A stretch of 64,000 nucleotides of DNA. Source: an uncultured Clostridia bacterium (lineage in GTDB: Bacteria; Bacillota; Clostridia; Christensenellales; Borkfalkiaceae). The notes under the pieces are model-generated. The model saw nothing but the letters and a program-made list of their open reading frames with translations. It was not told the DNA's origin and ran no database searches. The position numbers and the translations under genes were made by a program. How positions within the stretch are numbered: position 1 is the first letter of the stretch; every line of letters starts with the position of its first letter. The stretch covers positions 310,001-374,000 of the forward strand of contig CANQFA010000001.1 of assembly GCA_947597925.1 (NCBI GenBank), in the 5' to 3' direction. Below are positions 1 through 64,000 of the stretch, piece after piece.

Positions 1-3
1 GGT

Positions 4-996
4 ATGAAGACACGCTATTTTCACATCTTCTGCACGCTCACGAAGCGCCACCTCATGGTCTTTTTCAAGAACAAGGTGCGCCTCATGTATACCCTGCTCG
101 TGCCCGTCATCATCTTTGCGGTCTACCTCCTCTTCCTGCGGGGGCTCGAGCTCGGCATGGTGCAAAATATCCTGAGCGACCCCGCGCTCGGACTCGGTGC
201 CGACGTGATCGCCGACGTGCAGCTGCACAAGTATATCGAGACGCTCGTGGACAGCTGGATGCTCTCGGGCATCATCGGGCTCTCCACCATCACCGTGGCG
301 CTGCAGACGAATACCGTCATCGTGGAGGACAAGGAAAACGGCGTCAACCGCGACTTCGCCTCCTCGCCCATCCACAGAAATCTCCTCATCGCGAGCTATT
401 TCGTCTACAACTTCCTCGTATCCGCGCTCATCTGCCTCGTCTTCTATCTCGTCTGCCTCGTCTATCTCGCGGCAATGGGGGAGCTGCTCATCTCCTTCGG
501 CGAGGTGCTCCTCTCCCTCGTCGTGATGTTCTTCGCGACCGTCGCCTCTACGCTCATGACCGTCTTCATCTGCTCCTTCGTCAAGACGGAGGGAACCATG
601 ATGAGCATCGTCGCCATCTTCTCGACGGCCGTGGGATTTCTGATCGGCGCCTACATGCCCCTCGGCATGATGCCCGACTGGGTGCAGGGCATCTGCGGAT
701 TCATCCCCGGGACCTATGCCTGCTCGCTGCTCCGCTACGCCTTCATGAAGACGCCGCTCGCCGAGCTCACGGCCTATGTGCAGGGGCTGGACCTTCCCGC
801 AGGGGCCTTCGAAAAGCTCCTCGAGGGGGTCGCGGGGACCTTCGGCTACGACATCAGTTTCTTCGGCGTTCCCGTTCCGCCGCACTTCCAGGCGCTCGCG
901 CTCGCGGTGTATATCGTCCTCTTCGTCGCGCTCAATATCGGCGTGGGCAGCAAGGTAGCCGAGGTGCTCGGCATGGGAAGACGAAAAAAGAAGTGA
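4..996 (+). CDS. ABC-2 type transporter permease
   Basis: This is probably the membrane half of an ABC exporter of the ABC-2 class (drug, lipid or polysaccharide export). The 330-residue protein opens with a charged stretch (LTKRHLMVFFKNK) followed by a hydrophobic span, which is the usual N-terminus of the family. A large external loop of about 70 residues and five further hydrophobic segments follow, and the protein ends in a basic tail (GMGRRKKK). The length is normal for the family. No ATPase is encoded in the window, so its partner is presumably just upstream of base 1. The start codon is the first ATG in the window and its ribosome site cannot be judged. The substrate is unknown. A strong terminator follows, so this is the last gene of its operon. 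Confidence 0.8.
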   Translation: MKTRYFHIFCTLTKRHLMVFFKNKVRLMYTLLVPVIIFAVYLLFLRGLELGMVQNILSDPALGLGADVIADVQLHKYIETLVDSWMLSGIIGLSTITVALQTNTVIVEDKENGVNRDFASSPIHRNLLIASYFVYNFLVSALICLVFYLVCLVYLAAMGELLISFGEVLLSLVVMFFATVASTLMTVFICSFVKTEGTMMSIVAIFSTAVGFLIGAYMPLGMMPDWVQGICGFIPGTYACSLLRYAFMKTPLAELTAYVQGLDLPAGAFEKLLEGVAGTFGYDISFFGVPVPPHFQALALAVYIVLFVALNIGVGSKVAEVLGMGRRKKK

Positions 997-1012
997 TTTT
1001 CTGAAAAAAATG

Positions 1013-1040
1013 TACCGCTCCGCTCGGGGCGGTATTTTTT
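1013..1040 (+). terminator. Intrinsic terminator after the ABC-2 permease
   Basis: The stem TACCGCTCC/GGGGCGGTA closes a GCTC loop and is followed by six T residues. An A-run precedes it. Confidence 0.9.
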
Positions 1041-1052
1041 CGTTTTGCGGGA

Positions 1053-1066
1053 ATGGGGTGCGAAAA
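1053..1066 (+). repeat. Intergenic 14-bp motif, copy 1
   Basis: This is the sequence ATGGGGTGCGAAAA, found exactly three times in the window and always in a short intergenic gap upstream of a gene (also at 14981 and 17386). Its function is unknown. Confidence 0.6.
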
Positions 1067-1131
1067 CCGAGGGAAACATTGTGAAGACGCGGTGAAAAGA
1101 TGGGCGCGGAGAGGCGGATTTTCAAATCAGG

Positions 1132-1160
1132 TTGATTTTTTCGCGCAGATATGGTATAAT
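1132..1160 (+). promoter_or_regulatory. Promoter of the first giant surface protein
   Basis: TTGATT and TATAAT are separated by 17 bases. The -10 box lies 38 bases before the chosen ATG at 1199, which has a GGGAGG ribosome site eight bases upstream of it. Confidence 0.85.
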
Positions 1161-1198
1161 GAGGATACATGGAATCAAGCTCACGGGAGGATGCGATC

Positions 1199-4100
1199 AT
1201 GAAGAGAGCAAAACTCGGCATCTTTGCGGTCTTTCTTTCGGCGGCCCTGTTTGCGCCCGCCTGCCTTTCCGTGTCCGCGGAAGGGGGGCATGACTACGAC
1301 TACGCCCGCGCGGGCGATGTGGGCGCGGTGACCTATACCGCCGTCGATCTCCTCGCAAAGCTCGGCATCACCCCCTCCGAAGAGGAGAGGGACTATCTCC
1401 TCGAAAAGGGGCTCTTTACCCTCCGCTACAGCCCCGCGCTCTCGGCGGGCGCCGCCTCGGTGAATTTTGAGGACGGCGAACTCACGGTGGACGTCTCGCC
1501 CGTCTTCTACACTGCGAAAAACGGGCAGACGGTCGTGTGGACCCCCCTCACGGTGGACGGCGGCGGGACCCTCTCGGGGGATGCCCTGCACTACGAGACG
1601 ACCCCCGCGGAGGGCAAGGACTCTGTGACGGTGCGCTTCGGGAGCACCCTCACCGTCGCGGCCGAAGACGTCAATGCCGTGCTCACTGCGGCCTATGATG
1701 CGGGCATGGGTGCCGCCGAGAAGCTCGCGGAGAAGGAACGGGCCTATGCGGAGGAGAAGCGCACCTACGACGCCTCCGTCGCCGCATACGAGGCATATCA
1801 GAGCGCCCTCACGGCCTATGAGGAGGACCTCGAAGAATATCATATCTATCAGAACGCCCTCGCGCTCTGGCGGGAGCAGGACGAAGCATACCGCAACTAT
1901 CTCGAAAGATACGAGGCCTATCTCGAGGAGCAGCGCACCTACTATGACTTCAACTCCGTGCTCAGCGAATACCGCGCGAAGAAGGCGGAATACGACCGCT
2001 ATCTCGAGGACTATGCCGACTACGAGAGGCGGTACGAGGACTATCTCGCAAGTCTCGACTCCGAGGAGGCGCGCGGCCAGCTCGCCCGCCTGAAGATCCT
2101 CGACTACCTCACCACGCCCTCCACCTCCTTACAGCGCACCCTCTACTCCGCCATCACGGGGAGCGCCGTCTCCTTTGTCCTCGACATGAAGGAGACCCTC
2201 GTGCGGTACAATCTCGTGGACAAGAAGGTCATAGACCGCACCGAGGAGGTGACGCGGCGCCTCCGCAACGAACTCGCCGCCCTCGAGGCCTGCACCACGG
2301 ACCGCGACCGCTATATCTACTACAAGACCTACTATACGACGCTGCGGGACGACTTCTGCGACCTCTTCCGCTGCCTCGACTACATGTACCAGAACCCCAA
2401 CTTCAGCGTGCATGGGCCCATCCATGACCGCACCGAAAACGATCAGAACCGCAAGTTCTGGATCCTGCTCGCCCAGCTCTACTATTTCTGCAATGCCATC
2501 ACGGACGGGCAGGTCTCCACCTATAACATCAAGTACAACTTCGGCTATAAGGAGAAATATCCCTACCGCTATTTCGACAGCAGCTACCGCATCGACGGCA
2601 AGACGCCCGCCGAGATCCTCGAAAACGACCCCGCGGCCCTGCTGCAGGACGGGGAAAATGCCGCGCCGCCCGAGAGCGGATATCTCCTTCCCGAGCCGCC
2701 CGAGCCGCCCGAGCCCGTAGAGGACCCCGGAGAGGCGCCCAACCGCCCTTCTTCGCCGCCCATCGCGCCCCGCGAGGTGACGCCGCCCGGCCCCGAGCCC
2801 GAGCTCGTCCTCGAGCCCGTGAGGCCGCAGGAGGTACCCATGCCCGCGGGAGAGCCTCGGAAATACACGCCCACCGCGGAGGAGAGCGCCCTGAAGGCGG
2901 CCTACGATGCGGGGAAATTTTCCGACCGCAAGGCAAGTCTTCGCAAGGAGGACTTCCTCTGGGAAGTGGAGACCTCGGTCGACCGCTATTTCCGCAACGC
3001 CCGCACCGTGGTCGTGGAGTACTACGATGGGGAGCGCCTCCTCGGCACGGACGACGTGATGCGGGGAGATTTCCTCACGCCGACCGTCGCGGAGCCCACG
3101 CGCGAGGAGACGGGGTATACCTACACCTTTGCGGGCTGGAATGACGGGACGGGGGCGCCCTTTGACCTCACGAAGGCCATCGATACCGACGCGGCGACCA
3201 TCCGTCTCTATGCCCGCTTCACGCGCACGCCCAACCTCTATGACGTCATCTGGGAAGTGGACGGCGCGATCAGGCAGGGCAAGGCCGCCTATAGGTCCGT
3301 GCCCGCCTACGACGGGGCGATGGGGCCTCTCGTAAAGGAACGCGCGGGCGTGCGAAAATATTTCTTCCTCGGCTGGCGGGATGAGGCGGGCAACTTCTAC
3401 CCCGCGGAAGAGGACGGCAGCGCGGCATTGCCCGAGATGGGCCTTTTGACCGTGCGCTACTCGGCCGTCTTCGAGGGGAGCGCGGAGGTGACCTTTGTCC
3501 TGCGCGGCGAGAGCATCACCCTCGCCGTCCGCGGGGGAGAGCGGCCCGTCTGCCCCCTCGATACCTCCTCGGTCTATGACCGCAACTATTTCTACGAATT
3601 CCTCGGCTGGGAGGGGGAAGAGGGGGTCTATGCGCCCGATGAGCTTCCCCTCGCCGAGGCGGACGGCACCGCCCGCTATACCGCCTCTCTCCGCCGCACC
3701 CCCCTCGCGGGATACGGCGACCTCGCGGGAGACGTCGTCCTCGAAAACGGATACTATACCGCGACCTGCGCCACGGGGAGCCCGCAGAGCTTCCGTCTCG
3801 GCGCCCTCTTTGTCATCGCCGCGAAGGGAGGCGCGGGGATCCGTGTCCGCACGGCGGGATGCACGATGATCCTCGATAGCGGCGCCGTGAAGACTGCCGC
3901 CGAGGCGGGGGCCGACGAGCTCCTCCTCCGCGCGGTGAGGATGGCGGACAGGAGCGAATTTTACTTCGGACTGGGGGAGGGCCTCTCCGTGGACGCCGTG
4001 CTGCGCATCACGGGGGACTTCGCGGGATACCGCCTCCTCGAGGAAGACGGCGCGGGCGCGCTCTCCTTCTGCGGATTCGATCGCGAGGGGGAGCGGCAGG

Positions 4101-5071
4101 TGAGCTTTGCCGTCCGTGCGGGCTGCCGCTATGAGATGTGCCCCTTCTATACCCTCTCTCCCGCAGAGGAGGGATATCCGCTCACGATCGAGACGGGACT
4201 TCCTCTCCTCGACATCGGCGGCCTCCTTCTCGTGCAGGCGCGCGCGGGAGATGAGGTCTTCCTGCGTCTCGGCGAGCCCGCTTCGGGAAAGCAGATCGCG
4301 GGCGTTTCCGCCGTAGAGGAGGTGAGCGGCGCACCCATCGTACTTGAAGAGCGGGAGGGGGGATATGCCTTCCGCATGCCCGCCGCCGACATCCTCGTGA
4401 CCGTGCGGACCGCGGATATCCTCTATACGGTGCGCTTCTATGCCGAGGGCGTCCTCCTCTATGAGGCGCAGGTGCCCTACGGGACCGACCTCACCGAGCT
4501 TGCACCGCCCGCCATGAAGCCCGCGGACAATACCGCCGTCTACCGCTTTACGGGGTGGGATGTGCCCCTTGCGCCCGTGACGGGAGATGCGGAATATCAT
4601 GCCGTATTCGCCGCCGAAGAGCTCCCGCCCGCGCAGGGGCCCTCGCGCACCGCACAGCTCATCAATCTCCTCTCCCTCGTCCTGCCCATTGCCGCCGCCG
4701 TGCTCGTCGTCGCCGCGGCGGGGCTCACCGTATTCCTCGTCCTTCGCCGCAGGAAGAAGCGTAAGGGGGCGCAGGCCGCAGCGGACACGGCCGCCGAAAC
4801 GCCCGCTCCGGACATGGATACGGCGAAAGAAGTCACTTCGGACATGGATACCGCGGAGGAGCCCGCCTCGGACATGGATGGGGTAGAAGAGGCCACAGAG
4901 ACGCCCGAAATGCAAGAAGAGCCCATAGAGACGACAGAAGAGGTCGTAGAGGCGCCCGAAGAGGTCCCCGAGGCCGAAGAGGGCGAGGTCTCAAAAACCG
5001 ATGATATCCCGCCCGAACTGGAAGAGGAGGGGGAGAAAACCGACGATATCCCGCCCGAAAGCCCGCAGTGA
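1199..5071 (+). CDS. Giant secreted surface protein with coiled coil, InlB-like repeats, C-terminal membrane anchor and acidic tail
   Basis: The ORF track starts at 1169. The ATG at 1199 is preferred because GGGAGG sits just before it and translation then begins directly with a signal peptide (MKRAKLGIFAVFLSAALF). In order, the 1290-residue protein has: a mixed N-terminal domain; a Tyr/Glu-rich coiled coil at about 165-300, with heptad-like YxxYL runs; a globular part; a Pro/Glu-rich spacer at about 490-560; InlB/Listeria-Bacteroides type repeats from about 600 (YTFAGWNDG and FFLGWRDE, the FxGW signature); beta-rich domains; one membrane span at about 1153-1180 followed by RRRKKRK; and an acidic cytosolic tail carrying SDMDTAEE-type repeats. 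This predicts an extracellular adhesin or structural protein anchored by its C-terminus rather than by LPXTG. No function is known. The tail ends in repeated TDDIPPE units that continue in frame past the TGA stop. Confidence 0.8.
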   Translation: MKRAKLGIFAVFLSAALFAPACLSVSAEGGHDYDYARAGDVGAVTYTAVDLLAKLGITPSEEERDYLLEKGLFTLRYSPALSAGAASVNFEDGELTVDVSPVFYTAKNGQTVVWTPLTVDGGGTLSGDALHYETTPAEGKDSVTVRFGSTLTVAAEDVNAVLTAAYDAGMGAAEKLAEKERAYAEEKRTYDASVAAYEAYQSALTAYEEDLEEYHIYQNALALWREQDEAYRNYLERYEAYLEEQRTYYDFNSVLSEYRAKKAEYDRYLEDYADYERRYEDYLASLDSEEARGQLARLKILDYLTTPSTSLQRTLYSAITGSAVSFVLDMKETLVRYNLVDKKVIDRTEEVTRRLRNELAALEACTTDRDRYIYYKTYYTTLRDDFCDLFRCLDYMYQNPNFSVHGPIHDRTENDQNRKFWILLAQLYYFCNAITDGQVSTYNIKYNFGYKEKYPYRYFDSSYRIDGKTPAEILENDPAALLQDGENAAPPESGYLLPEPPEPPEPVEDPGEAPNRPSSPPIAPREVTPPGPEPELVLEPVRPQEVPMPAGEPRKYTPTAEESALKAAYDAGKFSDRKASLRKEDFLWEVETSVDRYFRNARTVVVEYYDGERLLGTDDVMRGDFLTPTVAEPTREETGYTYTFAGWNDGTGAPFDLTKAIDTDAATIRLYARFTRTPNLYDVIWEVDGAIRQGKAAYRSVPAYDGAMGPLVKERAGVRKYFFLGWRDEAGNFYPAEEDGSAALPEMGLLTVRYSAVFEGSAEVTFVLRGESITLAVRGGERPVCPLDTSSVYDRNYFYEFLGWEGEEGVYAPDELPLAEADGTARYTASLRRTPLAGYGDLAGDVVLENGYYTATCATGSPQSFRLGALFVIAAKGGAGIRVRTAGCTMILDSGAVKTAAEAGADELLLRAVRMADRSEFYFGLGEGLSVDAVLRITGDFAGYRLLEEDGAGALSFCGFDREGERQVSFAVRAGCRYEMCPFYTLSPAEEGYPLTIETGLPLLDIGGLLLVQARAGDEVFLRLGEPASGKQIAGVSAVEEVSGAPIVLEEREGGYAFRMPAADILVTVRTADILYTVRFYAEGVLLYEAQVPYGTDLTELAPPAMKPADNTAVYRFTGWDVPLAPVTGDAEYHAVFAAEELPPAQGPSRTAQLINLLSLVLPIAAAVLVVAAAGLTVFLVLRRRKKRKGAQAAADTAAETPAPDMDTAKEVTSDMDTAEEPASDMDGVEEATETPEMQEEPIETTEEVVEAPEEVPEAEEGEVSKTDDIPPELEEEGEKTDDIPPESPQ

Positions 5072-5137
5072 TGCAAAACCGCGGATATCCCGCCCCTTTT
5101 TCCGCCGCCGCGCGCGAAAACACAGGATATCATGCCC
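5003..5137 (+). repeat. Codon-phased GATATC repeats running through the stop codon
   Basis: GATATCCCGCCC occurs exactly at 5003, 5045 and 5084, and GATATCATGCCC occurs at 5126. The spacings of 42, 39 and 42 are all multiples of three and keep the reading frame of the preceding gene, encoding K-T-x-D-I-P-P type units. The TGA at 5069 falls inside the array. Confidence 0.75.
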
Positions 5138-5211
5138 CTTCGGACATGTCCCCCGCGTGCGTCCGTGCCGATGCATCGAGGCGGAGCACCCGAAGGAGGC
5201 GCCGAAGAGCC

Positions 5212-5242
5212 GAAAGCTGCGGATATCCGCGGCTTTCTTTTT
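5212..5242 (+). terminator. Intrinsic terminator between the two giant genes
   Basis: The stem GAAAGCTGCGG/CCGCGGCTTTC has an ATAT loop and is followed by five T residues. Apart from the repeats before it, the rest of the 385-base gap (5072-5456) holds only the next promoter and its roughly 90-base leader. That leader contains an imperfect hairpin around CGGGCGGCCCG. Confidence 0.9.
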
Positions 5243-5335
5243 GCCGCATAGCTCCAATCCGCAAAGGAAATTTAGCGAAACCGCAAAATTGAGAAAAATT
5301 CTCTGTGGTAAGCGAAAAATTTTGTCGAATATCTA

Positions 5336-5364
5336 TTGACATTCACGAAAAAATACATTATGAT
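5336..5364 (+). promoter_or_regulatory. Promoter of the second giant surface protein
   Basis: TTGACA and TATGAT are separated by 17 bases in an AT-rich stretch. The transcript would carry a leader of about 85-90 bases before the ATG at 5457. Confidence 0.85.
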
Positions 5365-5456
5365 ATTGCTGTGAAAATATCAATATACGGGGACTCGGCC
5401 TCTTTCGGGCGGCCCGTACGTTGCATATTGAAAATCTTTTGTAGGGAGAGTATCGT

Positions 5457-8400
5457 ATGAAACAGATCGGTAAACGGCTGACACTCGCCGTCGTCCTGCT
5501 CCTCTCCTTCGTGCTCATGCTGATGGGGGTCATTAGCCTCTGTCCCGTGAATGCGGAGGAAGAGACGAACAAGCCGGAACAGGTCAAGTCGGACTGGTTC
5601 GAGCTTGTCTATGACGACGATTCGCTCGAGTTCCGCCTGAGCGGCGATTTCCGCAGCTATCTCGACGCCAACCGCGGGGACATCTCCGAGCTCCGCAGCG
5701 GCATTGTCCAGGCAGTCAAGCGCATCGTGATGAAGGGCATCTTCTCCAATCAGATGAATGCCGCGAGCGGCGCGCAGGCGCTGTCCGTCAGGGCAGACAC
5801 AGACATCCCCGCGATCCCCGGGGTGGACCTCGACAACTTCGATTGGGGCAGCGGCAACCTCAGAGACTTCAAGGACTATATCGTCGATCGTCTCAGTGAG
5901 CCCAGCGAACTCGAGAAATATGTGAAGGGCGAATACGATACCCTGCTCGACTACGCCATCAGCGAATATGTCGGCTCGCAGGACACCTCCACCGAAGAGC
6001 TCAAGGAAGAGGTCTACGGCAAGATCCATGATAAGATGGATCAGGTGATGGACGAAGTCCTCGACAAGTTCGAAGAGAAGTTCGTCGAACAGTGCGAAGA
6101 GCAGATCCAGCAGGAGTTCGAAAAGCTCAAGGATAACGAAGAGTATAAGGATAAGACCGAGGAAGAGCTCAAAGAGCTTGCCCAGCAGGCCGCCAAGGAT
6201 GCATGGTTCGAGGAGAAAGAGATCAACCCCGCGGACCCCGCGCAGAGCATGAAGGACAAGGTCAATGAGCGCGTCGAGTACGTCGAGGAAAACGGCGGCA
6301 GCGTCTCCCTCTCGGTAGACGACCTCATCGGCGCACTTGACATCGTCAAGGTCGACGGCGCCACCGTCTTCGAGTCGGGCAGCCTCTCCTTCGGGGGCAT
6401 CAAGCACGTCCTCACCCTCCTGCCCAGACCCGCCACCCTCGCCGAGTACACCGACGAGCAGATGGCGAATATCCTGAAAGACATCGATGTCGACCTCACG
6501 ACGACGTACGGCGACGTGAACTTCAAGGTCTCCTTCGGCTTCTACGGCAATACCAATGTCATCCGCAAGGCGGCGAAGGCCATTGCGAAAGTCATCGATG
6601 TCACGGGCAATTCGCAGGACCTCCACGTCACGCTCAATCCTCCCGCAGCCTTCACCAAGCTCATGAAGGTCGCCGTCGAGTCCGCACAGTTCACCGATGC
6701 ACAGAAGAATCACATCTTCTCCCTCTTCGGCATGACCGTGAGCGAGATGTACGACAAGGCGACGAGCTATGAGCTCAGCGAGATCGTCGACTTCCTCAAG
6801 GGTCTCGACTATGCGAAGTTCCTCAACAGCGCCATCAGCGCCGACTTCCTCAATGAGTACTTCGGCAGCTATCTCGAATCTCTCCTCGGGCATCCCATCA
6901 CCGATATGGATGCGACCGTCGACAAGTTCATCGACAAGGTGCACGACTACTTCGTGAAGTTCGAGGGCAGACTGGAGACGCTCACCGTGGAGCAGGTCGA
7001 GAACTGGCTCAAGAAACTTCCCGGGTTCGGCGAAGTCAATGTGCCCGAAAAGCTCGAGCGTGCGGCGCAGAAGCTCCTCGACTTCGCAAAGAGGATCGAT
7101 TGGGCGAAGTATGACGCCGCTTATATCCGCGACATCCTTGCCAATAACCCCGAAGCATTCAACGGCGAGATCGTGAAGTATCTCGAAGACTTCGGGATGA
7201 CCTTCGACGAATACTACGGCACCTTCCTCAACTACGTCGAAAAGCTCTACAATAATATCCCCGAAAGACTCAAAGACGGCAGCCTCACGGGTATTTATCA
7301 GGGCGCGGGCGCGTTCGCGTACGAGGGCACCTTTAACTTCGACCTCGCAAACGTCTTCGGGCGCATCGCGAACTTCTTCAGAAACCGCGGCTTCGAGGGC
7401 GTGGGCGACTTCCTCGACAAGGCGGCGGGCAGCTTCTCCGGCGAGCGCTCCCTCCACCTCACCCTCAATGCCACCGTTCCCAACCTCTATAAGGTCACCT
7501 ATGTGATGGGCGAAGAGACGCGCGAGGGCTTCCTTCCCGCGGGGACCAACGGCGAGACCGTGGCGGTCCTCTCCAACCATCCCGAGATCGTGACCGAAGA
7601 GGGCACCTATACGGTCCTCGGCTGGATCAAGGCCGGCACCACCTATGTGGACGAGTCGAGCTTCCTTGCCGAGATGCCCGCAGAGGACATCGAGCTCATC
7701 CCCGTGACCGACTTTGACATTCAGAGCTTTGTCAATGAAGAGGCCGTGGAGAAGGAGTTCAATGGGACCTACGGCAACGAATATGTCCTCAGCGCCACCG
7801 CAAAGGGCCTGAATGCGGAATATACATACGAATGGTACCGCGCAGAAGGGGAGAAGGTCGAAGATCTCACCCTCACGCAGGTCGCGGACAGCGGCGAGTA
7901 CTATGTCGTCGTCACCGATACCCTCACGGGATATCAGAAGAAGTCCGAGTCCTTCACGGTGACCATCGATCCCGCAGTCATCACCATCCTCTCCACCGCT
8001 TCGCTTGAGTACAGCGAAGGCACGGCGGGCACCTGGGCGGATTACACGAAGGCGCTTCCCTACAGCGCTGCAGGGTACACCGTCCGCCTGAAGGCAGGTT
8101 CGTACACCGTCGCACCCGCGACCCTCGCGGAAGAGGCGGCGGAAGTGCTCACCATTCCCACGGCAACGCAGACCAACGTCGGCGAGTACACCTATAAGGT
8201 CGCTCTTGCCGAGACCGACCTCGCGGCCAACTACACGCTCGCATATGCGACGGGCGCCACGGAGGAATTCGGCTGGGCCATCACGAAGGCCACCATCACC
8301 GTGACCGACGTCACCTGGACGGGCGCACAGGAAGGCAAGATCACCTTTGACTACGACGGCGAGGAAAAGACCGTCGAGGCGACCGTCAACTTCGAGGAAG

Positions 8401-10541
8401 GTAACTACGCCGAGTACATCGACAAGACCATCACCTCCGATCCCGCTCCCATCAAGGAGCCCGGCGACTACACCGTGACCCTCACGATCGCGCTGAAGTC
8501 GGCCTATGCAGCAAACTATGTCCTCGAAGGGACCCTCACCTACACCGTCAATGTGACCGTGGAAGTCGAGGAAGACCACATCATCGACCTCACGGGCGCC
8601 ACCCTCACGGCTCCCGCAAGCCTCGTCTATGACGGACAGGGCAAGGTATTTACCATCGGCGGGCTCGACGCCGAGACGCTCGGCCGCCTCGAAGTCGTGT
8701 ACTACAAGCAGGGCGAGACCACCAAGCTCGCCGCCGCTCCCGTGGATGCGGGCAACTACACCGCACAGATCGCGGTCACCGCAGCCGCCACGGCAGAGGG
8801 CTACATCATCAAGAGCGGCACCGAGGTCAGCCGTGACTTCGCCATCACGCCGCAGGAAGTCACCGTGACCGCCGCGCTCAGCGCCACCGAGTTCGAAGCC
8901 GACGGCACCGAGAAGACCGTCACCGTCAACGTGACGCCTGCCACCTCCGATGCATTCACCTACACCGTCACGGGCGACACGGCCAAGACCGAGGCGGGCA
9001 CCTACACCGTGACCGTCACCTTCACCGCCGCAAGCGCCAACTACCTGCTCAAGATCAACGGCGGCACCGCGCTCACCGTGACCCTCTCCTGGACCATCAA
9101 GGAGAAGTCGGAGCCCAAACCTCCGATAGACGACAAGGAGAACTACGAGAAGGACTACGCTTGGGAGTTTGACGATGTCATCATCACGCTCAAGGCGGGC
9201 ACCCTTCCCAAGACCTACACCTTCGCCGAACCCAAGAAGGTCGACCTCGCCGATCTCCTCGACGAGATCAAGAAGATGGACGGCATCAAGGACGGCAGGT
9301 ACGACGGCATCGCCGCCTATGAGATCAGCCTGCTCAACAACGGCGAAGCTGCCGCAGTTCCCACGGGCGTCCAGTTCACCGTGAAGATCAAGCTCACCTC
9401 CGAGCTTGCGAAGAGCACGAACTTCACCATCGTCCACGTGAAGAACGGCGCAGTCGATACCTCCTTCAGTGCATCGAACACCTCGGAGACCATCGGCGGA
9501 AATACCTACCGCGTCTTCACCGCGTCGAGCTTCTCCACCTATGCCGTCGTCGGTACCACCGTAAACGAGACCGGCAACTGGTGGCTCCTCATCGCGCTCA
9601 TCGTCATCGCAGTCCTTCTCCTCATCGCGCTCATCCTGCTCATCGTCCTCACCGTCAAGGTAAGCCACGCTGAGGCCAATGTCGAAGAGCCCGCGGCCGA
9701 AGAGGTCGTCGAGGAAGAGACCGCCGAAGAGACCGAAGAGGTCGCAGAGGAAGAGCCTGTCGCCGAAGAGGTCGCAGAGGAAGAGCCTGCAGCCGAAGAA
9801 GAGGCGCCTGCGGAAGAGGCCGCGGCCGAAGAGCCCGCAGCCGAAGAAGAGGCACCTGCGGAAGACCTGCTCGCACCCGAGCCTACCGATGATATCCTCG
9901 GCGAAGAGGGCATGATCGCGGCACTCGTCGATCAGGCAGAACCTCCTGCAGCGGAGACCATGACCGTCTACGACCGCAGCTTCAAGGCACGCCTCATCCA
10001 GGCAGAGCCCATCCCGAAGGGATACTACAACGAACTCAAGAACTACATCCTGTCCTACAAGCCCGTACACGCGCGCATCAGCTGGGGTTGCGAGACCTTC
10101 ACCAAGAGCCGCGAGAAGATCTGCAAGCTCAAGTTCAAGGGCAAGTCGCTGTACATGTACATCGCACTCGATCCCGAGACGCTCGACGCCAAGTATCACC
10201 ACAAGAACGTCTCCGATGTCGCCAAGTATGCGAGCGTGCCGACGCTGCTCAAGATCCGCAGCAACCGTGCACTCAAGTATGCGAAGCAGCTCATCGATCT
10301 CGTGATGCAGAGACTGGGCGTCGAACAGGGCGAAGTGGAGAACGTCGACTACACCCTGAACAGCATGACCACGGCAGAACTCCTCGAAGAGGGCCTCGTC
10401 CGCAAGAAGGAGATCGCCGCACCCGAATTCTGGAATGCGGAAGCCGATGACGTGCTGAAGAATGCGCCCGACTATTCCGAGACCGAGCTTCCCGAGGAAG
10501 AGGCCAAGGAAGAGGAGAACGCAGAGGGCGATGAAGACTGA
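5457..10541 (+). CDS. Giant surface protein with MBG/Ig-like domains, membrane span, acidic repeats and conserved cytosolic domain
   Basis: The 1694-residue protein starts at an ATG preceded by AGGGAG. It has a signal peptide ending near PVNAEEE, then a long alpha-helical and coiled-coil part (about 130-260, highly charged). A larger helical region runs to about 670, followed by an InlB-like module (TYTVLGWIKAG, about 710). Several beta domains of the MBG/Ig type follow (YDGQGKVFTIGG, PVDAGNYTAQI, about 760-1230). A single membrane span lies at about 1373-1402, followed by an acidic EEPAAEEEAPAEE repeat. The end is cytosolic: a basic globular domain at about 1503-1621 (YDRSFKARLIQA, KPVHARISWG, LYMYIALDPET). 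I have the impression of similar tails on other clostridial membrane proteins but know no function for them. Adhesion or envelope sensing is inference only. The gene is monocistronic, with its own promoter and terminator. Confidence 0.8.
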   Translation: MKQIGKRLTLAVVLLLSFVLMLMGVISLCPVNAEEETNKPEQVKSDWFELVYDDDSLEFRLSGDFRSYLDANRGDISELRSGIVQAVKRIVMKGIFSNQMNAASGAQALSVRADTDIPAIPGVDLDNFDWGSGNLRDFKDYIVDRLSEPSELEKYVKGEYDTLLDYAISEYVGSQDTSTEELKEEVYGKIHDKMDQVMDEVLDKFEEKFVEQCEEQIQQEFEKLKDNEEYKDKTEEELKELAQQAAKDAWFEEKEINPADPAQSMKDKVNERVEYVEENGGSVSLSVDDLIGALDIVKVDGATVFESGSLSFGGIKHVLTLLPRPATLAEYTDEQMANILKDIDVDLTTTYGDVNFKVSFGFYGNTNVIRKAAKAIAKVIDVTGNSQDLHVTLNPPAAFTKLMKVAVESAQFTDAQKNHIFSLFGMTVSEMYDKATSYELSEIVDFLKGLDYAKFLNSAISADFLNEYFGSYLESLLGHPITDMDATVDKFIDKVHDYFVKFEGRLETLTVEQVENWLKKLPGFGEVNVPEKLERAAQKLLDFAKRIDWAKYDAAYIRDILANNPEAFNGEIVKYLEDFGMTFDEYYGTFLNYVEKLYNNIPERLKDGSLTGIYQGAGAFAYEGTFNFDLANVFGRIANFFRNRGFEGVGDFLDKAAGSFSGERSLHLTLNATVPNLYKVTYVMGEETREGFLPAGTNGETVAVLSNHPEIVTEEGTYTVLGWIKAGTTYVDESSFLAEMPAEDIELIPVTDFDIQSFVNEEAVEKEFNGTYGNEYVLSATAKGLNAEYTYEWYRAEGEKVEDLTLTQVADSGEYYVVVTDTLTGYQKKSESFTVTIDPAVITILSTASLEYSEGTAGTWADYTKALPYSAAGYTVRLKAGSYTVAPATLAEEAAEVLTIPTATQTNVGEYTYKVALAETDLAANYTLAYATGATEEFGWAITKATITVTDVTWTGAQEGKITFDYDGEEKTVEATVNFEEGNYAEYIDKTITSDPAPIKEPGDYTVTLTIALKSAYAANYVLEGTLTYTVNVTVEVEEDHIIDLTGATLTAPASLVYDGQGKVFTIGGLDAETLGRLEVVYYKQGETTKLAAAPVDAGNYTAQIAVTAAATAEGYIIKSGTEVSRDFAITPQEVTVTAALSATEFEADGTEKTVTVNVTPATSDAFTYTVTGDTAKTEAGTYTVTVTFTAASANYLLKINGGTALTVTLSWTIKEKSEPKPPIDDKENYEKDYAWEFDDVIITLKAGTLPKTYTFAEPKKVDLADLLDEIKKMDGIKDGRYDGIAAYEISLLNNGEAAAVPTGVQFTVKIKLTSELAKSTNFTIVHVKNGAVDTSFSASNTSETIGGNTYRVFTASSFSTYAVVGTTVNETGNWWLLIALIVIAVLLLIALILLIVLTVKVSHAEANVEEPAAEEVVEEETAEETEEVAEEEPVAEEVAEEEPAAEEEAPAEEAAAEEPAAEEEAPAEDLLAPEPTDDILGEEGMIAALVDQAEPPAAETMTVYDRSFKARLIQAEPIPKGYYNELKNYILSYKPVHARISWGCETFTKSREKICKLKFKGKSLYMYIALDPETLDAKYHHKNVSDVAKYASVPTLLKIRSNRALKYAKQLIDLVMQRLGVEQGEVENVDYTLNSMTTAELLEEGLVRKKEIAAPEFWNAEADDVLKNAPDYSETELPEEEAKEEENAEGDED
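9685..9870 (+). repeat. Acidic Glu/Ala/Pro coding repeat
   Basis: Imperfect tandem units of about 30 bases (GTCGCAGAGGAAGAGCCTG at 9739 and 9769, then variants) encode EEVAEEEPxAEE blocks just inside the membrane span of the second giant protein. Confidence 0.75.
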
Positions 10542-10562
10542 TCGCCAATGACCTGAAAAAAG

Positions 10563-10588
10563 CACCCGCCGCGAGGCGGGTGTTTTTT
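10563..10588 (+). terminator. Intrinsic terminator after the second giant protein
   Basis: The perfect stem CACCCGCC/GGCGGGTG has a GCGA tetraloop and six T residues. Confidence 0.95.
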
Positions 10589-10625
10589 CGTGGCGGGGAC
10601 GGGGCGTAAAAATTTCCAAAAACAC

Positions 10626-10654
10626 TTTACAGCGGAAACGTTTTGTATTATAAT
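10626..10654 (+). promoter_or_regulatory. Promoter of the membrane protein/phosphomutase group
   Basis: TTTACA and TATAAT are separated by 17 bases. The next ATG with a ribosome site (AGAGGAAG) is at 10676. Confidence 0.85.
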
Positions 10655-10675
10655 AGTAGCGTAAGAGGAAGTGTT

Positions 10676-11497
10676 ATGCGCAATCTGTTCGATAGCTGGA
10701 AGTATATCTTCCGCAACCTGTTGATGGTCCTGCCCTTTGCCGTCGTGCCCGCCGTCTTTCTGGCGCTCACGCTCGACTACGAGGCCATCTCGCAGCTCAT
10801 GCAGAAGTTCTTCTCGGGAGGACTTCTCGATCTCACCTTCGTGGACTATTTCCGCGCCTTCAGCCTGGTGCGGATCGATGGGCTCGGCGCCATTTTCAGC
10901 GTGCTCGCCTATTTCGTGTCCTGCTTCGGGGCGGCCCTCCTGCTCACCTATGTGGAGAAGCACATGCGCATCGGGAAGCGCTCTCTCTCGGGCGTCCTTC
11001 GCGGCGCGCTCGGGCTCTATCCCTCCGTGCTCCTCATCACCCTCGTCTATGTCGCCCTCTATGAGCTCTGGGCGCTCCTGCTCTCCGCGCTCCTCTTCTT
11101 TGTCTCGGAGAGCACCGTCCTCGCCCTGCTCTATGTCCTCTTCTTCGTCCTCTTCCTCGCGCTCTCCTATGGGCTCCTGTATGTCGTCGCCGTCTTCTAT
11201 CTGTGGCTTCCCTGCCGCCAGATCACGGGCTTCGGCTATTATGACGCGCTCCTCTACTCCTACCGTCTCCTCGGAAGGGTGCGGTGGCGCCTCGTGCTCT
11301 CCTATCTCATCTCCTTTGCGGCGGCCCTTGTCCTCATAGGAGTTGCGGCCTTTGCGCCCATCTATGTCTTCCTCCTCGTAGGTCTCCTCGTCTTCGCACT
11401 GCTCTTTTTGAGTTTCTGCGTGCGCATGGAGGTCGCCTATTTCCGCGCGGACAAGCTCGACCGCGAGGATCTCATCCATTCTTACAGGGAGTATTGA
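10676..11497 (+). CDS. Polytopic membrane protein of unknown function
   Basis: The ORF track starts at 10643, but that codon lies inside the promoter. The ATG at 10676 follows AGAGGAAG at the right distance and gives a 273-residue protein. It has about six hydrophobic spans (for example LLMVLPFAVVPAVFLALTL near the start and FLLVGLLVFALLFLSF near the end), short loops and few charged residues. I do not recognise a family. It has the same size class and layout as the next gene (basic N-terminus, one long loop, six spans), so the two may be paralogues or subunits of one membrane complex. They are four bases apart and surely co-transcribed. Confidence 0.7.
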   Translation: MRNLFDSWKYIFRNLLMVLPFAVVPAVFLALTLDYEAISQLMQKFFSGGLLDLTFVDYFRAFSLVRIDGLGAIFSVLAYFVSCFGAALLLTYVEKHMRIGKRSLSGVLRGALGLYPSVLLITLVYVALYELWALLLSALLFFVSESTVLALLYVLFFVLFLALSYGLLYVVAVFYLWLPCRQITGFGYYDALLYSYRLLGRVRWRLVLSYLISFAAALVLIGVAAFAPIYVFLLVGLLVFALLFLSFCVRMEVAYFRADKLDREDLIHSYREY

Positions 11498-11501
11498 TTC
11501 T

Positions 11502-12464
11502 ATGCGCTTCAGACGGACTTTTTCCATCACGGTCGACTGTTTTCCCGAGGTCTTCAAACTGCTCGCCTATCGCCTGCTCACGGGCATCCTGTTCGGCAGT
11601 CTCGGCTACCTCATCCTGTCGCTCGGCCTCTCCTTTATCGTGAGCAGCAGCGAGCTCGCCGCCTTCGGTGACCTCCTGCCCGACTTCTTCCGTGCGCTTG
11701 CCGACACCATCAATGCGTCCGACCCCGCCGCCTTCCGCGCCTTCCTCGAGACGGTGCGCGGCGCGATAAAGGACTTTGCCGACCTCCTCATGACGAACAT
11801 GGGGTCCATCGTGGGCTCGGTCATCGGGGTCGTGCTCATGTATATCCTGCAGCGCATCGTAAACGGCGTGGCGCTCTTCGCCATCACGAGCTCGGTCCGC
11901 GACCGCATGGATTCGGGGGTGCAGACCCGCTTCGCCGTCTCCTATTTCCGCAACCTCACGAAGGCCATCCTCTATGAACTGTGCTATGTCCCCATCGCCT
12001 TTGTCTTTGACCTCCTGTCCATCATCGTGAGCTGGTGCGTCTTCTTCTATATCCCGTCCCTGATGCCCGGGTGGGGGGTGGCCTCCGTGCTGCTCTCCCT
12101 CGTGATGCTGATGAGCTCGCTCCTCTTCCTGCAGGCGCTCAAGCTCACCATCATCTCGGCATGGATGCCCGCCATGATCGTGGACGGACTGTCGGTGGGG
12201 CGCGCCCTCGCCGTCTCGGTAAAGGGCAAGACGCAGTTCTGGCGGAGGCTGGGCGGCTTCCTCGTCACCTGCTACCTCATCGTCGTCGTCAATGTCGCCT
12301 TCGGACTCTTCACGCTGGGCAGCGGACTGCTCATCACCATCCCGCTCAGCTTCGTCTTCCTCGCCGTCATGCAGCTCGTCAACTACTACGAGGTCAACGG
12401 CAGGAAATATTTCGTCACCAGAAACGAGATCGCAAACCTTCCCGAGGAATTCGGGACCAAATGA
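11502..12464 (+). CDS. Polytopic membrane protein of unknown function, partner of the preceding gene
   Basis: This 320-residue protein starts at an ATG with AGGGAG ten bases upstream, overlapping the end of the previous gene. It shows about six membrane spans, including GILFGSLGYLILSLGLSF and a final LLITIPLSFVFLAVMQLV. A roughly 70-residue soluble loop lies between the first two spans. The C-terminus is soluble and polar (YYEVNGRKYFVTRNEI). No motif identifies a function. Its position between a probable paralogue and a phosphohexomutase could hint at envelope glycan metabolism, but that is a guess. Confidence 0.7.
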   Translation: MRFRRTFSITVDCFPEVFKLLAYRLLTGILFGSLGYLILSLGLSFIVSSSELAAFGDLLPDFFRALADTINASDPAAFRAFLETVRGAIKDFADLLMTNMGSIVGSVIGVVLMYILQRIVNGVALFAITSSVRDRMDSGVQTRFAVSYFRNLTKAILYELCYVPIAFVFDLLSIIVSWCVFFYIPSLMPGWGVASVLLSLVMLMSSLLFLQALKLTIISAWMPAMIVDGLSVGRALAVSVKGKTQFWRRLGGFLVTCYLIVVVNVAFGLFTLGSGLLITIPLSFVFLAVMQLVNYYEVNGRKYFVTRNEIANLPEEFGTK

Positions 12465-12508
12465 GCTTTCGGCGGCGCATGCCGTAACGATATCAATGGA
12501 GGGAACTT

Positions 12509-14227
12509 ATGAGCTATCAGGAACTTTATGAGCAGTGGCTGCACGATCCCCGTCTCGCGGCGGAGGACAGAGAGGAGCTCGAGGGGCTCCGCGGAAATGA
12601 CAAGGAGCTCGAGTACCGCTTCGGCGGCGAGCTCGAGTTCGGCACCGCGGGCATGCGCGGGCTCATCGGCTGCGGCACCAACATGATGAATGTCTACACG
12701 GTGCGCCGTGCGACCCGCGGGCTCGCGGAATACATCGGGAGCTTGGGAAAGGAGGCCTGCGCGCGCGGCGTGGCCATCTCTTATGACACCCGCAAAAATT
12801 CCCGTCTCTTTGCCGAGGCGGCGGCTTCCGTCCTCGGGGCATACGGCATCCGCGTCTACCTCTTTACCCGCGTGCATCCCGTGCCCATGCTCTCGTATGC
12901 GGTGCGCAAGCTCGGCACCGTGGCGGGCATCATGATCACCGCCTCGCACAATCCCAAGGAATACAACGGCTACAAGGTCTACGGCGAAGACGGCGCGCAG
13001 ATGTCGCCCGAAGCCACCAAGGAAGTCGTGGCGTATATCTCGAAGATCACGGACTATCTCGCCGTGCCCGAAGGGGGAGACGGGGGGCTCGTGGGGACCG
13101 TCCCCGCGAGCGTGGACGACGACTATATCGCCGAACTCAGCAAGCTCACCCTCTCGAAGGGGGCCGTGGAGCGGTGCGGGAAGAATATCAAGCTCGTGTA
13201 CACGCCCGTGCACGGCTCGGGGTATGTGCCCGTGATGCGCATCCTCGAGAAGCTCGGCATCCATGCGACCGTCGTGGAGGAGCAGACGAGCGAAGACCCC
13301 GCTTTCTCCACCGTGGCCGTGCCAAACCCCGAGTATAAGGAGACCCTCGCCATGGGCATTGCCCTCGCCGAGAAGATAGGCGCCGATGTCGTATTCGGTA
13401 CCGATCCCGACTCCGACCGCCTCGGCGTCGCCGTACGGAGCGAAGACGGAGAATATCACGCGCTCTCGGGCAACCAGGTGGGCATCCTCCTCCTCGACTA
13501 TATCCTCACCCGCCTCAAGGAAGAGGGGACGCTGCCGAAGAATGCCGCCGTCGTCAAGTCCTTCGTCTCCACGGGGATGGCGGCGCTCATCTGCAGGGAA
13601 TTCGGCGTCGCACTCTTCGAGACGCCCGTGGGCTTCAAGTTCATCGGCGAGAAGATCAAGCTGTGGGAACAGGACGGCTCGCACACCTTCGTCTTTGGCT
13701 TCGAGGAGAGCTGCGGCTATCTCCGCGGTACCCATGCCCGCGATAAGGACGCCGTCGTCGCCTCCATGCTCTTCGCGGAGATGGTCTGCTACTACACCGA
13801 TATCGGCAAGTCGGTCTACGGCCGCCTCATGGAGATCTATCGGAAATACGGCTATGTGCTCGACTGCAACATCTCGGTGCAGTATGCGGGGCTCAACGCG
13901 ATGAAGGAGATGAATGCCGTCGTGGACGCCCTGAAGAGCATCTCGCCCAAGAAGTTCGGGCCCTTCGAGGTGGAGGCCGTGCGCGACTACTCCGCCTCCG
14001 TGCGCCGCGTGAAGGGAGGCAAAGAGGAGACGCTCGACATCCCCAAGTGCAACTGCGTGTATTATGAACTCGCGGGCGGCGGATTTATCTGCGTGCGCCC
14101 CTCGGGCACCGAGCCCAAGCTCAAGATCTACTACTCCGTCAAGGCGGAGAGCGAGGAGAAGGCGCAGGAAGTGCTCGCCTCCGTCCGCGACGACGTCACG
14201 GCCCTCCTCCGCTCCGCGCAGGAATGA
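12509..14227 (+). CDS. pgcA: Alpha-phosphoglucomutase / phosphomannomutase
   Basis: The enzyme interconverts hexose 1- and 6-phosphates (most likely glucose), feeding UDP-glucose and cell-envelope glycan synthesis in the cytosol. The 572-residue length fits the PgcA/PGM2-like branch. The catalytic phosphoserine loop TASHNPKEYNGYK is present with the serine near residue 146, the metal site GTDPDSDRLG near 297-306, the sugar-binding loop GFEESCGYL near 397, and the phosphate-binding loop RPSGTEPKLKIYYS at the C-terminus. The ATG at 12509 has a good GGAGGG site. It lies 44 bases after the membrane protein with no promoter in between, so it probably shares that transcript. Exact sugar preference cannot be told from sequence alone. 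Confidence 0.93.
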   Translation: MSYQELYEQWLHDPRLAAEDREELEGLRGNDKELEYRFGGELEFGTAGMRGLIGCGTNMMNVYTVRRATRGLAEYIGSLGKEACARGVAISYDTRKNSRLFAEAAASVLGAYGIRVYLFTRVHPVPMLSYAVRKLGTVAGIMITASHNPKEYNGYKVYGEDGAQMSPEATKEVVAYISKITDYLAVPEGGDGGLVGTVPASVDDDYIAELSKLTLSKGAVERCGKNIKLVYTPVHGSGYVPVMRILEKLGIHATVVEEQTSEDPAFSTVAVPNPEYKETLAMGIALAEKIGADVVFGTDPDSDRLGVAVRSEDGEYHALSGNQVGILLLDYILTRLKEEGTLPKNAAVVKSFVSTGMAALICREFGVALFETPVGFKFIGEKIKLWEQDGSHTFVFGFEESCGYLRGTHARDKDAVVASMLFAEMVCYYTDIGKSVYGRLMEIYRKYGYVLDCNISVQYAGLNAMKEMNAVVDALKSISPKKFGPFEVEAVRDYSASVRRVKGGKEETLDIPKCNCVYYELAGGGFICVRPSGTEPKLKIYYSVKAESEEKAQEVLASVRDDVTALLRSAQE

Positions 14228-14263
14228 GGGAAAAAATTTTTCGAAAGAGCGGGGCAAAAGCGT

Positions 14264-14292
14264 TTGACAAGCGCCGCGCGCTCTGCTATAAT
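14264..14292 (+). promoter_or_regulatory. rpsU promoter
   Basis: A consensus TTGACA and TATAAT are separated by 17 bases, matching the strong expression expected for a ribosomal protein. Confidence 0.92.
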
Positions 14293-14333
14293 AGCAAGGA
14301 AATAAGTGCTTCGGCGAAGGAGGGTTGAGAGGA

Positions 14334-14510
14334 ATGTCCACGATCAGAGTCGGCGATAACGAGAGCTTGGAAAATGCGCTCCGCAGATTCAAGAAGAAGT
14401 GCTCGCGCGACGGCATTATCGGTGACCTCCGCAAGAAGGAGTTCTATGAGAAGCCCTCCGTCAAGAAGAGAAAGAAGTCGGAAGCAGCGAGAAAGAGAAG
14501 CAGAAACTGA
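14334..14510 (+). CDS. rpsU: 30S ribosomal protein S21
   Basis: This is the small basic protein bS21 of the 30S subunit, near the anti-Shine-Dalgarno end of 16S rRNA. The 58-residue product has the conserved core [19 protein letters not shown] followed by a lysine/arginine-rich tail. The ORF track begins at an upstream TTG, but the ATG at 14334 follows AAGGAGGG by nine bases and gives the standard N-terminus ([10 protein letters not shown]). It is transcribed from its own strong promoter and closed by a strong terminator. Confidence 0.97.
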
Positions 14511-14514
14511 GAAG

Positions 14515-14542
14515 ATCCGTAGCGAAAGCTACGGATTTTTTT
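14515..14542 (+). terminator. Intrinsic terminator after rpsU
   Basis: The perfect stem ATCCGTAGC/GCTACGGAT has a GAAA loop and six T residues. The next gene lies beyond it with no obvious promoter. Confidence 0.95.
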
Positions 14543-14571
14543 GCGGAAAATGTAGAAAAAAGGAGCATGGT

Positions 14572-14964
14572 ATGGAGCGGTCGCTGAAGACGCTTGCAAA
14601 AGAGGCAAAGATGCGCATGAAGAGGGGTTTCTGGCAGGAGCGCAAGCAGCGCCTCGAGGACGAGCGCACGTATGCGAAGGAGCAGGGCATCAACGAGAGC
14701 AAGCTCGAGCTCTACTTCCGCGACAAGGTGGACGCCGAGATCAAGGGGGAGACGCCCGACGAATTTTACCTCAAGGTCAAAAAGCTCCTCCTCGAGGAGG
14801 GGGAGGTGTCCGACGCCATAGGACGGCTCACCGACCGCGCCTATTATGCCTCGCTCTCCTACGAGGAAAAGCAGCGCTACAGTCTCGAACTCTCGGAGAG
14901 ATATCTCCGTGCCCTCGAGCGCTTCAAGCGGGAATACGAGTTCGAACTGCGCGGCAGGGTATGA
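14572..14964 (+). CDS. Small charged helical protein of unknown function
   Basis: The tracked ORF reads in from another frame of rpsU. The real start is the ATG at 14572, six bases after AAGGAG. The 130-residue product is almost all charged alpha helix (MERSLKTLAKEAKMRMKRGF; later YEEKQRYSLELSERYLRAL), with no signal peptide or membrane span. I do not recognise a family. It is not YqeY, which often follows rpsU. No promoter is visible after the rpsU terminator, so expression probably depends on read-through from the rpsU promoter. A nucleic-acid or ribosome-associated role would fit the charge and context but is a guess. Confidence 0.65.
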   Translation: MERSLKTLAKEAKMRMKRGFWQERKQRLEDERTYAKEQGINESKLELYFRDKVDAEIKGETPDEFYLKVKKLLLEEGEVSDAIGRLTDRAYYASLSYEEKQRYSLELSERYLRALERFKREYEFELRGRV

Positions 14965-14980
14965 GCGCATAAAATGCGAC

Positions 14981-14994
14981 ATGGGGTGCGAAAA
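14981..14994 (+). repeat. Intergenic 14-bp motif, copy 2
   Basis: An exact copy of ATGGGGTGCGAAAA, 29 bases before the pcrA -35 box. Confidence 0.6.
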
Positions 14995-15022
14995 ACGCCC
15001 TCTCGGCCGCGGCGGAATTTGC

Positions 15023-15051
15023 TTGCCATTTTTCCCGTAATGTGATACAAT
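15023..15051 (+). promoter_or_regulatory. pcrA promoter, immediately before the start codon
   Basis: TTGCCA and TACAAT are separated by 17 bases. The predicted transcription start (about 15058) is only a few bases before the pcrA ATG at 15061, so the message would be leaderless or nearly so. Confidence 0.75.
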
Positions 15052-15060
15052 ATACGGGAT

Positions 15061-19384
<4,324 letters not shown>

Positions 19385-19389
19385 AGAAG

Positions 19390-19411
19390 AACCTCCCGCG
19401 GGAGGTTTTTT
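19390..19411 (+). terminator. Intrinsic terminator after ligA
   Basis: The stem AACCTCC/GGAGGTT has a CGCG loop and runs into a T-tract. Confidence 0.88.
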
Positions 19412-19423
19412 CTTGAAAATCAC

Positions 19424-19452
19424 TTGCAAACCGCGCGCGCGCGTGATATAAT
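19424..19452 (+). promoter_or_regulatory. Promoter of the yicC-gmk-rpoZ operon
   Basis: TTGCAA and TATAAT are separated by 17 bases. The spacer is a strikingly GC-alternating run (CGCGCGCGCG). Confidence 0.85.
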
Positions 19453-19482
19453 AGGGGAAAACACAGCAAAGAAGGTCTTCCG

Positions 19483-20349
19483 ATGTATAGCATGACGGGT
19501 TACGGAAAGGGAGAATACAGCGAGGGCGGCGTGACGCTCACCGCAGAGGTGCGCTCGGTCAACAACCGCTACCTCGATGTCGCCGTCAAGAGCCCCCGCG
19601 TCTTTCTTGCCGCAGAGGAGCTCATCCGCTCCCTCGTGCGCGGCTTCGTCTCGCGCGGGCATGTCGACGTCTTCATCTCCTATACCGACCGCCGCGAGAA
19701 GGCAAAGACCTTTACGGTGGACTATGCCCTCGCCCGTGCCTACCGCGATGCGGCTGCAGCACTCGGAAAGGAGGGCATTCCGAACGATCTCACGGCTTCC
19801 TTCCTCCTTCGCCAGCCCGACGTGGTCCGCGCGGAAGAGGAAGAGTCGGACGACGAGCTCCTCCTCACCGCCCTCAGGGAGGCCCTCACGCGGGCGCTCG
19901 AGGCACATAGGGCCATGCGTCTCGCCGAGGGGACCCGCCTCGAGGCGGACATCCTCTCCCATATCGAGGTCATCGCACGGCAGAGGGAGGAGATCGCGGC
20001 GCGCGCCCCCGCAGTCGCAACCGAGTACCGCGAAAAGCTCACGGCGCGCATGCAGGAATTTCTCGCGGGCAAGGTGGAGGAGACGCGCATTTTGACCGAG
20101 GCCGCCATCTATGCCGACAAGTGCGCCATCGACGAAGAGCTCGCCCGCCTGTCGTCGCATATCGCGGAGTTCCGCAAGATCTCCTCTTCCGAGCAGGTGG
20201 GCCGCAAGCTCGACTTCCTCATTCAGGAGTTCAACCGCGAGTGCAATACTATCTGTTCCAAGTCCAACGACAAGGAGATCACGCGGACAGCACTCGGCAT
20301 GAAGAACGAGATCGAGAAGGTCCGCGAACAGATCCAGAATCTCGAATGA
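19483..20349 (+). CDS. yicC: YicC/YloC family endoribonuclease
   Basis: This family has been reported as endoribonucleases affecting small-RNA and mRNA turnover (YicC in Escherichia coli, YloC in Bacillus). The 288-residue product has the diagnostic N-terminus MYSMTGYGKGEY and EVRSVNNRYLDV, and the C-terminal DUF1732 block (GRKLDFLIQEFNRECNTICSK). The start is the first ATG after AGAAGG. In Bacillus the yloC-ylzA(remA)-gmk-yloH(rpoZ) order is conserved. Here yicC directly overlaps gmk and remA is absent. Confidence 0.93.
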   Translation: MYSMTGYGKGEYSEGGVTLTAEVRSVNNRYLDVAVKSPRVFLAAEELIRSLVRGFVSRGHVDVFISYTDRREKAKTFTVDYALARAYRDAAAALGKEGIPNDLTASFLLRQPDVVRAEEEESDDELLLTALREALTRALEAHRAMRLAEGTRLEADILSHIEVIARQREEIAARAPAVATEYREKLTARMQEFLAGKVEETRILTEAAIYADKCAIDEELARLSSHIAEFRKISSSEQVGRKLDFLIQEFNRECNTICSKSNDKEITRTALGMKNEIEKVREQIQNLE

Positions 20350-20912
20350 TGAAAAGAGGACTGCTTATCTGCATTTCGGGCCCCTCGGGCGTGGGGAAGG
20401 GCACCGTCGTCAGGGAACTTCTGCGCACCGACCCCACCCTCTCGCTCTCCGTCTCCTGCACCACCCGTCCGCCCCGCAAGGGGGAAAGGGAGGGCACGGA
20501 CTACTTCTTCCTCACGAAGGAGGCCTTTGAAGCGGAGATAGCAAGGGGCGAATTCATCGAGTACGATGCCCATTTCGGCAACTACTACGGCACGCCGCGC
20601 AGCTATGTGGAGCGGGAGCGCGAGAGGGGGCAGTGCGTCCTCCTCGAGATAGATGTGGAGGGCGCCCTCCGCGTCAAGGAACATGAGGAGGGGGTCGTGA
20701 CCATCTTCCTCGCCCCGCCCGGGGAGGAGGCGCTCGAGGCGCGGCTCCGCCACCGCGGCTCGGAGGACCCCGCCCAGCTTGCTCTCAGGAAGGCGCGCGT
20801 CGCCTATGAGATGTCGCGGGCAAAGGAATACGATCATCTCGTCGTCAACGACGACCTCGAGAGGGCGCTCGGCGAGGTGCGTGCCATCATCAGACAGGAA
20901 AAAAACAAGTAG
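20346..20912 (+). CDS. gmk: Guanylate kinase
   Basis: The enzyme phosphorylates GMP to GDP with ATP in the cytosol. The product is about 188 residues. The P-loop SGPSGVGKGT lies at about 9-18, the GMP-binding segment SVSCTTRPPRKGEREG at about 37-52 and the lid region at about 130-150. The start codon overlaps the yicC stop (AATGATGA) and either of two adjacent ATGs could be used; I chose the first. No separate ribosome site is evident, so translational coupling to yicC is likely. Confidence 0.95.
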   Translation: MMKRGLLICISGPSGVGKGTVVRELLRTDPTLSLSVSCTTRPPRKGEREGTDYFFLTKEAFEAEIARGEFIEYDAHFGNYYGTPRSYVERERERGQCVLLEIDVEGALRVKEHEEGVVTIFLAPPGEEALEARLRHRGSEDPAQLALRKARVAYEMSRAKEYDHLVVNDDLERALGEVRAIIRQEKNK

Positions 20913-20924
20913 GAGTGTGAAGAT

Positions 20925-21146
20925 ATGATAAACGAACCCTCGGTAGACGCGCTCGTCCGCAAGCTCGGCTCGGAAGAAGAGCCGATCTCCCGCTATGAGC
21001 TGTGTGTCGCCATCTCCAAGCGCACCCGCCAGATCATCGAACAGATGCAGTCCACGGGCGTGACGGAACTCCCGGGCAAGCAAAAGGAGATCGTCCTTGC
21101 CTGCCAGGAGGCGATGGGCGGCAAGTTCAAGAGCGTAAGAGATTGA
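20925..21146 (+). CDS. rpoZ: DNA-directed RNA polymerase omega subunit
   Basis: Omega helps fold and stabilise the beta-prime subunit. The 73-residue product has the family core SRYELCVAISKRTRQI. It follows gmk by 12 bases with AGGAGTG in front, exactly the Bacillus gmk-rpoZ arrangement. A terminator follows immediately. coaBC, which lies between rpoZ and priA in Bacillus, is missing. Confidence 0.93.
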   Translation: MINEPSVDALVRKLGSEEEPISRYELCVAISKRTRQIIEQMQSTGVTELPGKQKEIVLACQEAMGGKFKSVRD

Positions 21147-21151
21147 GTGGA

Positions 21152-21180
21152 TGCCCCGCCTTGTGACGGGGCAGTTTTTT
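21152..21180 (+). terminator. Intrinsic terminator between rpoZ and priA
   Basis: The stem TGCCCCG/CGGGGCA is followed, after one G, by six T residues. The T-tract ends one base before the priA start codon. Confidence 0.9.
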
Positions 21181-21181
21181 C

Positions 21182-23359
21182 ATGATGTTTGCGGAGGTCA
21201 TCGTAGATATCGCGCACAGCGATGTCGACAGGATCTATGACTATGCGTGCGGCGAAGACGTCGTGCGCGGCATGCGCGTGGTCGTGCCCTTCGGCAAGGG
21301 CGTGACGACGGGCTTTGTCATGCGCGTCAAGGAAAGGACGGAGCTTGACCCCGCGCGCATCCGCAAGATCCTCCGCTACGAGGAGGAGCTCCCGCCCCTC
21401 ACCGCCGAGTCCCTCTTCCTCGCGGAGAAGATCTCGGCGCGCTACCGTGTGCCCATGGCGCTCACCCTCCGCCTCTTCCTGCCCTCCGAGATGCGCACGG
21501 GCAAGGTCTCCAAGCGCTACGAGACGGTCTATCTCCCCTGCGAGGGGAGGACAGAGGAGGAGATCCCGCCCCGCGCGGTGAAGCAGAGGGCGCTCTTCCG
21601 CCATCTCACCGAAGTGGGGGAGGAGGAGAGCGCGCGCCTTCGGGAGGAGTACGGCTCCGCCGTCAAGGCGCTCTCGGATGCGGGCTTTCTCCGCGCCGAA
21701 AAGAGGCGGGTCTTCCGCGACCCCTACCGCGGGGCATCGGCAGAAAGTACTCCCAAAAAACTCACCCCATCCCAACAAAACGCCGTCGACACGGTCAAAA
21801 ATACGGACAAGACGGTGACCCTCCTCCACGGGGTCACGGGGAGCGGAAAGACGGAGGTCTACCTCTCCCTCATTGCCGACACGCTGAAGGCGGACAAGAC
21901 GGCCATCTTCCTCGTGCCCGAGATCTCCCTGACGCCGCAGATGCTCTCCCAGCTCCGTGCCCGCTTCGGGAGCGCCGTCGCCATTCTGCACAGCGGCCTC
22001 TCCGCGGGGGAGCGCTATGACGAGTGGCTGCGTCTCCGCGAGGGGGAGGCGAAGATCGCCGTCGGCGCCCGCTCGGCCGTCTTTGCGCCCGTCGAGAGGG
22101 TGGGCCTTCTCGTCATCGACGAGGAGCACGACGGCAGCTATTCCTCGGAGACGGCTCCCCGCTACGAGACCTTCGGCATCGCCCTGATGCGCGCCCGCTA
22201 CAACGGGTGCAAACTGGTCCTCGGCAGCGCCACGCCCTCGGTGGAGACCTATCGCCGCGCCGTGATGGGAGAATTCGAACTCGTAAAACTTCCCGAGAGG
22301 ATCAATGCCCGACCCATGCCCGAGGTGAAGCTCGTCGATATGCGCCGCGAGGTGAGGCGGGGCAATGCCTCTCCCTTCTCCGAACTTCTCTCGGAAAGGC
22401 TCGGAGAATGCCTGAAAAAGGGCAATCAGGCCATCCTCTTTCTCAACCGCAGGGGATATGCGAAGACGGTCATCTGCCGCGACTGCGGCTATGTCGCGAA
22501 GTGTACCCAATGCGACGTCGCCCTCACCTATCACAGCGACGAGGGCGCCCTCAAGTGCCACTACTGCGGGTCGAACTATCGCATGCCCCCCGCCTGTCCC
22601 GCATGCGGCGGCAGGCATCTCGGCTATGAGGGCGTGGGGACGCAGCGCATCGTGCTCGACCTCAAGAAGCGCTTTCCCGCCGCGCGCATCCTCCGCATGG
22701 ATGTGGACACGACGAGCGGGAAGGAGGGGCACTACCGCATTCTGAAGCAATTTGCCTCCCACGAGGCAGATATCCTCGTCGGGACGCAGATGGTCGCCAA
22801 GGGACACGACTTTCCCTCCGTGACCCTCGTGGGTATCCTCGATGCGGACATGAGCCTGCACTTTGCCGACTATCGGAGCGGCGAGAGGACCTTTCAGCTC
22901 GTCACGCAGGTCGCGGGAAGGAGCGGGCGCGCACAGGAGCCCGGGGAAGTCGTGCTCCAGACCTATGACCCCGAAAACGCCATTCTGCGCTCGGCGGCGG
23001 CCTATGACTACGAGGGCTTCTATGCCCGCGAGATCTCCATGCGCGAGGCCATGCTCTTCCCGCCCTTTGCGAAGATCGTGCGCGTCATGGTCACGGGGGA
23101 GGAGGAGGGCGCGGCCGTGGAGGTCCTGCGCGGGGTCTATACCGCCCTCAAGGAGCTCTACGACGCCCATCCCGAAGAATTTCTCTTCTTCAACCGCATG
23201 CATTCGCCCATCAAGCGCATCCGCGGCAAATACCGCTATCAGGTCCTCATGCGCCTCCTCGGCGGCGGCATGCTGAAGGAGATCTACCGCATCGCATCCG
23301 AGGTGCGGGAGCGGGACGTCCTCGTCTATGTGGAGGAGGACCCCGCCAACCTGAGCTGA
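21182..23359 (+). CDS. priA: Primosomal replication restart helicase PriA
   Basis: PriA recognises stalled forks and D-loops and reloads the replicative helicase. The 725-residue protein has the N-terminal DNA-binding domain (VIVDIAHSDVDRIYDYA), Walker A GVTGSGKTEVYL near 216, and a DEEHD box (VIDEEHDGSY). An eight-cysteine zinc module (CRDCGYVAKCTQC, CHYCG, CPACGG, about 430-478) precedes the C-terminal helicase half. The ATG at 21182 (or the next codon) gives the usual N-terminus but has no ribosome site. It directly abuts the rpoZ terminator, so how it is transcribed and translated is unclear. Confidence 0.95.
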   Translation: MMFAEVIVDIAHSDVDRIYDYACGEDVVRGMRVVVPFGKGVTTGFVMRVKERTELDPARIRKILRYEEELPPLTAESLFLAEKISARYRVPMALTLRLFLPSEMRTGKVSKRYETVYLPCEGRTEEEIPPRAVKQRALFRHLTEVGEEESARLREEYGSAVKALSDAGFLRAEKRRVFRDPYRGASAESTPKKLTPSQQNAVDTVKNTDKTVTLLHGVTGSGKTEVYLSLIADTLKADKTAIFLVPEISLTPQMLSQLRARFGSAVAILHSGLSAGERYDEWLRLREGEAKIAVGARSAVFAPVERVGLLVIDEEHDGSYSSETAPRYETFGIALMRARYNGCKLVLGSATPSVETYRRAVMGEFELVKLPERINARPMPEVKLVDMRREVRRGNASPFSELLSERLGECLKKGNQAILFLNRRGYAKTVICRDCGYVAKCTQCDVALTYHSDEGALKCHYCGSNYRMPPACPACGGRHLGYEGVGTQRIVLDLKKRFPAARILRMDVDTTSGKEGHYRILKQFASHEADILVGTQMVAKGHDFPSVTLVGILDADMSLHFADYRSGERTFQLVTQVAGRSGRAQEPGEVVLQTYDPENAILRSAAAYDYEGFYAREISMREAMLFPPFAKIVRVMVTGEEEGAAVEVLRGVYTALKELYDAHPEEFLFFNRMHSPIKRIRGKYRYQVLMRLLGGGMLKEIYRIASEVRERDVLVYVEEDPANLS

Positions 23360-23383
23360 CAGCAAAGAACGTGAGGTGATATT

Positions 23384-23836
23384 ATGATCCGTGAAATCGT
23401 ACAGATCGGAGATCCCGTGCTCCGCAAGGTGGCACAGCCCGTGCAGAACTTCGACGAGGAGCTCGCCGCTCTCCTCGACGACATGAAGGAGACGCTCATA
23501 GCGGCCGAGGGCGCGGGACTTGCCGCGCCGCAGGTGGGGGTCTCTCTCCGCGTCGTCTGCGTGCTCGTGGAGGAGGGATATTTCGAGTTCGTCAATCCCA
23601 TCTTCGTCTGGCAGAAGGGAGAGCAGACGGGCCCCGAGGGGTGCCTCTCCGTCCGCGGGAAGTCGGGCATCGTGACCCGCCCCTCCAAGGTAAAGCTCCT
23701 CTTCTATGACCGCAAGGGGGAGCGCTATTCCCTCGTCGCACGGGACTTCTTCGCCCGTGCCGTCTGCCATGAGCTCGACCACCTCGACGGCATCCTCTAC
23801 ACCGACAAGGCGACCGATGTCCGCGCGGAGGACTGA
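23384..23836 (+). CDS. def: Peptide deformylase
   Basis: The enzyme removes the formyl group from the N-terminal methionine of new proteins and is metal-dependent. The 150-residue product has all three motifs: EGAGLAAPQVGVS (about 44-56), EGCLSV (about 85-90) and HELDHLDG (about 129-136) with the two metal-binding histidines and the catalytic glutamate. The start has GAGGTG upstream. It precedes fmt, which makes the formyl-Met-tRNA, as in most bacteria. Confidence 0.97.
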   Translation: MIREIVQIGDPVLRKVAQPVQNFDEELAALLDDMKETLIAAEGAGLAAPQVGVSLRVVCVLVEEGYFEFVNPIFVWQKGEQTGPEGCLSVRGKSGIVTRPSKVKLLFYDRKGERYSLVARDFFARAVCHELDHLDGILYTDKATDVRAED

Positions 23837-23855
23837 GCCCAAAAAGGAGCAAGTC

Positions 23856-24779
23856 ATGAAAATCGTCTTTGCGGGAACGCCCCTCTTTGCCACCCTGCCC
23901 CTCGCCGCGATCGCGGACGCGGGCTATGAAGTGGCCGCCGTCCTCACCCAGCCCGACAGGCCGCAGGGGAGAAAGGGCATCCTCACGCCCTCCCCCGTCA
24001 AGGAAGAGGCGCTCTCCCGCGGCCTTCCCATCTTGCAACCCGAACGTCTGAAGTCGGACATGGGTGCCCTCGAAGAGGTCGGAGCCGACCTCATGGTCAC
24101 ATGTGCATATGGGCAGATCCTCACGCAGGAGGTTTTGGACCTCTTCCCGATGGGCGTGTGGAATCTCCACGCCTCCCTCCTTCCCGCCTACCGCGGTGCG
24201 GCGCCCATTGCCCGCGCCCTCATCGACGGATGCCGCGAGACGGGGGTCACCGTCATGAAGACGGAGCGCGGGCTCGACACGGGGGACATGCTGCTGAGGG
24301 CGAAGACGCCCATCTACGACTCGGATACCTGCGGCACGCTCGGGGAGCGGCTCTCGCGCATCTCCGCGGAGCTCATCGTCGAGGCACTCGGCATGATAGA
24401 GCGGGGGAATATTTCCCTCGAAAGGCAGGGGGAGGGCTTCACCTGCAAGAAGGTGAGCCGCACCGAGGTGGACTTCACGCGGACGGCGCGCGAGGTCTCC
24501 TGCCTCATCCGCGGCCTCTCGCCCGCGCCCTTTGCCTATGCGCGCATCGGGGGGCTCGTCCTCAATTTCTGGTTCGCGGAGGAAGTGCCCTGCGAGGAAG
24601 AGGTCCCCGCGGGCACGGTGGTCTCCGCTTCGCCGCGGGAGGGACTTCTCGTGAAGTGCGGCGAGGGCGCCGTCAGGATCACGGAACTGCAGCCCGCGGG
24701 CGGGAGGAGGATGTCCGCACGCGACTTTCTGAACGGAAAAAAAGTACAAAAGGGGATGCACTTTGAATATCTTTCTTGA
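23856..24779 (+). CDS. fmt: Methionyl-tRNA formyltransferase
   Basis: The enzyme transfers a formyl group from 10-formyl-THF to initiator Met-tRNA. The ORF track extends upstream into def. The ATG at 23856 has AAGGAG seven bases before it and gives the standard start MKIVFAGTPLFA. The 307-residue protein contains the catalytic NLHASLLPAYRGAAPI loop (His near 106) and a C-terminal OB-like tRNA-binding domain. It follows def by 19 bases and overlaps rsmB by 17. Confidence 0.97.
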   Translation: MKIVFAGTPLFATLPLAAIADAGYEVAAVLTQPDRPQGRKGILTPSPVKEEALSRGLPILQPERLKSDMGALEEVGADLMVTCAYGQILTQEVLDLFPMGVWNLHASLLPAYRGAAPIARALIDGCRETGVTVMKTERGLDTGDMLLRAKTPIYDSDTCGTLGERLSRISAELIVEALGMIERGNISLERQGEGFTCKKVSRTEVDFTRTAREVSCLIRGLSPAPFAYARIGGLVLNFWFAEEVPCEEEVPAGTVVSASPREGLLVKCGEGAVRITELQPAGGRRMSARDFLNGKKVQKGMHFEYLS

Positions 24780-25980
24780 GCCGTATCGCATCCTGAAGAG
24801 GGTGCTCGGCGAAGGGGCCTTCCTGAAGATCGCCCTCTCCGAAATTCGGGAAAAGGAACACGGACGGAGCGTGAAGATCATCTATGGCGTCCTCGAGCAC
24901 TACGGGGAGATCGGGCGCGCCATCTCCTCCGCCGTCCAAAAATGGCCGCAGTTTTCGGTGGAGCTCATCTTCCGCATCGCCATTTTCAGCATGGACTTCA
25001 TGGACATGCCCCGCCCCATTGCGGTCAACGAGGCGGTCAACCTCACGAAGGCGCTCAAGATGGACAGGCTGGCGCCCTTCGTCAACGCCGTGCTCCGTAC
25101 CTACGATCCCGCTAAGGTGCGCCTGCCCGAGGGCGAGGCGGGACTGTGCCTCAGGAGCAACTTTCCCCTCTTTGCGGTCAGGGAGATGATGGGGCAATAC
25201 GGCGAGCGGGCAGACGCCATCCTCACGACGCGCTCAAAGGGGCTCACCGTCCGCTTCGTGCGGGGGGAAGAGGACTACCTCGACCGTCCCCATCTCGACA
25301 CGCCCTTTGCGGGGGTCTATGTCTTCGAGCATTTCCGCAGGGACGGGCGTTTCTTTTCGGGCGACTATACCTTCCAGTCGGTGGGCTCCGTCGCCGTGTG
25401 CAGTGTCGTGGAGCCCTGCGAGCGCCTCCTCGATGCCTGCGCCGCACCCGGGGGGAAGAGCGTCCTCCTCGCCTCGAAGTGCAAAAAGGTAGTCGCCTGC
25501 GAACTGCACCCGCACCGAACGAACCTCATCGGGCAGTATTTTGCAAGGATGGGGGTGGAAAACGGCGAGGTGCTCCGTGCCGACTCCACCGTCTTCCGTC
25601 CCGAGTTCGAGGAGGCCTTTGACGGGGTGCTCTGCGATGTCCCCTGCTCGGGCTTCGGCACGGCATCGGAAAATCCCGACATCCCGCTCATGAAGGACGA
25701 GGACTATGTAAATGCCCTCATCCCCGTCCAGCGCGCCATCCTCAAAAATTGCGCCCGCTATGTAAAGAAGGGCGGCTGCCTGTACTACGCCACCTGCTCC
25801 ATCCTGCAGCGCGAAAACGACGACGCCGTGGCGGAACTTCTCGAGGAAAACCCCGACTTCGAGCCGCAGGAGATCTCCTGCCCTCTCTCCAATGAAAGGA
25901 CGGAGTTCGGGCTCCAATTTCTCCCCGATACCGCCTTCGGTGCGGGTTTTTATGTCGCCAAACTTCGGAGGAAGGCGTGA
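24763..25980 (+). CDS. rsmB: 16S rRNA m5C967 methyltransferase
   Basis: The enzyme methylates cytosine 967 of 16S rRNA using SAM. The 405-residue protein has an N-terminal NusB-like helical domain (about 1-125), the SAM motif LDACAAPGGKS (about 222-232), the DVPCSGFGT motif (about 291-299) and the catalytic YATCS motif (near 343). The start is a TTG inside the end of fmt, with AAAAGGGG upstream. No better in-frame ATG exists. The overlap implies coupled translation. Confidence 0.93.
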   Translation: MNIFLEPYRILKRVLGEGAFLKIALSEIREKEHGRSVKIIYGVLEHYGEIGRAISSAVQKWPQFSVELIFRIAIFSMDFMDMPRPIAVNEAVNLTKALKMDRLAPFVNAVLRTYDPAKVRLPEGEAGLCLRSNFPLFAVREMMGQYGERADAILTTRSKGLTVRFVRGEEDYLDRPHLDTPFAGVYVFEHFRRDGRFFSGDYTFQSVGSVAVCSVVEPCERLLDACAAPGGKSVLLASKCKKVVACELHPHRTNLIGQYFARMGVENGEVLRADSTVFRPEFEEAFDGVLCDVPCSGFGTASENPDIPLMKDEDYVNALIPVQRAILKNCARYVKKGGCLYYATCSILQRENDDAVAELLEENPDFEPQEISCPLSNERTEFGLQFLPDTAFGAGFYVAKLRRKA

Positions 25981-27011
25981 AGAAGGTCCTGCTCGATCTG
26001 AGCTATGCGGAGCTTGCCGCACTCACGGAGTCGCTCGGCGAGAGGGCATACCGCGCCCGCCAGCTCTACGAGGGCCTCATGCAGGGCAAGAAGCTCTCCG
26101 CCATCCCCATCCCATATGCCATGCGGGAGCGCCTCCTCGAGGAATATGAAGAGGAGCCCGTCGCCATCCGCGAGGTCTTTACGTCGAAGGACGGCACGCA
26201 GAAGTTTCTCTTCGAACTTGCGGACGGCAACCTCATCGAGGGCGTGCTCATGTCCTATCACTATGGGAAGACGCAGTGCGTCTCCACGCAGGTGGGCTGC
26301 AGGATGGGGTGCAAATTCTGCGCGTCGACCCTTGGCGGGCGGGTGCGCGACCTCACGGCGGGGGAGATCCTCGGCCAGATCCTTGCGGTCAACCGAAGGG
26401 AGGGCGGCACCCTCAGAGAGCGCGCCGTCGGCAACGTCGTCCTCATGGGCAGCGGCGAGCCCTTTGACAACTATGAAAATGTCGTGCGCTTTCTCCGCAA
26501 CCTCTCCGCGGAGGGGGGCATCTGCATCAGCCCGCGCAACGTGAGCCTCTCGACCTGCGGCCTCGTCCCCGAGATGAAGCGGTTTGCGGACGAGGGCATC
26601 CCCCTCAACCTCACCGTCTCCCTGCACGCCGTGACCGACGAGGAGAGGCGGCGCACCATGCCCATCGCAAACAGGTATTCCATCGCCGAAATCTTGGAGG
26701 CGTGCAATAAATATTTTGAGAAGACGGGGCGGCGGTACATCTTCGAATATTCGCTTATCGAGGGAGAGAACGCGGACATGGTACACGCGGAAAAGCTCGC
26801 AGCTCTCCTGAAGGGGCGTCCCTGCCATGTCAATCTCATCCGCCTCAACGAGGTGAAGGAGAGAAACCTGCAGGGGACGGACGAGAAGACCGCACAGAAA
26901 TTTCTGGAGAGGCTGACGGAGCTCGGCATCTCGGCGACCCTCCGCCGCAGCATGGGGAGCGATATCGGCGGCGCCTGCGGCCAGCTCCGCGCGAAGTACA
27001 TCGGCAAATAG
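25977..27011 (+). CDS. rlmN: Dual-specificity 23S rRNA/tRNA adenosine-C2 methyltransferase
   Basis: This radical SAM enzyme methylates A2503 of 23S rRNA and A37 of some tRNAs. The 344-residue protein has the cluster motif CRMGCKFC (about 108-115) and the conserved ends of the family, including SLHAVTDEERR and TLRRSMGSDIGGACGQL, which contains the methyl-carrying cysteine. The GTG start overlaps the rsmB stop as GTGA, with GGAGGAAGG just upstream. In Bacillus prpC, prkC and rsgA come next; here they are replaced by 140 bases of repeats before rpe. Confidence 0.95.
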   Translation: MKKVLLDLSYAELAALTESLGERAYRARQLYEGLMQGKKLSAIPIPYAMRERLLEEYEEEPVAIREVFTSKDGTQKFLFELADGNLIEGVLMSYHYGKTQCVSTQVGCRMGCKFCASTLGGRVRDLTAGEILGQILAVNRREGGTLRERAVGNVVLMGSGEPFDNYENVVRFLRNLSAEGGICISPRNVSLSTCGLVPEMKRFADEGIPLNLTVSLHAVTDEERRRTMPIANRYSIAEILEACNKYFEKTGRRYIFEYSLIEGENADMVHAEKLAALLKGRPCHVNLIRLNEVKERNLQGTDEKTAQKFLERLTELGISATLRRSMGSDIGGACGQLRAKYIGK

Positions 27012-27012
27012 C

Positions 27013-27115
27013 CCTTGCGTCATTTGAGATGATGGAACGGGAAGGCCTGTCCCGACGGGCATTATAAAATGTCATTCTGAGCCTGTCGAAGAATCGCCTT
27101 AGCCTTGCGTCATTT
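27013..27115. repeat. Direct repeat pair CCTTGCGTCATTT with an internal dispersed element
   Basis: The 13-base word CCTTGCGTCATTT occurs at 27013-27025 and 27103-27115. Between them lies a 29-base element (27070-27098, containing GTCATTCTGAGCC and TCGAAGAATC) with a near-perfect inverted partner at 29561-29589. This fills the rlmN-rpe gap. Confidence 0.7.
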
Positions 27116-27151
27116 CAAGGAGCGACCCTATTCGGAAAAAAGGAGGAAGTC

Positions 27152-27799
27152 ATGCATATCAAGATCGCGCCATCCATATTGGCGAGTGACTTTGCGCACT
27201 TCGGGGAGACCGTGCGCCTCTTGGAGGAGCGCGGCGCCGACCTCATCCACTGCGACGTGATGGACGGAAATTTCGTGCCGCCCATCACCTTCGGCGCGCA
27301 GGCGGTGGCGGCCATGCGTCCGCACACCCGTCTCCCGCTCGACTGTCACCTCATGGTCCTCCATCCCGAGACCCATGTCGAGGACTTCGCGAGGGCGGGC
27401 GCCGACCTCATCACCGTGCATGCGGAGGCATGCGACCTAAAAGAGCTCTTTGCCCTCATCGGAAAGTACGGCATCAAAAAGGGCGCCGTCATCAACCCCG
27501 AGACGGAGGCAGAGGCCCTCTTCGATGTCGCAGAGGAAGCCGACCTCCTCCTCGTCATGAGCGTGCACCCCGGCTGGGGCGGGCAGAAGTTCATTCCTTC
27601 CTCCCTCAAAAAAATAGAGGCCCTGCGCGAGCACTGCATCAAGATAGGGCGGCCCGACCTCGACATCGAGGTGGACGGCGGGATCAACGAGGAGACGGCG
27701 AAGGAGGTCATTGCGGCGGGCGCCAATGTCATCGTGGCGGGCAGCGCCGTCTTCCGCTCGAGCGACATGGCGGGGACCATTTCGAGGCTGCGCGGATGA
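27152..27799 (+). CDS. rpe: Ribulose-phosphate 3-epimerase
   Basis: The enzyme interconverts ribulose-5-phosphate and xylulose-5-phosphate in the pentose phosphate pathway. The 215-residue TIM barrel has the N-terminal IAPSILASDFAHFGE, the metal-binding HCDVMDGNFVPPITFG, HPGWGGQKF and the phosphate-binding DGGINEETA. It has a strong AGGAGG site. Its stop overlaps the thiN start (ATGA), as in the Bacillus rpe-thiN pair. Confidence 0.97.
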   Translation: MHIKIAPSILASDFAHFGETVRLLEERGADLIHCDVMDGNFVPPITFGAQAVAAMRPHTRLPLDCHLMVLHPETHVEDFARAGADLITVHAEACDLKELFALIGKYGIKKGAVINPETEAEALFDVAEEADLLLVMSVHPGWGGQKFIPSSLKKIEALREHCIKIGRPDLDIEVDGGINEETAKEVIAAGANVIVAGSAVFRSSDMAGTISRLRG

Positions 27800-28413
27800 A
27801 AGAGCGGATCCTCATCCTCCTCAACGGAGAGCCCTATGCGGGCGAGATCTCCGCGGAGGACGCCTATGTCCTCTGCTGCGACGGCGCCTACTTATGGGCA
27901 AAGGGAAGGGTGCGCATCGATGAAAATATCGGCGACTTCGACTCCCTCTCCGAGACGCCCGTGCCCGCGCCCCGCGAGGTCTTTCCCTCGGAGAAAAATG
28001 AGACGGACGGCGAGCTTGCCTTACAGCGTGCCTTGGACATGGGTGCCACGGAGATCGTCATCTATGGCGGCGGCGGGGGACGGGAGGACCACTTCCTCGG
28101 CAATCTCCACCTCCTCTACAGGGCGAATGCTGCGGGGGCGCATGCCGTGCTCAGGACAAACGGCGCCGACATCTTCCTCCGCGGCGAGGGAAATTGCGGA
28201 TTTTCCTGCAAGAAGGGGCAGACGGTCTCCCTGTTGCCTTTCGGCGGCGACGCGCATATCATGATGATGTGGGGACTCAAGTATGCGGAGCGCGATGTGT
28301 GGCTCCGCTACGGCTCCACGCGCGGCATCTCCAACCTCACGACGGGCGAGGACTTTTCGTTTGCGGTGGGGGAGGGGTCCGTGCTCGTCATCATCAGCGA
28401 GGAGGGAAGATGA
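27796..28413 (+). CDS. thiN: Thiamine pyrophosphokinase
   Basis: The enzyme makes thiamine diphosphate from thiamine and ATP. The true start is the ATG overlapping the rpe stop (ATGA), not the upstream start in the track. The 205-residue protein has LCCDGAYLW, the GDFDSL metal site, FPSEKNETDGELAL and a glycine loop (YGGGGGREDHFLGN), all typical of the TPK/ThiN family. The C-terminal domain ends with GISNLTTGEDFSF. Its stop overlaps the next, tiny ORF. Confidence 0.93.
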   Translation: MKERILILLNGEPYAGEISAEDAYVLCCDGAYLWAKGRVRIDENIGDFDSLSETPVPAPREVFPSEKNETDGELALQRALDMGATEIVIYGGGGGREDHFLGNLHLLYRANAAGAHAVLRTNGADIFLRGEGNCGFSCKKGQTVSLLPFGGDAHIMMMWGLKYAERDVWLRYGSTRGISNLTTGEDFSFAVGEGSVLVIISEEGR

Positions 28414-28475
28414 TCGTCTGTTTCAGGCTCCCGCGCATCGTCGGGCGCATCGTTCGCATCTTTTACAGGGGATGA
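28410..28475 (+). CDS. spoVM: SpoVM-like 21-residue amphipathic peptide
   Basis: This ORF is too short for the track. Its start overlaps the thiN stop (ATGA) and its stop overlaps the next gene's ATG (ATGA), with GGAGGG just upstream. The peptide core LPRIVGRIVR matches, from memory, the Bacillus SpoVM core LPKFLGGIVR, including the proline and glycine that shape the curvature-sensing amphipathic helix. In Bacillus spoVM also lies directly after thiN (yloS), so position and sequence agree. SpoVM recognises the convex forespore membrane and recruits the spore-coat ATPase SpoIVA. At 21 residues it is shorter than the 26 of Bacillus. The call rests on motif plus synteny; sporulation itself is not shown here. 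Confidence 0.75.
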   Translation: MIVCFRLPRIVGRIVRIFYRG

Positions 28476-29401
28476 ACTATCTCGATCTGCACGCAGACAC
28501 TCTCACGAAAGAGGAGGGTGTCTTTCATATTACGGAGGAGGCGCTCCTCGCGGGCGGATGCGCCCTGCAGTGCTTCGCGGCCTTTGTCGACCCGAGGAAG
28601 GGGGAGGGCTTTTCGCGCGCCTCGGAGCTTGCGGACGCCTACGACAAGATGTGCCGAAGCGGACAATTTTGCCCCTTTCCCGAGGGGATGGGAGAGAAGA
28701 TCTGTACCCTTCTCACCGTGGAGGGAGGGGAGGCGCTCGGCGGAAAACTCGAAAATCTCGGGCGGCTCTATGCCCGCGGCGTGCGCATGCTCACCCTCAC
28801 GTGGAACCTGCCCAATGCGCTCGGCTTTCCCAATTTTATGAATTACGGAGGGGTCCATGGCAAACATGGTGCCCTCCTTTCCCGTGAGACGGAGCGCGGG
28901 CTCACGCCCTTTGGACGGGAATGCGTCCTCCGCATGGCCGAGCTCGGAATGATCGTCGATGTCTCCCACGGAAGCGACAAGCTCCTCCTCGAGACCGCGG
29001 AGCTTCTGAAGGGGACGCCCTTCGTCGCGAGCCACTCCTGCGCGGCGTCTGTCCATGCCCACCCGCGCAACCTGACCGACGGCGGCATCCGTGCGATCGC
29101 GGAGAGCGGCGGGGTCATAGGGCTGTGCTTCTGCGTCTCCTTCCTCTCGGACGACGGGTCGGAAGAGGGACAGCGGGCGGCCCTCCTCGCCCACGCGGAG
29201 CATATCCTGAGGACGGGCGGGGAAGACGTGCTCGCCATCGGGAGCGATTTCGACGGTATGCCGCAAAGCCCCTACATGCGGACGGCCGCCGACATGCCCC
29301 GCCTCCTCGGGGAATTTTCCCGCGCCTTCGGCAGCCGCATCGCCGAGAAGATCGCCTATGAGAATGCTTTGCGGGTTCTGGAAGATGTCTTGCTTCCCTG
29401 A
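28472..29401 (+). CDS. Membrane-type dipeptidase (peptidase M19 family)
   Basis: This zinc dipeptidase of the renal dipeptidase family hydrolyses dipeptides, including some with a D-residue. The tracked start is too far upstream. The ATG at 28472 overlaps the stop of the SpoVM-like ORF and gives the canonical N-terminus with HxD (LDLHADTL, His7/Asp9). Further metal or catalytic elements are TVEGGEAL (bridging glutamate), SHSCAASVHAHPRNLTD and IGSDFDGM. The length of 309 residues is normal for bacterial members. There is no signal peptide, so it is probably cytosolic. It stands where rpmB follows spoVM in Bacillus, so it looks inserted. Confidence 0.92.
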   Translation: MNYLDLHADTLTKEEGVFHITEEALLAGGCALQCFAAFVDPRKGEGFSRASELADAYDKMCRSGQFCPFPEGMGEKICTLLTVEGGEALGGKLENLGRLYARGVRMLTLTWNLPNALGFPNFMNYGGVHGKHGALLSRETERGLTPFGRECVLRMAELGMIVDVSHGSDKLLLETAELLKGTPFVASHSCAASVHAHPRNLTDGGIRAIAESGGVIGLCFCVSFLSDDGSEEGQRAALLAHAEHILRTGGEDVLAIGSDFDGMPQSPYMRTAADMPRLLGEFSRAFGSRIAEKIAYENALRVLEDVLLP

Positions 29402-29698
29402 CTTTCGTCATGGGGCGAAATGACGTGGAGGAGAAGACGAAAGCGTTCCGATAATGTCATGTTGCCCCGCGCGAGGCTTCTACTAAAGGACTAAGCGCGG
29501 CACGAGGAGCGCAGCGACGAAGTAGCGTAGTCGAAACATCGCATTCGTCTTAAGACTGCGGCGATTCTTCGACAAGCTCGGAATGACATGATAAAACGCC
29601 GCGTCGTGACATTATGCGTCTTGGCACGAACGGCAAGGTGTTTAATACGTCATTCCGCCAGACCGTACCCATTACGTCATTTCGGCGGAGAGAAAAAT
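29402..29698. repeat. Gene-free stretch with dispersed GTCAT-type repeats
   Basis: No credible gene lies here. It holds a small hairpin (CGTCAT/ATGACG near 29407), a GC-rich palindromic patch (CCCCGCGCGAGGC and AGCGCGGC), and the inverted partner of the rlmN-rpe element at 29561-29589 (27 of 29 bases match the reverse complement of 27070-27098). Two ACGTCATT words with similar flanks lie near 29657 and 29684. Confidence 0.65.
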
Positions 29699-29731
29699 AA
29701 AAAAACGGGAAGGGCGGAGGCACTTCCCGTT
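29699..29731 (-). terminator. Intrinsic terminator of the reverse-strand ABC/FtsX gene
   Basis: Read on the minus strand, AACGGGAAG/CTTCCCGTT flank a GC-rich loop and run into seven T residues. Confidence 0.88.
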
Positions 29732-29748
29732 ATATCGTATCGGAGGGG

Positions 29749-32700
29749 TTACAGGGCGCGGATGGACTCCACGGGCTTCTTCCTTGCCGCCAGCCAGACG
29801 GGGAGGAAGGTGGAGATGAGGGCGATCGCGAGGGCAAGCGCCATCATGAGCAGGGCGGAGAGGGGACCGAAGACGAAGAGCGCGACTTCGATGCCCGCCT
29901 CTGCCTTCAGGATCCCATTGAGGAAGGACGCCATAAAGACGGAGCCGATGAGGGAGATCACGGTGCAGATGAGCACGATGATGCCGCTCTCGGCGAAGAA
30001 GATCTTGAAGACGTCTACCCCGCGGGCGCCCACCGCGCGGAGGATGCCGATCTCCTTCTTCTTATTGGAGATGCTCATGGAGATGAAGTTGAAGAGCATG
30101 AGGGAGGCGAAGAGCGCCAGCACGACGCCCACCCACAGGAAGACCTGCGAGAGCATATCGATGATGGTATTCACCAGGACGGTGATGTTGTCGTACAGCC
30201 TGTTGTTCATCTGATAGTAGACGTCGCGCTCGTCCACGATCCCGAGACGGGCGAAGAGGGCGGAGAGGGCGGCGTCCGTCTTCTCGATGGGCGCGAAGAG
30301 GTAGAGGAAGGTCGCATCGCTCTCGGGCGTATAGGCCGTCGTCTCGCTGCGGTCATTGTAGTACATGCCGTCGAGGCTGTCGTAGAAGGACTGCGAGCAA
30401 TAGACGCCTTCATTGTACGACACATTGCCCTCGGGCGGCAGGTAGTATCCCACGACGGTGCATTCGGAGGCGCGCATGTCGCTGTCGCCGTGGTAGATGG
30501 CGAGCTTGAAATAGGGCGCGTATTCCTCCAGTGCGCTCGCGAAAAATTCCTTCGCCTCCTCCCCGACCTCGTCCTCCGCCGCGGGATAGATCACGGAATC
30601 GATCTTGGAGAAGAACTCCACATAGGCGTCGCTCCACGCCAGCTCGGCGGTATGATAGGCCTCCTGTGCGGCGTCATGGGCCTCCTGTGCGGCCAGCCAT
30701 GCGTCATAGGCGGGCTTCTTTCTCTCCCATTCGGCATGCGCCTCGCGGTAGCCCTCCTCGTCGTCGCCGAATTGCTCGGGCGTGGGCTCCTCGCCGGGAT
30801 ACTCGGGCATGGGATCCGTGAAGGGTTCGGGTTCCGTGGGAGCGGGGTTTACCTCCTCGTAGACGCTGTTAAAGAGGAGCCCAATGGCGCGGAGGGGAAG
30901 CACGAACTGGTCCTTTTCGAGGCTGCTCTTTCCCTTCGCCTCGCCGAAGAGGGTCACGGGGAGCTTGAGCTCCGCCTCGGGGTCATAGACCGCGAAGGAA
31001 GCCGTCTCGAAGACGGTCTGCGGGCCCATCTCGTAGGAGCCTGAGTCGTGCTTGAAAGAGAGCCAATCTGCGCCCATGGGGAAGTAGGGGACAAAGGTCG
31101 GGGTCGAGCTCATGAAGCCGTCTGCATACGCGTCGATGTATTCCTGCGAGACGAAGGCGACGGTGGCGAGCGAACTCGGCAGGAAGTTGCCGAAATCCAT
31201 CTGGAGCATGGCGTCGAAAGAGGACTCCTTCAGCGCCTCGTACTTTTCGGGGATGCCGCCGTCGTCGAAGACCGCAGTCACCTTCGGCGCGACATCTTCT
31301 CCCGCATAGCGGACGGGGATGCGCTTCCCGATGAGATCGGCTTCCGAGGAGATCTTTACCTCGCTGCCGATGCCGTACGGCCGTCCGTCTTCATCGACAT
31401 TGATGTCAAAGAAGGTCCCGTTTTCCGCGCAGTCGAGGAAATAGGAGCTCACGGCGATCTCGTCGAGCCCCTCGGGATAGCTGTCGCCGAGCTGCACGCG
31501 GATGGGATGATCTTCGGGCAGCGCCGCATAGTAGGCGATGGAGGGCTGGTAGTAGTAGGACTTCTCGATCGGGATATCGAGATTGGCGATGGACGTATTA
31601 TACGACCTGTACGCCCCGAAGGCGGTGTCGCCGAAGGAGGCGACCTCCGCGGGCGTGAAGAGGGCCTCTCTGTGGTCCGTATAGGAGTACTGACCGCCAT
31701 AGCTGCACTCCACCTCGTAGTACTTTCGGAAGGGGGCATAGGCGTAGTCGCTGTTTTTGAAGGATTCCACGAGCACGGCATTGCCGTCGTAAAACATCAT
31801 CGTCGAGGAGAGCCCGAAGAGGATGAAGGAGACGACGGAGAGAAGGATGGTCATGAGGAGGCGGAAGGGCTTCAGGCGCAGGCCCGAGGCGCCGATCCTG
31901 ATGGCCTTGCCCGCGGGAAGGCGGGAGCGGATGAACTTGGTCTTGGAGCCGTCGTAGGCTTCGGGCGCCTTTTCGGGGGTGTCGCGGAACTTCTCCCGCG
32001 CGCCCTCGTCGTCGATGTGCGCCGCCCGCCTGAAGCTCGCGACATCCTTTTCTCCGCGGGAGATGATGACGTCGCCCTCGCCCTCGGTGAGGAAGGCCTC
32101 GATCGCGGCGAGCTCCTGCCTCGAGAGGGGACCTCCGCGGTGCACGGTGAGCGTGTCGTCGCCGTGCCGCACGATGGCGCCCGAGACCTTTGCCTCTTCA
32201 CGCACCTTGGTCTCATCGGAGACGATCTTTCCGTCCTTGAGTTCCACGATGCGGTCGCCGTACGTCTCGGCAAATTCGCGGTCATGGGAGACGACGATGA
32301 CGAGGCGGGTCGCGGAGAGCTTTTTCAGCGTCTCGAAGACCTGCTTTCCCGTGGTGCTGTCGAGGGCGCCCGTGGGCTCGTCCGCCATGATGATCTGCGG
32401 GTCCTTGACGAGGGCGCGGGCAATGGCGATGCGCTGCTTCTGGCCGCCCGAGAGGGTATTCGGCTTGCGCTTCGCGAAGTCCTCGAGCTCGACGTCGCGG
32501 AGGATCTCCCCGATCTTCTCGCGGTCCTTCTTCTTTCCCTGCAGCTCGAGCGCGAGCGCGATGTTGTCCTCGACATTGAACTCATTGAGGATGTTATACT
32601 CCTGAAAGATGAAGCCGACGAAGGTATTTCGGTAGGAGTCGAAGTCGCCGCCCGAGAAATCTTTCGAGCTCTTTCCCATGACGATGACTTCGCCGCTCGT

Positions 32701-32874
32701 GGGTTCGTCGAGCCCGCCCGCGAGGTTGAGGAGGGTGGACTTGCCCGAGCCCGACTTTCCGAGCAGGAAGACGAGTCCCGTCCTGTCGAAGGAGATGGAC
32801 ACGTCGTCGAGTGCGCGCGTATCCTCTCCGCCCTTCGTCTTGTAGATCTTTGTGAGGTGCTTGAGTTCCAGCAT
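29749..32874 (-). CDS. ABC transporter with ATPase and FtsX-like permease in one chain
   Basis: The 1041-residue protein joins a MacB/LolD-type ATPase (about 1-225: Walker A GKSGSGKST, Q-loop FQEYNI, signature LSGGQKQR, Walker B IIMADEPTGALD) to an FtsX/MacB permease. The first membrane span is at about 335-360, followed by a very large external domain of some 540 residues that includes a Pro/Glu/Ala-rich helical insert. Three or more spans close the protein (about 905-1035). Such transporters usually drive envelope processes or peptide resistance by mechanotransmission rather than bulk transport. The start has AGGAGGT directly upstream. A paralogue begins at 61954. Its promoter contains a nine-base homopolymer that could make expression phase-variable. 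Confidence 0.85.
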   Translation of the reverse strand: MLELKHLTKIYKTKGGEDTRALDDVSISFDRTGLVFLLGKSGSGKSTLLNLAGGLDEPTSGEVIVMGKSSKDFSGGDFDSYRNTFVGFIFQEYNILNEFNVEDNIALALELQGKKKDREKIGEILRDVELEDFAKRKPNTLSGGQKQRIAIARALVKDPQIIMADEPTGALDSTTGKQVFETLKKLSATRLVIVVSHDREFAETYGDRIVELKDGKIVSDETKVREEAKVSGAIVRHGDDTLTVHRGGPLSRQELAAIEAFLTEGEGDVIISRGEKDVASFRRAAHIDDEGAREKFRDTPEKAPEAYDGSKTKFIRSRLPAGKAIRIGASGLRLKPFRLLMTILLSVVSFILFGLSSTMMFYDGNAVLVESFKNSDYAYAPFRKYYEVECSYGGQYSYTDHREALFTPAEVASFGDTAFGAYRSYNTSIANLDIPIEKSYYYQPSIAYYAALPEDHPIRVQLGDSYPEGLDEIAVSSYFLDCAENGTFFDINVDEDGRPYGIGSEVKISSEADLIGKRIPVRYAGEDVAPKVTAVFDDGGIPEKYEALKESSFDAMLQMDFGNFLPSSLATVAFVSQEYIDAYADGFMSSTPTFVPYFPMGADWLSFKHDSGSYEMGPQTVFETASFAVYDPEAELKLPVTLFGEAKGKSSLEKDQFVLPLRAIGLLFNSVYEEVNPAPTEPEPFTDPMPEYPGEEPTPEQFGDDEEGYREAHAEWERKKPAYDAWLAAQEAHDAAQEAYHTAELAWSDAYVEFFSKIDSVIYPAAEDEVGEEAKEFFASALEEYAPYFKLAIYHGDSDMRASECTVVGYYLPPEGNVSYNEGVYCSQSFYDSLDGMYYNDRSETTAYTPESDATFLYLFAPIEKTDAALSALFARLGIVDERDVYYQMNNRLYDNITVLVNTIIDMLSQVFLWVGVVLALFASLMLFNFISMSISNKKKEIGILRAVGARGVDVFKIFFAESGIIVLICTVISLIGSVFMASFLNGILKAEAGIEVALFVFGPLSALLMMALALAIALISTFLPVWLAARKKPVESIRAL

Positions 32875-32901
32875 AGAGACCTCCTGAATGTCTGTAGCCC
32901 C

Positions 32902-32929
32902 ATTCTATCATGGGGGGGGGTACTGTCAA
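32902..32929 (-). promoter_or_regulatory. Proximal promoter of the ABC/FtsX gene with a nine-base homopolymer spacer
   Basis: On the minus strand TTGACA and TAGAAT are separated by 16 bases, nine of which are an unbroken run of C. A slip of one base would give the optimal 17. The same C run could also pair with the GGGG just after the -10 box. Confidence 0.7.
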
Positions 32930-32955
32930 GTGATTTTTTGATATTTTTCGATTTT

Positions 32956-32984
32956 ACTTTATCATATCTTACAGAGGATGTCAA
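32956..32984 (-). promoter_or_regulatory. Distal promoter of the ABC/FtsX gene
   Basis: On the minus strand TTGACA and TAAAGT are separated by 17 bases, 55 bases upstream of the proximal promoter. Both -35 boxes lie in the same word, CACTTGACA. Confidence 0.65.
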
Positions 32985-33025
32985 GTGTTTGGGAAAAGGA
33001 ATGCTTGCGAGGCAGGTGAACCCTC

Positions 33026-33188
33026 GCTGTCCCCTTGAGGGGAAAGTCCCCGCGAGGAACGAGCGGGGAATAGGGGTGTTCTTCCGATGCCGTGTTGTTT
33101 CCCACCCCCTCAGTCGCTGCGCGACAGCTCCCCCTCAAGGGGGCGCCAAGGGAGCTTTTCTGCGTTCCTCGCGATACGGCTTCCCAAG
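33026..33188. repeat. Long dispersed repeat, copy A
   Basis: About 163 bases starting GCTGTCCCC and ending CTTCCCAAGG recur in the same orientation at 33500-33667 with a few substitutions and a small internal length difference. ORFs predicted in it on either strand look spurious. Confidence 0.8.
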
Positions 33189-33198
33189 GTCTGCGGGG

Positions 33199-33288
33199 CA
33201 TTCGCATTTCCATGCTCATTCGCATGGACATTGGCATTCTCTTTTTCTTTTTCATTTACATTCTCATGTTCATTTACATTCTCATTAG
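33199..33288. repeat. Hexanucleotide CATNNN array
   Basis: Fifteen consecutive six-base units begin CAT (13 units) or CTT (2 units), with strict six-base phase from 33199 to a TAG at 33286. One strand would read alternating His-X, the other Met-X. No credible start or ribosome site is attached. Confidence 0.75.
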
Positions 33289-33499
33289 GTTATCCGAAAA
33301 AAAACCATTGGTTTTGTAAAGAGGACAAATCGCACGGCCTTTCGCGGCTTCCGAGAGGGCGCAAAGAGGGGGCTTTTTCGCTTCGATCGCCGAGGTCTGT
33401 CTACTTCTATTTTACCACACTTTTTTCCTTTCTCCGCCCTTAAGTGCCACCTTTTTGCGAAAAAATAAAAAAGAAGGGACGAGATCGTTTCTCGCCCTT

Positions 33500-33667
33500 G
33501 CTGTCCCCTCGAGGGGAAAGTCCTCGCGAGGAACGAGCGGGGCAAAGGGGTGTTCTTCCGATGCTGTGTTGTTCTCCACCCCCTCAGTCTCGCTTCGCTC
33601 GCCGGCTCCCCCTCAAGGGGGCGCCAAGGGAGCTTTTCTGCGTTCCTTGTGATTCGGCTTCCCAAGG
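33500..33667. repeat. Long dispersed repeat, copy B
   Basis: The second copy of the 163-base element lies 474 bases downstream of copy A in the same orientation. It contains a TCGCTTCGCTCG variant in the middle. Confidence 0.8.
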
Positions 33668-33713
33668 GGGCGCCGAGCAAGCTCGTCTGCGTTCCTTGCG
33701 ATTCGGCTTTCCC
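33663..33713. repeat. Partial tandem third copy of the long repeat's end
   Basis: About 50 bases beginning CAAGGGGGCGCC and containing TCTGCGTTCCTTG repeat the last part of copy B in tandem. The rest of the gene-free stretch 32985-33720 shows nothing further. Confidence 0.7.
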
Positions 33714-33720
33714 TCCGAAA

Positions 33721-33751
33721 AGCGAAAAGCCGACAGCGGGGGCTGTCGGCT
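33721..33751 (-). terminator. Intrinsic terminator of rpmB
   Basis: On the minus strand the perfect stem AGCCGACAGC/GCTGTCGGCT with a CCCC loop is followed by a T-rich tail. Confidence 0.9.
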
Positions 33752-33767
33752 CATTCGAAGTGTTCGG

Positions 33768-33956
33768 TTATACGCGCTCCACTTTGTCGCTCTTGAGGCA
33801 GCGCGCGCATACGTAGTCGGTCACGACTTTGCCGTTTTGCTTGTAGGTGACCTTTTGCACGTTTGCCGCAAACGTTCTCTTCGTCTTGCGGTTGGAGTGG
33901 CTGACATTGTTGCCCGCCGTCTGACCTTTTCCGCAAATACTGCACACTCTCGACAT
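33768..33956 (-). CDS. rpmB: 50S ribosomal protein L28, zinc-binding form
   Basis: This structural protein of the large subunit (bL28) is 62 residues long. The tracked start is 12 codons too early. The ATG at 33956 has GGAGGTGG five bases upstream and gives the normal start [12 protein letters not shown]. Two CxxC pairs (CSICG and CARC) make this the zinc-containing variant. It is transcribed away from yloU, in the rpmB-yloU neighbourhood found in Bacillus. Confidence 0.97.
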
Positions 33957-34022
33957 ATTTCCACCTCCACGGGATGTCCCGAAAGACTGCACGCGGCCCC
34001 TTGGCGCCGCATGGCATTGTCT

Positions 34023-34051
34023 ATCATACCATTTCGGATGGAAAAAATCAA
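34023..34051 (-). promoter_or_regulatory. rpmB promoter
   Basis: On the minus strand TTGATT and TATGAT are separated by 17 bases. The leader of about 60 bases contains a small CGGGACATCCCG hairpin beside the ribosome site. Confidence 0.82.
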
Positions 34052-34110
34052 TTAAAAACGGGGGTCCGCACCGAAAAAATTTCCCGATTCCAAATTTTTT
34101 TCAAAATCGC

Positions 34111-34139
34111 TTGCAAAAAACGGCAGGATAGAGTAGAAT
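34111..34139 (+). promoter_or_regulatory. yloU promoter
   Basis: TTGCAA and TAGAAT are separated by 17 bases, divergent from the rpmB promoter. Confidence 0.85.
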
Positions 34140-34160
34140 AGGGGAAGAGGTTCAAGCATT

Positions 34161-34511
34161 ATGTCAGTGAGCACGAGTAACGCATACGGAAAAATTTCTA
34201 TCTCCGATCTGGCGATCGCCAAAGTCGCGTCTTGGGCTGCGGTCGAGAGCTACGGCATCGTCGATACCGTGGCACGCCGCTTCACGGATACCATTGCCGA
34301 GCTTCTGAAGCGGGAAGCAAGCGGCAAGGGCGTCAAGATCTCCACGCAGGGCAATCGCATCTTCATCGAGGTCTACGTCATCATCAAGTACGGTGTCTCC
34401 ATCGAGGCAGTCGCCGAGTCCCTGAAGGAATCCATCAAGTATAAGGTGGAGAGCTTCACGGGCATGATCGTGGATACCGTCAATGTCAATGTCATGGGAC
34501 TCAAACTCTGA
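34161..34511 (+). CDS. yloU: Asp23/Gls24 family envelope stress protein YloU
   Basis: This small cytosolic or membrane-associated protein of the Asp23 family has a loosely defined role linked to alkaline and envelope stress and to FakA. The 116-residue product shows the family core ISDLAIAKVASWAAVESYGI and the ending VEVYVIIKYGVSIEAVAESL-like (here FIEVYVIIKYGVSIEAVAES). It immediately precedes fakA (31 bases), the conserved pairing in Bacillota. Confidence 0.92.
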   Translation: MSVSTSNAYGKISISDLAIAKVASWAAVESYGIVDTVARRFTDTIAELLKREASGKGVKISTQGNRIFIEVYVIIKYGVSIEAVAESLKESIKYKVESFTGMIVDTVNVNVMGLKL

Positions 34512-34542
34512 GCCTCCCGTTTATCTTTTGGGAGAAAAGTGA

Positions 34543-36186
34543 ATGCAGAAAACGATCAACTGCGCGCTGTTCCGCAAGATGGTCCTCGCGGGCGCGCGCG
34601 CACTCGAAAACAACCGGGCTAAGGTAGACGCACTCAATGTCTTCCCCGTGCCCGACGGCGACACCGGCACCAACATGTCGCTCACGCTGCAGTCGGCGGT
34701 CAAGGAGCTCTCTTCCTCCGCATCCAATAGTTTTACGGATGTCTGCGACCTCGTCTCCAAGGGCGCTCTGAAGGGCGCGCGCGGAAACTCGGGGGTCATC
34801 CTTTCCCAGATCTTCCGCGGCATATGCTCGGTGCTCCGTGTCTCCAAACCCGAGGTGGACACCCGCACCTTTGCGCGGGCCCTCGAGCAGGGCACCAAGG
34901 TAGCCTATAACGCCGTGTCCATCCCCAAGGAGGGAACCATCCTCACCGTCGTCAGGATGATGAGCGAATTTGCCGTCAAGAATGCGGGCAAGTACCGCGA
35001 CTACGAGACCTTCCTTCCCGCCGTCATCGAGGAGGGAGACAGGGCGCTCCAGAAGACCCCGGAGCTCCTCCCCGTCCTCAAAAAGGCGGGTGTCGTGGAC
35101 TCGGGCGGCATGGGCCTCATGACCATCATGCGGGGATTTCTGTCCGCGCTCATGGGCGAGGAAGTCACAGAGATGCCGCAAGAGACGGCACCCATGTCCA
35201 TGGATGACGACTTCGGAGACAATTCCGACATCATCAATATGGACCTCGGCGACATCCAGTTTGCCTACTGCACCGAGTTCTTTGTCATCAACTTAAAGAA
35301 GAGCACCACGCTTGCCGACATCGACAAGCTGCGCGAGAAGCTCATGAAGATAGGCGACTCCGTCATCTGCATCGGCGACCTCGAGATGATCAAGGTGCAC
35401 GTGCATACAAATACCCCCGGCGTCGCCCTCACCTATGCCCTCGAGCTGGGCGAACTGGACCGCCCGAAGATCGAAAATATGCTCGAGCAGAACAGACAGC
35501 TCAAGGCAAAGGTGGCCGCCGAGAAAAAGGAGCAGGGCATGCTCGCCATCTGCACGGGAAAGGGCATCGAGGACATCTTCAAGGACCTCTTCGTGGACCG
35601 CGTCATCGAGGGCGGACAGACCATGAATCCCTCCGCCTCCGACATCGCTACCGCCGTGCAGAAGATCAATGCGGACAACGTCTTCGTCTTCCCCAACAAT
35701 AAAAATATCATCCTCGCCGCAGAGCAGGCAAAGGCACTCGTGGAGAACAGGACCATCCATGTCATCCCCACCAAAAATATCCCGCAGGGGTTTGCCGCGG
35801 CGCTCGCCTTCTCGCCCGATGTCTCCGCCGAGGAAAACAAGACCAACATGATCCATGCCCTCGACAATGTCAAGTCGGGGCAGGTCACCCATGCCGTGCG
35901 CACCACCAATGTCAACGGCTTCAAGATCAAGGAGGGGGATATCATCGGTCTGGACGACAAGAAGATCCTCGCGCGCAGCGACAACATCGACGACGCCGTG
36001 CTCACCCTCCTCGACAAACTGAAAGAGGACTATCACGAGGTCATCACCCTCTACTATGGGCAGGACGTCAGCGAAGAGGACGCCGCCGCGCTGACCGAAA
36101 AGGTGCGGGAGGCCTTCCCCGACTGCGACGTGGACTATCATAACGGCGGACAGCCCGTCTACTACTACCTGGTGTCATTGGAATAA
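34543..36186 (+). CDS. fakA: DAK2-domain fatty acid kinase subunit FakA (YloV)
   Basis: FakA is the ATP-binding subunit that phosphorylates fatty acids carried by DegV-type FakB proteins, letting exogenous fatty acids enter phospholipid synthesis. The 547-residue protein has the N-terminal DAK2 domain with DALNVFPVPDGDTGTNM (metal/ATP site, about 27-43) and GALKGARGNSGVILSQ (about 73-88), a middle region, and a C-terminal DegV-like part. No fakB gene is in the window. It is co-transcribed with yloU and probably recG; a modest terminator hairpin separates it from recG. Confidence 0.93.
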   Translation: MQKTINCALFRKMVLAGARALENNRAKVDALNVFPVPDGDTGTNMSLTLQSAVKELSSSASNSFTDVCDLVSKGALKGARGNSGVILSQIFRGICSVLRVSKPEVDTRTFARALEQGTKVAYNAVSIPKEGTILTVVRMMSEFAVKNAGKYRDYETFLPAVIEEGDRALQKTPELLPVLKKAGVVDSGGMGLMTIMRGFLSALMGEEVTEMPQETAPMSMDDDFGDNSDIINMDLGDIQFAYCTEFFVINLKKSTTLADIDKLREKLMKIGDSVICIGDLEMIKVHVHTNTPGVALTYALELGELDRPKIENMLEQNRQLKAKVAAEKKEQGMLAICTGKGIEDIFKDLFVDRVIEGGQTMNPSASDIATAVQKINADNVFVFPNNKNIILAAEQAKALVENRTIHVIPTKNIPQGFAAALAFSPDVSAEENKTNMIHALDNVKSGQVTHAVRTTNVNGFKIKEGDIIGLDDKKILARSDNIDDAVLTLLDKLKEDYHEVITLYYGQDVSEEDAAALTEKVREAFPDCDVDYHNGGQPVYYYLVSLE

Positions 36187-36194
36187 GAAAAAAG

Positions 36195-36218
36195 GAGCGG
36201 GGCGCGCCCCGCTCTTTT
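36195..36218 (+). terminator. Possible terminator between fakA and recG
   Basis: The strong stem GAGCGGGG/CCCCGCTC has a CGCG loop but is followed by only four T residues, so read-through into recG is likely. Confidence 0.65.
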
Positions 36219-36238
36219 CATATGAAAAGGAGGCATGT

Positions 36239-38239
36239 ATGCGGCTCAGGGATCTGAAGGGGCTCGGCATCAAGCGCGTGCAGGATTTTCAGAAGATCGG
36301 CATCACCACGACGGAGGAGCTCGTGCGCTATTTTCCGCGCACCTATCTCGACATGACGAACCGCGTCTCCGTTCGCGAGGTCATGCACGGCGACATGGCG
36401 CTCATTGCCTGCACCCTCGTCTCCGTGGAGCCGATACGCACCAAGGGCAAGCTCAAGATCCTCCGCGCCCTCCTCGAGCAGGGGCGGGACAACTTCACCG
36501 CGGTCTGGTTCAATCAGCCCTATCTCGCTTCGAAACTGCAGCCCGGGGAGTACCTCTTCTACGGGCGGGTGCAGGACTACTACGACCGCATCTCCCTCAT
36601 CAATCCCACCTACGAGCGCATCGACGCCAATAAGAAGCTGAGGGGGCTCGTGCCCGTCTATCCCCTGAAGAGCGGGCTCGCCCAATGGGTGGTGCGGGAC
36701 GCCGTGGCGCGCGCCCTCGAGGCGGAAAATTTCCGCACGATCATCCCCGAAGTGCTCTGCAGAAAGTACGGCCTCATGCCTCTCGGCGAGGCCTTTCGCG
36801 GGGTCCATGTCCCGAAGAGCAATGCAGAACTTGTGCGCTGTTCGGAGCGCATCGCCCTCGAGGAGTACTTCACCCTCATCGCCGCCTTTAAGCTCATCAA
36901 GGGGGACAGGGGGGAGGCCCGCCTGCGCCGCTACACCGTGACGGAGCGCGAAGTTGCCGCCTTCGAGAAGCGCTTTCCCTTCACCTTTACCCCCGGACAG
37001 CAGGGGGCGGTGCGCGCCATCTACGACGACCTCACGGGCCCCGTGCGCATGAACAGGCTGTTGCAGGGCGATGTGGGCAGCGGCAAGACGGCCGTCGCGC
37101 TCACGGGCATCTTTATGGCGGTGCGCTCGGGCTTTCAGGCGGCATACCTCTCGCCCACCGAAGTTCTGGCGGCGCAAAATTTCGCCATTCTGAAGAAGCT
37201 CTTTCCCGACTACCGCGTGGGGTACCTCGCGGGCGCCTCGACGGCGGCGGAAAAGCGCGAGCTCAAGCGCAAGCTCTTCGAGGGGGAGATAGACATCGTC
37301 TGCGGCACCCATGCCCTCATTCAGGGCGATGTTTTCTTCAAAGACCTCGCCTTTTGCGTGTGCGACGAGCAGCACCGTTTCGGCGTCGCCCAGAGAAATA
37401 CCCTCTCCGAAAAGGGGGAGACGGATGTCCTCGTCATGTCCGCCACGCCCATCCCGCGCACCCTCTCCCTCGTCTTTTACGGCGACCTCGACGTGACGAC
37501 CATCCCCGACAAGCCCAAGGACCGCATCCCCGTCTCCACCGCCGTCATTCCCGAGAGGAAATATGACAGCATGTACGGCTGGATCCGCGGAGAGATCAAA
37601 AAGGGCAGGCAGGCCTACTTCGTCTGTCCCAAGATCGAGGACGACGAGGGGGAGGTGATGAGCGTCACCGAGCTCTACGAAAAACTCTCCGCCATGCTGC
37701 CCGAAGTGCGCTTCGCCCTCCTTCACGGAAAGATGAAGGAGAAGGAAAAGGCGGATACCATGTCCGCGTTCAAGGCGAAAAAATACGATGCTCTCGTCTC
37801 CACCACGGTCATAGAGGTGGGCGTGGACGTGCCCGACGCCACGGTGATGGTCATCTACAATGCCGAGCGCTTTGGGCTCTCCCAGCTCCATCAGCTCCGC
37901 GGCCGCGTGGGGCGGGGGAGCGAAAAGAGCTACTGCTTCCTCCTCGCGGGGACGGAGAGCGAGACGGCGATGGAGCGGCTCAAAATTTTGGTGGCGACGG
38001 GCGACGGCTTCGCCCTCGCCGAAAAGGACCTCGAGCTCAGGGGGAGTGGGGATTTCCTCGGCACCCGCCAGAGCGGAAAATTTCTCTCCGAGATCAAAAA
38101 TCTTCGGTACGGCACCGAGGTCATCTTCACAGCAAAAAAGCTCGTGGACGAGGCCTTTGAGCGCCGCCTGAACTACGACGAGATCCGCGCCGCCGCCATG
38201 GAGAAGTACGAAAGTCTCAAGGACGTCGTCCTCAACTGA
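36239..38239 (+). CDS. recG: ATP-dependent DNA helicase RecG
   Basis: RecG is a branch-migrating helicase that remodels stalled forks and Holliday junctions. The 666-residue protein has an N-terminal OB wedge domain, Walker A LLQGDVGSGKTAVAL (near 275), the RecG-type DEQH box CDEQHRFGVAQR, SATPIPRTL, and the C-terminal LRGRVGRG and GDFLGTRQSG segments. AGGAGG precedes the ATG at 36239. It follows fakA; the sdaAB-sdaAA pair found between them in Bacillus is absent. Confidence 0.96.
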   Translation: MRLRDLKGLGIKRVQDFQKIGITTTEELVRYFPRTYLDMTNRVSVREVMHGDMALIACTLVSVEPIRTKGKLKILRALLEQGRDNFTAVWFNQPYLASKLQPGEYLFYGRVQDYYDRISLINPTYERIDANKKLRGLVPVYPLKSGLAQWVVRDAVARALEAENFRTIIPEVLCRKYGLMPLGEAFRGVHVPKSNAELVRCSERIALEEYFTLIAAFKLIKGDRGEARLRRYTVTEREVAAFEKRFPFTFTPGQQGAVRAIYDDLTGPVRMNRLLQGDVGSGKTAVALTGIFMAVRSGFQAAYLSPTEVLAAQNFAILKKLFPDYRVGYLAGASTAAEKRELKRKLFEGEIDIVCGTHALIQGDVFFKDLAFCVCDEQHRFGVAQRNTLSEKGETDVLVMSATPIPRTLSLVFYGDLDVTTIPDKPKDRIPVSTAVIPERKYDSMYGWIRGEIKKGRQAYFVCPKIEDDEGEVMSVTELYEKLSAMLPEVRFALLHGKMKEKEKADTMSAFKAKKYDALVSTTVIEVGVDVPDATVMVIYNAERFGLSQLHQLRGRVGRGSEKSYCFLLAGTESETAMERLKILVATGDGFALAEKDLELRGSGDFLGTRQSGKFLSEIKNLRYGTEVIFTAKKLVDEAFERRLNYDEIRAAAMEKYESLKDVVLN

Positions 38240-38295
38240 CATTGTATTATAAGTACAGCTTATAGCTGGTATAAGTAATTTTTATATCTCAAAAT

Positions 38296-38324
38296 TTGCC
38301 TTTGCGGCGAGAATTTGCTATAAT
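38296..38324 (+). promoter_or_regulatory. gdhA promoter
   Basis: TTGCCT and TATAAT are separated by 17 bases, 50 bases before the ATG. Confidence 0.82.
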
Positions 38325-38328
38325 ATAG

Positions 38329-39708
<1,380 letters not shown>

Positions 39709-39728
39709 GGAATATTGCACGGAAGAAG

Positions 39729-39755
39729 CGGCACGGAAGACGTGCCGTTTTTCTT
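39729..39755 (+). terminator. Intrinsic terminator after gdhA
   Basis: The stem CGGCACG/CGTGCCG with a GAAGA loop is followed by TTTTTCTTT. Confidence 0.92.
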
Positions 39756-39764
39756 TGCGATTTT

Positions 39765-39784
39765 ATTTCGATAAATTTCGAAAT
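39765..39784. promoter_or_regulatory. Operator-like dyad 1 upstream of popT
   Basis: ATTTCGATAAATTTCGAAAT has perfect seven-base arms (ATTTCGA/TCGAAAT) around six bases. A matching dyad lies 68 bases downstream. Confidence 0.6.
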
Positions 39785-39832
39785 ATGGCAAAATAGGGGC
39801 ATTTTTCCCCGAAATTCGGCATAAAATATGGT

Positions 39833-39852
39833 ATTTCGATAAAAATCGAAAT
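39833..39852. promoter_or_regulatory. Operator-like dyad 2 upstream of popT
   Basis: ATTTCGATAAAAATCGAAAT has the same arms and spacing as dyad 1. It ends 28 bases before the popT ATG, overlapping the weak -10 candidates (TAAAAT or TATGGT). The regulator is unknown. Confidence 0.6.
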
Positions 39853-39880
39853 AAAATTTCCGAAAAAAGGGGAGGGTGCG

Positions 39881-40756
39881 ATGAAGGAAAGCGGGGGAGC
39901 GGCGGCAATTTTCGAGAGGGTGATAAAGGGTGCCGCGATGGGCATCGCCTTCGTCATCCCCGGCTTTTCGGGCGGGTCGGTCGCCGCCATCCTCGGCATC
40001 TACGAGGAGCTCGTGGGCGCCGTGGCGGACCTCTTTCGGCACTTCGGAAAGAGCGTGCGCATCCTCCTTCCCGTCGCGCTCGGCATGGCGCTCGGGTTTG
40101 CGGCGCTCCTCTTTCCCATCCGCTATGCCCTGGAGCGCTTCCCCCTGCCCACCGTCGCCCTCTTCGTGGGGCTCGCGCTCGGCGGCCTCGGGCCTCTCGG
40201 GGAGCGGGCGGGAAAAAGGACTTTCCGCCATGTCCTCCTCTTCACGCTCGCCCTTCTTTTCTCCGCCGCCTTTGCCTTCTTCCCCAAGGCGACGCCCGCG
40301 GAGGGCTTCCTCTATCATCTCGGCCCCGCGGGATACTGCGCCCTCTTCGGCGTGGGAGCGCTCGCCTCCTGCGCCCTCGTCGTCCCCGGCATCTCGGGAT
40401 CCATGCTTCTCCTCATCCTCGGGTATTATGCCCCGCTCTCGGAGCTTCTCACCGACTTTCTCCTCTTCGGGCGGGAGGCCGCGGCGAGCCTCGCCGTCCT
40501 CGCCGTCTTCGGCGGGGGAATGCTCCTCGGCTTCTTCCTCATCTCCCACTTTATGCGCGCCCTGCTCGGGCGGTATCCCCATGCCGTGTACTGCGCCATC
40601 CTCGGGCTCATCTTCGGCTCGTCGGCGGGGGCGATCGTCCCCGTGGCGGGTGCGGGCACTCCCCTCATGTGGGGCTGCGCCCTCCTCCTCTTTCTTCTCG
40701 GCATGGCGGGGGCATGGCTCTTTACCCGCTTTCTCGGCAGGAAGAGGAGGGGCTGA
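39881..40756 (+). CDS. popT: DUF368 polyprenyl-phosphate transporter (PopT family)
   Basis: DUF368 proteins were recently shown to return undecaprenyl phosphate across the membrane for reuse in wall synthesis. The 291-residue protein opens with the family signature KGAAMGIAFVIPGFSGGS and repeats a related motif later (ALVVPGISGSMLLLILG), the inverted-repeat layout of this family. About eight hydrophobic segments are visible. GGGGAGGG lies upstream of the ATG. The gene stands alone between the gdhA terminator and the next promoter, and two identical dyads in front of it suggest it is regulated. Confidence 0.9.
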   Translation: MKESGGAAAIFERVIKGAAMGIAFVIPGFSGGSVAAILGIYEELVGAVADLFRHFGKSVRILLPVALGMALGFAALLFPIRYALERFPLPTVALFVGLALGGLGPLGERAGKRTFRHVLLFTLALLFSAAFAFFPKATPAEGFLYHLGPAGYCALFGVGALASCALVVPGISGSMLLLILGYYAPLSELLTDFLLFGREAAASLAVLAVFGGGMLLGFFLISHFMRALLGRYPHAVYCAILGLIFGSSAGAIVPVAGAGTPLMWGCALLLFLLGMAGAWLFTRFLGRKRRG

Positions 40757-40811
40757 GCAAAGTTTTTTCGGAAAATCGCGCGGGAATTTTCTCAAGCGGC
40801 ATGCCGAACAG

Positions 40812-40840
40812 TTGCCCATTGTCCCAAAATATGGTATAAT
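40812..40840 (+). promoter_or_regulatory. Promoter of the TIR/LRR membrane protein
   Basis: TTGCCC and TATAAT are separated by 17 bases, 31 bases before the ATG at 40872, which has GGAAGGA in front. Confidence 0.85.
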
Positions 40841-40871
40841 CCCATAGTGAGATACATTCGGACGGAAGGAT

Positions 40872-43211
40872 ATGGGAAGCACAGCGAAGAGTTACCACTG
40901 TAAAAATTGCGACGCCCCGCTCGACCTCAAGGGGATGATGGGCGGCGTGGTCACGTGTAAATATTGCGGGGAGCAATGGACCTTCCCCAACAGGGAGAGT
41001 CCCGCCGCCAATGAGATCATGCTCGGCGAGCACTATCTCGACGTCGCCGACTTTGACCGAGCGCGCGCCTGTTTTCGCAAGGCGGCCGAACTCGCGCCCA
41101 AGGAGCCCGAGGCGTACTTCGGGCTTGCGCGGGCAGAACTGCGCGTGCAGTTTATCCGCGACCTGAGCACGGGGGAGCCGCGCATCCGTCCCATCTGCCA
41201 CGAGATCTCCGCGGCGAACTTCACGGAGAATGCGAACTACCTGAAGGCCGTCTCCCTCGCCACCGACGAGCAGAAGGCCATCTACCGCGCGCGCGGCAGG
41301 GAGATCGACCACATCCGCGAGGAATTTTATAACCTCCGCAAGCAGCGCCTCGACTACGATGTCTTCCTCTGCACCAAGGTCTCTGGCGGCAGCACGCAGG
41401 AGAGCCACGAGACGCTCAAGCTCTATGAAGCGCTGAAGAAAGAGGGCATCCGCCCCTTCTACTCGGAAGTGGATGCCAAGGGCCGCACGGGCGAGGACTA
41501 CGAGGCGCTTATCCTCTATGCCCTCATGCAGTCGGAGAGCATGATCGTCGTGTGTTTCCACGAGGGCTACCTCGACACGCCGTGGGTCAAAAACGAATAT
41601 ACCCGCTTCATGGAGTTTGTCAAGGGCGGGAAAAAGGAGCTCGGCGCGCTCACCATCCTCTATCAGGAGAAGAACGGGCGCATCGAGCACCTGCCGGGGT
41701 TCGAGGGCGTCGTCGAGGGGATCGACCTCGACAGGCCCGATGCCTACACCCGCGCCATCAACCATGTCAAAAAGTTCGCGGAGGGGAAGCGCAGGCGGCA
41801 CAGCGCGGAGGCTGAGCAGATCCGCAAGGAGGCCGAGCTCCTCGCCGAGGAAAACGAGGCGAACCGCCTGAAGCTGGAGGCGGAAAAGGAGAAGACGCGG
41901 CAGGAGGAAGACCGCCGCCGTCACGAACTCGAACTGCAGCGGCAGGAGGAGAGGAGAAAGGAGCGCGAGAGAAAGGAAGCCGAGCGCAAGGAAAAGCACG
42001 AGGAGCGGGCCGCCGCAAGGAAGGAGCGGCTCGAAAGCCTCGGCGAGGGGCTTTCGGAATTCTTCGGCGGGGTCGGGGACTTCTTCTCGAATTTCGGCGA
42101 GCACTTTTCGGGCATCGGCGAATGGGCTCAGAAAAAGTCCATTCCCTTCTGCGTCGTCATGCTCATCCTCGCCGTAATCGAAGTGGCGGGAGCGACCTTC
42201 GCCGTGAGCTATCCCTTCGCGGTGCATATCGTGGGCGGGAGCCCCGAACTGACTGCCTATATCGTCGTCCTCTCCCTGTTTGCCGTCTTCCTGATCCTGC
42301 ATCTCACCATCTATCTCATTGCCTACCGTCTACATGGACTTGCTTTCTTCGGGGCCGCTATGGGCTTGGTGGGGCTCGTGGCGATGATCTGCATCCTCAT
42401 CGGCTGGTTCTGCAACAGCATGGGCGCCTGGCTCTGGGTCTTCTTTGCCTTCGGTCTCATCGCCGCGTTCTTTTCGTCGGTTATCAATGAGGTGATAAAC
42501 GAAGAGGTCTTCTATGAGGACGAAGATTTTACTATCGGTGCGGCCTTTACCGTCACGGCGGCTATTGTCTTTGCTGTCTTCTGTTCGCTCTGCGGGATCC
42601 TCTTTAGCGTGCAGAACGCGGAAGACGGCTATGAAGAGGGGTTCTACTATGATGTCCTCGAGGACGGCACGGCAGAGGTCTATGTCTATGAATACAATAC
42701 GGATGAGATCGTCTTCCCCGCGGAGATCGGCGGCCGTCTGGTCACGAAGATCGGCGCCCCCGTCAGGACGGGAGGGAAGGTGCTGAAGTCCGTGACGGTG
42801 CCCGACGGGGTCCTCGTCATCGAACACGATGCCTTCCGCGACTGCGTGGCGCTCTCCGAGGTCTCCCTGTCGCTCACGGTCACGAAGTTAGAGGCACGGG
42901 TCTTCATGAATTGCTCGCGGCTCAAGGAGGCGGTGCTCACGGAGAGCATCACGGAATTCGGTTCGGAGTGCTTCAGAAATTGCACGTCGATCGAGGCCGT
43001 CACCATCCCCGACAGCGTCACGCGCATAGGGGCAAATGCCTTTAAGGGGTGCGTCCGCCTCAAGAGCATCACATTGCCCGCGTCGACCATGTGGAGGGGC
43101 GACGGGTACTGGACGACGCGCCTCATTACCCTCGATTCCACGATGGACTATATCCTCGAATGTTTCATGGAGGACGGGCAGAATTTCACCAAGGAACAGG
43201 TATCATCTTAA
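40872..43211 (+). CDS. Zinc ribbon-TIR-coiled coil-five-span-LRR membrane protein
   Basis: The 779-residue protein has five clear parts. An N-terminal zinc ribbon carries Cys10, 13, 29 and 32 (HCKNC and CKYC). A TPR-like helical pair lies at about 45-95 (DFDRARACFRKAAEL). A TIR domain spans about 160-300, with YDVFLCTK as the first strand, YEALILYALMQSES carrying the expected glutamate near 211, and DTPWVKNEYTRF. A highly charged coiled coil runs from about 300 to 410. Five hydrophobic spans lie at about 425-446, 460-485, 490-514, 518-538 and 555-580. BspA-type leucine-rich repeats follow at about 610-750 (VTIPDSVTRIGANAFKGC). With an odd number of spans and a cytosolic TIR, the LRR would face outside. 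Related TIR proteins with short zinc ribbons occur in gut clostridia; this combination I do not recognise. NADase, scaffold or sensor roles are possible. Confidence 0.8.
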   Translation: MGSTAKSYHCKNCDAPLDLKGMMGGVVTCKYCGEQWTFPNRESPAANEIMLGEHYLDVADFDRARACFRKAAELAPKEPEAYFGLARAELRVQFIRDLSTGEPRIRPICHEISAANFTENANYLKAVSLATDEQKAIYRARGREIDHIREEFYNLRKQRLDYDVFLCTKVSGGSTQESHETLKLYEALKKEGIRPFYSEVDAKGRTGEDYEALILYALMQSESMIVVCFHEGYLDTPWVKNEYTRFMEFVKGGKKELGALTILYQEKNGRIEHLPGFEGVVEGIDLDRPDAYTRAINHVKKFAEGKRRRHSAEAEQIRKEAELLAEENEANRLKLEAEKEKTRQEEDRRRHELELQRQEERRKERERKEAERKEKHEERAAARKERLESLGEGLSEFFGGVGDFFSNFGEHFSGIGEWAQKKSIPFCVVMLILAVIEVAGATFAVSYPFAVHIVGGSPELTAYIVVLSLFAVFLILHLTIYLIAYRLHGLAFFGAAMGLVGLVAMICILIGWFCNSMGAWLWVFFAFGLIAAFFSSVINEVINEEVFYEDEDFTIGAAFTVTAAIVFAVFCSLCGILFSVQNAEDGYEEGFYYDVLEDGTAEVYVYEYNTDEIVFPAEIGGRLVTKIGAPVRTGGKVLKSVTVPDGVLVIEHDAFRDCVALSEVSLSLTVTKLEARVFMNCSRLKEAVLTESITEFGSECFRNCTSIEAVTIPDSVTRIGANAFKGCVRLKSITLPASTMWRGDGYWTTRLITLDSTMDYILECFMEDGQNFTKEQVSS

Positions 43212-43251
43212 GCCGACCGCGGCGAAAAAATCAACATAAGGAAGGGATATC

Positions 43252-44829
<1,578 letters not shown>

Positions 44830-44845
44830 AAAAGAAGTTTTTCGC

Positions 44846-44877
44846 GGGACCTGCCCCTTTTCGGCGGGTCCCTTTTT
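44846..44877 (+). terminator. Intrinsic terminator after the ABC-F gene
   Basis: The stem GGGACCTGCC/GGCGGGTCCC is followed by five T residues. Confidence 0.9.
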
Positions 44878-44952
44878 GCATAGAGAGGGGACGCATTGCG
44901 CGCGTGCGGAAACAAATATTTGGAAAATCCCAAAAAAAGTGCGTCAATCCCA

Positions 44953-44981
44953 TTGAAATTTGCGCGCAAAAATGATATACT
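44953..44981 (+). promoter_or_regulatory. ftsK promoter
   Basis: TTGAAA and TATACT are separated by 17 bases. It lies inside the tracked ORF, which excludes the annotated upstream TTG start. Confidence 0.82.
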
Positions 44982-45021
44982 GTACACTGAAATCATATCC
45001 GATTCCCGCAAGGGAACAAAA

Positions 45022-48000
45022 GTGAGGCAATTTGTGAACGGATTCGGCCGCGACGCGCGAAACGGAAACAGCGGAAAAACTTCCATACTTACGAAGGAGA
45101 CGGTGGGCATGACCCTCCTTTTATTCTCTGCCGTCGTCCTCTTTATCACGGCGACGGGCCCCCTCCTCTTCGGCGATGTGGGGCTCGCCATCACGGCATT
45201 CTTTACGGGGGTCTTCGGCTACTTCGTCTTCCCGCTCCTCCTGCTCGTCATGACGCTCTCCGTCATGCTCATCAGGGGGAAGGTCTTCGGCGGACAGTGG
45301 GTCCTGCGCGGCACCCTCCTGACGGTCGCCGCCTTCTTCATCGTCCATACCGCGACGGCTGAGGGGGTCTTTGCGTCCTCCGCGGAGTACGGCGGCTATC
45401 TCGGCGCATGCTTTTCGGCGGCGTCGGAGGGGATCGCACATGCGACGGGCGGCGGCGCCCTCTTCGGGCTCATCGTCTATCCCGTCCGCTATGCCCTCAC
45501 GGCGGCAGGGGCCTATGCCGTCTTTTCCCTGCTTACGGCGGCCGCCCTCGTCTGGTTCCTCTTTTTGACCCCTCTCGGAAAGCTCGTGCGCAGGTCCTCC
45601 GTAAGGAAGGAGGCGCCCGCGCAGAAGGAGAGCCGTCCCACCTCCTTCGAGGATCTCCCCGTGCCCGCCCGCACGCCCATGCCCGCTGCGGCACAGGCAG
45701 GCGGAAGCAATCCTCCTCGCCCGTCCTACATGGCACCGCAGAGCTATCCCGCAGCGTCGACGCAGAGGACCTCTTACCCCGCGGCTTCGGCGCAGAGGAC
45801 CTCCTATCCCGCGCCCGCTCCCATCACTTCGGCGCAGGGCACGGCGTCGGACGGCCGTCAGCGTCCGCCCATGGCAGATCCCTATGCCCGCCGCACGGTG
45901 GAGCCCCGTCCCGCGGCGCCGAAGAGGGGATATACTGCAGAGGAGAGTCGCGGCATCCTCTTCGGCGGTTCGCCCTCGGAGCGCTACCGCAACAACCTCA
46001 TCTTCGATGAAAACTCCGCATTTAACCGCCCGCGGAGCAGTACCCTCTACAGACAGCCGCCCGTCGCCGAGCGGCCTGCGGAGAGGCCCATCATAGAACA
46101 GCCCGCAGAGAGACCCGCGGAGAGACCCGCGGAGGCTTCGGACTATTCGGGAAGATTTTCGGAGGAGGCCGAGAGGGACCGCGCGCCCCTGCCCCGCCGC
46201 ATCCGTTCCGCGCCGCGCGACTTCTCGGAGCGGGGGGAGGAGCTCGACTACGGACAGCTTCCCTCCTACCGCACCGCCGATCCCGCGCCCGCGATTCCCG
46301 AAGAGCCCCCCAAGGAGTCCCGGCTCGCCGACCCCGCCGAGTCTCGCTTCGGGCGGCTCGCCGATCCCGCCGAGTCCCGCTTTGCCGAGGACAAACCCGA
46401 GGAGCCCTTCGACCGCTCCGACCGCGGTTTCGGCCTCCCCGAACGCGGCAGGGAAGATTTCTCGCGCGGCGATGACTTGACCCGAGGAAGAGAAGATTTC
46501 TCGCGAGGAGATGACTTCACCCGCGGAAGGGAAGATTTTTCGCGCGGCGATGACTTGACACGCGGAAGGGAAGATTTTTCGCGCGGAGATGACCTCACCC
46601 GCGGAAGAGAAGACTTCTCGCGTGGAGAGACGGGCTTCGGCGGACGGCTCTCCGACCCCGCCGAGAGTAGGGACTTCGGGAGAGAGGAGCCCGCGGACCC
46701 CGCGCCCGCAGAGCGCACCTCGCGTGCGGACATCTTCGACGATGACGAGGGGGAGGGCGATTACCGCGCGGTGGACGGCGTGGACTATACTCCGCCCATG
46801 CCCGACCGCAGCGAGAGAGCTATCAGGAGCATCTCCGACCGCTCCGTGGGGCGCGCCGCTTCCGTTCCCATGCCCGAACCCGAGCCCGAGCCCATGCCCG
46901 CGCCCGCACCCGCCCCGGCGCCCAAACCCAAGCGCCGTCCCAAGAAATACCGCCGTCCCGCGCTGACCCATTTCGAGCAATATGACGACGCCTCCGAGGT
47001 CTCGCAGGAGGAGATCGGGCGCAACTCGGGCATCATCCTCGATACCCTGAGCAGTTTCCGCATCGAGGCGGCCGTTGCCAAGGTCACCTGCGGCGCCCGT
47101 GTCACGCGGTACGACATCGAGATCCCCAAAAATGTCCCCGTCTCCATGGTGACCAAGCGCGACCGCGACATCGCCATGCGTCTCATGGTGCGCGACGGCG
47201 TGAATATGTATGTCAACAACGAGACGGGCTCCGTCTCCATAGAGGTGCCCAATAAGAAACCCGCCACGGTGGGCATCCGCTCCATCCTCTTTGCGGAGGA
47301 ATACACCAATGCCAAGCCCACCTCCCTCTCCTTTGCCCTCGGCAAGGACATCGAGGGCAGAAATGTCTGCGGGGACATCGTGAAGATGAAGCACCTGCTC
47401 ATCGCGGGCAGTACGGGCTCGGGCAAGTCGGTCTGCCTCAACGCCCTGCTCATCTCCCTCCTCTGCAAATACGGTCCCGAAGACCTCCGCCTCATCCTCA
47501 TCGACCCCAAGAAGGTGGAGTTCGCGGTCTACGACGGCATCCCGCACCTCATGATCAACGAGATCATCACCGAGGCGCCCAAGGCAGTCTCGGCGCTCAA
47601 CTGGGCGCTCAAGGAGATGGACCGCCGCTACGGGCTCTTCGAGCAGAAGACCAAGTCGGGCGCCGTGGCCATCCAGAATATCGACGGCTACAACGAGAAC
47701 CGCACCGAGGACGAGGAGAAGCTCCCCAAGATAGTCATCGTCTTCGACGAGCTCGCCGACTTCATGGCGGTGGCGAAGAAGGACATCGAGGAGCGCATCC
47801 AGCGGCTGACCGCAAAGGCGCGCGCGGCGGGCATCCATCTCGTCATCGCGACCCAGCGTCCCTCGGTAGACGTCATCACGGGCGTCATCAAGGGCAACCT
47901 GCCCACCCGTATCGCCTTCCGCACCATTCAGGAAGTCGACTCGCGCACCATCCTCGATGAGTCGGGCGCCGAGAAGCTCCTCGGGAACGGCGACATGCTC

Positions 48001-48420
48001 TACCGCACGGAGGGCATGTTCAGCTGCCTGCGCGTGCAGGGCGCCTACCTCAGCGGCAAGGAGATCCACGACGTCATAGAGGACGTGAAGGCAAATAACG
48101 AGGCCTACTTCGACGAAGAGGTCTCCGAATACATCAACCGCGCGGGCGGAAGCTCGGAGGGCGGCGCCGCAAACTTCGAGGGGGACGGCGGACAGGTCTC
48201 CGATGCCTATGTCAAGGCGCTCGCCGTCGTCGTCAAGCTCGGACAGGCCTCCATCTCCCTCATCCAGAGGAGGTGCGGCGTGGGCTACAACCACGCGGGC
48301 AAGATCATAGAGTGGATGGAGTCGATGGGGTATATCTCGCCCTTCGACGGCAAGGCAAAGGCGCGCGGCGTGCTGCTCACCAAGGAGGAATTCGAGGCGA
48401 AGTACGGTCCGCTCGAGTAA
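45022..48420 (+). CDS. ftsK: DNA translocase FtsK/SpoIIIE
   Basis: This is a hexameric pump that moves chromosome DNA through the closing septum; spore formers use a member of the family (SpoIIIE) to fill the forespore. The tracked start lies before the promoter. GTG at 45022 (AAGGGA upstream) or GTG at 45034 (GAGG upstream) are the likely starts; I use the first, giving 1132 residues. Four membrane spans lie at about 30-185. A disordered linker of about 430 residues follows and contains tandem repeats. The motor domain has GSTGSGKSVC (near 796) and IVIVFDELADFM. The C-terminal gamma winged-helix, which reads chromosome-orientation sequences, includes SISLIQRRCGVGYNHAGKII. The linker is longer than in Bacillus SpoIIIE. 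rimO follows eight bases later. Confidence 0.93.
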   Translation: MRQFVNGFGRDARNGNSGKTSILTKETVGMTLLLFSAVVLFITATGPLLFGDVGLAITAFFTGVFGYFVFPLLLLVMTLSVMLIRGKVFGGQWVLRGTLLTVAAFFIVHTATAEGVFASSAEYGGYLGACFSAASEGIAHATGGGALFGLIVYPVRYALTAAGAYAVFSLLTAAALVWFLFLTPLGKLVRRSSVRKEAPAQKESRPTSFEDLPVPARTPMPAAAQAGGSNPPRPSYMAPQSYPAASTQRTSYPAASAQRTSYPAPAPITSAQGTASDGRQRPPMADPYARRTVEPRPAAPKRGYTAEESRGILFGGSPSERYRNNLIFDENSAFNRPRSSTLYRQPPVAERPAERPIIEQPAERPAERPAEASDYSGRFSEEAERDRAPLPRRIRSAPRDFSERGEELDYGQLPSYRTADPAPAIPEEPPKESRLADPAESRFGRLADPAESRFAEDKPEEPFDRSDRGFGLPERGREDFSRGDDLTRGREDFSRGDDFTRGREDFSRGDDLTRGREDFSRGDDLTRGREDFSRGETGFGGRLSDPAESRDFGREEPADPAPAERTSRADIFDDDEGEGDYRAVDGVDYTPPMPDRSERAIRSISDRSVGRAASVPMPEPEPEPMPAPAPAPAPKPKRRPKKYRRPALTHFEQYDDASEVSQEEIGRNSGIILDTLSSFRIEAAVAKVTCGARVTRYDIEIPKNVPVSMVTKRDRDIAMRLMVRDGVNMYVNNETGSVSIEVPNKKPATVGIRSILFAEEYTNAKPTSLSFALGKDIEGRNVCGDIVKMKHLLIAGSTGSGKSVCLNALLISLLCKYGPEDLRLILIDPKKVEFAVYDGIPHLMINEIITEAPKAVSALNWALKEMDRRYGLFEQKTKSGAVAIQNIDGYNENRTEDEEKLPKIVIVFDELADFMAVAKKDIEERIQRLTAKARAAGIHLVIATQRPSVDVITGVIKGNLPTRIAFRTIQEVDSRTILDESGAEKLLGNGDMLYRTEGMFSCLRVQGAYLSGKEIHDVIEDVKANNEAYFDEEVSEYINRAGGSSEGGAANFEGDGGQVSDAYVKALAVVVKLGQASISLIQRRCGVGYNHAGKIIEWMESMGYISPFDGKAKARGVLLTKEEFEAKYGPLE
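46444..46629 (+). repeat. 39-bp tandem repeat in the FtsK linker
   Basis: Four full and one partial units of 39 bases start at 46444, 46483, 46522, 46561 and 46600 and encode RGREDFSRGDDLT with minor variation. Confidence 0.9.
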
Positions 48421-48428
48421 ACGAAACC

Positions 48429-49748
48429 ATGAAGAAGACCTTTTACATGCTCTCTCTCGGCTGTGACAAGAACCGCGTCGACGGCGAGCGGCTGCTCGGC
48501 GAAGTCCTTCGCCGCGGCTGCGCCATCACCGAAGACCCCCGCGAGGCCGAGGTCATCATCATCAATACCTGCGCCTTTCTGAATGCGGCGCGCGAGGAGT
48601 CCCTGAATGCCGTCCTCGACCACAGCCTCCTCCGCGGGGAGGGGGGAAAGCTCGAGAAGCTCGTCGTCGCGGGGTGCCTCCCCGAAAAGTTCGGCAAAGA
48701 GCTGCAGATGGGCCTGCCCGAGGCGGATGTCCTCCTCGGCGTCAAGGATGTCTCCATGCTCTTCCCCGCCCTCGAGAGGTCCTACCGCGAGGGACGGGTG
48801 AATGCCGTGGGACAGGGCACGGGCATGCGCACGGAGCGCTATGTCTCCACCCTGCCCCATCTCAAATACCTCAAGATCGCCGACGGCTGTTTCAACCACT
48901 GCACCTATTGCCTCATCCCCAAGATCCGCGGGAAGTACGTCTCCTATCCCATGGAGGAGCTCGTCGCCGAGGCAAAGGGGCTGGGGAGGACGGAGGAGCT
49001 CATCCTCGTCGCGCAGGACACGACGCGGTACGGCGAGGACGTCGGGAAAAATCAATTTGTAAAACTCATCGAAAAAATTTCCGAACTTGACAACATCTGT
49101 CATATCCGACTCCTATACTGTTATCCGGAGGCCATCGGGGAGGAGCTCATCCGCGAGGTGCGCGACAACCCCAAGGTCCTCAAGTACCTCGATATCCCCA
49201 TGCAGCACTCGGAGGACCGCATCCTGAAGCTCATGGGGCGGCGGGGAAGGCGGGAGGAGCTCGAGGCGCTCGTGGAAAGGCTTCGCGCCGAGATCCCGGA
49301 GATCGCCATCCGCTCCACCTTTATCGCGGGATTTCCCTCCGAGACGGAGGCGGAGCACGAGGCGCTGCGGGCATTTCTTCGCAAGATGCGCCTCGAGAAC
49401 TGCGGATTTTTCGCCTATTCGCGCGAGGAGGACACGCCCGCCTACAAGATGGCGGGGCAGGTGCACCCCATGACGAAAAGGCGCCGCGTGCGCGAGCTCT
49501 ATGAGACGCAGGCGGAGATCTCGGCGGCCAAACTTCGGACATGGGTGGGGCAGACGCTGTCTGTCCTCGTGGACGGAGAGGAGGAGGGAAACTTCGTCGG
49601 CAGGGCATATTTTCAGGCGCCCGAGATAGACGGCAGCGTAATTTTCACCGCCTGCGGCCACAAGATCTCCGCGGGAAAAGTCTATAAAGTCAAAATCGTT
49701 GGCTCGGAAACTTACGACCTCATCGGTCAATGCGAGGAGGAATTATGA
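48429..49748 (+). CDS. rimO: Ribosomal protein S12 methylthiotransferase
   Basis: This radical SAM enzyme adds a methylthio group to an aspartate of S12. The true start is the ATG at 48429 (MKKTFYMLSLGCDKNRVDGE), giving 439 residues. The N-terminal UPF0004 cysteines (LGCDKN, NTCAF, GCLPEK), the radical SAM motif GCFNHCTYC (near 151) and a C-terminal TRAM-like domain are all present. The segment NTCAFLNAAREES favours RimO over MiaB. No clear ribosome site precedes it; the eight-base gap from ftsK suggests coupled translation. Confidence 0.93.
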   Translation: MKKTFYMLSLGCDKNRVDGERLLGEVLRRGCAITEDPREAEVIIINTCAFLNAAREESLNAVLDHSLLRGEGGKLEKLVVAGCLPEKFGKELQMGLPEADVLLGVKDVSMLFPALERSYREGRVNAVGQGTGMRTERYVSTLPHLKYLKIADGCFNHCTYCLIPKIRGKYVSYPMEELVAEAKGLGRTEELILVAQDTTRYGEDVGKNQFVKLIEKISELDNICHIRLLYCYPEAIGEELIREVRDNPKVLKYLDIPMQHSEDRILKLMGRRGRREELEALVERLRAEIPEIAIRSTFIAGFPSETEAEHEALRAFLRKMRLENCGFFAYSREEDTPAYKMAGQVHPMTKRRRVRELYETQAEISAAKLRTWVGQTLSVLVDGEEEGNFVGRAYFQAPEIDGSVIFTACGHKISAGKVYKVKIVGSETYDLIGQCEEEL

Positions 49749-50350
49749 ATTTACCCAATAAGATCACGTTGACGCGCATCGTCATGATCCCCGTGTTCGT
49801 CCTGTTCTTTTATCTCGACGTCATGCCCTATCACGAGATCGCGGCGGCCGTCGTCTTTGCGCTTGCGGCGTTTACCGACTTTTTGGACGGCTACATTGCC
49901 CGCAAGTATCATCTCGTCACCAACATGGGCAAGTTTCTGGACCCCATTGCCGATAAAGTGCTCGTCTCGACGGCGCTCATCCTCATGCTGACCCGCCCTG
50001 CGGTCTTCTCCTACGGGGGATTTGCGGGATGGGGCATCGTTGCCGCGGGCATCTCAGTCGCCCTCATTCTCGCGAGAGAGCTCATCGTGAGCGGATTCCG
50101 CCTCATCGCGGTGGAGCGGGGCATCGTCCTCGCCGCCGACAAGCTCGGCAAGGTAAAGACGGTCACGCAGGACCTCGCCGTCTTTACGCTGCTCGTCACC
50201 ATGTCCTTTCTCGGGAGCGCGGGGTGCATCGTGGGGTGCGCCATCGGCTTTGCCCTCCTGCTTGCCGCCGCCCTGCTCACGGTCATCTCGGGCGCGAACT
50301 ATCTCATCCGCAACCGCGCGGTGCTCGGAGAAGAGGAGGCAGAGGGGTGA
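49745..50350 (+). CDS. pgsA: CDP-diacylglycerol-glycerol-3-phosphate 3-phosphatidyltransferase
   Basis: The enzyme makes phosphatidylglycerol phosphate, the committed step to phosphatidylglycerol. The 201-residue membrane protein has the full CDP-alcohol phosphotransferase motif in DFLDGYIARKYHLVTNMG and KFLDPIADK (about 43-70), plus four to five spans. The ATG at 49745 overlaps the rimO stop (ATGA) with GAGGAGG upstream. It precedes cinA and recA, as in Bacillus. Confidence 0.96.
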   Translation: MNLPNKITLTRIVMIPVFVLFFYLDVMPYHEIAAAVVFALAAFTDFLDGYIARKYHLVTNMGKFLDPIADKVLVSTALILMLTRPAVFSYGGFAGWGIVAAGISVALILARELIVSGFRLIAVERGIVLAADKLGKVKTVTQDLAVFTLLVTMSFLGSAGCIVGCAIGFALLLAAALLTVISGANYLIRNRAVLGEEEAEG

Positions 50351-51417
50351 AGTGCGCCGCCGTCGTGCTCTGTAACAGGAGAAATTCTCTCTCGGCCGTC
50401 GACTATGTGTCCGTGACGGATGCCCTGCTCTCGGGCGGGGTCACCCTCTCGGAGGTCGCCATCCTTCCCTACGACGACGAGACGGCGCTCACCTCCGCGC
50501 TCGTGCGCCTCGGCGATGCGGGCGGCCTCTTCGTGATCTGCAGCCGTGTGCTCTTCGAGGCGGCCCTGCAGGGGGTCTCACTCGTCGCCGGGAAAGCTCC
50601 CGAGGGCGAGCTCTTCGAGACGGAAAAGACGCTTTACGCCGTGCTGACCGCGGACATGGATGGGGTCAATGCGGTGAAGGAGCGCGTGATCCCCGCCCTC
50701 GACAGACTGCGCGGGCAGAGCTTTTTCCGCACCGTCCTCTGCACGGTGGGCGCCTCGGGTGAGGAGCTCCGCTCTGCCATGGAGCATGCGCGGGGCGCGG
50801 GAGAGGGATATTTTATCCACTGCACCGAGCGCTACGGCGCTGCCCGCCTCGAGGTGGTCTATGATCGCACGACGCCCAAATACACGGTGGACGAGGCGGT
50901 GCGCATCCTCATGGACGAGCTCGGGGAATATGTCTATGCGACGGAGGAAAAGACCATCGCCGAGCGCCTCGTGGAGGCCCTGAAGGTGCGCCGCATGACC
51001 GTCTCGACGGCCGAATCCTTCACGGGCGGGGGCGTGGGACGCGCCATTGTCCGCGTGCCCGGGGCGAGCGCCGTCTATTTCGAGGGGCTCAATACCTATC
51101 ACCCGAAGTCCAAGATGGCGCGGCTCGGCGTGACGCCCTTTACCGTGGACCACCGCGGGACGGTGTCCGATGAGACGGCCTACGAGATGGCGGCGGGGCT
51201 CATCGTAGAGGGAAACTGCGACCTCGCCATTGCCACCACGGGGGTCGCGGGGCCCGATGCCGACGAAAAGGGCAACCCTCCGGGACTGTGCTACCTCGCC
51301 GTGGGCACGCGCGAAAAGGTGGAGATCTTCCGCTATCAAATAGCGGGCGACCGCGAGACCGTCACCGAGACGGCGATCAATCTGGCCCTGTTTCTTGCAT
51401 ACAGGTCCTTAAAATGA
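50347..51417 (+). CDS. cinA: CinA-related protein with C-terminal NMN amidohydrolase domain
   Basis: The GTG start overlaps the pgsA stop (GTGA) with AGGAGG seven bases upstream; the product is 356 residues. The C-terminal domain (about 205-356) is a clear CinA/PncC domain (STAESFTGGGVGRAIV, NTYHPKSKMARLGV, TTGVAGPDADEKG). This type deamidates nicotinamide mononucleotide in NAD recycling. The N-terminal half should be the molybdopterin-binding-like COG1058 domain. It is degenerate here: no GTELL opening and no GGLGPT motif, only faint echoes such as DALLSGG and PYDDETAL. It sits directly before recA, the usual competence/repair pairing. Confidence 0.85.
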   Translation: MKCAAVVLCNRRNSLSAVDYVSVTDALLSGGVTLSEVAILPYDDETALTSALVRLGDAGGLFVICSRVLFEAALQGVSLVAGKAPEGELFETEKTLYAVLTADMDGVNAVKERVIPALDRLRGQSFFRTVLCTVGASGEELRSAMEHARGAGEGYFIHCTERYGAARLEVVYDRTTPKYTVDEAVRILMDELGEYVYATEEKTIAERLVEALKVRRMTVSTAESFTGGGVGRAIVRVPGASAVYFEGLNTYHPKSKMARLGVTPFTVDHRGTVSDETAYEMAAGLIVEGNCDLAIATTGVAGPDADEKGNPPGLCYLAVGTREKVEIFRYQIAGDRETVTETAINLALFLAYRSLK

Positions 51418-51444
51418 GAAAAAACTCCAAGGAGACTACAGTAT

Positions 51445-52479
51445 ATGGAACCCAATGAAGAGAAAGTCAAGGCGCTGCAGCAGGTCCTGTCGCAGATCGA
51501 AAAGGAATACGGCAAGGGCGCCATCATGAAGCTCGGGAGTCAGGCGGGCAATACCGACATCGAGGTCATCCCCTCGGGATGCCTCGCCCTCGATCTCGCG
51601 CTTGGGATCGGGGGATTCCCCCGCGGAAGGATGATCGAGATCTACGGCCCCGAATCCTCGGGCAAGACCACGGTCGCCCTCCATGCCGTCGCCGAGGCGC
51701 AGAAGCTGGGCGGCATCGCGGCCTTTATCGATGCGGAGCATGCGCTCGACCCCGTCTATGCCAAGAAGCTGGGCGTCAACCTCGACGAACTCTATGTCTC
51801 CCAGCCCGACACGGGCGAACAGGCGCTCGATATCGTCGATGCCCTCGTGCGCTCCTCGGCGGTGGATATCATCGTCGTGGACTCCGTGGCTGCGCTCACG
51901 CCCAAGGCGGAGATCGAGGGGGATATGGGAGATTCCCATGTCGGCCTGCAGGCGCGCCTCATGTCGCAGGCGCTCAGAAAACTCACCGCCATCGTCAATA
52001 AGTCCAAGACGTGCGTCATCTTCATCAACCAGCTCCGCGAAAAGGTGGGTGTCATGTTCGGCAATCCCGAGGTGACCCCCGGCGGCAAGGCGCTCAAGTT
52101 CTATGCCTCCATCCGCATCGACGTGCGCAAGACGGAGATGCTCAAGGACACCGAGGGCCCCTCGGGCAACCGCACCCGCGCAAAGGTCGTGAAAAATAAG
52201 CTCGCGCCTCCCTTCCGTCAGGCGGAGTTTGACATCATGTACGGCGAGGGCGTGTCGCAGGAGGGGTGCGTCATAGACCTCGGTCTCCAGTTCGGCGTGA
52301 TCGTGAAGAGCGGCGCATGGTTCAGCTATAACGACAATAAAGTCGCAAACGGCAGAGAGAAGATGCGGCAGTTCCTGAAGGATAACCCCGAGCTTATGGA
52401 GGAGATGATCGCGAAGATCCGCGTGAAGGCAAAGGGCGCGCCCGTCGACGAAGTTGCGGGCAGCGAGACGGACGAATAA
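51445..52479 (+). CDS. recA: Recombinase RecA
   Basis: RecA is the strand-exchange protein and the co-protease that triggers the SOS response. The 344-residue product has Walker [10 protein letters not shown] (about 68-76), the [10 protein letters not shown]-like segment, the L2-region [17 protein letters not shown] and the usual acidic C-terminus, here short. AAGGAG lies upstream. I saw no Bacillus-type LexA box (GAAC-N4-GTTC) in the short gap after cinA, so any SOS control would have to lie further upstream. Confidence 0.98.
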
Positions 52480-52485
52480 CATTTC

Positions 52486-54402
52486 ATGAAATATCAATTT
52501 TTGAAAGTTGCGGCGGCGAGCCCCGCGCTTCGGGTCGCCGACCCCGCATATAACGCAAAAGAGATCATCGGGATCATAGAGGCGCAGGCGAAGAAGGGGA
52601 CGGAGCTCCTCGTCTTTCCCGAACTCTGCCTCTCGGGCTATACCTGCGGCGACCTCTTCCTGCAGGAGACGCTCCTCACCGGGTGCCTCACTGCGCTCAA
52701 GGAAGTCGTCGCCCGCACAAAGGGGCATACCATGCTCGTGTTTGTGGGCCTGCCCGTCTCCTGTCACGGCAAGCTCTACAACTGTGCCGCGGGGATCTCC
52801 GGCGGCAAGATCCTGGGGCTCGTGCCCAAGAGCTATCTTCCGAATTACAACGAATTTTACGAGGCGCGGTATTTCTCGCCCGCACCCGAGGGGGTCTCGC
52901 GGATCTCCCTCGGCGGGGGGGAAGAGGGCGACGCGGTCTTTTCCGCCGAGCTCGTCTTCCGCGATGAAGATCATCCCGAGATTGCCGTAGGCTGCGAGAT
53001 CTGCGAGGACCTCTGGGCGCCCGAGTCGCCCTCCGTGAAGCTCGCGAAGAGCGGCGCGGCCGTCATCGTCAACCTCTCTGCCTCCAACGAGACGGTGGGG
53101 AAGAGAGAATATCGCCACAAGCTCCTCGCCGCGCAGTCGGGAAAAAATCTCTGCGCCTACGTCTATGCCGACGCGGGCACGGGGGAGTCCACCTCGGACA
53201 TGGTATTCGCCGGCAACAACATGATCTATGAAAACGGCACCTGTCTCGCCGAGAGCCTGCCCTTCTCGGGGGAGATCTGCGAGGCGGAGGTGGACGTCGG
53301 CTTCCTCGCGAGCGAGCGCAGAAAGCTCACCACCTTCCGCACCGACCCTGAGCACGGCGATCGGTTGGATGCGTCCTTCGTCACGGAGGGGGACCTGACG
53401 CTCCGCAAAGTCGACCCGCTCCCCTTCGTCCCGCATGACAGGAGCATCCTCTCCGAGCGCGCCGCCCTCATCCTCGACCTGCAGGCGCATGCACTCGCAC
53501 GGCGCATCTCTCAAATTCAAGCAAAGACGGCGGTCATCGGCGTCTCGGGCGGACTCGACAGTACACTTGCCCTCCTCGTCGCCTGCCGTGCCTTCGATCT
53601 CCTCAAAAAGGACAGGCGGAGCATTTTGGCCTATACCATGCCCGGGTTTGGCACGTCGAAAAAGACCAAGCGCAGCGCAGACGACCTCATGGAGGTGCTC
53701 GGCGTCTCGGCCTCTGCCGTCCCCATTTCCGAGACCGTCCTCTCCCACTTCGGGGACATCGGCCACGATCCCGCCGTGCACGACGCGACCTATGAAAACG
53801 CGCAGGCGCGCTATCGCACCATGATTTTGATGGACGTTGCGAACAAGACGGGCGGGCTTGTCATCGGCACGGGCGACCTCTCCGAGCTTGCCCTCGGCTG
53901 GTGCACCTACAATGGCGACCACATGTCCATGTACGCCGTCAATTCCTCCGTCCCCAAGACGCTCGTGAAGTACCTCGTCCGCGCGGAGGCAAACCGTCTC
54001 GGCGGCAGGGTGCGGGCCGTCCTCGAAGAGGTCCTCGGTACCGAGATCTCGCCCGAGCTCCTCCCGCCCGACGAGAGGGGAAATATCTCTCAGAAGACGG
54101 AGGACCTCATCGGACCCTATGAGCTCACCGACTTCTATCTCTGGCACTTCCTGAGGAGGGGGGACGGCCCCGCCAAGACGCTCTACCTCGCCGAGCGTGC
54201 CTTTGCAGGCAGGTACGACCGCGCCACCCTGAAAAAGTGGCTCGTGAGCTTCTACAGGAGATTTTTCTCCCAGCAGTTCAAGCGCAACTGCGTGCCCGAC
54301 GGCGTGAAGGTGGGCTCCGTCTCCCTCTCGCCGCGCGCGGATCTCCGCATGCCCTCCGATGCCTCCGCGGCCCTCTGGCTCGAAGAGGCGAAAAACTTAT
54401 AA
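52486..54402 (+). CDS. nadE: Glutamine-dependent NAD synthetase
   Basis: The enzyme converts nicotinate adenine dinucleotide to NAD, taking the amide from glutamine. The 638-residue protein fuses an N-terminal nitrilase-type glutaminase with the Glu-Lys-Cys triad (FPELCLSGY near 44, VPKSYLPNYNEFYE near 113, GCEICEDLW near 170) to a C-terminal synthetase with the PP-loop GVSGGLDST (near 351) and GTGDLSELALGW. It starts six bases after recA without a clear ribosome site, so translation may be coupled. With CinA two genes upstream, the run has an NAD theme. Confidence 0.95.
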   Translation: MKYQFLKVAAASPALRVADPAYNAKEIIGIIEAQAKKGTELLVFPELCLSGYTCGDLFLQETLLTGCLTALKEVVARTKGHTMLVFVGLPVSCHGKLYNCAAGISGGKILGLVPKSYLPNYNEFYEARYFSPAPEGVSRISLGGGEEGDAVFSAELVFRDEDHPEIAVGCEICEDLWAPESPSVKLAKSGAAVIVNLSASNETVGKREYRHKLLAAQSGKNLCAYVYADAGTGESTSDMVFAGNNMIYENGTCLAESLPFSGEICEAEVDVGFLASERRKLTTFRTDPEHGDRLDASFVTEGDLTLRKVDPLPFVPHDRSILSERAALILDLQAHALARRISQIQAKTAVIGVSGGLDSTLALLVACRAFDLLKKDRRSILAYTMPGFGTSKKTKRSADDLMEVLGVSASAVPISETVLSHFGDIGHDPAVHDATYENAQARYRTMILMDVANKTGGLVIGTGDLSELALGWCTYNGDHMSMYAVNSSVPKTLVKYLVRAEANRLGGRVRAVLEEVLGTEISPELLPPDERGNISQKTEDLIGPYELTDFYLWHFLRRGDGPAKTLYLAERAFAGRYDRATLKKWLVSFYRRFFSQQFKRNCVPDGVKVGSVSLSPRADLRMPSDASAALWLEEAKNL

Positions 54403-54415
54403 TACGTCCCATGCA

Positions 54416-54447
54416 AAAGCCGCCCGAGTTTCTTCGGGCGGCTTTTT
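54416..54447. terminator. Bidirectional intrinsic terminator between nadE and the DUF1349 gene
   Basis: The stem AAAGCCGCCCGA/TCGGGCGGCTTT has A-tracts on one side and T-tracts on the other, so it can stop both converging genes. Confidence 0.92.
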
Positions 54448-54467
54448 CATGGAGATAAAATGGCATT

Positions 54468-55076
54468 TTAGTTTTTGGGGTCGGGCGGCTGTCCCACATG
54501 GGCCTTCCATTTGCATTCGGAGAGGTCGAATTCCGAGAACTTCGCGGCGAAGGAGGAATCCTCGGGTGAGCAGGCATAGACCCCGAAGGCGATGCGGCCT
54601 GCGGCCTTTTTCAGGTGGCAGATGCGCATCTGGTGAAAGGCAATGCCGTCAAAGGAGCACTCCACGCAGAAGTCGTCTTCGCGGCGGCTGAGGCGGTACC
54701 AAATCTCGCGGATGGAGGCGTCGATCTCCGCCGTCGCCCAGTCGGAATATCCGTCGTTCGTGACCACGCTGCCGAGGTGGCCGAACTTCTCGGTCTCGTA
54801 CTCCACGGCGGCCTTCAGCCAGTTTTTCCCGTCGAGATAGACGGCGACGCCGCATTGGTCGAAGCGATGCCCGCTCGCGCGGAAATCCGCCTTTACGGTG
54901 AAGCTGAAAAATTTTTCCTCCGTCTCCATGAGGAGGAGGGGCGCATTGTCGTTGCAGAAGTGGTAGTAGGTATTTTGCCACAGGTCGGTGTGCGGCTCGG
55001 TGACGATCTCGAGCACCCCGTCCGCAATCGAATGCTTTTTGGGCTCGCGCGTCCATTTGAAGAGGGTCAGGTCCAT
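54468..55076 (-). CDS. DUF1349 domain protein (concanavalin A-like fold)
   Basis: DUF1349 proteins adopt a lectin/glucanase-like jelly-roll fold; molecular roles are mostly unknown and carbohydrate binding is only suspected. The tracked start is 37 codons too early and lies upstream of the promoter's -10 box. The ATG at 55076 follows AAGGAG and gives 202 residues. Family hallmarks are WQNTYYHFCNDNAPLLL, DQCGVAVYLDGKNWLKAAVE and a C-terminal FGVYACSPEDSSF. There is no signal peptide, so it is cytosolic. The gene stands alone with its own promoter. Confidence 0.85.
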   Translation of the reverse strand: MDLTLFKWTREPKKHSIADGVLEIVTEPHTDLWQNTYYHFCNDNAPLLLMETEEKFFSFTVKADFRASGHRFDQCGVAVYLDGKNWLKAAVEYETEKFGHLGSVVTNDGYSDWATAEIDASIREIWYRLSRREDDFCVECSFDGIAFHQMRICHLKKAAGRIAFGVYACSPEDSSFAAKFSEFDLSECKWKAHVGQPPDPKN

Positions 55077-55107
55077 AGTGGGGCTCCTTTTGGAAACTTT
55101 CCCCACT

Positions 55108-55136
55108 ATCATACCACACTTTCGCCCGACTTGCAA
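55108..55136 (-). promoter_or_regulatory. Promoter of the DUF1349 gene
   Basis: On the minus strand TTGCAA and TATGAT are separated by 17 bases, just upstream of the ATG at 55076. Confidence 0.82.
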
Positions 55137-55176
55137 CAAAATCTTCGCGCCCCGAGAAAAAAGTGCGGGAAAATGC

Positions 55177-55205
55177 TTGACAGGCAATACTATGCAATGT
55201 ATAAT
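55177..55205 (+). promoter_or_regulatory. padR operon promoter
   Basis: A consensus TTGACA and TATAAT are separated by 17 bases. Two nine-base words, ATACTATGC and ATATTATGC, flank and overlap the -10 box as a direct repeat and could be an autoregulatory site. Confidence 0.85.
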
Positions 55206-55225
55206 ATTATGCGAAGGAGGGCATT

Positions 55226-55537
55226 ATGGACATTCAGATGAAAAAGGGACTATTGGATGTCTGCGTGCTGGCGCTTCTCGCGAAGGGGGACTCCTACGGC
55301 TATCAGCTCGCTGCAAGCCTCGGCGAGGTGGTGGAGGTCTCCGAGTCCACGCTCTACCCCATCCTCAAGCGGCTCGAAAACGCCGGCCAGCTCTCCACCT
55401 ATTCGTGGGAATTCGGCGGGCGGCTCAGGCGGTATTATCGCATCACGCAGGCGGGGCGGAAGCGCCTCGCGCAGTTCGACGACGATTGGAAGGAGCTCGA
55501 AAAACTCCATGCCTTCATCAAAGGGGGGAAAGTATGA
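55226..55537 (+). CDS. PadR family transcriptional regulator
   Basis: This 103-residue winged-helix protein is of the short PadR type (LLDVCVLALLAKGDSYGYQL, STLYPILKRLENAG, RRYYRITQAGRKRL). Short PadR proteins of this kind typically repress their own operon. The start has GAAGGAGG upstream. Its stop overlaps the next ORF (ATGA). Together with a DUF1700/DUF4097 protein it forms a widespread envelope-associated cassette in Bacillota. Confidence 0.92.
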   Translation: MDIQMKKGLLDVCVLALLAKGDSYGYQLAASLGEVVEVSESTLYPILKRLENAGQLSTYSWEFGGRLRRYYRITQAGRKRLAQFDDDWKELEKLHAFIKGGKV

Positions 55538-57021
55538 CGAAGAGAAAGTATCTGAAGAAGCTTAAGGCGGCGCTGAAGGGGGTGCCGAAGCGCGAGCGCG
55601 AGGAGCTCGTCGCCTACTATGCGGAACTCATCGACGAATCGTATGCCCACGGCAAGACGGAGGAGGAGATCTTTTCCAAGCTCGACCCGCCCGAAGCCGC
55701 CGCGGAGAACTATCTTCGCGAGCGCCCGACGCTCAGAGAGGAGGAAGAAGGGGGGCATGTCCGAAACGCGGCGTTCGATTCCGAAAAATTCGTGCTGCGG
55801 ATCCTTGCCGTGTTCGCGTCGTTCAACCTTGCCGTGCTTGCCCTCGCGTCTGCGGCAGCGGGGTACTTCCTCGCCACCGAGGGCGTCTTTGACTTCTTCT
55901 TCTCCTTCGGACTCCTCGTCTCGGGGCACGCGGCGATCTTTTTCGCGCAGTGGGGGATGGCCTTCGTCCTGTTCGCGCTCGCGATGCTCCTCGTGATGCT
56001 GACGGTCTTTCTCGTCAAGGCGCTCGTAGGCATGTGGCGAGCCGTCTGCGGCCGTCCTTTCGACATAAAATTTATGAAGAAGGGCACGCGGTGCACCCTC
56101 ATCACGTCGTGTGCGATGCTGCTCGGCGGCGCGCTCCTCTTCGTGTCGGCCTTCGGTGCGCTCGGGTTCGACTACAAAAATCTCGCCGTGACGGGGGACA
56201 TCATCGACCATGAGCAGGAGATCTCCTTCTCCGATGCGCTCACCCTGGAGGCGGACGGTCTGGATATCACGGTCAAGCGGTCGGAGGACGAGACGTGCAA
56301 GCTCCTCTACCGCGATTTCCCCGAGAAGCCCATCACGTTTGCCTATGCGGACGGGAAGGTCACGCTCAACTATCCGGAGAATGCCATCGGCCTTATGGAT
56401 GACATCGGGGTCCTGTGGCGGCACGGGCTGCTCATCGAAGTTTTGGGGGGCAGCACGCGGGATGCAGTGCTCTTGCTCCCCGCTTCCTTCTCCGGCGCCC
56501 TCACCGTGAAAATGGACGACGGCGACGTATCCATCGCAGACATGGTATACACCGATCTCGTCATATCTGTCCAATTCGGGACCATTTCCCTCGAAAATAT
56601 CACGGCCGATACAGTGAGCGCGGAGACGGAGTATGGCGACATAATACCGGAAAATGTCGAGGCCGACACGGTGAACGCGGAGACGTGGTACGGCGACATC
56701 AGGCTGCATGACGTCAAGGCCGAGAGCGTCCGCACAAAGACGGGCAGCGGCGACATCGCGCTACAGAATGTCACGTGCACGCACGCGACCGTAAGCACGA
56801 GGAGCGGCGCCGCTACACTGGAAAATCTCAGCGCCGATGACATCTCCCTGCGCGCGGACAGCGGGTCTGTTACGGGGACGATCTCGGGCAGTGAGGAGGA
56901 GTACACCATCACGGCCTCGGTCGGCACGGGCAGCTGCAATCTGCATGACCGCACGGGCGGCTCCAAAAAGCTCGAGGTGCAAGTCTCCGCCGGAAGCGTG
57001 CGCGTGGAGTTTACGGGATAG
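55534..57021 (+). CDS. DUF1700-DUF4097 membrane protein
   Basis: The real start is the ATG overlapping the padR stop. The 495-residue protein begins with a DUF1700/HAAS helical domain (about 1-75: YLKKLKAALKGVPKREREEL, FSKLDPPEAAAENYL). Three membrane spans follow at about 90-215. The C-terminal part, from about 235, is a DUF4097-type right-handed beta-helix in which ENxxADTVxAET-like rungs repeat. The HAAS domain is cytosolic and often partners PadR. With three spans the beta-helix would be outside the cell. A role in sensing or adhesion at the envelope is inference. Confidence 0.85.
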   Translation: MTKRKYLKKLKAALKGVPKREREELVAYYAELIDESYAHGKTEEEIFSKLDPPEAAAENYLRERPTLREEEEGGHVRNAAFDSEKFVLRILAVFASFNLAVLALASAAAGYFLATEGVFDFFFSFGLLVSGHAAIFFAQWGMAFVLFALAMLLVMLTVFLVKALVGMWRAVCGRPFDIKFMKKGTRCTLITSCAMLLGGALLFVSAFGALGFDYKNLAVTGDIIDHEQEISFSDALTLEADGLDITVKRSEDETCKLLYRDFPEKPITFAYADGKVTLNYPENAIGLMDDIGVLWRHGLLIEVLGGSTRDAVLLLPASFSGALTVKMDDGDVSIADMVYTDLVISVQFGTISLENITADTVSAETEYGDIIPENVEADTVNAETWYGDIRLHDVKAESVRTKTGSGDIALQNVTCTHATVSTRSGAATLENLSADDISLRADSGSVTGTISGSEEEYTITASVGTGSCNLHDRTGGSKKLEVQVSAGSVRVEFTG

Positions 57022-57077
57022 CCTCCGCAAGGGGGCTCTCCTCATGCGGAGAAAATTTTTCACAGAAAAAGATTGTA

Positions 57078-57093
57078 GTTAGCAATGGCGAAC
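57078..57093. promoter_or_regulatory. feo dyad 1
   Basis: GTTAGCAATGGCGAAC is one base off a perfect dyad, 28 bases upstream of the feo -35 box. Confidence 0.65.
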
Positions 57094-57120
57094 TTTTTTC
57101 GAAAATTTTTCTCCAAACGG

Positions 57121-57149
57121 TTGACAGGGGGGATGTGACGTGATAAAAT
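57121..57149 (+). promoter_or_regulatory. feo operon promoter
   Basis: TTGACA and TAAAAT are separated by 17 bases. The predicted start of transcription coincides with dyad 2. Confidence 0.88.
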
Positions 57150-57156
57150 GATTACA

Positions 57157-57172
57157 GTTCGCAATGGCGAAC
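57157..57172. promoter_or_regulatory. feo dyad 2
   Basis: GTTCGCAATGGCGAAC has perfect six-base arms around four bases and lies at the expected transcription start, a classic repressor position. Confidence 0.75.
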
Positions 57173-57177
57173 CAACC

Positions 57178-57204
57178 TTCCGCAGGGAGCGGAAGTTTTT
57201 TCGG
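57178..57204 (+). terminator. Intrinsic terminator inside the feo leader
   Basis: The stem CTTCCGC/GCGGAAG with an AGGGA loop is followed by six T residues. It lies between the promoter and the first gene, so it must be bypassed for expression. Confidence 0.85.
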
Positions 57205-57211
57205 GAGATGA

Positions 57212-57227
57212 GTTCGCCAATGCGAAC
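57212..57227. promoter_or_regulatory. feo dyad 3
   Basis: GTTCGCCAATGCGAAC is a perfect dyad directly before the feoA ribosome site (AAAGGAG). In RNA it could pair with dyad 2 over 15 of 16 bases, enclosing the terminator. Confidence 0.7.
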
Positions 57228-57244
57228 CAAAGGAGATCGTGACT

Positions 57245-57457
57245 ATGCCGCTTTTACTCGCACCCATCGGTCGGGAGGTCCGCATCGTGAAGATCGTGGC
57301 GGACGACAAGACCAAAAAGCACCTCTTGAACCTCGGCGTCCTTGTAGACGGGACCATCACCGTGCTCTCTTCGAGCGGGGGGAGTGCCGTCTGCCGCGTG
57401 AAGGACGGGCGGCTCGCGCTGGACCGCAACATCGCCGCGAGGATCTATGTGGCCTGA
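57245..57457 (+). CDS. feoA: FeoA-family protein (first copy)
   Basis: FeoA is a small SH3-like accessory subunit of the ferrous iron transporter. The 70-residue product (MPLLLAPIGREVRIVKI, KHLLNLGVLVDGTITVL, IAARIYV) has the usual L-x-x-LG-V turn. The tracked GTG start at 57239 is too close to AAAGGAG; the ATG at 57245 fits. It is the first gene of a four-gene iron-uptake operon. Confidence 0.9.
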   Translation: MPLLLAPIGREVRIVKIVADDKTKKHLLNLGVLVDGTITVLSSSGGSAVCRVKDGRLALDRNIAARIYVA

Positions 57458-57495
57458 ACTCGCAAAATCGATCTCGAATGGAGGCATTTGAATCT

Positions 57496-57729
57496 ATGAC
57501 AAAACTGCTCAGTGAATTTTCCGTCGGCGAAAGGGGCATCGTGAAGCTCGTTTCGGGCGAAGGAAAGCTCCGCAGGAGGCTCTTCGACATGGGCGTGACG
57601 CCCGGTGCCGAAGTGCTCCTCCGAAAGAAGGCACCCCTCGGCGACCCCATCGAGGTCACCATCCGCGGGTATGAGCTCACCCTCAGAAAGACGGAGGCGG
57701 AGCTCGTGACCATGGAGGTGAAGAGATGA
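57496..57729 (+). CDS. feoA: FeoA-family protein (second copy)
   Basis: This second, diverged FeoA has 77 residues: LLSEFSVGERGIVKLVSG, RRRLFDMGVTPGAEVLL and the basic ending TIRGYELTLRKTEAELV typical of FeoA. The ATG at 57496 follows GGAGG by 11 bases; an in-frame ATG at 57478 lacks a site. Tandem FeoA genes before FeoB are common in Clostridia. Its stop overlaps feoB (ATGA). Confidence 0.92.
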   Translation: MTKLLSEFSVGERGIVKLVSGEGKLRRRLFDMGVTPGAEVLLRKKAPLGDPIEVTIRGYELTLRKTEAELVTMEVKR

Positions 57730-60077
57730 TGAAGTTCGCCTTGGCGGGCAATCCCAACTGCGGGAAGACGACCCTCTTTAACCTCCTCACAGGCTCCACC
57801 GCCTATGTCGGCAACTGGCCCGGGGTCACGGTAGACAAGCGGGAGGGGACCTACAAGCGCGGGGAAGAGCCCGTGAAGATCGTGGACCTCCCCGGCATCT
57901 ATTCGCTCTCGCCCTATACCCCCGAAGAGGTCATCTCGCGCAACTTTATCCTCGATGAGAGGCCCGACTGCGTCATCAACATCGTGGACGCGACCAATCT
58001 CGAGCGCAACCTCTACCTCACCACCCAGCTCATGGAGATCGATGTGCCCATCATCATCGCCCTCAACATGATGGATGCGGTGGAGAAGAGCGGGGACACG
58101 ATCAATGCCAAGGAGCTCGAAGGAAAGATCGGCCTGCCCGTCGTCGCCATCTCGGCGCTGAAGGGGACGGGGATCCGAGAGCTCATGGACCGCGCCGTCT
58201 CGGTGGCAAAGTCGCCGCGTGCGGGCGTCACCGTACTGCATGATTCTCCGCTCGCGCACCTCGTCCGCGATGTCACCATCGCCCTCAAGGGTGCCAAGGT
58301 AGAGGCGCCCCTCTTCCACGCCGTAAAGCTCGCCGAGATGGACGAGATAGAAGTGAAGATGCACCCCGAGCTCGTGGGCATGGTCGACGAATTTAAGGCG
58401 ACCTTCGAAGATGATACCTTCGGCGACGACCTCGAGGCGGTCGTGGCGGATGCGCGCTACAAGTACATCGCTGCGAACTATTCGGCGGTATATAAGAAGA
58501 AGAGCGAGGGCGAAGGACTCTCCCGCTCGGACAGGGCGGACAAGGTGCTGACGCACAGAGTGTGGGGGATCCCCATCTTCCTCGTCATCCTCTTTGCCAT
58601 CTTCCACCTCACCTTCTCGGAGGACTTCCTCTTCTTGAGTGCCATCTCGGGCGGCCTTCCCACCCTTGCCGACCTCGGCTTCGATACGGCCAATCCCGGT
58701 GTCGCCCTCCTCGCCTGCTTCTACGACGGGGCGGTCTTCTCCCCGGGCGTGATGCTCACCAACCTCTTCGGCTGGATGCTCAACTGGGTGTCCGTGCTCA
58801 TCGACCTCATCTGCGGCGGGGCGCCGCTCTGGGTCGGGAGTTTCCTGAATGATGGGGTTTGGGGCGGTCTCTCCGCCGTGCTCGGCTTCCTGCCGCAGAT
58901 CCTCGTCCTCTTCCTCTTCTTCTCCATTCTGGAGGACTCGGGCTACATGGCGCGCGTCGCCTTTATCCTCGACCGCATCTTCCGCAAGTTCGGGCTCTCG
59001 GGCAGGGCATTTATGCCCATGATCATGGGATTCGGCTGCAGCCTTCCCGCCATGATCAATACCCGCACCCTCGCCGACGAAAAGGAGCGCACGGCGACCA
59101 TCCGTGTCATCCCCATGTTCTCGTGCGGGGCGAAGCTGCCCATCCTCACCGCCATCGCGGGGGGCATTGTGCAGGTCTTCGGCGTGGGCAATGCCGACCT
59201 CATCACCTACGGCATGTACCTCATCGGCATCGTGACGGCCATCGTCTGCGTCCTCGTGATGCGCAATACGACGATGCGCGGCGAGACGCCTCCCTTCATC
59301 ATGGAGCTTCCCGCCTATCACCTGCCCCTCTTCAAGGGCCTCATGATCCACCTGTGGGACAAGACGAAGCACTTCGTGAAGAAGGCCTTTACCATCATCT
59401 TTGCCTCCACGATCGTCATCTGGTTCCTCTCCAACTTCTCGTGGAATTGGCAGTTCCTGCCCGAAGAGATCGAGTATGAGGGGGAGGTCATCCTCGCCAA
59501 CCTTCATGCCGACAGGAGCATTTTGGGCTCCATAGGGATGCTCATCCAGCCCCTCTTCACGCCGCTCGGCTTCGGCTCCCAGCTGCAGGCCTTCGGTTGG
59601 GTCTTCGCCGTCGCCGCGCTCACGGGACTTGTCGCCAAGGAAAATGTCATCGCGACCTTCGGCACCCTCGCGGCCTGCGTGGCGGGCGCCTTCATCTCCA
59701 CCGAGGAGGGCGTCGTCGAGGCCGTGACGATGATCGAGGCGACGGGCATCACCATTCCCGCACTCATCTCCTTCATTGCCTTCAATATGACGACGATCCC
59801 CTGCTTTGCGGCCTGCGCCACGGCGAGGGCGGAGCTCCCCGAGGGCAAATTTAAGTGGACCCTCCTCTTCTGGGTCGCGACGAGCTACCTCGTGGGGACG
59901 GCCATCTACCTCATCGGCAGTTGGTGGTGGACGCTCTTCCCCATCCTCGCAGTCGTTGCGGCGGCCGTAGTCGGGATCATCTTCTGGAATAAGAAGCACC
60001 CCATCGAAAAGGAAGGCACCATGTCCGAGGAAGAGACTCTCAAAGAGGCCGCAGCGGCGGACGGAGGCAGCGTATGA
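57726..60077 (+). CDS. feoB: Ferrous iron transporter FeoB
   Basis: FeoB is the GTPase-coupled membrane permease for Fe2+. The 783-residue protein has the N-terminal G domain (G1 GNPNCGKTT at 8-16, G3 DLPG, G4 NMMD), a helical spacer, and two Gate-type membrane regions with the conserved cysteine segments (GFGCSLPAMINTR and PMFSCGAKLPILT). The start overlaps feoA2; a second ATG is adjacent. The length is normal. Confidence 0.97.
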   Translation: MMKFALAGNPNCGKTTLFNLLTGSTAYVGNWPGVTVDKREGTYKRGEEPVKIVDLPGIYSLSPYTPEEVISRNFILDERPDCVINIVDATNLERNLYLTTQLMEIDVPIIIALNMMDAVEKSGDTINAKELEGKIGLPVVAISALKGTGIRELMDRAVSVAKSPRAGVTVLHDSPLAHLVRDVTIALKGAKVEAPLFHAVKLAEMDEIEVKMHPELVGMVDEFKATFEDDTFGDDLEAVVADARYKYIAANYSAVYKKKSEGEGLSRSDRADKVLTHRVWGIPIFLVILFAIFHLTFSEDFLFLSAISGGLPTLADLGFDTANPGVALLACFYDGAVFSPGVMLTNLFGWMLNWVSVLIDLICGGAPLWVGSFLNDGVWGGLSAVLGFLPQILVLFLFFSILEDSGYMARVAFILDRIFRKFGLSGRAFMPMIMGFGCSLPAMINTRTLADEKERTATIRVIPMFSCGAKLPILTAIAGGIVQVFGVGNADLITYGMYLIGIVTAIVCVLVMRNTTMRGETPPFIMELPAYHLPLFKGLMIHLWDKTKHFVKKAFTIIFASTIVIWFLSNFSWNWQFLPEEIEYEGEVILANLHADRSILGSIGMLIQPLFTPLGFGSQLQAFGWVFAVAALTGLVAKENVIATFGTLAACVAGAFISTEEGVVEAVTMIEATGITIPALISFIAFNMTTIPCFAACATARAELPEGKFKWTLLFWVATSYLVGTAIYLIGSWWWTLFPILAVVAAAVVGIIFWNKKHPIEKEGTMSEEETLKEAAAADGGSV

Positions 60078-60235
60078 GTTGGTGGGAGATCCTCATCATC
60101 ATCGCGGCGGCGGCCTTTGTCGCGGGCGTCGCGGTGTGGTCCTTTGTCAAGAGAAAGAAGGGAAAGGGGGGATGCGCGGACTGCTGCGGAAACTGCTGCG
60201 GCTGTGCGGGCTGCTCCCACCCCGAAAAGAAATGA
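60074..60235 (+). CDS. FeoB-associated Cys-rich membrane protein
   Basis: This ORF is absent from the track. Its start overlaps the feoB stop (ATGA). The 53-residue product has one N-terminal span (ILIIIAAAAFVAGVAVW), a basic stop-transfer (KRKKGKGG) and a C-terminal cytosolic tail with eight cysteines in pairs (CADCCGNCCGCAGCSHP). This matches the small FeoB-associated proteins found after feoB in Bacillota, thought to handle or sense the incoming iron. Confidence 0.92.
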   Translation: MSWWEILIIIAAAAFVAGVAVWSFVKRKKGKGGCADCCGNCCGCAGCSHPEKK

Positions 60236-60267
60236 GCTCATCCTCACGATCTCCATAAATCTTCGTA

Positions 60268-60337
60268 AATCCCTCTCCGCTCGGAGGGGGATTTACGGTA
60301 TCAAAAAGGGGAGACTTCCGCAAGAGGTCTCCCTTTT
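60268..60337 (+). terminator. Tandem hairpins ending the feo operon
   Basis: A first hairpin (AAATCCC with GGGATTT arms, 60268-60296) has no T-tract. A second (GGGAGACTTC/GAGGTCTCCC, 60309-60333) is followed by four T residues and is the likely terminator. Confidence 0.75.
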
Positions 60338-60364
60338 CTCAAAAATAGCAAATGGGGTACGGTT

Positions 60365-61777
60365 TTACTTGGTTTCCGGCCGCTCGATGCACGGTTCGGT
60401 GAGCAGGAGGGGGTCGAGCACTTCATCGAGCTTTTCCGCCTCCATGAGTCCCTCGCGGAGGACGATGTCGCGGATGGACTCGCCCGTCTTCAGGGACTCC
60501 TTTGCGATCTCCGCCGCCTTCAGGTAGCCGATATAGGGGTTGAGCGCGGTCACGATGCCCACACTGCGGTTGACCCATTCGGCGCACCGTTCGCGGTTGG
60601 CGGTGATGCCCACGATGCAGTTTTCCGAGAGCGTCCTGACCGCCCCCGTGAGGGCGCGCAGGGACTCGAAGAGCTGATAAAAGATGACGGGCTCGAAGGC
60701 ATTGAGCTCGAGCTGTCCCGCCTCCGCCGCCATGGTGACCGTCACGTCGTGCCCGATGACGAGGAAGGCCACCTGATTGACGACTTCGGGGATGACGGGA
60801 TTGATCTTCCCGGGCATGATGGAGGAGCCGTTTTGCTTGGCGGGGAGGATGATCTCGCCGAGACCCGTCCTCGGTCCGCTCGACATCAGGCGGAGGTCGC
60901 TCGACATCTTCGACAGGTTGACGGCGAGTGCCTTGAGCGTGCCCGAGACGGCGGCGAAGCAGTCGACATTTTGCGTGCCGTCAAAGAGGTCTTCCGCCCG
61001 CTTCAGGTTTTCGCCCGTGAGCGCGGAGAGCTCCTCGGTGATGTGGGTGAAGTAGGCCTCCCGCGCATTGATCGCCGTGCCGATGGCGGTCGCGCCGAGG
61101 TTGATGGTGCGCATCTCCCCGAGCGAGGTCTCTATGCGTTCCCGCGAGCGGGCAATGGAAGTCGCGAAGGCGTGGAAGGCCTGCCCGAGGCGCATGGGCA
61201 CCGCGTCCTGCAACTGCGTCCTGCCCATCTTGAGGATGTCGTCAAATTCCTTCGCCTTGCCGAGGAGGGCCTTTTCGAGCCGCGAGAGGGCGGAGAGGAG
61301 CTCCTTTGCGAGAGAGAGCACGGTGAGCTTTCCCGCCGTGGGGATGACGTCGTTTGTGGACTGCTCCATGTTGACATCGTCATTGGGGCTCACCTTGGAG
61401 TAGTCGCCCTTGGTGCCGCCGAGGTGCTCTATGGCGATATTGGCGATGACCTCGTTGACATTCATATTGGCGGAAGTGCCCGCGCCGCCCTGCACGGCAT
61501 CGACGATGAAGTCCTTCCTGTGCTTGCCGCGCAAGATCTCGTCGCAGGCGGCGATGATGGCCTCTGCCTTCTCACGGTCGAGGAGCCCGTAGTGAGCGTT
61601 TACCTTGGCGGCGGCCTTCTTGATGAGGACGATATTCCTCACGAAGGGAAGGTTGAGCCGAATGCCCGTGATCTCGAAATTTTCCTTTGCCCGCAGGGTC
61701 TGGATCCCGTAGTAGGCGTCGCTGTCTACGGCGAGTTCGCCCACGGAGTCCCGCTCGGTACGGAATTCTTTTTCCAT
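60365..61777 (-). CDS. aspA: Aspartate ammonia-lyase
   Basis: The enzyme deaminates aspartate to fumarate and ammonium. The tracked ORF starts 24 codons early, partly in the promoter leader. The ATG at 61777 with GGAG six bases upstream gives 470 residues (MEKEFRTERDSVGELAVDSD). It belongs to the aspartase/fumarase superfamily with GSSIMPGKINPV as signature. AEAGQLELNAFEPVIFY and NCIVGITANRERC fit aspartase better than class II fumarase. Together with gdhA it points to amino-acid nitrogen metabolism. Confidence 0.92.
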   Translation of the reverse strand: MEKEFRTERDSVGELAVDSDAYYGIQTLRAKENFEITGIRLNLPFVRNIVLIKKAAAKVNAHYGLLDREKAEAIIAACDEILRGKHRKDFIVDAVQGGAGTSANMNVNEVIANIAIEHLGGTKGDYSKVSPNDDVNMEQSTNDVIPTAGKLTVLSLAKELLSALSRLEKALLGKAKEFDDILKMGRTQLQDAVPMRLGQAFHAFATSIARSRERIETSLGEMRTINLGATAIGTAINAREAYFTHITEELSALTGENLKRAEDLFDGTQNVDCFAAVSGTLKALAVNLSKMSSDLRLMSSGPRTGLGEIILPAKQNGSSIMPGKINPVIPEVVNQVAFLVIGHDVTVTMAAEAGQLELNAFEPVIFYQLFESLRALTGAVRTLSENCIVGITANRERCAEWVNRSVGIVTALNPYIGYLKAAEIAKESLKTGESIRDIVLREGLMEAEKLDEVLDPLLLTEPCIERPETK

Positions 61778-61817
61778 AAGTCGCTCCATGTAGTTGCATT
61801 TTTCGGAATCGAGCATT

Positions 61818-61846
61818 ATTATACCCCTTTCCCCCTCCCGCGTCAA
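61818..61846 (-). promoter_or_regulatory. aspA promoter
   Basis: On the minus strand TTGACG and TATAAT are separated by 17 bases of pure purine-rich GGGAGGGGGAAAGGGG-type sequence. Confidence 0.85.
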
Positions 61847-61898
61847 CATTTTTTCGGAATTTTTTCAAAAAAGGCGGGGCATATCCCATGAAATAAAT

Positions 61899-61927
61899 TT
61901 GTGAAAGCAGGGGGAATGTGCTATAAT
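61899..61927 (+). promoter_or_regulatory. Promoter of the terminal ABC/FtsX gene
   Basis: TTGTGA and TATAAT are separated by 17 bases, divergent from aspA and 26 bases before the ATG at 61954. Confidence 0.8.
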
Positions 61928-61953
61928 GGACGGTGAGAAAGGGGGGAAGTGCC

Positions 61954-64000
61954 ATGATCGAAGTCAAGGGTCTTACGAAGGTCTATAAGAGCAGGAAGGG
62001 CGGCAAGTGTGTCGCCCTCGACCATATCAGCTTTACCCTCCCCGACAGGGGATTTCTCTTCGTCGTGGGAAAGAGCGGCAGCGGCAAGACGACGCTCCTG
62101 TCCCTCCTCGGGGGACTGGATACCGTCACTTCGGGGGAGATCATCGAGAACGGAAGACATATCGAGAAATTTTCCCTCGGCGAGCAGGTCTACTATAGAA
62201 ATTCGACGATAGGGTTCATCTTTCAGGACTTCCACCTCGTAGACGACTTGACCATCTATGAAAATGTCCTCCTCGCTCTGCAACTGCAGGGGGAGAAGGA
62301 CGGAGAGAAGGTCATGAAGGCGCTCGAGGAGACGGGGCTTGCGGAGTACAGGGACCGCTATCCGAAGGAGCTCTCGGGCGGACAGCAGCAGCGGGTCGCC
62401 ATTGCAAGGGCGCTCGTGAAGGAGCCCTCCATCATCCTCGCGGACGAGCCCACGGGCAACCTCGACAGCAAGACGACGGTGCAGATTTTAGACCTTCTCA
62501 AGGCGCTCTCGAAGACCAAGCTCGTCGTCATCGTGTCGCACAACTTAAGCGACGCCGAGCACTATGCCGATGAAATCATGGAGCTCTCGGACGGGAAGAT
62601 CTTACAGCATGTGCGGCGCAATTCCGCCTTCGATCCCCGCCTGCGGGTGGAGGGGGATACCCTCGTCATTCCGAGCGGGCAGGAATTTTCGGAGGAAGAG
62701 TTTGCGGAGGTCAACTCCTTTATGAAGAAGTGGTATCTCCGCGGCGCGCGCCCCGCACGGGACCGCTTTCTTCCCATGGAGGGACGAAAGAGGGGTACCA
62801 TGCCCGAGGGAGGGCCTCTCGAAAAGAGGCACTTAAGGTTCGGGCAGAGGGTAAAACTTGCGGGGAAATTTACCCGCCGCGGCGCACTTCGCGCCTGCGC
62901 CTACGCCGTCATCCTCGCCGCCATCATGGTGGTTTTGGGGCTTTCCCAGCTCATCATGAACTTCAACGGCGGCGAAGTCATCGCAAAGGAGATGGCGAAG
63001 CGGGACCTCTCCTGCACCTCCTTCATCAAGGACGACAACGACACCTACGAGAGGCTCGATACGACCCGCATTGTCGATGTCGAGGAGGGCGACCTGCGGA
63101 AATTTTATGACGCGGGGTATGAAGGAAAGGCCTATCCCCTCATCAACTACTCCTTTTATCTGACGAGCGATACCGTGCCCGTCTTCCAGAGGAAGCTCAC
63201 GCCCAAGGGCGGGCTCTATGACCTCGAATCGACCCGCGGCCTCCTCGTCACGGAGGAGAGTTTCGTCGAGAGGGCCTTCGGAAAGCTCGAATATGCGGCG
63301 CTTGCCGAGGAGCAGAGGAGCTATGGCGTCTTTCTTACCGACTTTGTCGCCGATGTCCTGCGCGCCGCCCGCCCCGCCGATTTTCCCTCCTACGAAAGTT
63401 TTCTCGGGCAATTTGCGGGATTCACCCTTCACAAGTACGGCTATATCAACGGAATTATCGACACGGGGTACAAAAAACGCCATGGAGATCTCGTGGCAAA
63501 ACTCGGCGACCCCCGCATCTCCCGAGAGGAATTGAGCAAAATTGCCGCGACCGAAGAGTACCTGACCTTTTACGACGAGCTGTACCAATATCTGAGTATC
63601 GCCTACTCTTTTAACCCAAACGTCGCGGAGGAGCTCGTATCTCCTGCAGCGAGGCAGTTTGTCAGCGCGGGCATCAGCGCCTTCGAGTACGGCGGGAAGA
63701 CCTTTACGTGGCAGGACAACCACTTCTCCTATGCGGGCATGAAAAATTCCGTGCCCCTTCGGGACAACGAGATCCTGATGAACTATGCGATCTACAATGC
63801 GATCTTCCAGACGAACTATACGCCGCAGACCATGGGCACCTTTACGCCGCATGAAGTGAAATATTCCTACTACCGGCTCTGCGATCGGGAGAGGTCGCAG
63901 AAAAAATTCGAGATGACGCTCAAGATCGTCGGGCTCGCGAACTACGACGGGATCCGGTGCAATGTCGCCGACAATGTCTTTCTCGAGATGCAGAAGGCGG
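61954..64000 (+). CDS. ABC transporter with ATPase and FtsX-like permease in one chain (partial)
   Basis: This gene is absent from the ORF track because it runs off the window without a stop; 682 residues are visible. Residues 1-220 are a MacB/LolD-type ATPase ([36 protein letters not shown]). The first membrane span lies at about 313-335 ([19 protein letters not shown]) and the rest is the start of a large external domain. It shares architecture with the gene at 29749-32874 but is divergent in the external part. GGGGGGAAG precedes the ATG. The start and reading frame are secure; the missing part should hold the final spans. Confidence 0.88.

What the first reader, a model, noticed from the sequence alone, without database searches (positions are those of the whole stretch)
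57078..57245. Three near-identical dyads surround a leader terminator in the feo iron operon
GTTCGC-N4-GCGAAC occurs perfectly at 57157 and 57212 and with one mismatch at 57078. The middle site sits on the expected transcription start, and a full intrinsic terminator lies between sites 2 and 3, before feoA. Sites 2 and 3 could pair with each other in RNA over 15 of 16 bases. This could be DNA-loop repression by an iron regulator, RNA attenuation, or both. The dyad does not match the Fur, DtxR or MntR consensus I know.
Basis: partly seen in the sequence, partly recalled or inferred. Interest (0 to 1): 0.7.

Follow-up and report, generated by a model that had tools for sequence, protein, structure and literature searches.

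The report
DtxR-type iron-repressor operators controlling feo
Three copies of a short mirror-image DNA word in front of a gut bacterium's iron-uptake genes are almost certainly landing sites for a small iron-sensing repressor of the diphtheria-toxin-repressor (DtxR) family that reads an unusual variant of that family's usual word, and a separate, conserved RNA hairpin with a T-run lies between two of them.

Summary
In detail: GTTCGC-N4-GCGAAC is perfect at 57157 and 57212 and has one mismatch at 57078. Three such sites within 150 bp are not a chance event, and the two perfect copies are the only ones in the 1.62-Mb genome. Related feo loci keep the dyads at fixed places around a TTGACA-N17-TAxAAT promoter. 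In sister species the same dyad sits at other iron-starvation-type promoters (DUF3793-flavodoxin, ABC pairs, YgbA_NO) and at the start site of dtxR operons. The host genome has no Fur and one DtxR-family protein (118 aa, iron-type ligands Met9/Cys100/Glu103/His104). The dyad has the geometry of IdeR's single-dimer site (TTAGG-N4-CCTAA). More distant relatives carry GTTAG-N6-CTAAC instead, and this change goes with a change in the repressor's recognition helix (Pro39 to Ser). The best reading is a DtxR/IdeR-type operator cluster with shifted specificity. Site 2/site 3 RNA pairing gets no support (no covariation), and nothing supports DNA looping. The hairpin between sites 2 and 3 does covary, and its T-run ends 8-13 bp before the next operator; whether repressor binding and termination are coupled is untested.

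The parts
57078..57093 (.). Operator site 1 (GTTAGC-AATG-GCGAAC), upstream of the promoter, about -78 to -63; followed by T6 (57094-57099) and A/T-rich UP-like DNA
   Evidence: starts 43-45 bp before the -35 in 47 of 57 aligned feo promoters; directly followed by T4+ in 45 of 47
57121..57149 (+). Sigma-70-type promoter TTGACA-N17-TAAAAT of the feo operon (11 of 12 consensus letters, TG before the -10)
   Evidence: conserved in nearly all related feo loci
57157..57172 (.). Operator site 2 (GTTCGC-AATG-GCGAAC) on the predicted transcription start, 7 bp after the -10
   Evidence: same placement at non-feo promoters
57177..57201 (+). Leader hairpin CTTCCGC-AGGGA-GCGGAAG plus T6: intrinsic-terminator-like element
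   Evidence: covarying helix in 19 type-A leaders
57212..57227 (.). Operator site 3 (GTTCGC-CAAT-GCGAAC), about +57 to +72; starts 10 bp after the T-run and ends just before the RBS
57230..57235 (+). Ribosome-binding site AAGGAG of the first feoA
   Evidence: read directly
57245..57457 (+). feoA-like gene 1 (70 aa)
   Evidence: Pfam FeoA PF04023 E=1e-13
57496..57729 (+). feoA-like gene 2 (77 aa)
   Evidence: Pfam FeoA PF04023 E=1.9e-20
57726..60077 (+). feoB (783 aa), ferrous iron transporter
   Evidence: TIGR00437 E=1e-158, above cut-off
60074..60235 (+). small Cys-rich FeoB-associated protein (53 aa)
   Evidence: PF12669 E=3.1e-4, below the curated cut-off

Best explanation
The three dyads are operators for a short (118-aa) DtxR/IdeR-type, Fe(II)-activated repressor encoded elsewhere in the genome (G000:C4:56852-57205, minus strand). 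With enough iron, dimers bind TTCGC-N4-GCGAA at site 2 (blocking the start site), site 1 (next to the UP-like DNA) and site 3 (across the early transcribed region before the RBS) and shut off feoA-feoA-feoB. With little iron they leave and feo is transcribed. The leader hairpin plus T-run between sites 2 and 3 is a separate RNA element that probably ends or pauses transcripts early and sets a low basal level, possibly aided by a repressor on site 3. Shown here: sites, promoter, conservation, regulon content, linkage to dtxR, operator/recognition-helix co-variation, hairpin covariation. Inferred: that this DtxR binds the dyad, that Fe(II) is the co-repressor, that binding represses, and what the terminator does.
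For: (1) 63 of 79 feo loci of relatives carry dyads with <=1 mismatch within 1.5 kb upstream, at fixed positions around the promoter. (2) Across 61 genomes of the genus, 145 perfect dyads against 14 for the reversed control pattern; 49 of 61 have at least one. (3) The non-feo sites that were fetched sit almost all at iron/metal-type promoters, most often DUF3793 + flavodoxin, half-ABC transporter pairs, YgbA_NO, FecCD/lipoprotein, HMA; usually one box about 7 bp after the -10 and a second 33 bp on. (4) The box overlaps the start site of an HMA-dtxR operon in about 11 relatives and precedes a dtxR paralogue (L138). Boxes lie between divergent dtxR and feo (L092) or between dtxR and feo on one strand (L104); hit coordinates put dtxR next to feoB in seven order-level relatives. 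(5) Own genome: no Fur, one DtxR-family protein; orthologue in 90 of 101 congeners. Fur is found in only 19 of 61 congeners, so it cannot explain the boxes. (6) Protein: PF01325 and PF02742 above cut-off, best PDB match DtxR, model pLDDT 91, TM 0.85-0.90 to DtxR/IdeR/MntR. Met10/Cys102/Glu105/His106 of DtxR are Met9/Cys100/Glu103/His104 here; sulphur ligands favour Fe(II) (PMC10317159). (7) Geometry equals the IdeR half site TTAGG-N4-CCTAA, and IdeR boxes of repressed genes overlap the start site (PMC10317159). (8) Relatives with GTTAG boxes have Pro39, those with GTTCG boxes Ser39 (12/1 vs 1/5 by lineage, Fisher P=0.003); IdeR Pro39 touches the base that changed. (9) Order-level genomes without dtxR lack the box at feo (0 of 6 vs 17 of 24, P=0.003).
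Against: No binding or expression data. Three congeners (G006, G013 and the 95%-complete G048) have boxes but no dtxR was found even with a profile; the gene may be missing from the assembly or another protein may bind. Two lineages break the Pro39/box rule (L092: Pro with GTTCGC; G066: Ser with GTTAG). The DtxR tree is poorly resolved, so the co-variation may be only one or two events. In this genome dtxR itself has no box. The IdeR ancillary metal-site residues Glu83 and His98 are replaced (Thr, Glu), as expected without the SH3 domain, while Glu12 is MntR-like, so Mn(II) sensing is possible.
Confidence: 0.86

Rival explanations
1. RNA attenuator: sites 2 and 3 act as RNA, pairing with each other or folding locally, to switch the leader terminator.
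For: 15 of 16 possible pairs between sites 2 and 3; the whole leader folds well (z -4 to -5.9); a real terminator-like hairpin is present.
Against: Site 2:site 3 helix shows no covariation, N4 centres are unrelated (P=0.56); half of the site-1 copies and many site-2/3 copies break the RNA stem; site 1 is not transcribed from this promoter; the same dyads occur at promoters without the T-run; site 3 is made only after the terminator is passed; no Rfam family.
Confidence: 0.04
2. DNA-loop repression: regulator dimers on sites 1, 2 and 3 bridge to form loops.
For: Three operators within 150 bp; site 1 is tightly fixed relative to the promoter.
Against: Site 1-2 spacing of 79 bp is about 7.5 turns; site 2-3 spacing varies 51-58 bp, 33-34 bp in another clade; several lineages lack one site; IdeR dimers bound to DNA do not touch each other (PMC10317159).
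Confidence: 0.08
3. Roadblock-coupled termination: a repressor on site 3 stalls RNA polymerase at the leader hairpin/T-run and so makes termination iron-dependent, on top of start-site repression.
For: T4+ run ends 8-13 bp before the next operator in 44 of 57 feo leaders with three unrelated hairpin types; T-runs are specific to feo (17 of 17 against 2 of 16 non-feo operator pairs); hairpin covaries.
Against: 13 of 57 leaders lack a T4+ run. In 33-bp pairs the spacing may be set by the operators alone. From memory, a roadblock just past a terminator can also inhibit release, so even the sign is uncertain. No transcript data.
Confidence: 0.25
4. The dyads bind a different iron or metal regulator (MarR/IclR-like HTH, Fur or Rrf2 type).
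For: Three box-bearing congeners lack a detectable dtxR; an HTH gene with its own box occurs in G026 and G039 (L143, L134).
Against: Fur absent here and in two thirds of the genus; dtxR is the gene linked to boxes repeatedly; operator/recognition-helix co-variation. Rrf2 was not searched.
Confidence: 0.09

Closest known systems
IdeR/DtxR of Actinobacteria (TTAGGTTAGSCTAACCTAA boxes)
   Same: Family fold, Met/Cys/Glu/His primary metal-site residues, inverted half-sites 4 bp apart, box on the start site of iron genes
   Different: 118 aa without SH3-like domain; TTCGC/GCGAA half-sites instead of TTAGG/CCTAA; several separate single-dimer boxes rather than one overlapping 19-bp box; Ala-Lys-Ser in place of Ser-Gly-Pro, and Arg in place of Gln43
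MntR (Bacillus subtilis, E. coli)
   Same: Short two-domain architecture, Glu at the MntR Glu11 position; NCBIfam MntR models match but far below cut-off
   Different: Met and Cys replace Asp8 and Glu99; regulon is ferrous iron and flavodoxin, not Mn transport
TTAG-type feo boxes of other genomes of the same order (GTTAG-N6-CTAAC; found here)
   Same: Same place around feo promoters, often next to a divergent dtxR
   Different: A instead of C at half-site position 4; repressor has Pro39
Leader intrinsic terminators / attenuators
   Same: GC hairpin and U-run in the first about 45 nt
   Different: No competing antiterminator or ligand domain found; framed by protein operators

Membership tests
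DtxR/IdeR family (the regulator) | Fe_dep_repress N-terminal HTH and Fe_dep_repr_C dimerisation/metal domain | tested here: met
   PF01325 37 bits (cut-off 26), PF02742 50 bits (cut-off 27); fold match to DtxR
DtxR/IdeR family (the regulator) | Iron-type primary site Met10/Cys102/Glu105/His106 | tested here: met
   Met9/Cys100/Glu103/His104, invariant in the genus orthologues examined
DtxR/IdeR family (the regulator) | C-terminal SH3-like domain and full ancillary site (classical IdeR only) | tested here: not met
   118 aa, no third domain; Glu83 is Thr, His98 is Glu; a short MntR-like form, so it is filed as DtxR-family, not as a classical IdeR
IdeR box | 5-bp inverted half-sites with 4-bp spacer (single-dimer site) | tested here: met
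   TTCGC-N4-GCGAA; compare PMC10317159
IdeR box | TTAGG/CCTAA letters | tested here: not met
   TTCGC in the window; TTAG-type letters only in relatives
IdeR box | Metal-dependent binding by the regulator | not testable with these tools
   needs footprinting or gel shift
Fur box/regulon | Fur protein in the genome | tested here: not met
   no PF01475 match in own genome, 13 of 14 controls ring; assembly 94.9% complete
Intrinsic terminator | GC-rich stem, short loop, U-run | tested here: met
   7-bp stem, 5-nt loop, T6; -11.3 kcal/mol; helix covaries
Riboswitch / known cis-RNA | Match to an Rfam family | tested here: not met
   no match at gathering threshold in the window
RNA attenuator by site 2/site 3 pairing | Compensatory changes in the proposed helix | tested here: not met

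The most novel reading that the evidence does not exclude
A DtxR-family iron repressor whose DNA word has switched from TTAG to TTCG along with a recognition-helix change, and which on feo acts twice: at the start site and, from an operator placed 8-13 bp beyond a conserved hairpin/T-run, as a roadblock that makes leader termination iron-dependent (or, with opposite sign, that blocks it).
Probability: 0.25. Interest if true: 0.72.

Novelty: new variant of a known kind. Interest (0 to 1): 0.52.

Why it matters
It assigns an unnamed DNA word to a regulator in a large uncultured group of gut Clostridia, many of which lack Fur, and predicts their iron regulon. It offers a natural test of how a metalloregulator changes DNA specificity: one operator base and one contact residue appear to change together. 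The conserved operator/terminator/operator layout of feo makes it testable whether a repressor can gate an intrinsic terminator. My paper searches found no description of this motif, but most subscription papers are not held.

Tried and rejected
Rfam scan of the window: nothing. Fur as regulator: absent. Site 2/site 3 RNA helix: no covariation. Searching for the missing dtxR in 11 congeners with PF02742 and a profile: only weak, partial HTH matches. DtxR tree to count independent specificity switches: too poorly resolved. Literature searches for the motif, for DtxR with feo and flavodoxin, for IdeR in Clostridia and for DUF3793: nothing on this motif. The other one-mismatch genome matches (L004-L008) and the window's two-mismatch hits look like chance: the counts equal the control.

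Full report
Observation. Shuffled windows contain 0.43 sites with <=1 mismatch per 64 kb, and none of 300 had two within 150 bp. In the whole 1.62-Mb genome the only perfect copies are the two feo ones; one-mismatch matches elsewhere are at the control level. The promoter TTGACA-N17-TAAAAT (57121-57149) puts site 2 at +1/+2, and the hairpin CTTCCGC-AGGGA-GCGGAAG plus T6 (57177-57201) lies between sites 2 and 3.

Source organism. The congeners include contigs titled Candidatus Gallimonas and 'uncultured Clostridia bacterium' from animal-gut metagenomes (G018:C2 has the length of the Ca. Gallimonas merdigallinarum contig of L075). The downstream operon is feoA-feoA-feoB plus a small Cys-rich protein.

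Conservation. I took 79 relatives' feoB loci with upstream DNA; 63 have dyads with at most one mismatch within 1.5 kb upstream. In 57 aligned promoters, site 1 starts 43-45 bp before the -35 in 47. Most first downstream sites start 7-15 bp after the -10, and 14 at 42-48 bp. The six outer bases of each half are kept while the central four vary. The commonest departure, GTTCGC to GTTAGC in one half only, breaks an RNA stem but leaves a DNA half-site. Across the genus there are 145 perfect dyads against 14 for the reversed pattern.

Regulon. I fetched the non-feo sites listed for relatives and read the genes downstream. About ten are DUF3793 genes, several seen to be followed by a flavodoxin (PF00258). 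Others are paired half-ABC transporters, YgbA_NO, an HTH plus lipoprotein/FecCD locus, HMA proteins and one P-type ATPase. Several have the same layout: TTGACA-N17-TATAAT, a box about 7 bp after the -10, a second box 33 bp further, then the RBS. Flavodoxin and feo together point to iron starvation (general knowledge). One site near a fructose-bisphosphatase-like gene (L128; identified from memory of the sequence, not by a search) and one in a distant genome (L009) have no evident link.

Regulator. The own genome has no Fur and one DtxR-family protein: 118 aa, PF01325 and PF02742 above cut-off, closest solved relative DtxR, model pLDDT 91 matching DtxR, IdeR and MntR structures. Its ligand set is Met9, Cys100, Glu103, His104, the iron-type set of DtxR (PMC4805248; PMC10317159), with an MntR-like Glu12. 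Orthologues occur in 90 of 101 congeners; Fur in 19 of 61. In about eleven relatives the box overlaps the start site of an HMA-dtxR operon. In L138 it precedes a dtxR paralogue. In L104 and L092 dtxR lies beside feo with boxes between. In G069, G082, G085, G090, G092, G094 and G098 the hit coordinates put dtxR next to feoB. In the window's own genome dtxR lies next to a tRNA-Arg and has no box.

Specificity. IdeR recognises TTAGG-N4-CCTAA as a single-dimer site, and boxes of repressed genes overlap the start site (PMC10317159). The window's dyad is TTCGC-N4-GCGAA. In other families of the order the same feo region carries GTTAG-N6-CTAAC and one locus has GTTAGGTATACCTAAC (L111). IdeR's Ser37 and Pro39 touch the third base of CCTAA, which is the base that differs. 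Regulators in GTTAG genomes have Pro39; those in GTTCG genomes have Ser (12/1 against 1/5 by lineage, P=0.003). The exceptions are L092 and G066. The tree is too weak to count independent switches. Order-level genomes without dtxR have no such box at feo (0 of 6 against 17 of 24). These P values ignore shared ancestry.

RNA layer. The hairpin between sites 2 and 3 is real: in 19 leaders of the window's type, five of seven pairs show double changes and 92% of cells pair, against 32-53% when slid. Other clades keep a hairpin and T-run in the same place by other means: the site-2 dyad followed by T4-6, or an AAAGCGC...GCGCTTT hairpin. Where a T4+ run exists (44 of 57 leaders) it ends 8-13 bp before an operator. 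Operator pairs at non-feo promoters mostly lack it (2 of 16 against 17 of 17). The leader element is therefore a feo-specific addition. I regard start-site repression as the main mechanism. Repressor-gated termination is plausible but unproven, and its sign cannot be told from sequence.

Weak points. G006, G013 and G048 have boxes without a detectable dtxR. Metal identity, binding and direction of regulation are inferred. Conservation counts come from draft metagenome assemblies of uneven completeness. The rival confidences overlap: roadblock-coupled termination would add to, not replace, the best explanation.

Noticed in passing
57078-57099 and relatives: Site 1 is followed directly by a T4+ run in 45 of 47 relatives and often preceded by an A-run, so the operator dyad could double as a terminator for read-through from the upstream gene or as part of an UP-like element.
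   Followed up: partly
L118, L119, L122, L123, L129, L131, L132, L136, L140, L144: DUF3793, a family of unknown function, repeatedly heads a box-controlled operon, several times followed by a flavodoxin: a likely iron-starvation protein.
   Followed up: partly
L149, L150, L154, L155, L158, L159, L163, L037: dtxR sits behind a small heavy-metal-associated (GMHCGMCEAHV) protein gene under a box-overlapped promoter; the window's genome lacks this arrangement.
   Followed up: partly
G048 (L016, L127): A 95%-complete congener keeps feo boxes but no DtxR-family gene was detected; it has a Fur.
   Followed up: partly
L101, L102, L112, L114, L115, L116 upstream of feoA: More distant feo promoters carry other dyads (ATATGAA...TTCATAT class) around the same TTGACA promoter, suggesting a different regulator.
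   Followed up: no
L134, L143: A 126-aa HTH protein with weak Fe_dep_repress similarity has its own box and neighbours a lipoprotein/FecCD gene; one FecCD reading frame (L143) runs into a repetitive leucine-rich-like stretch.
   Followed up: no
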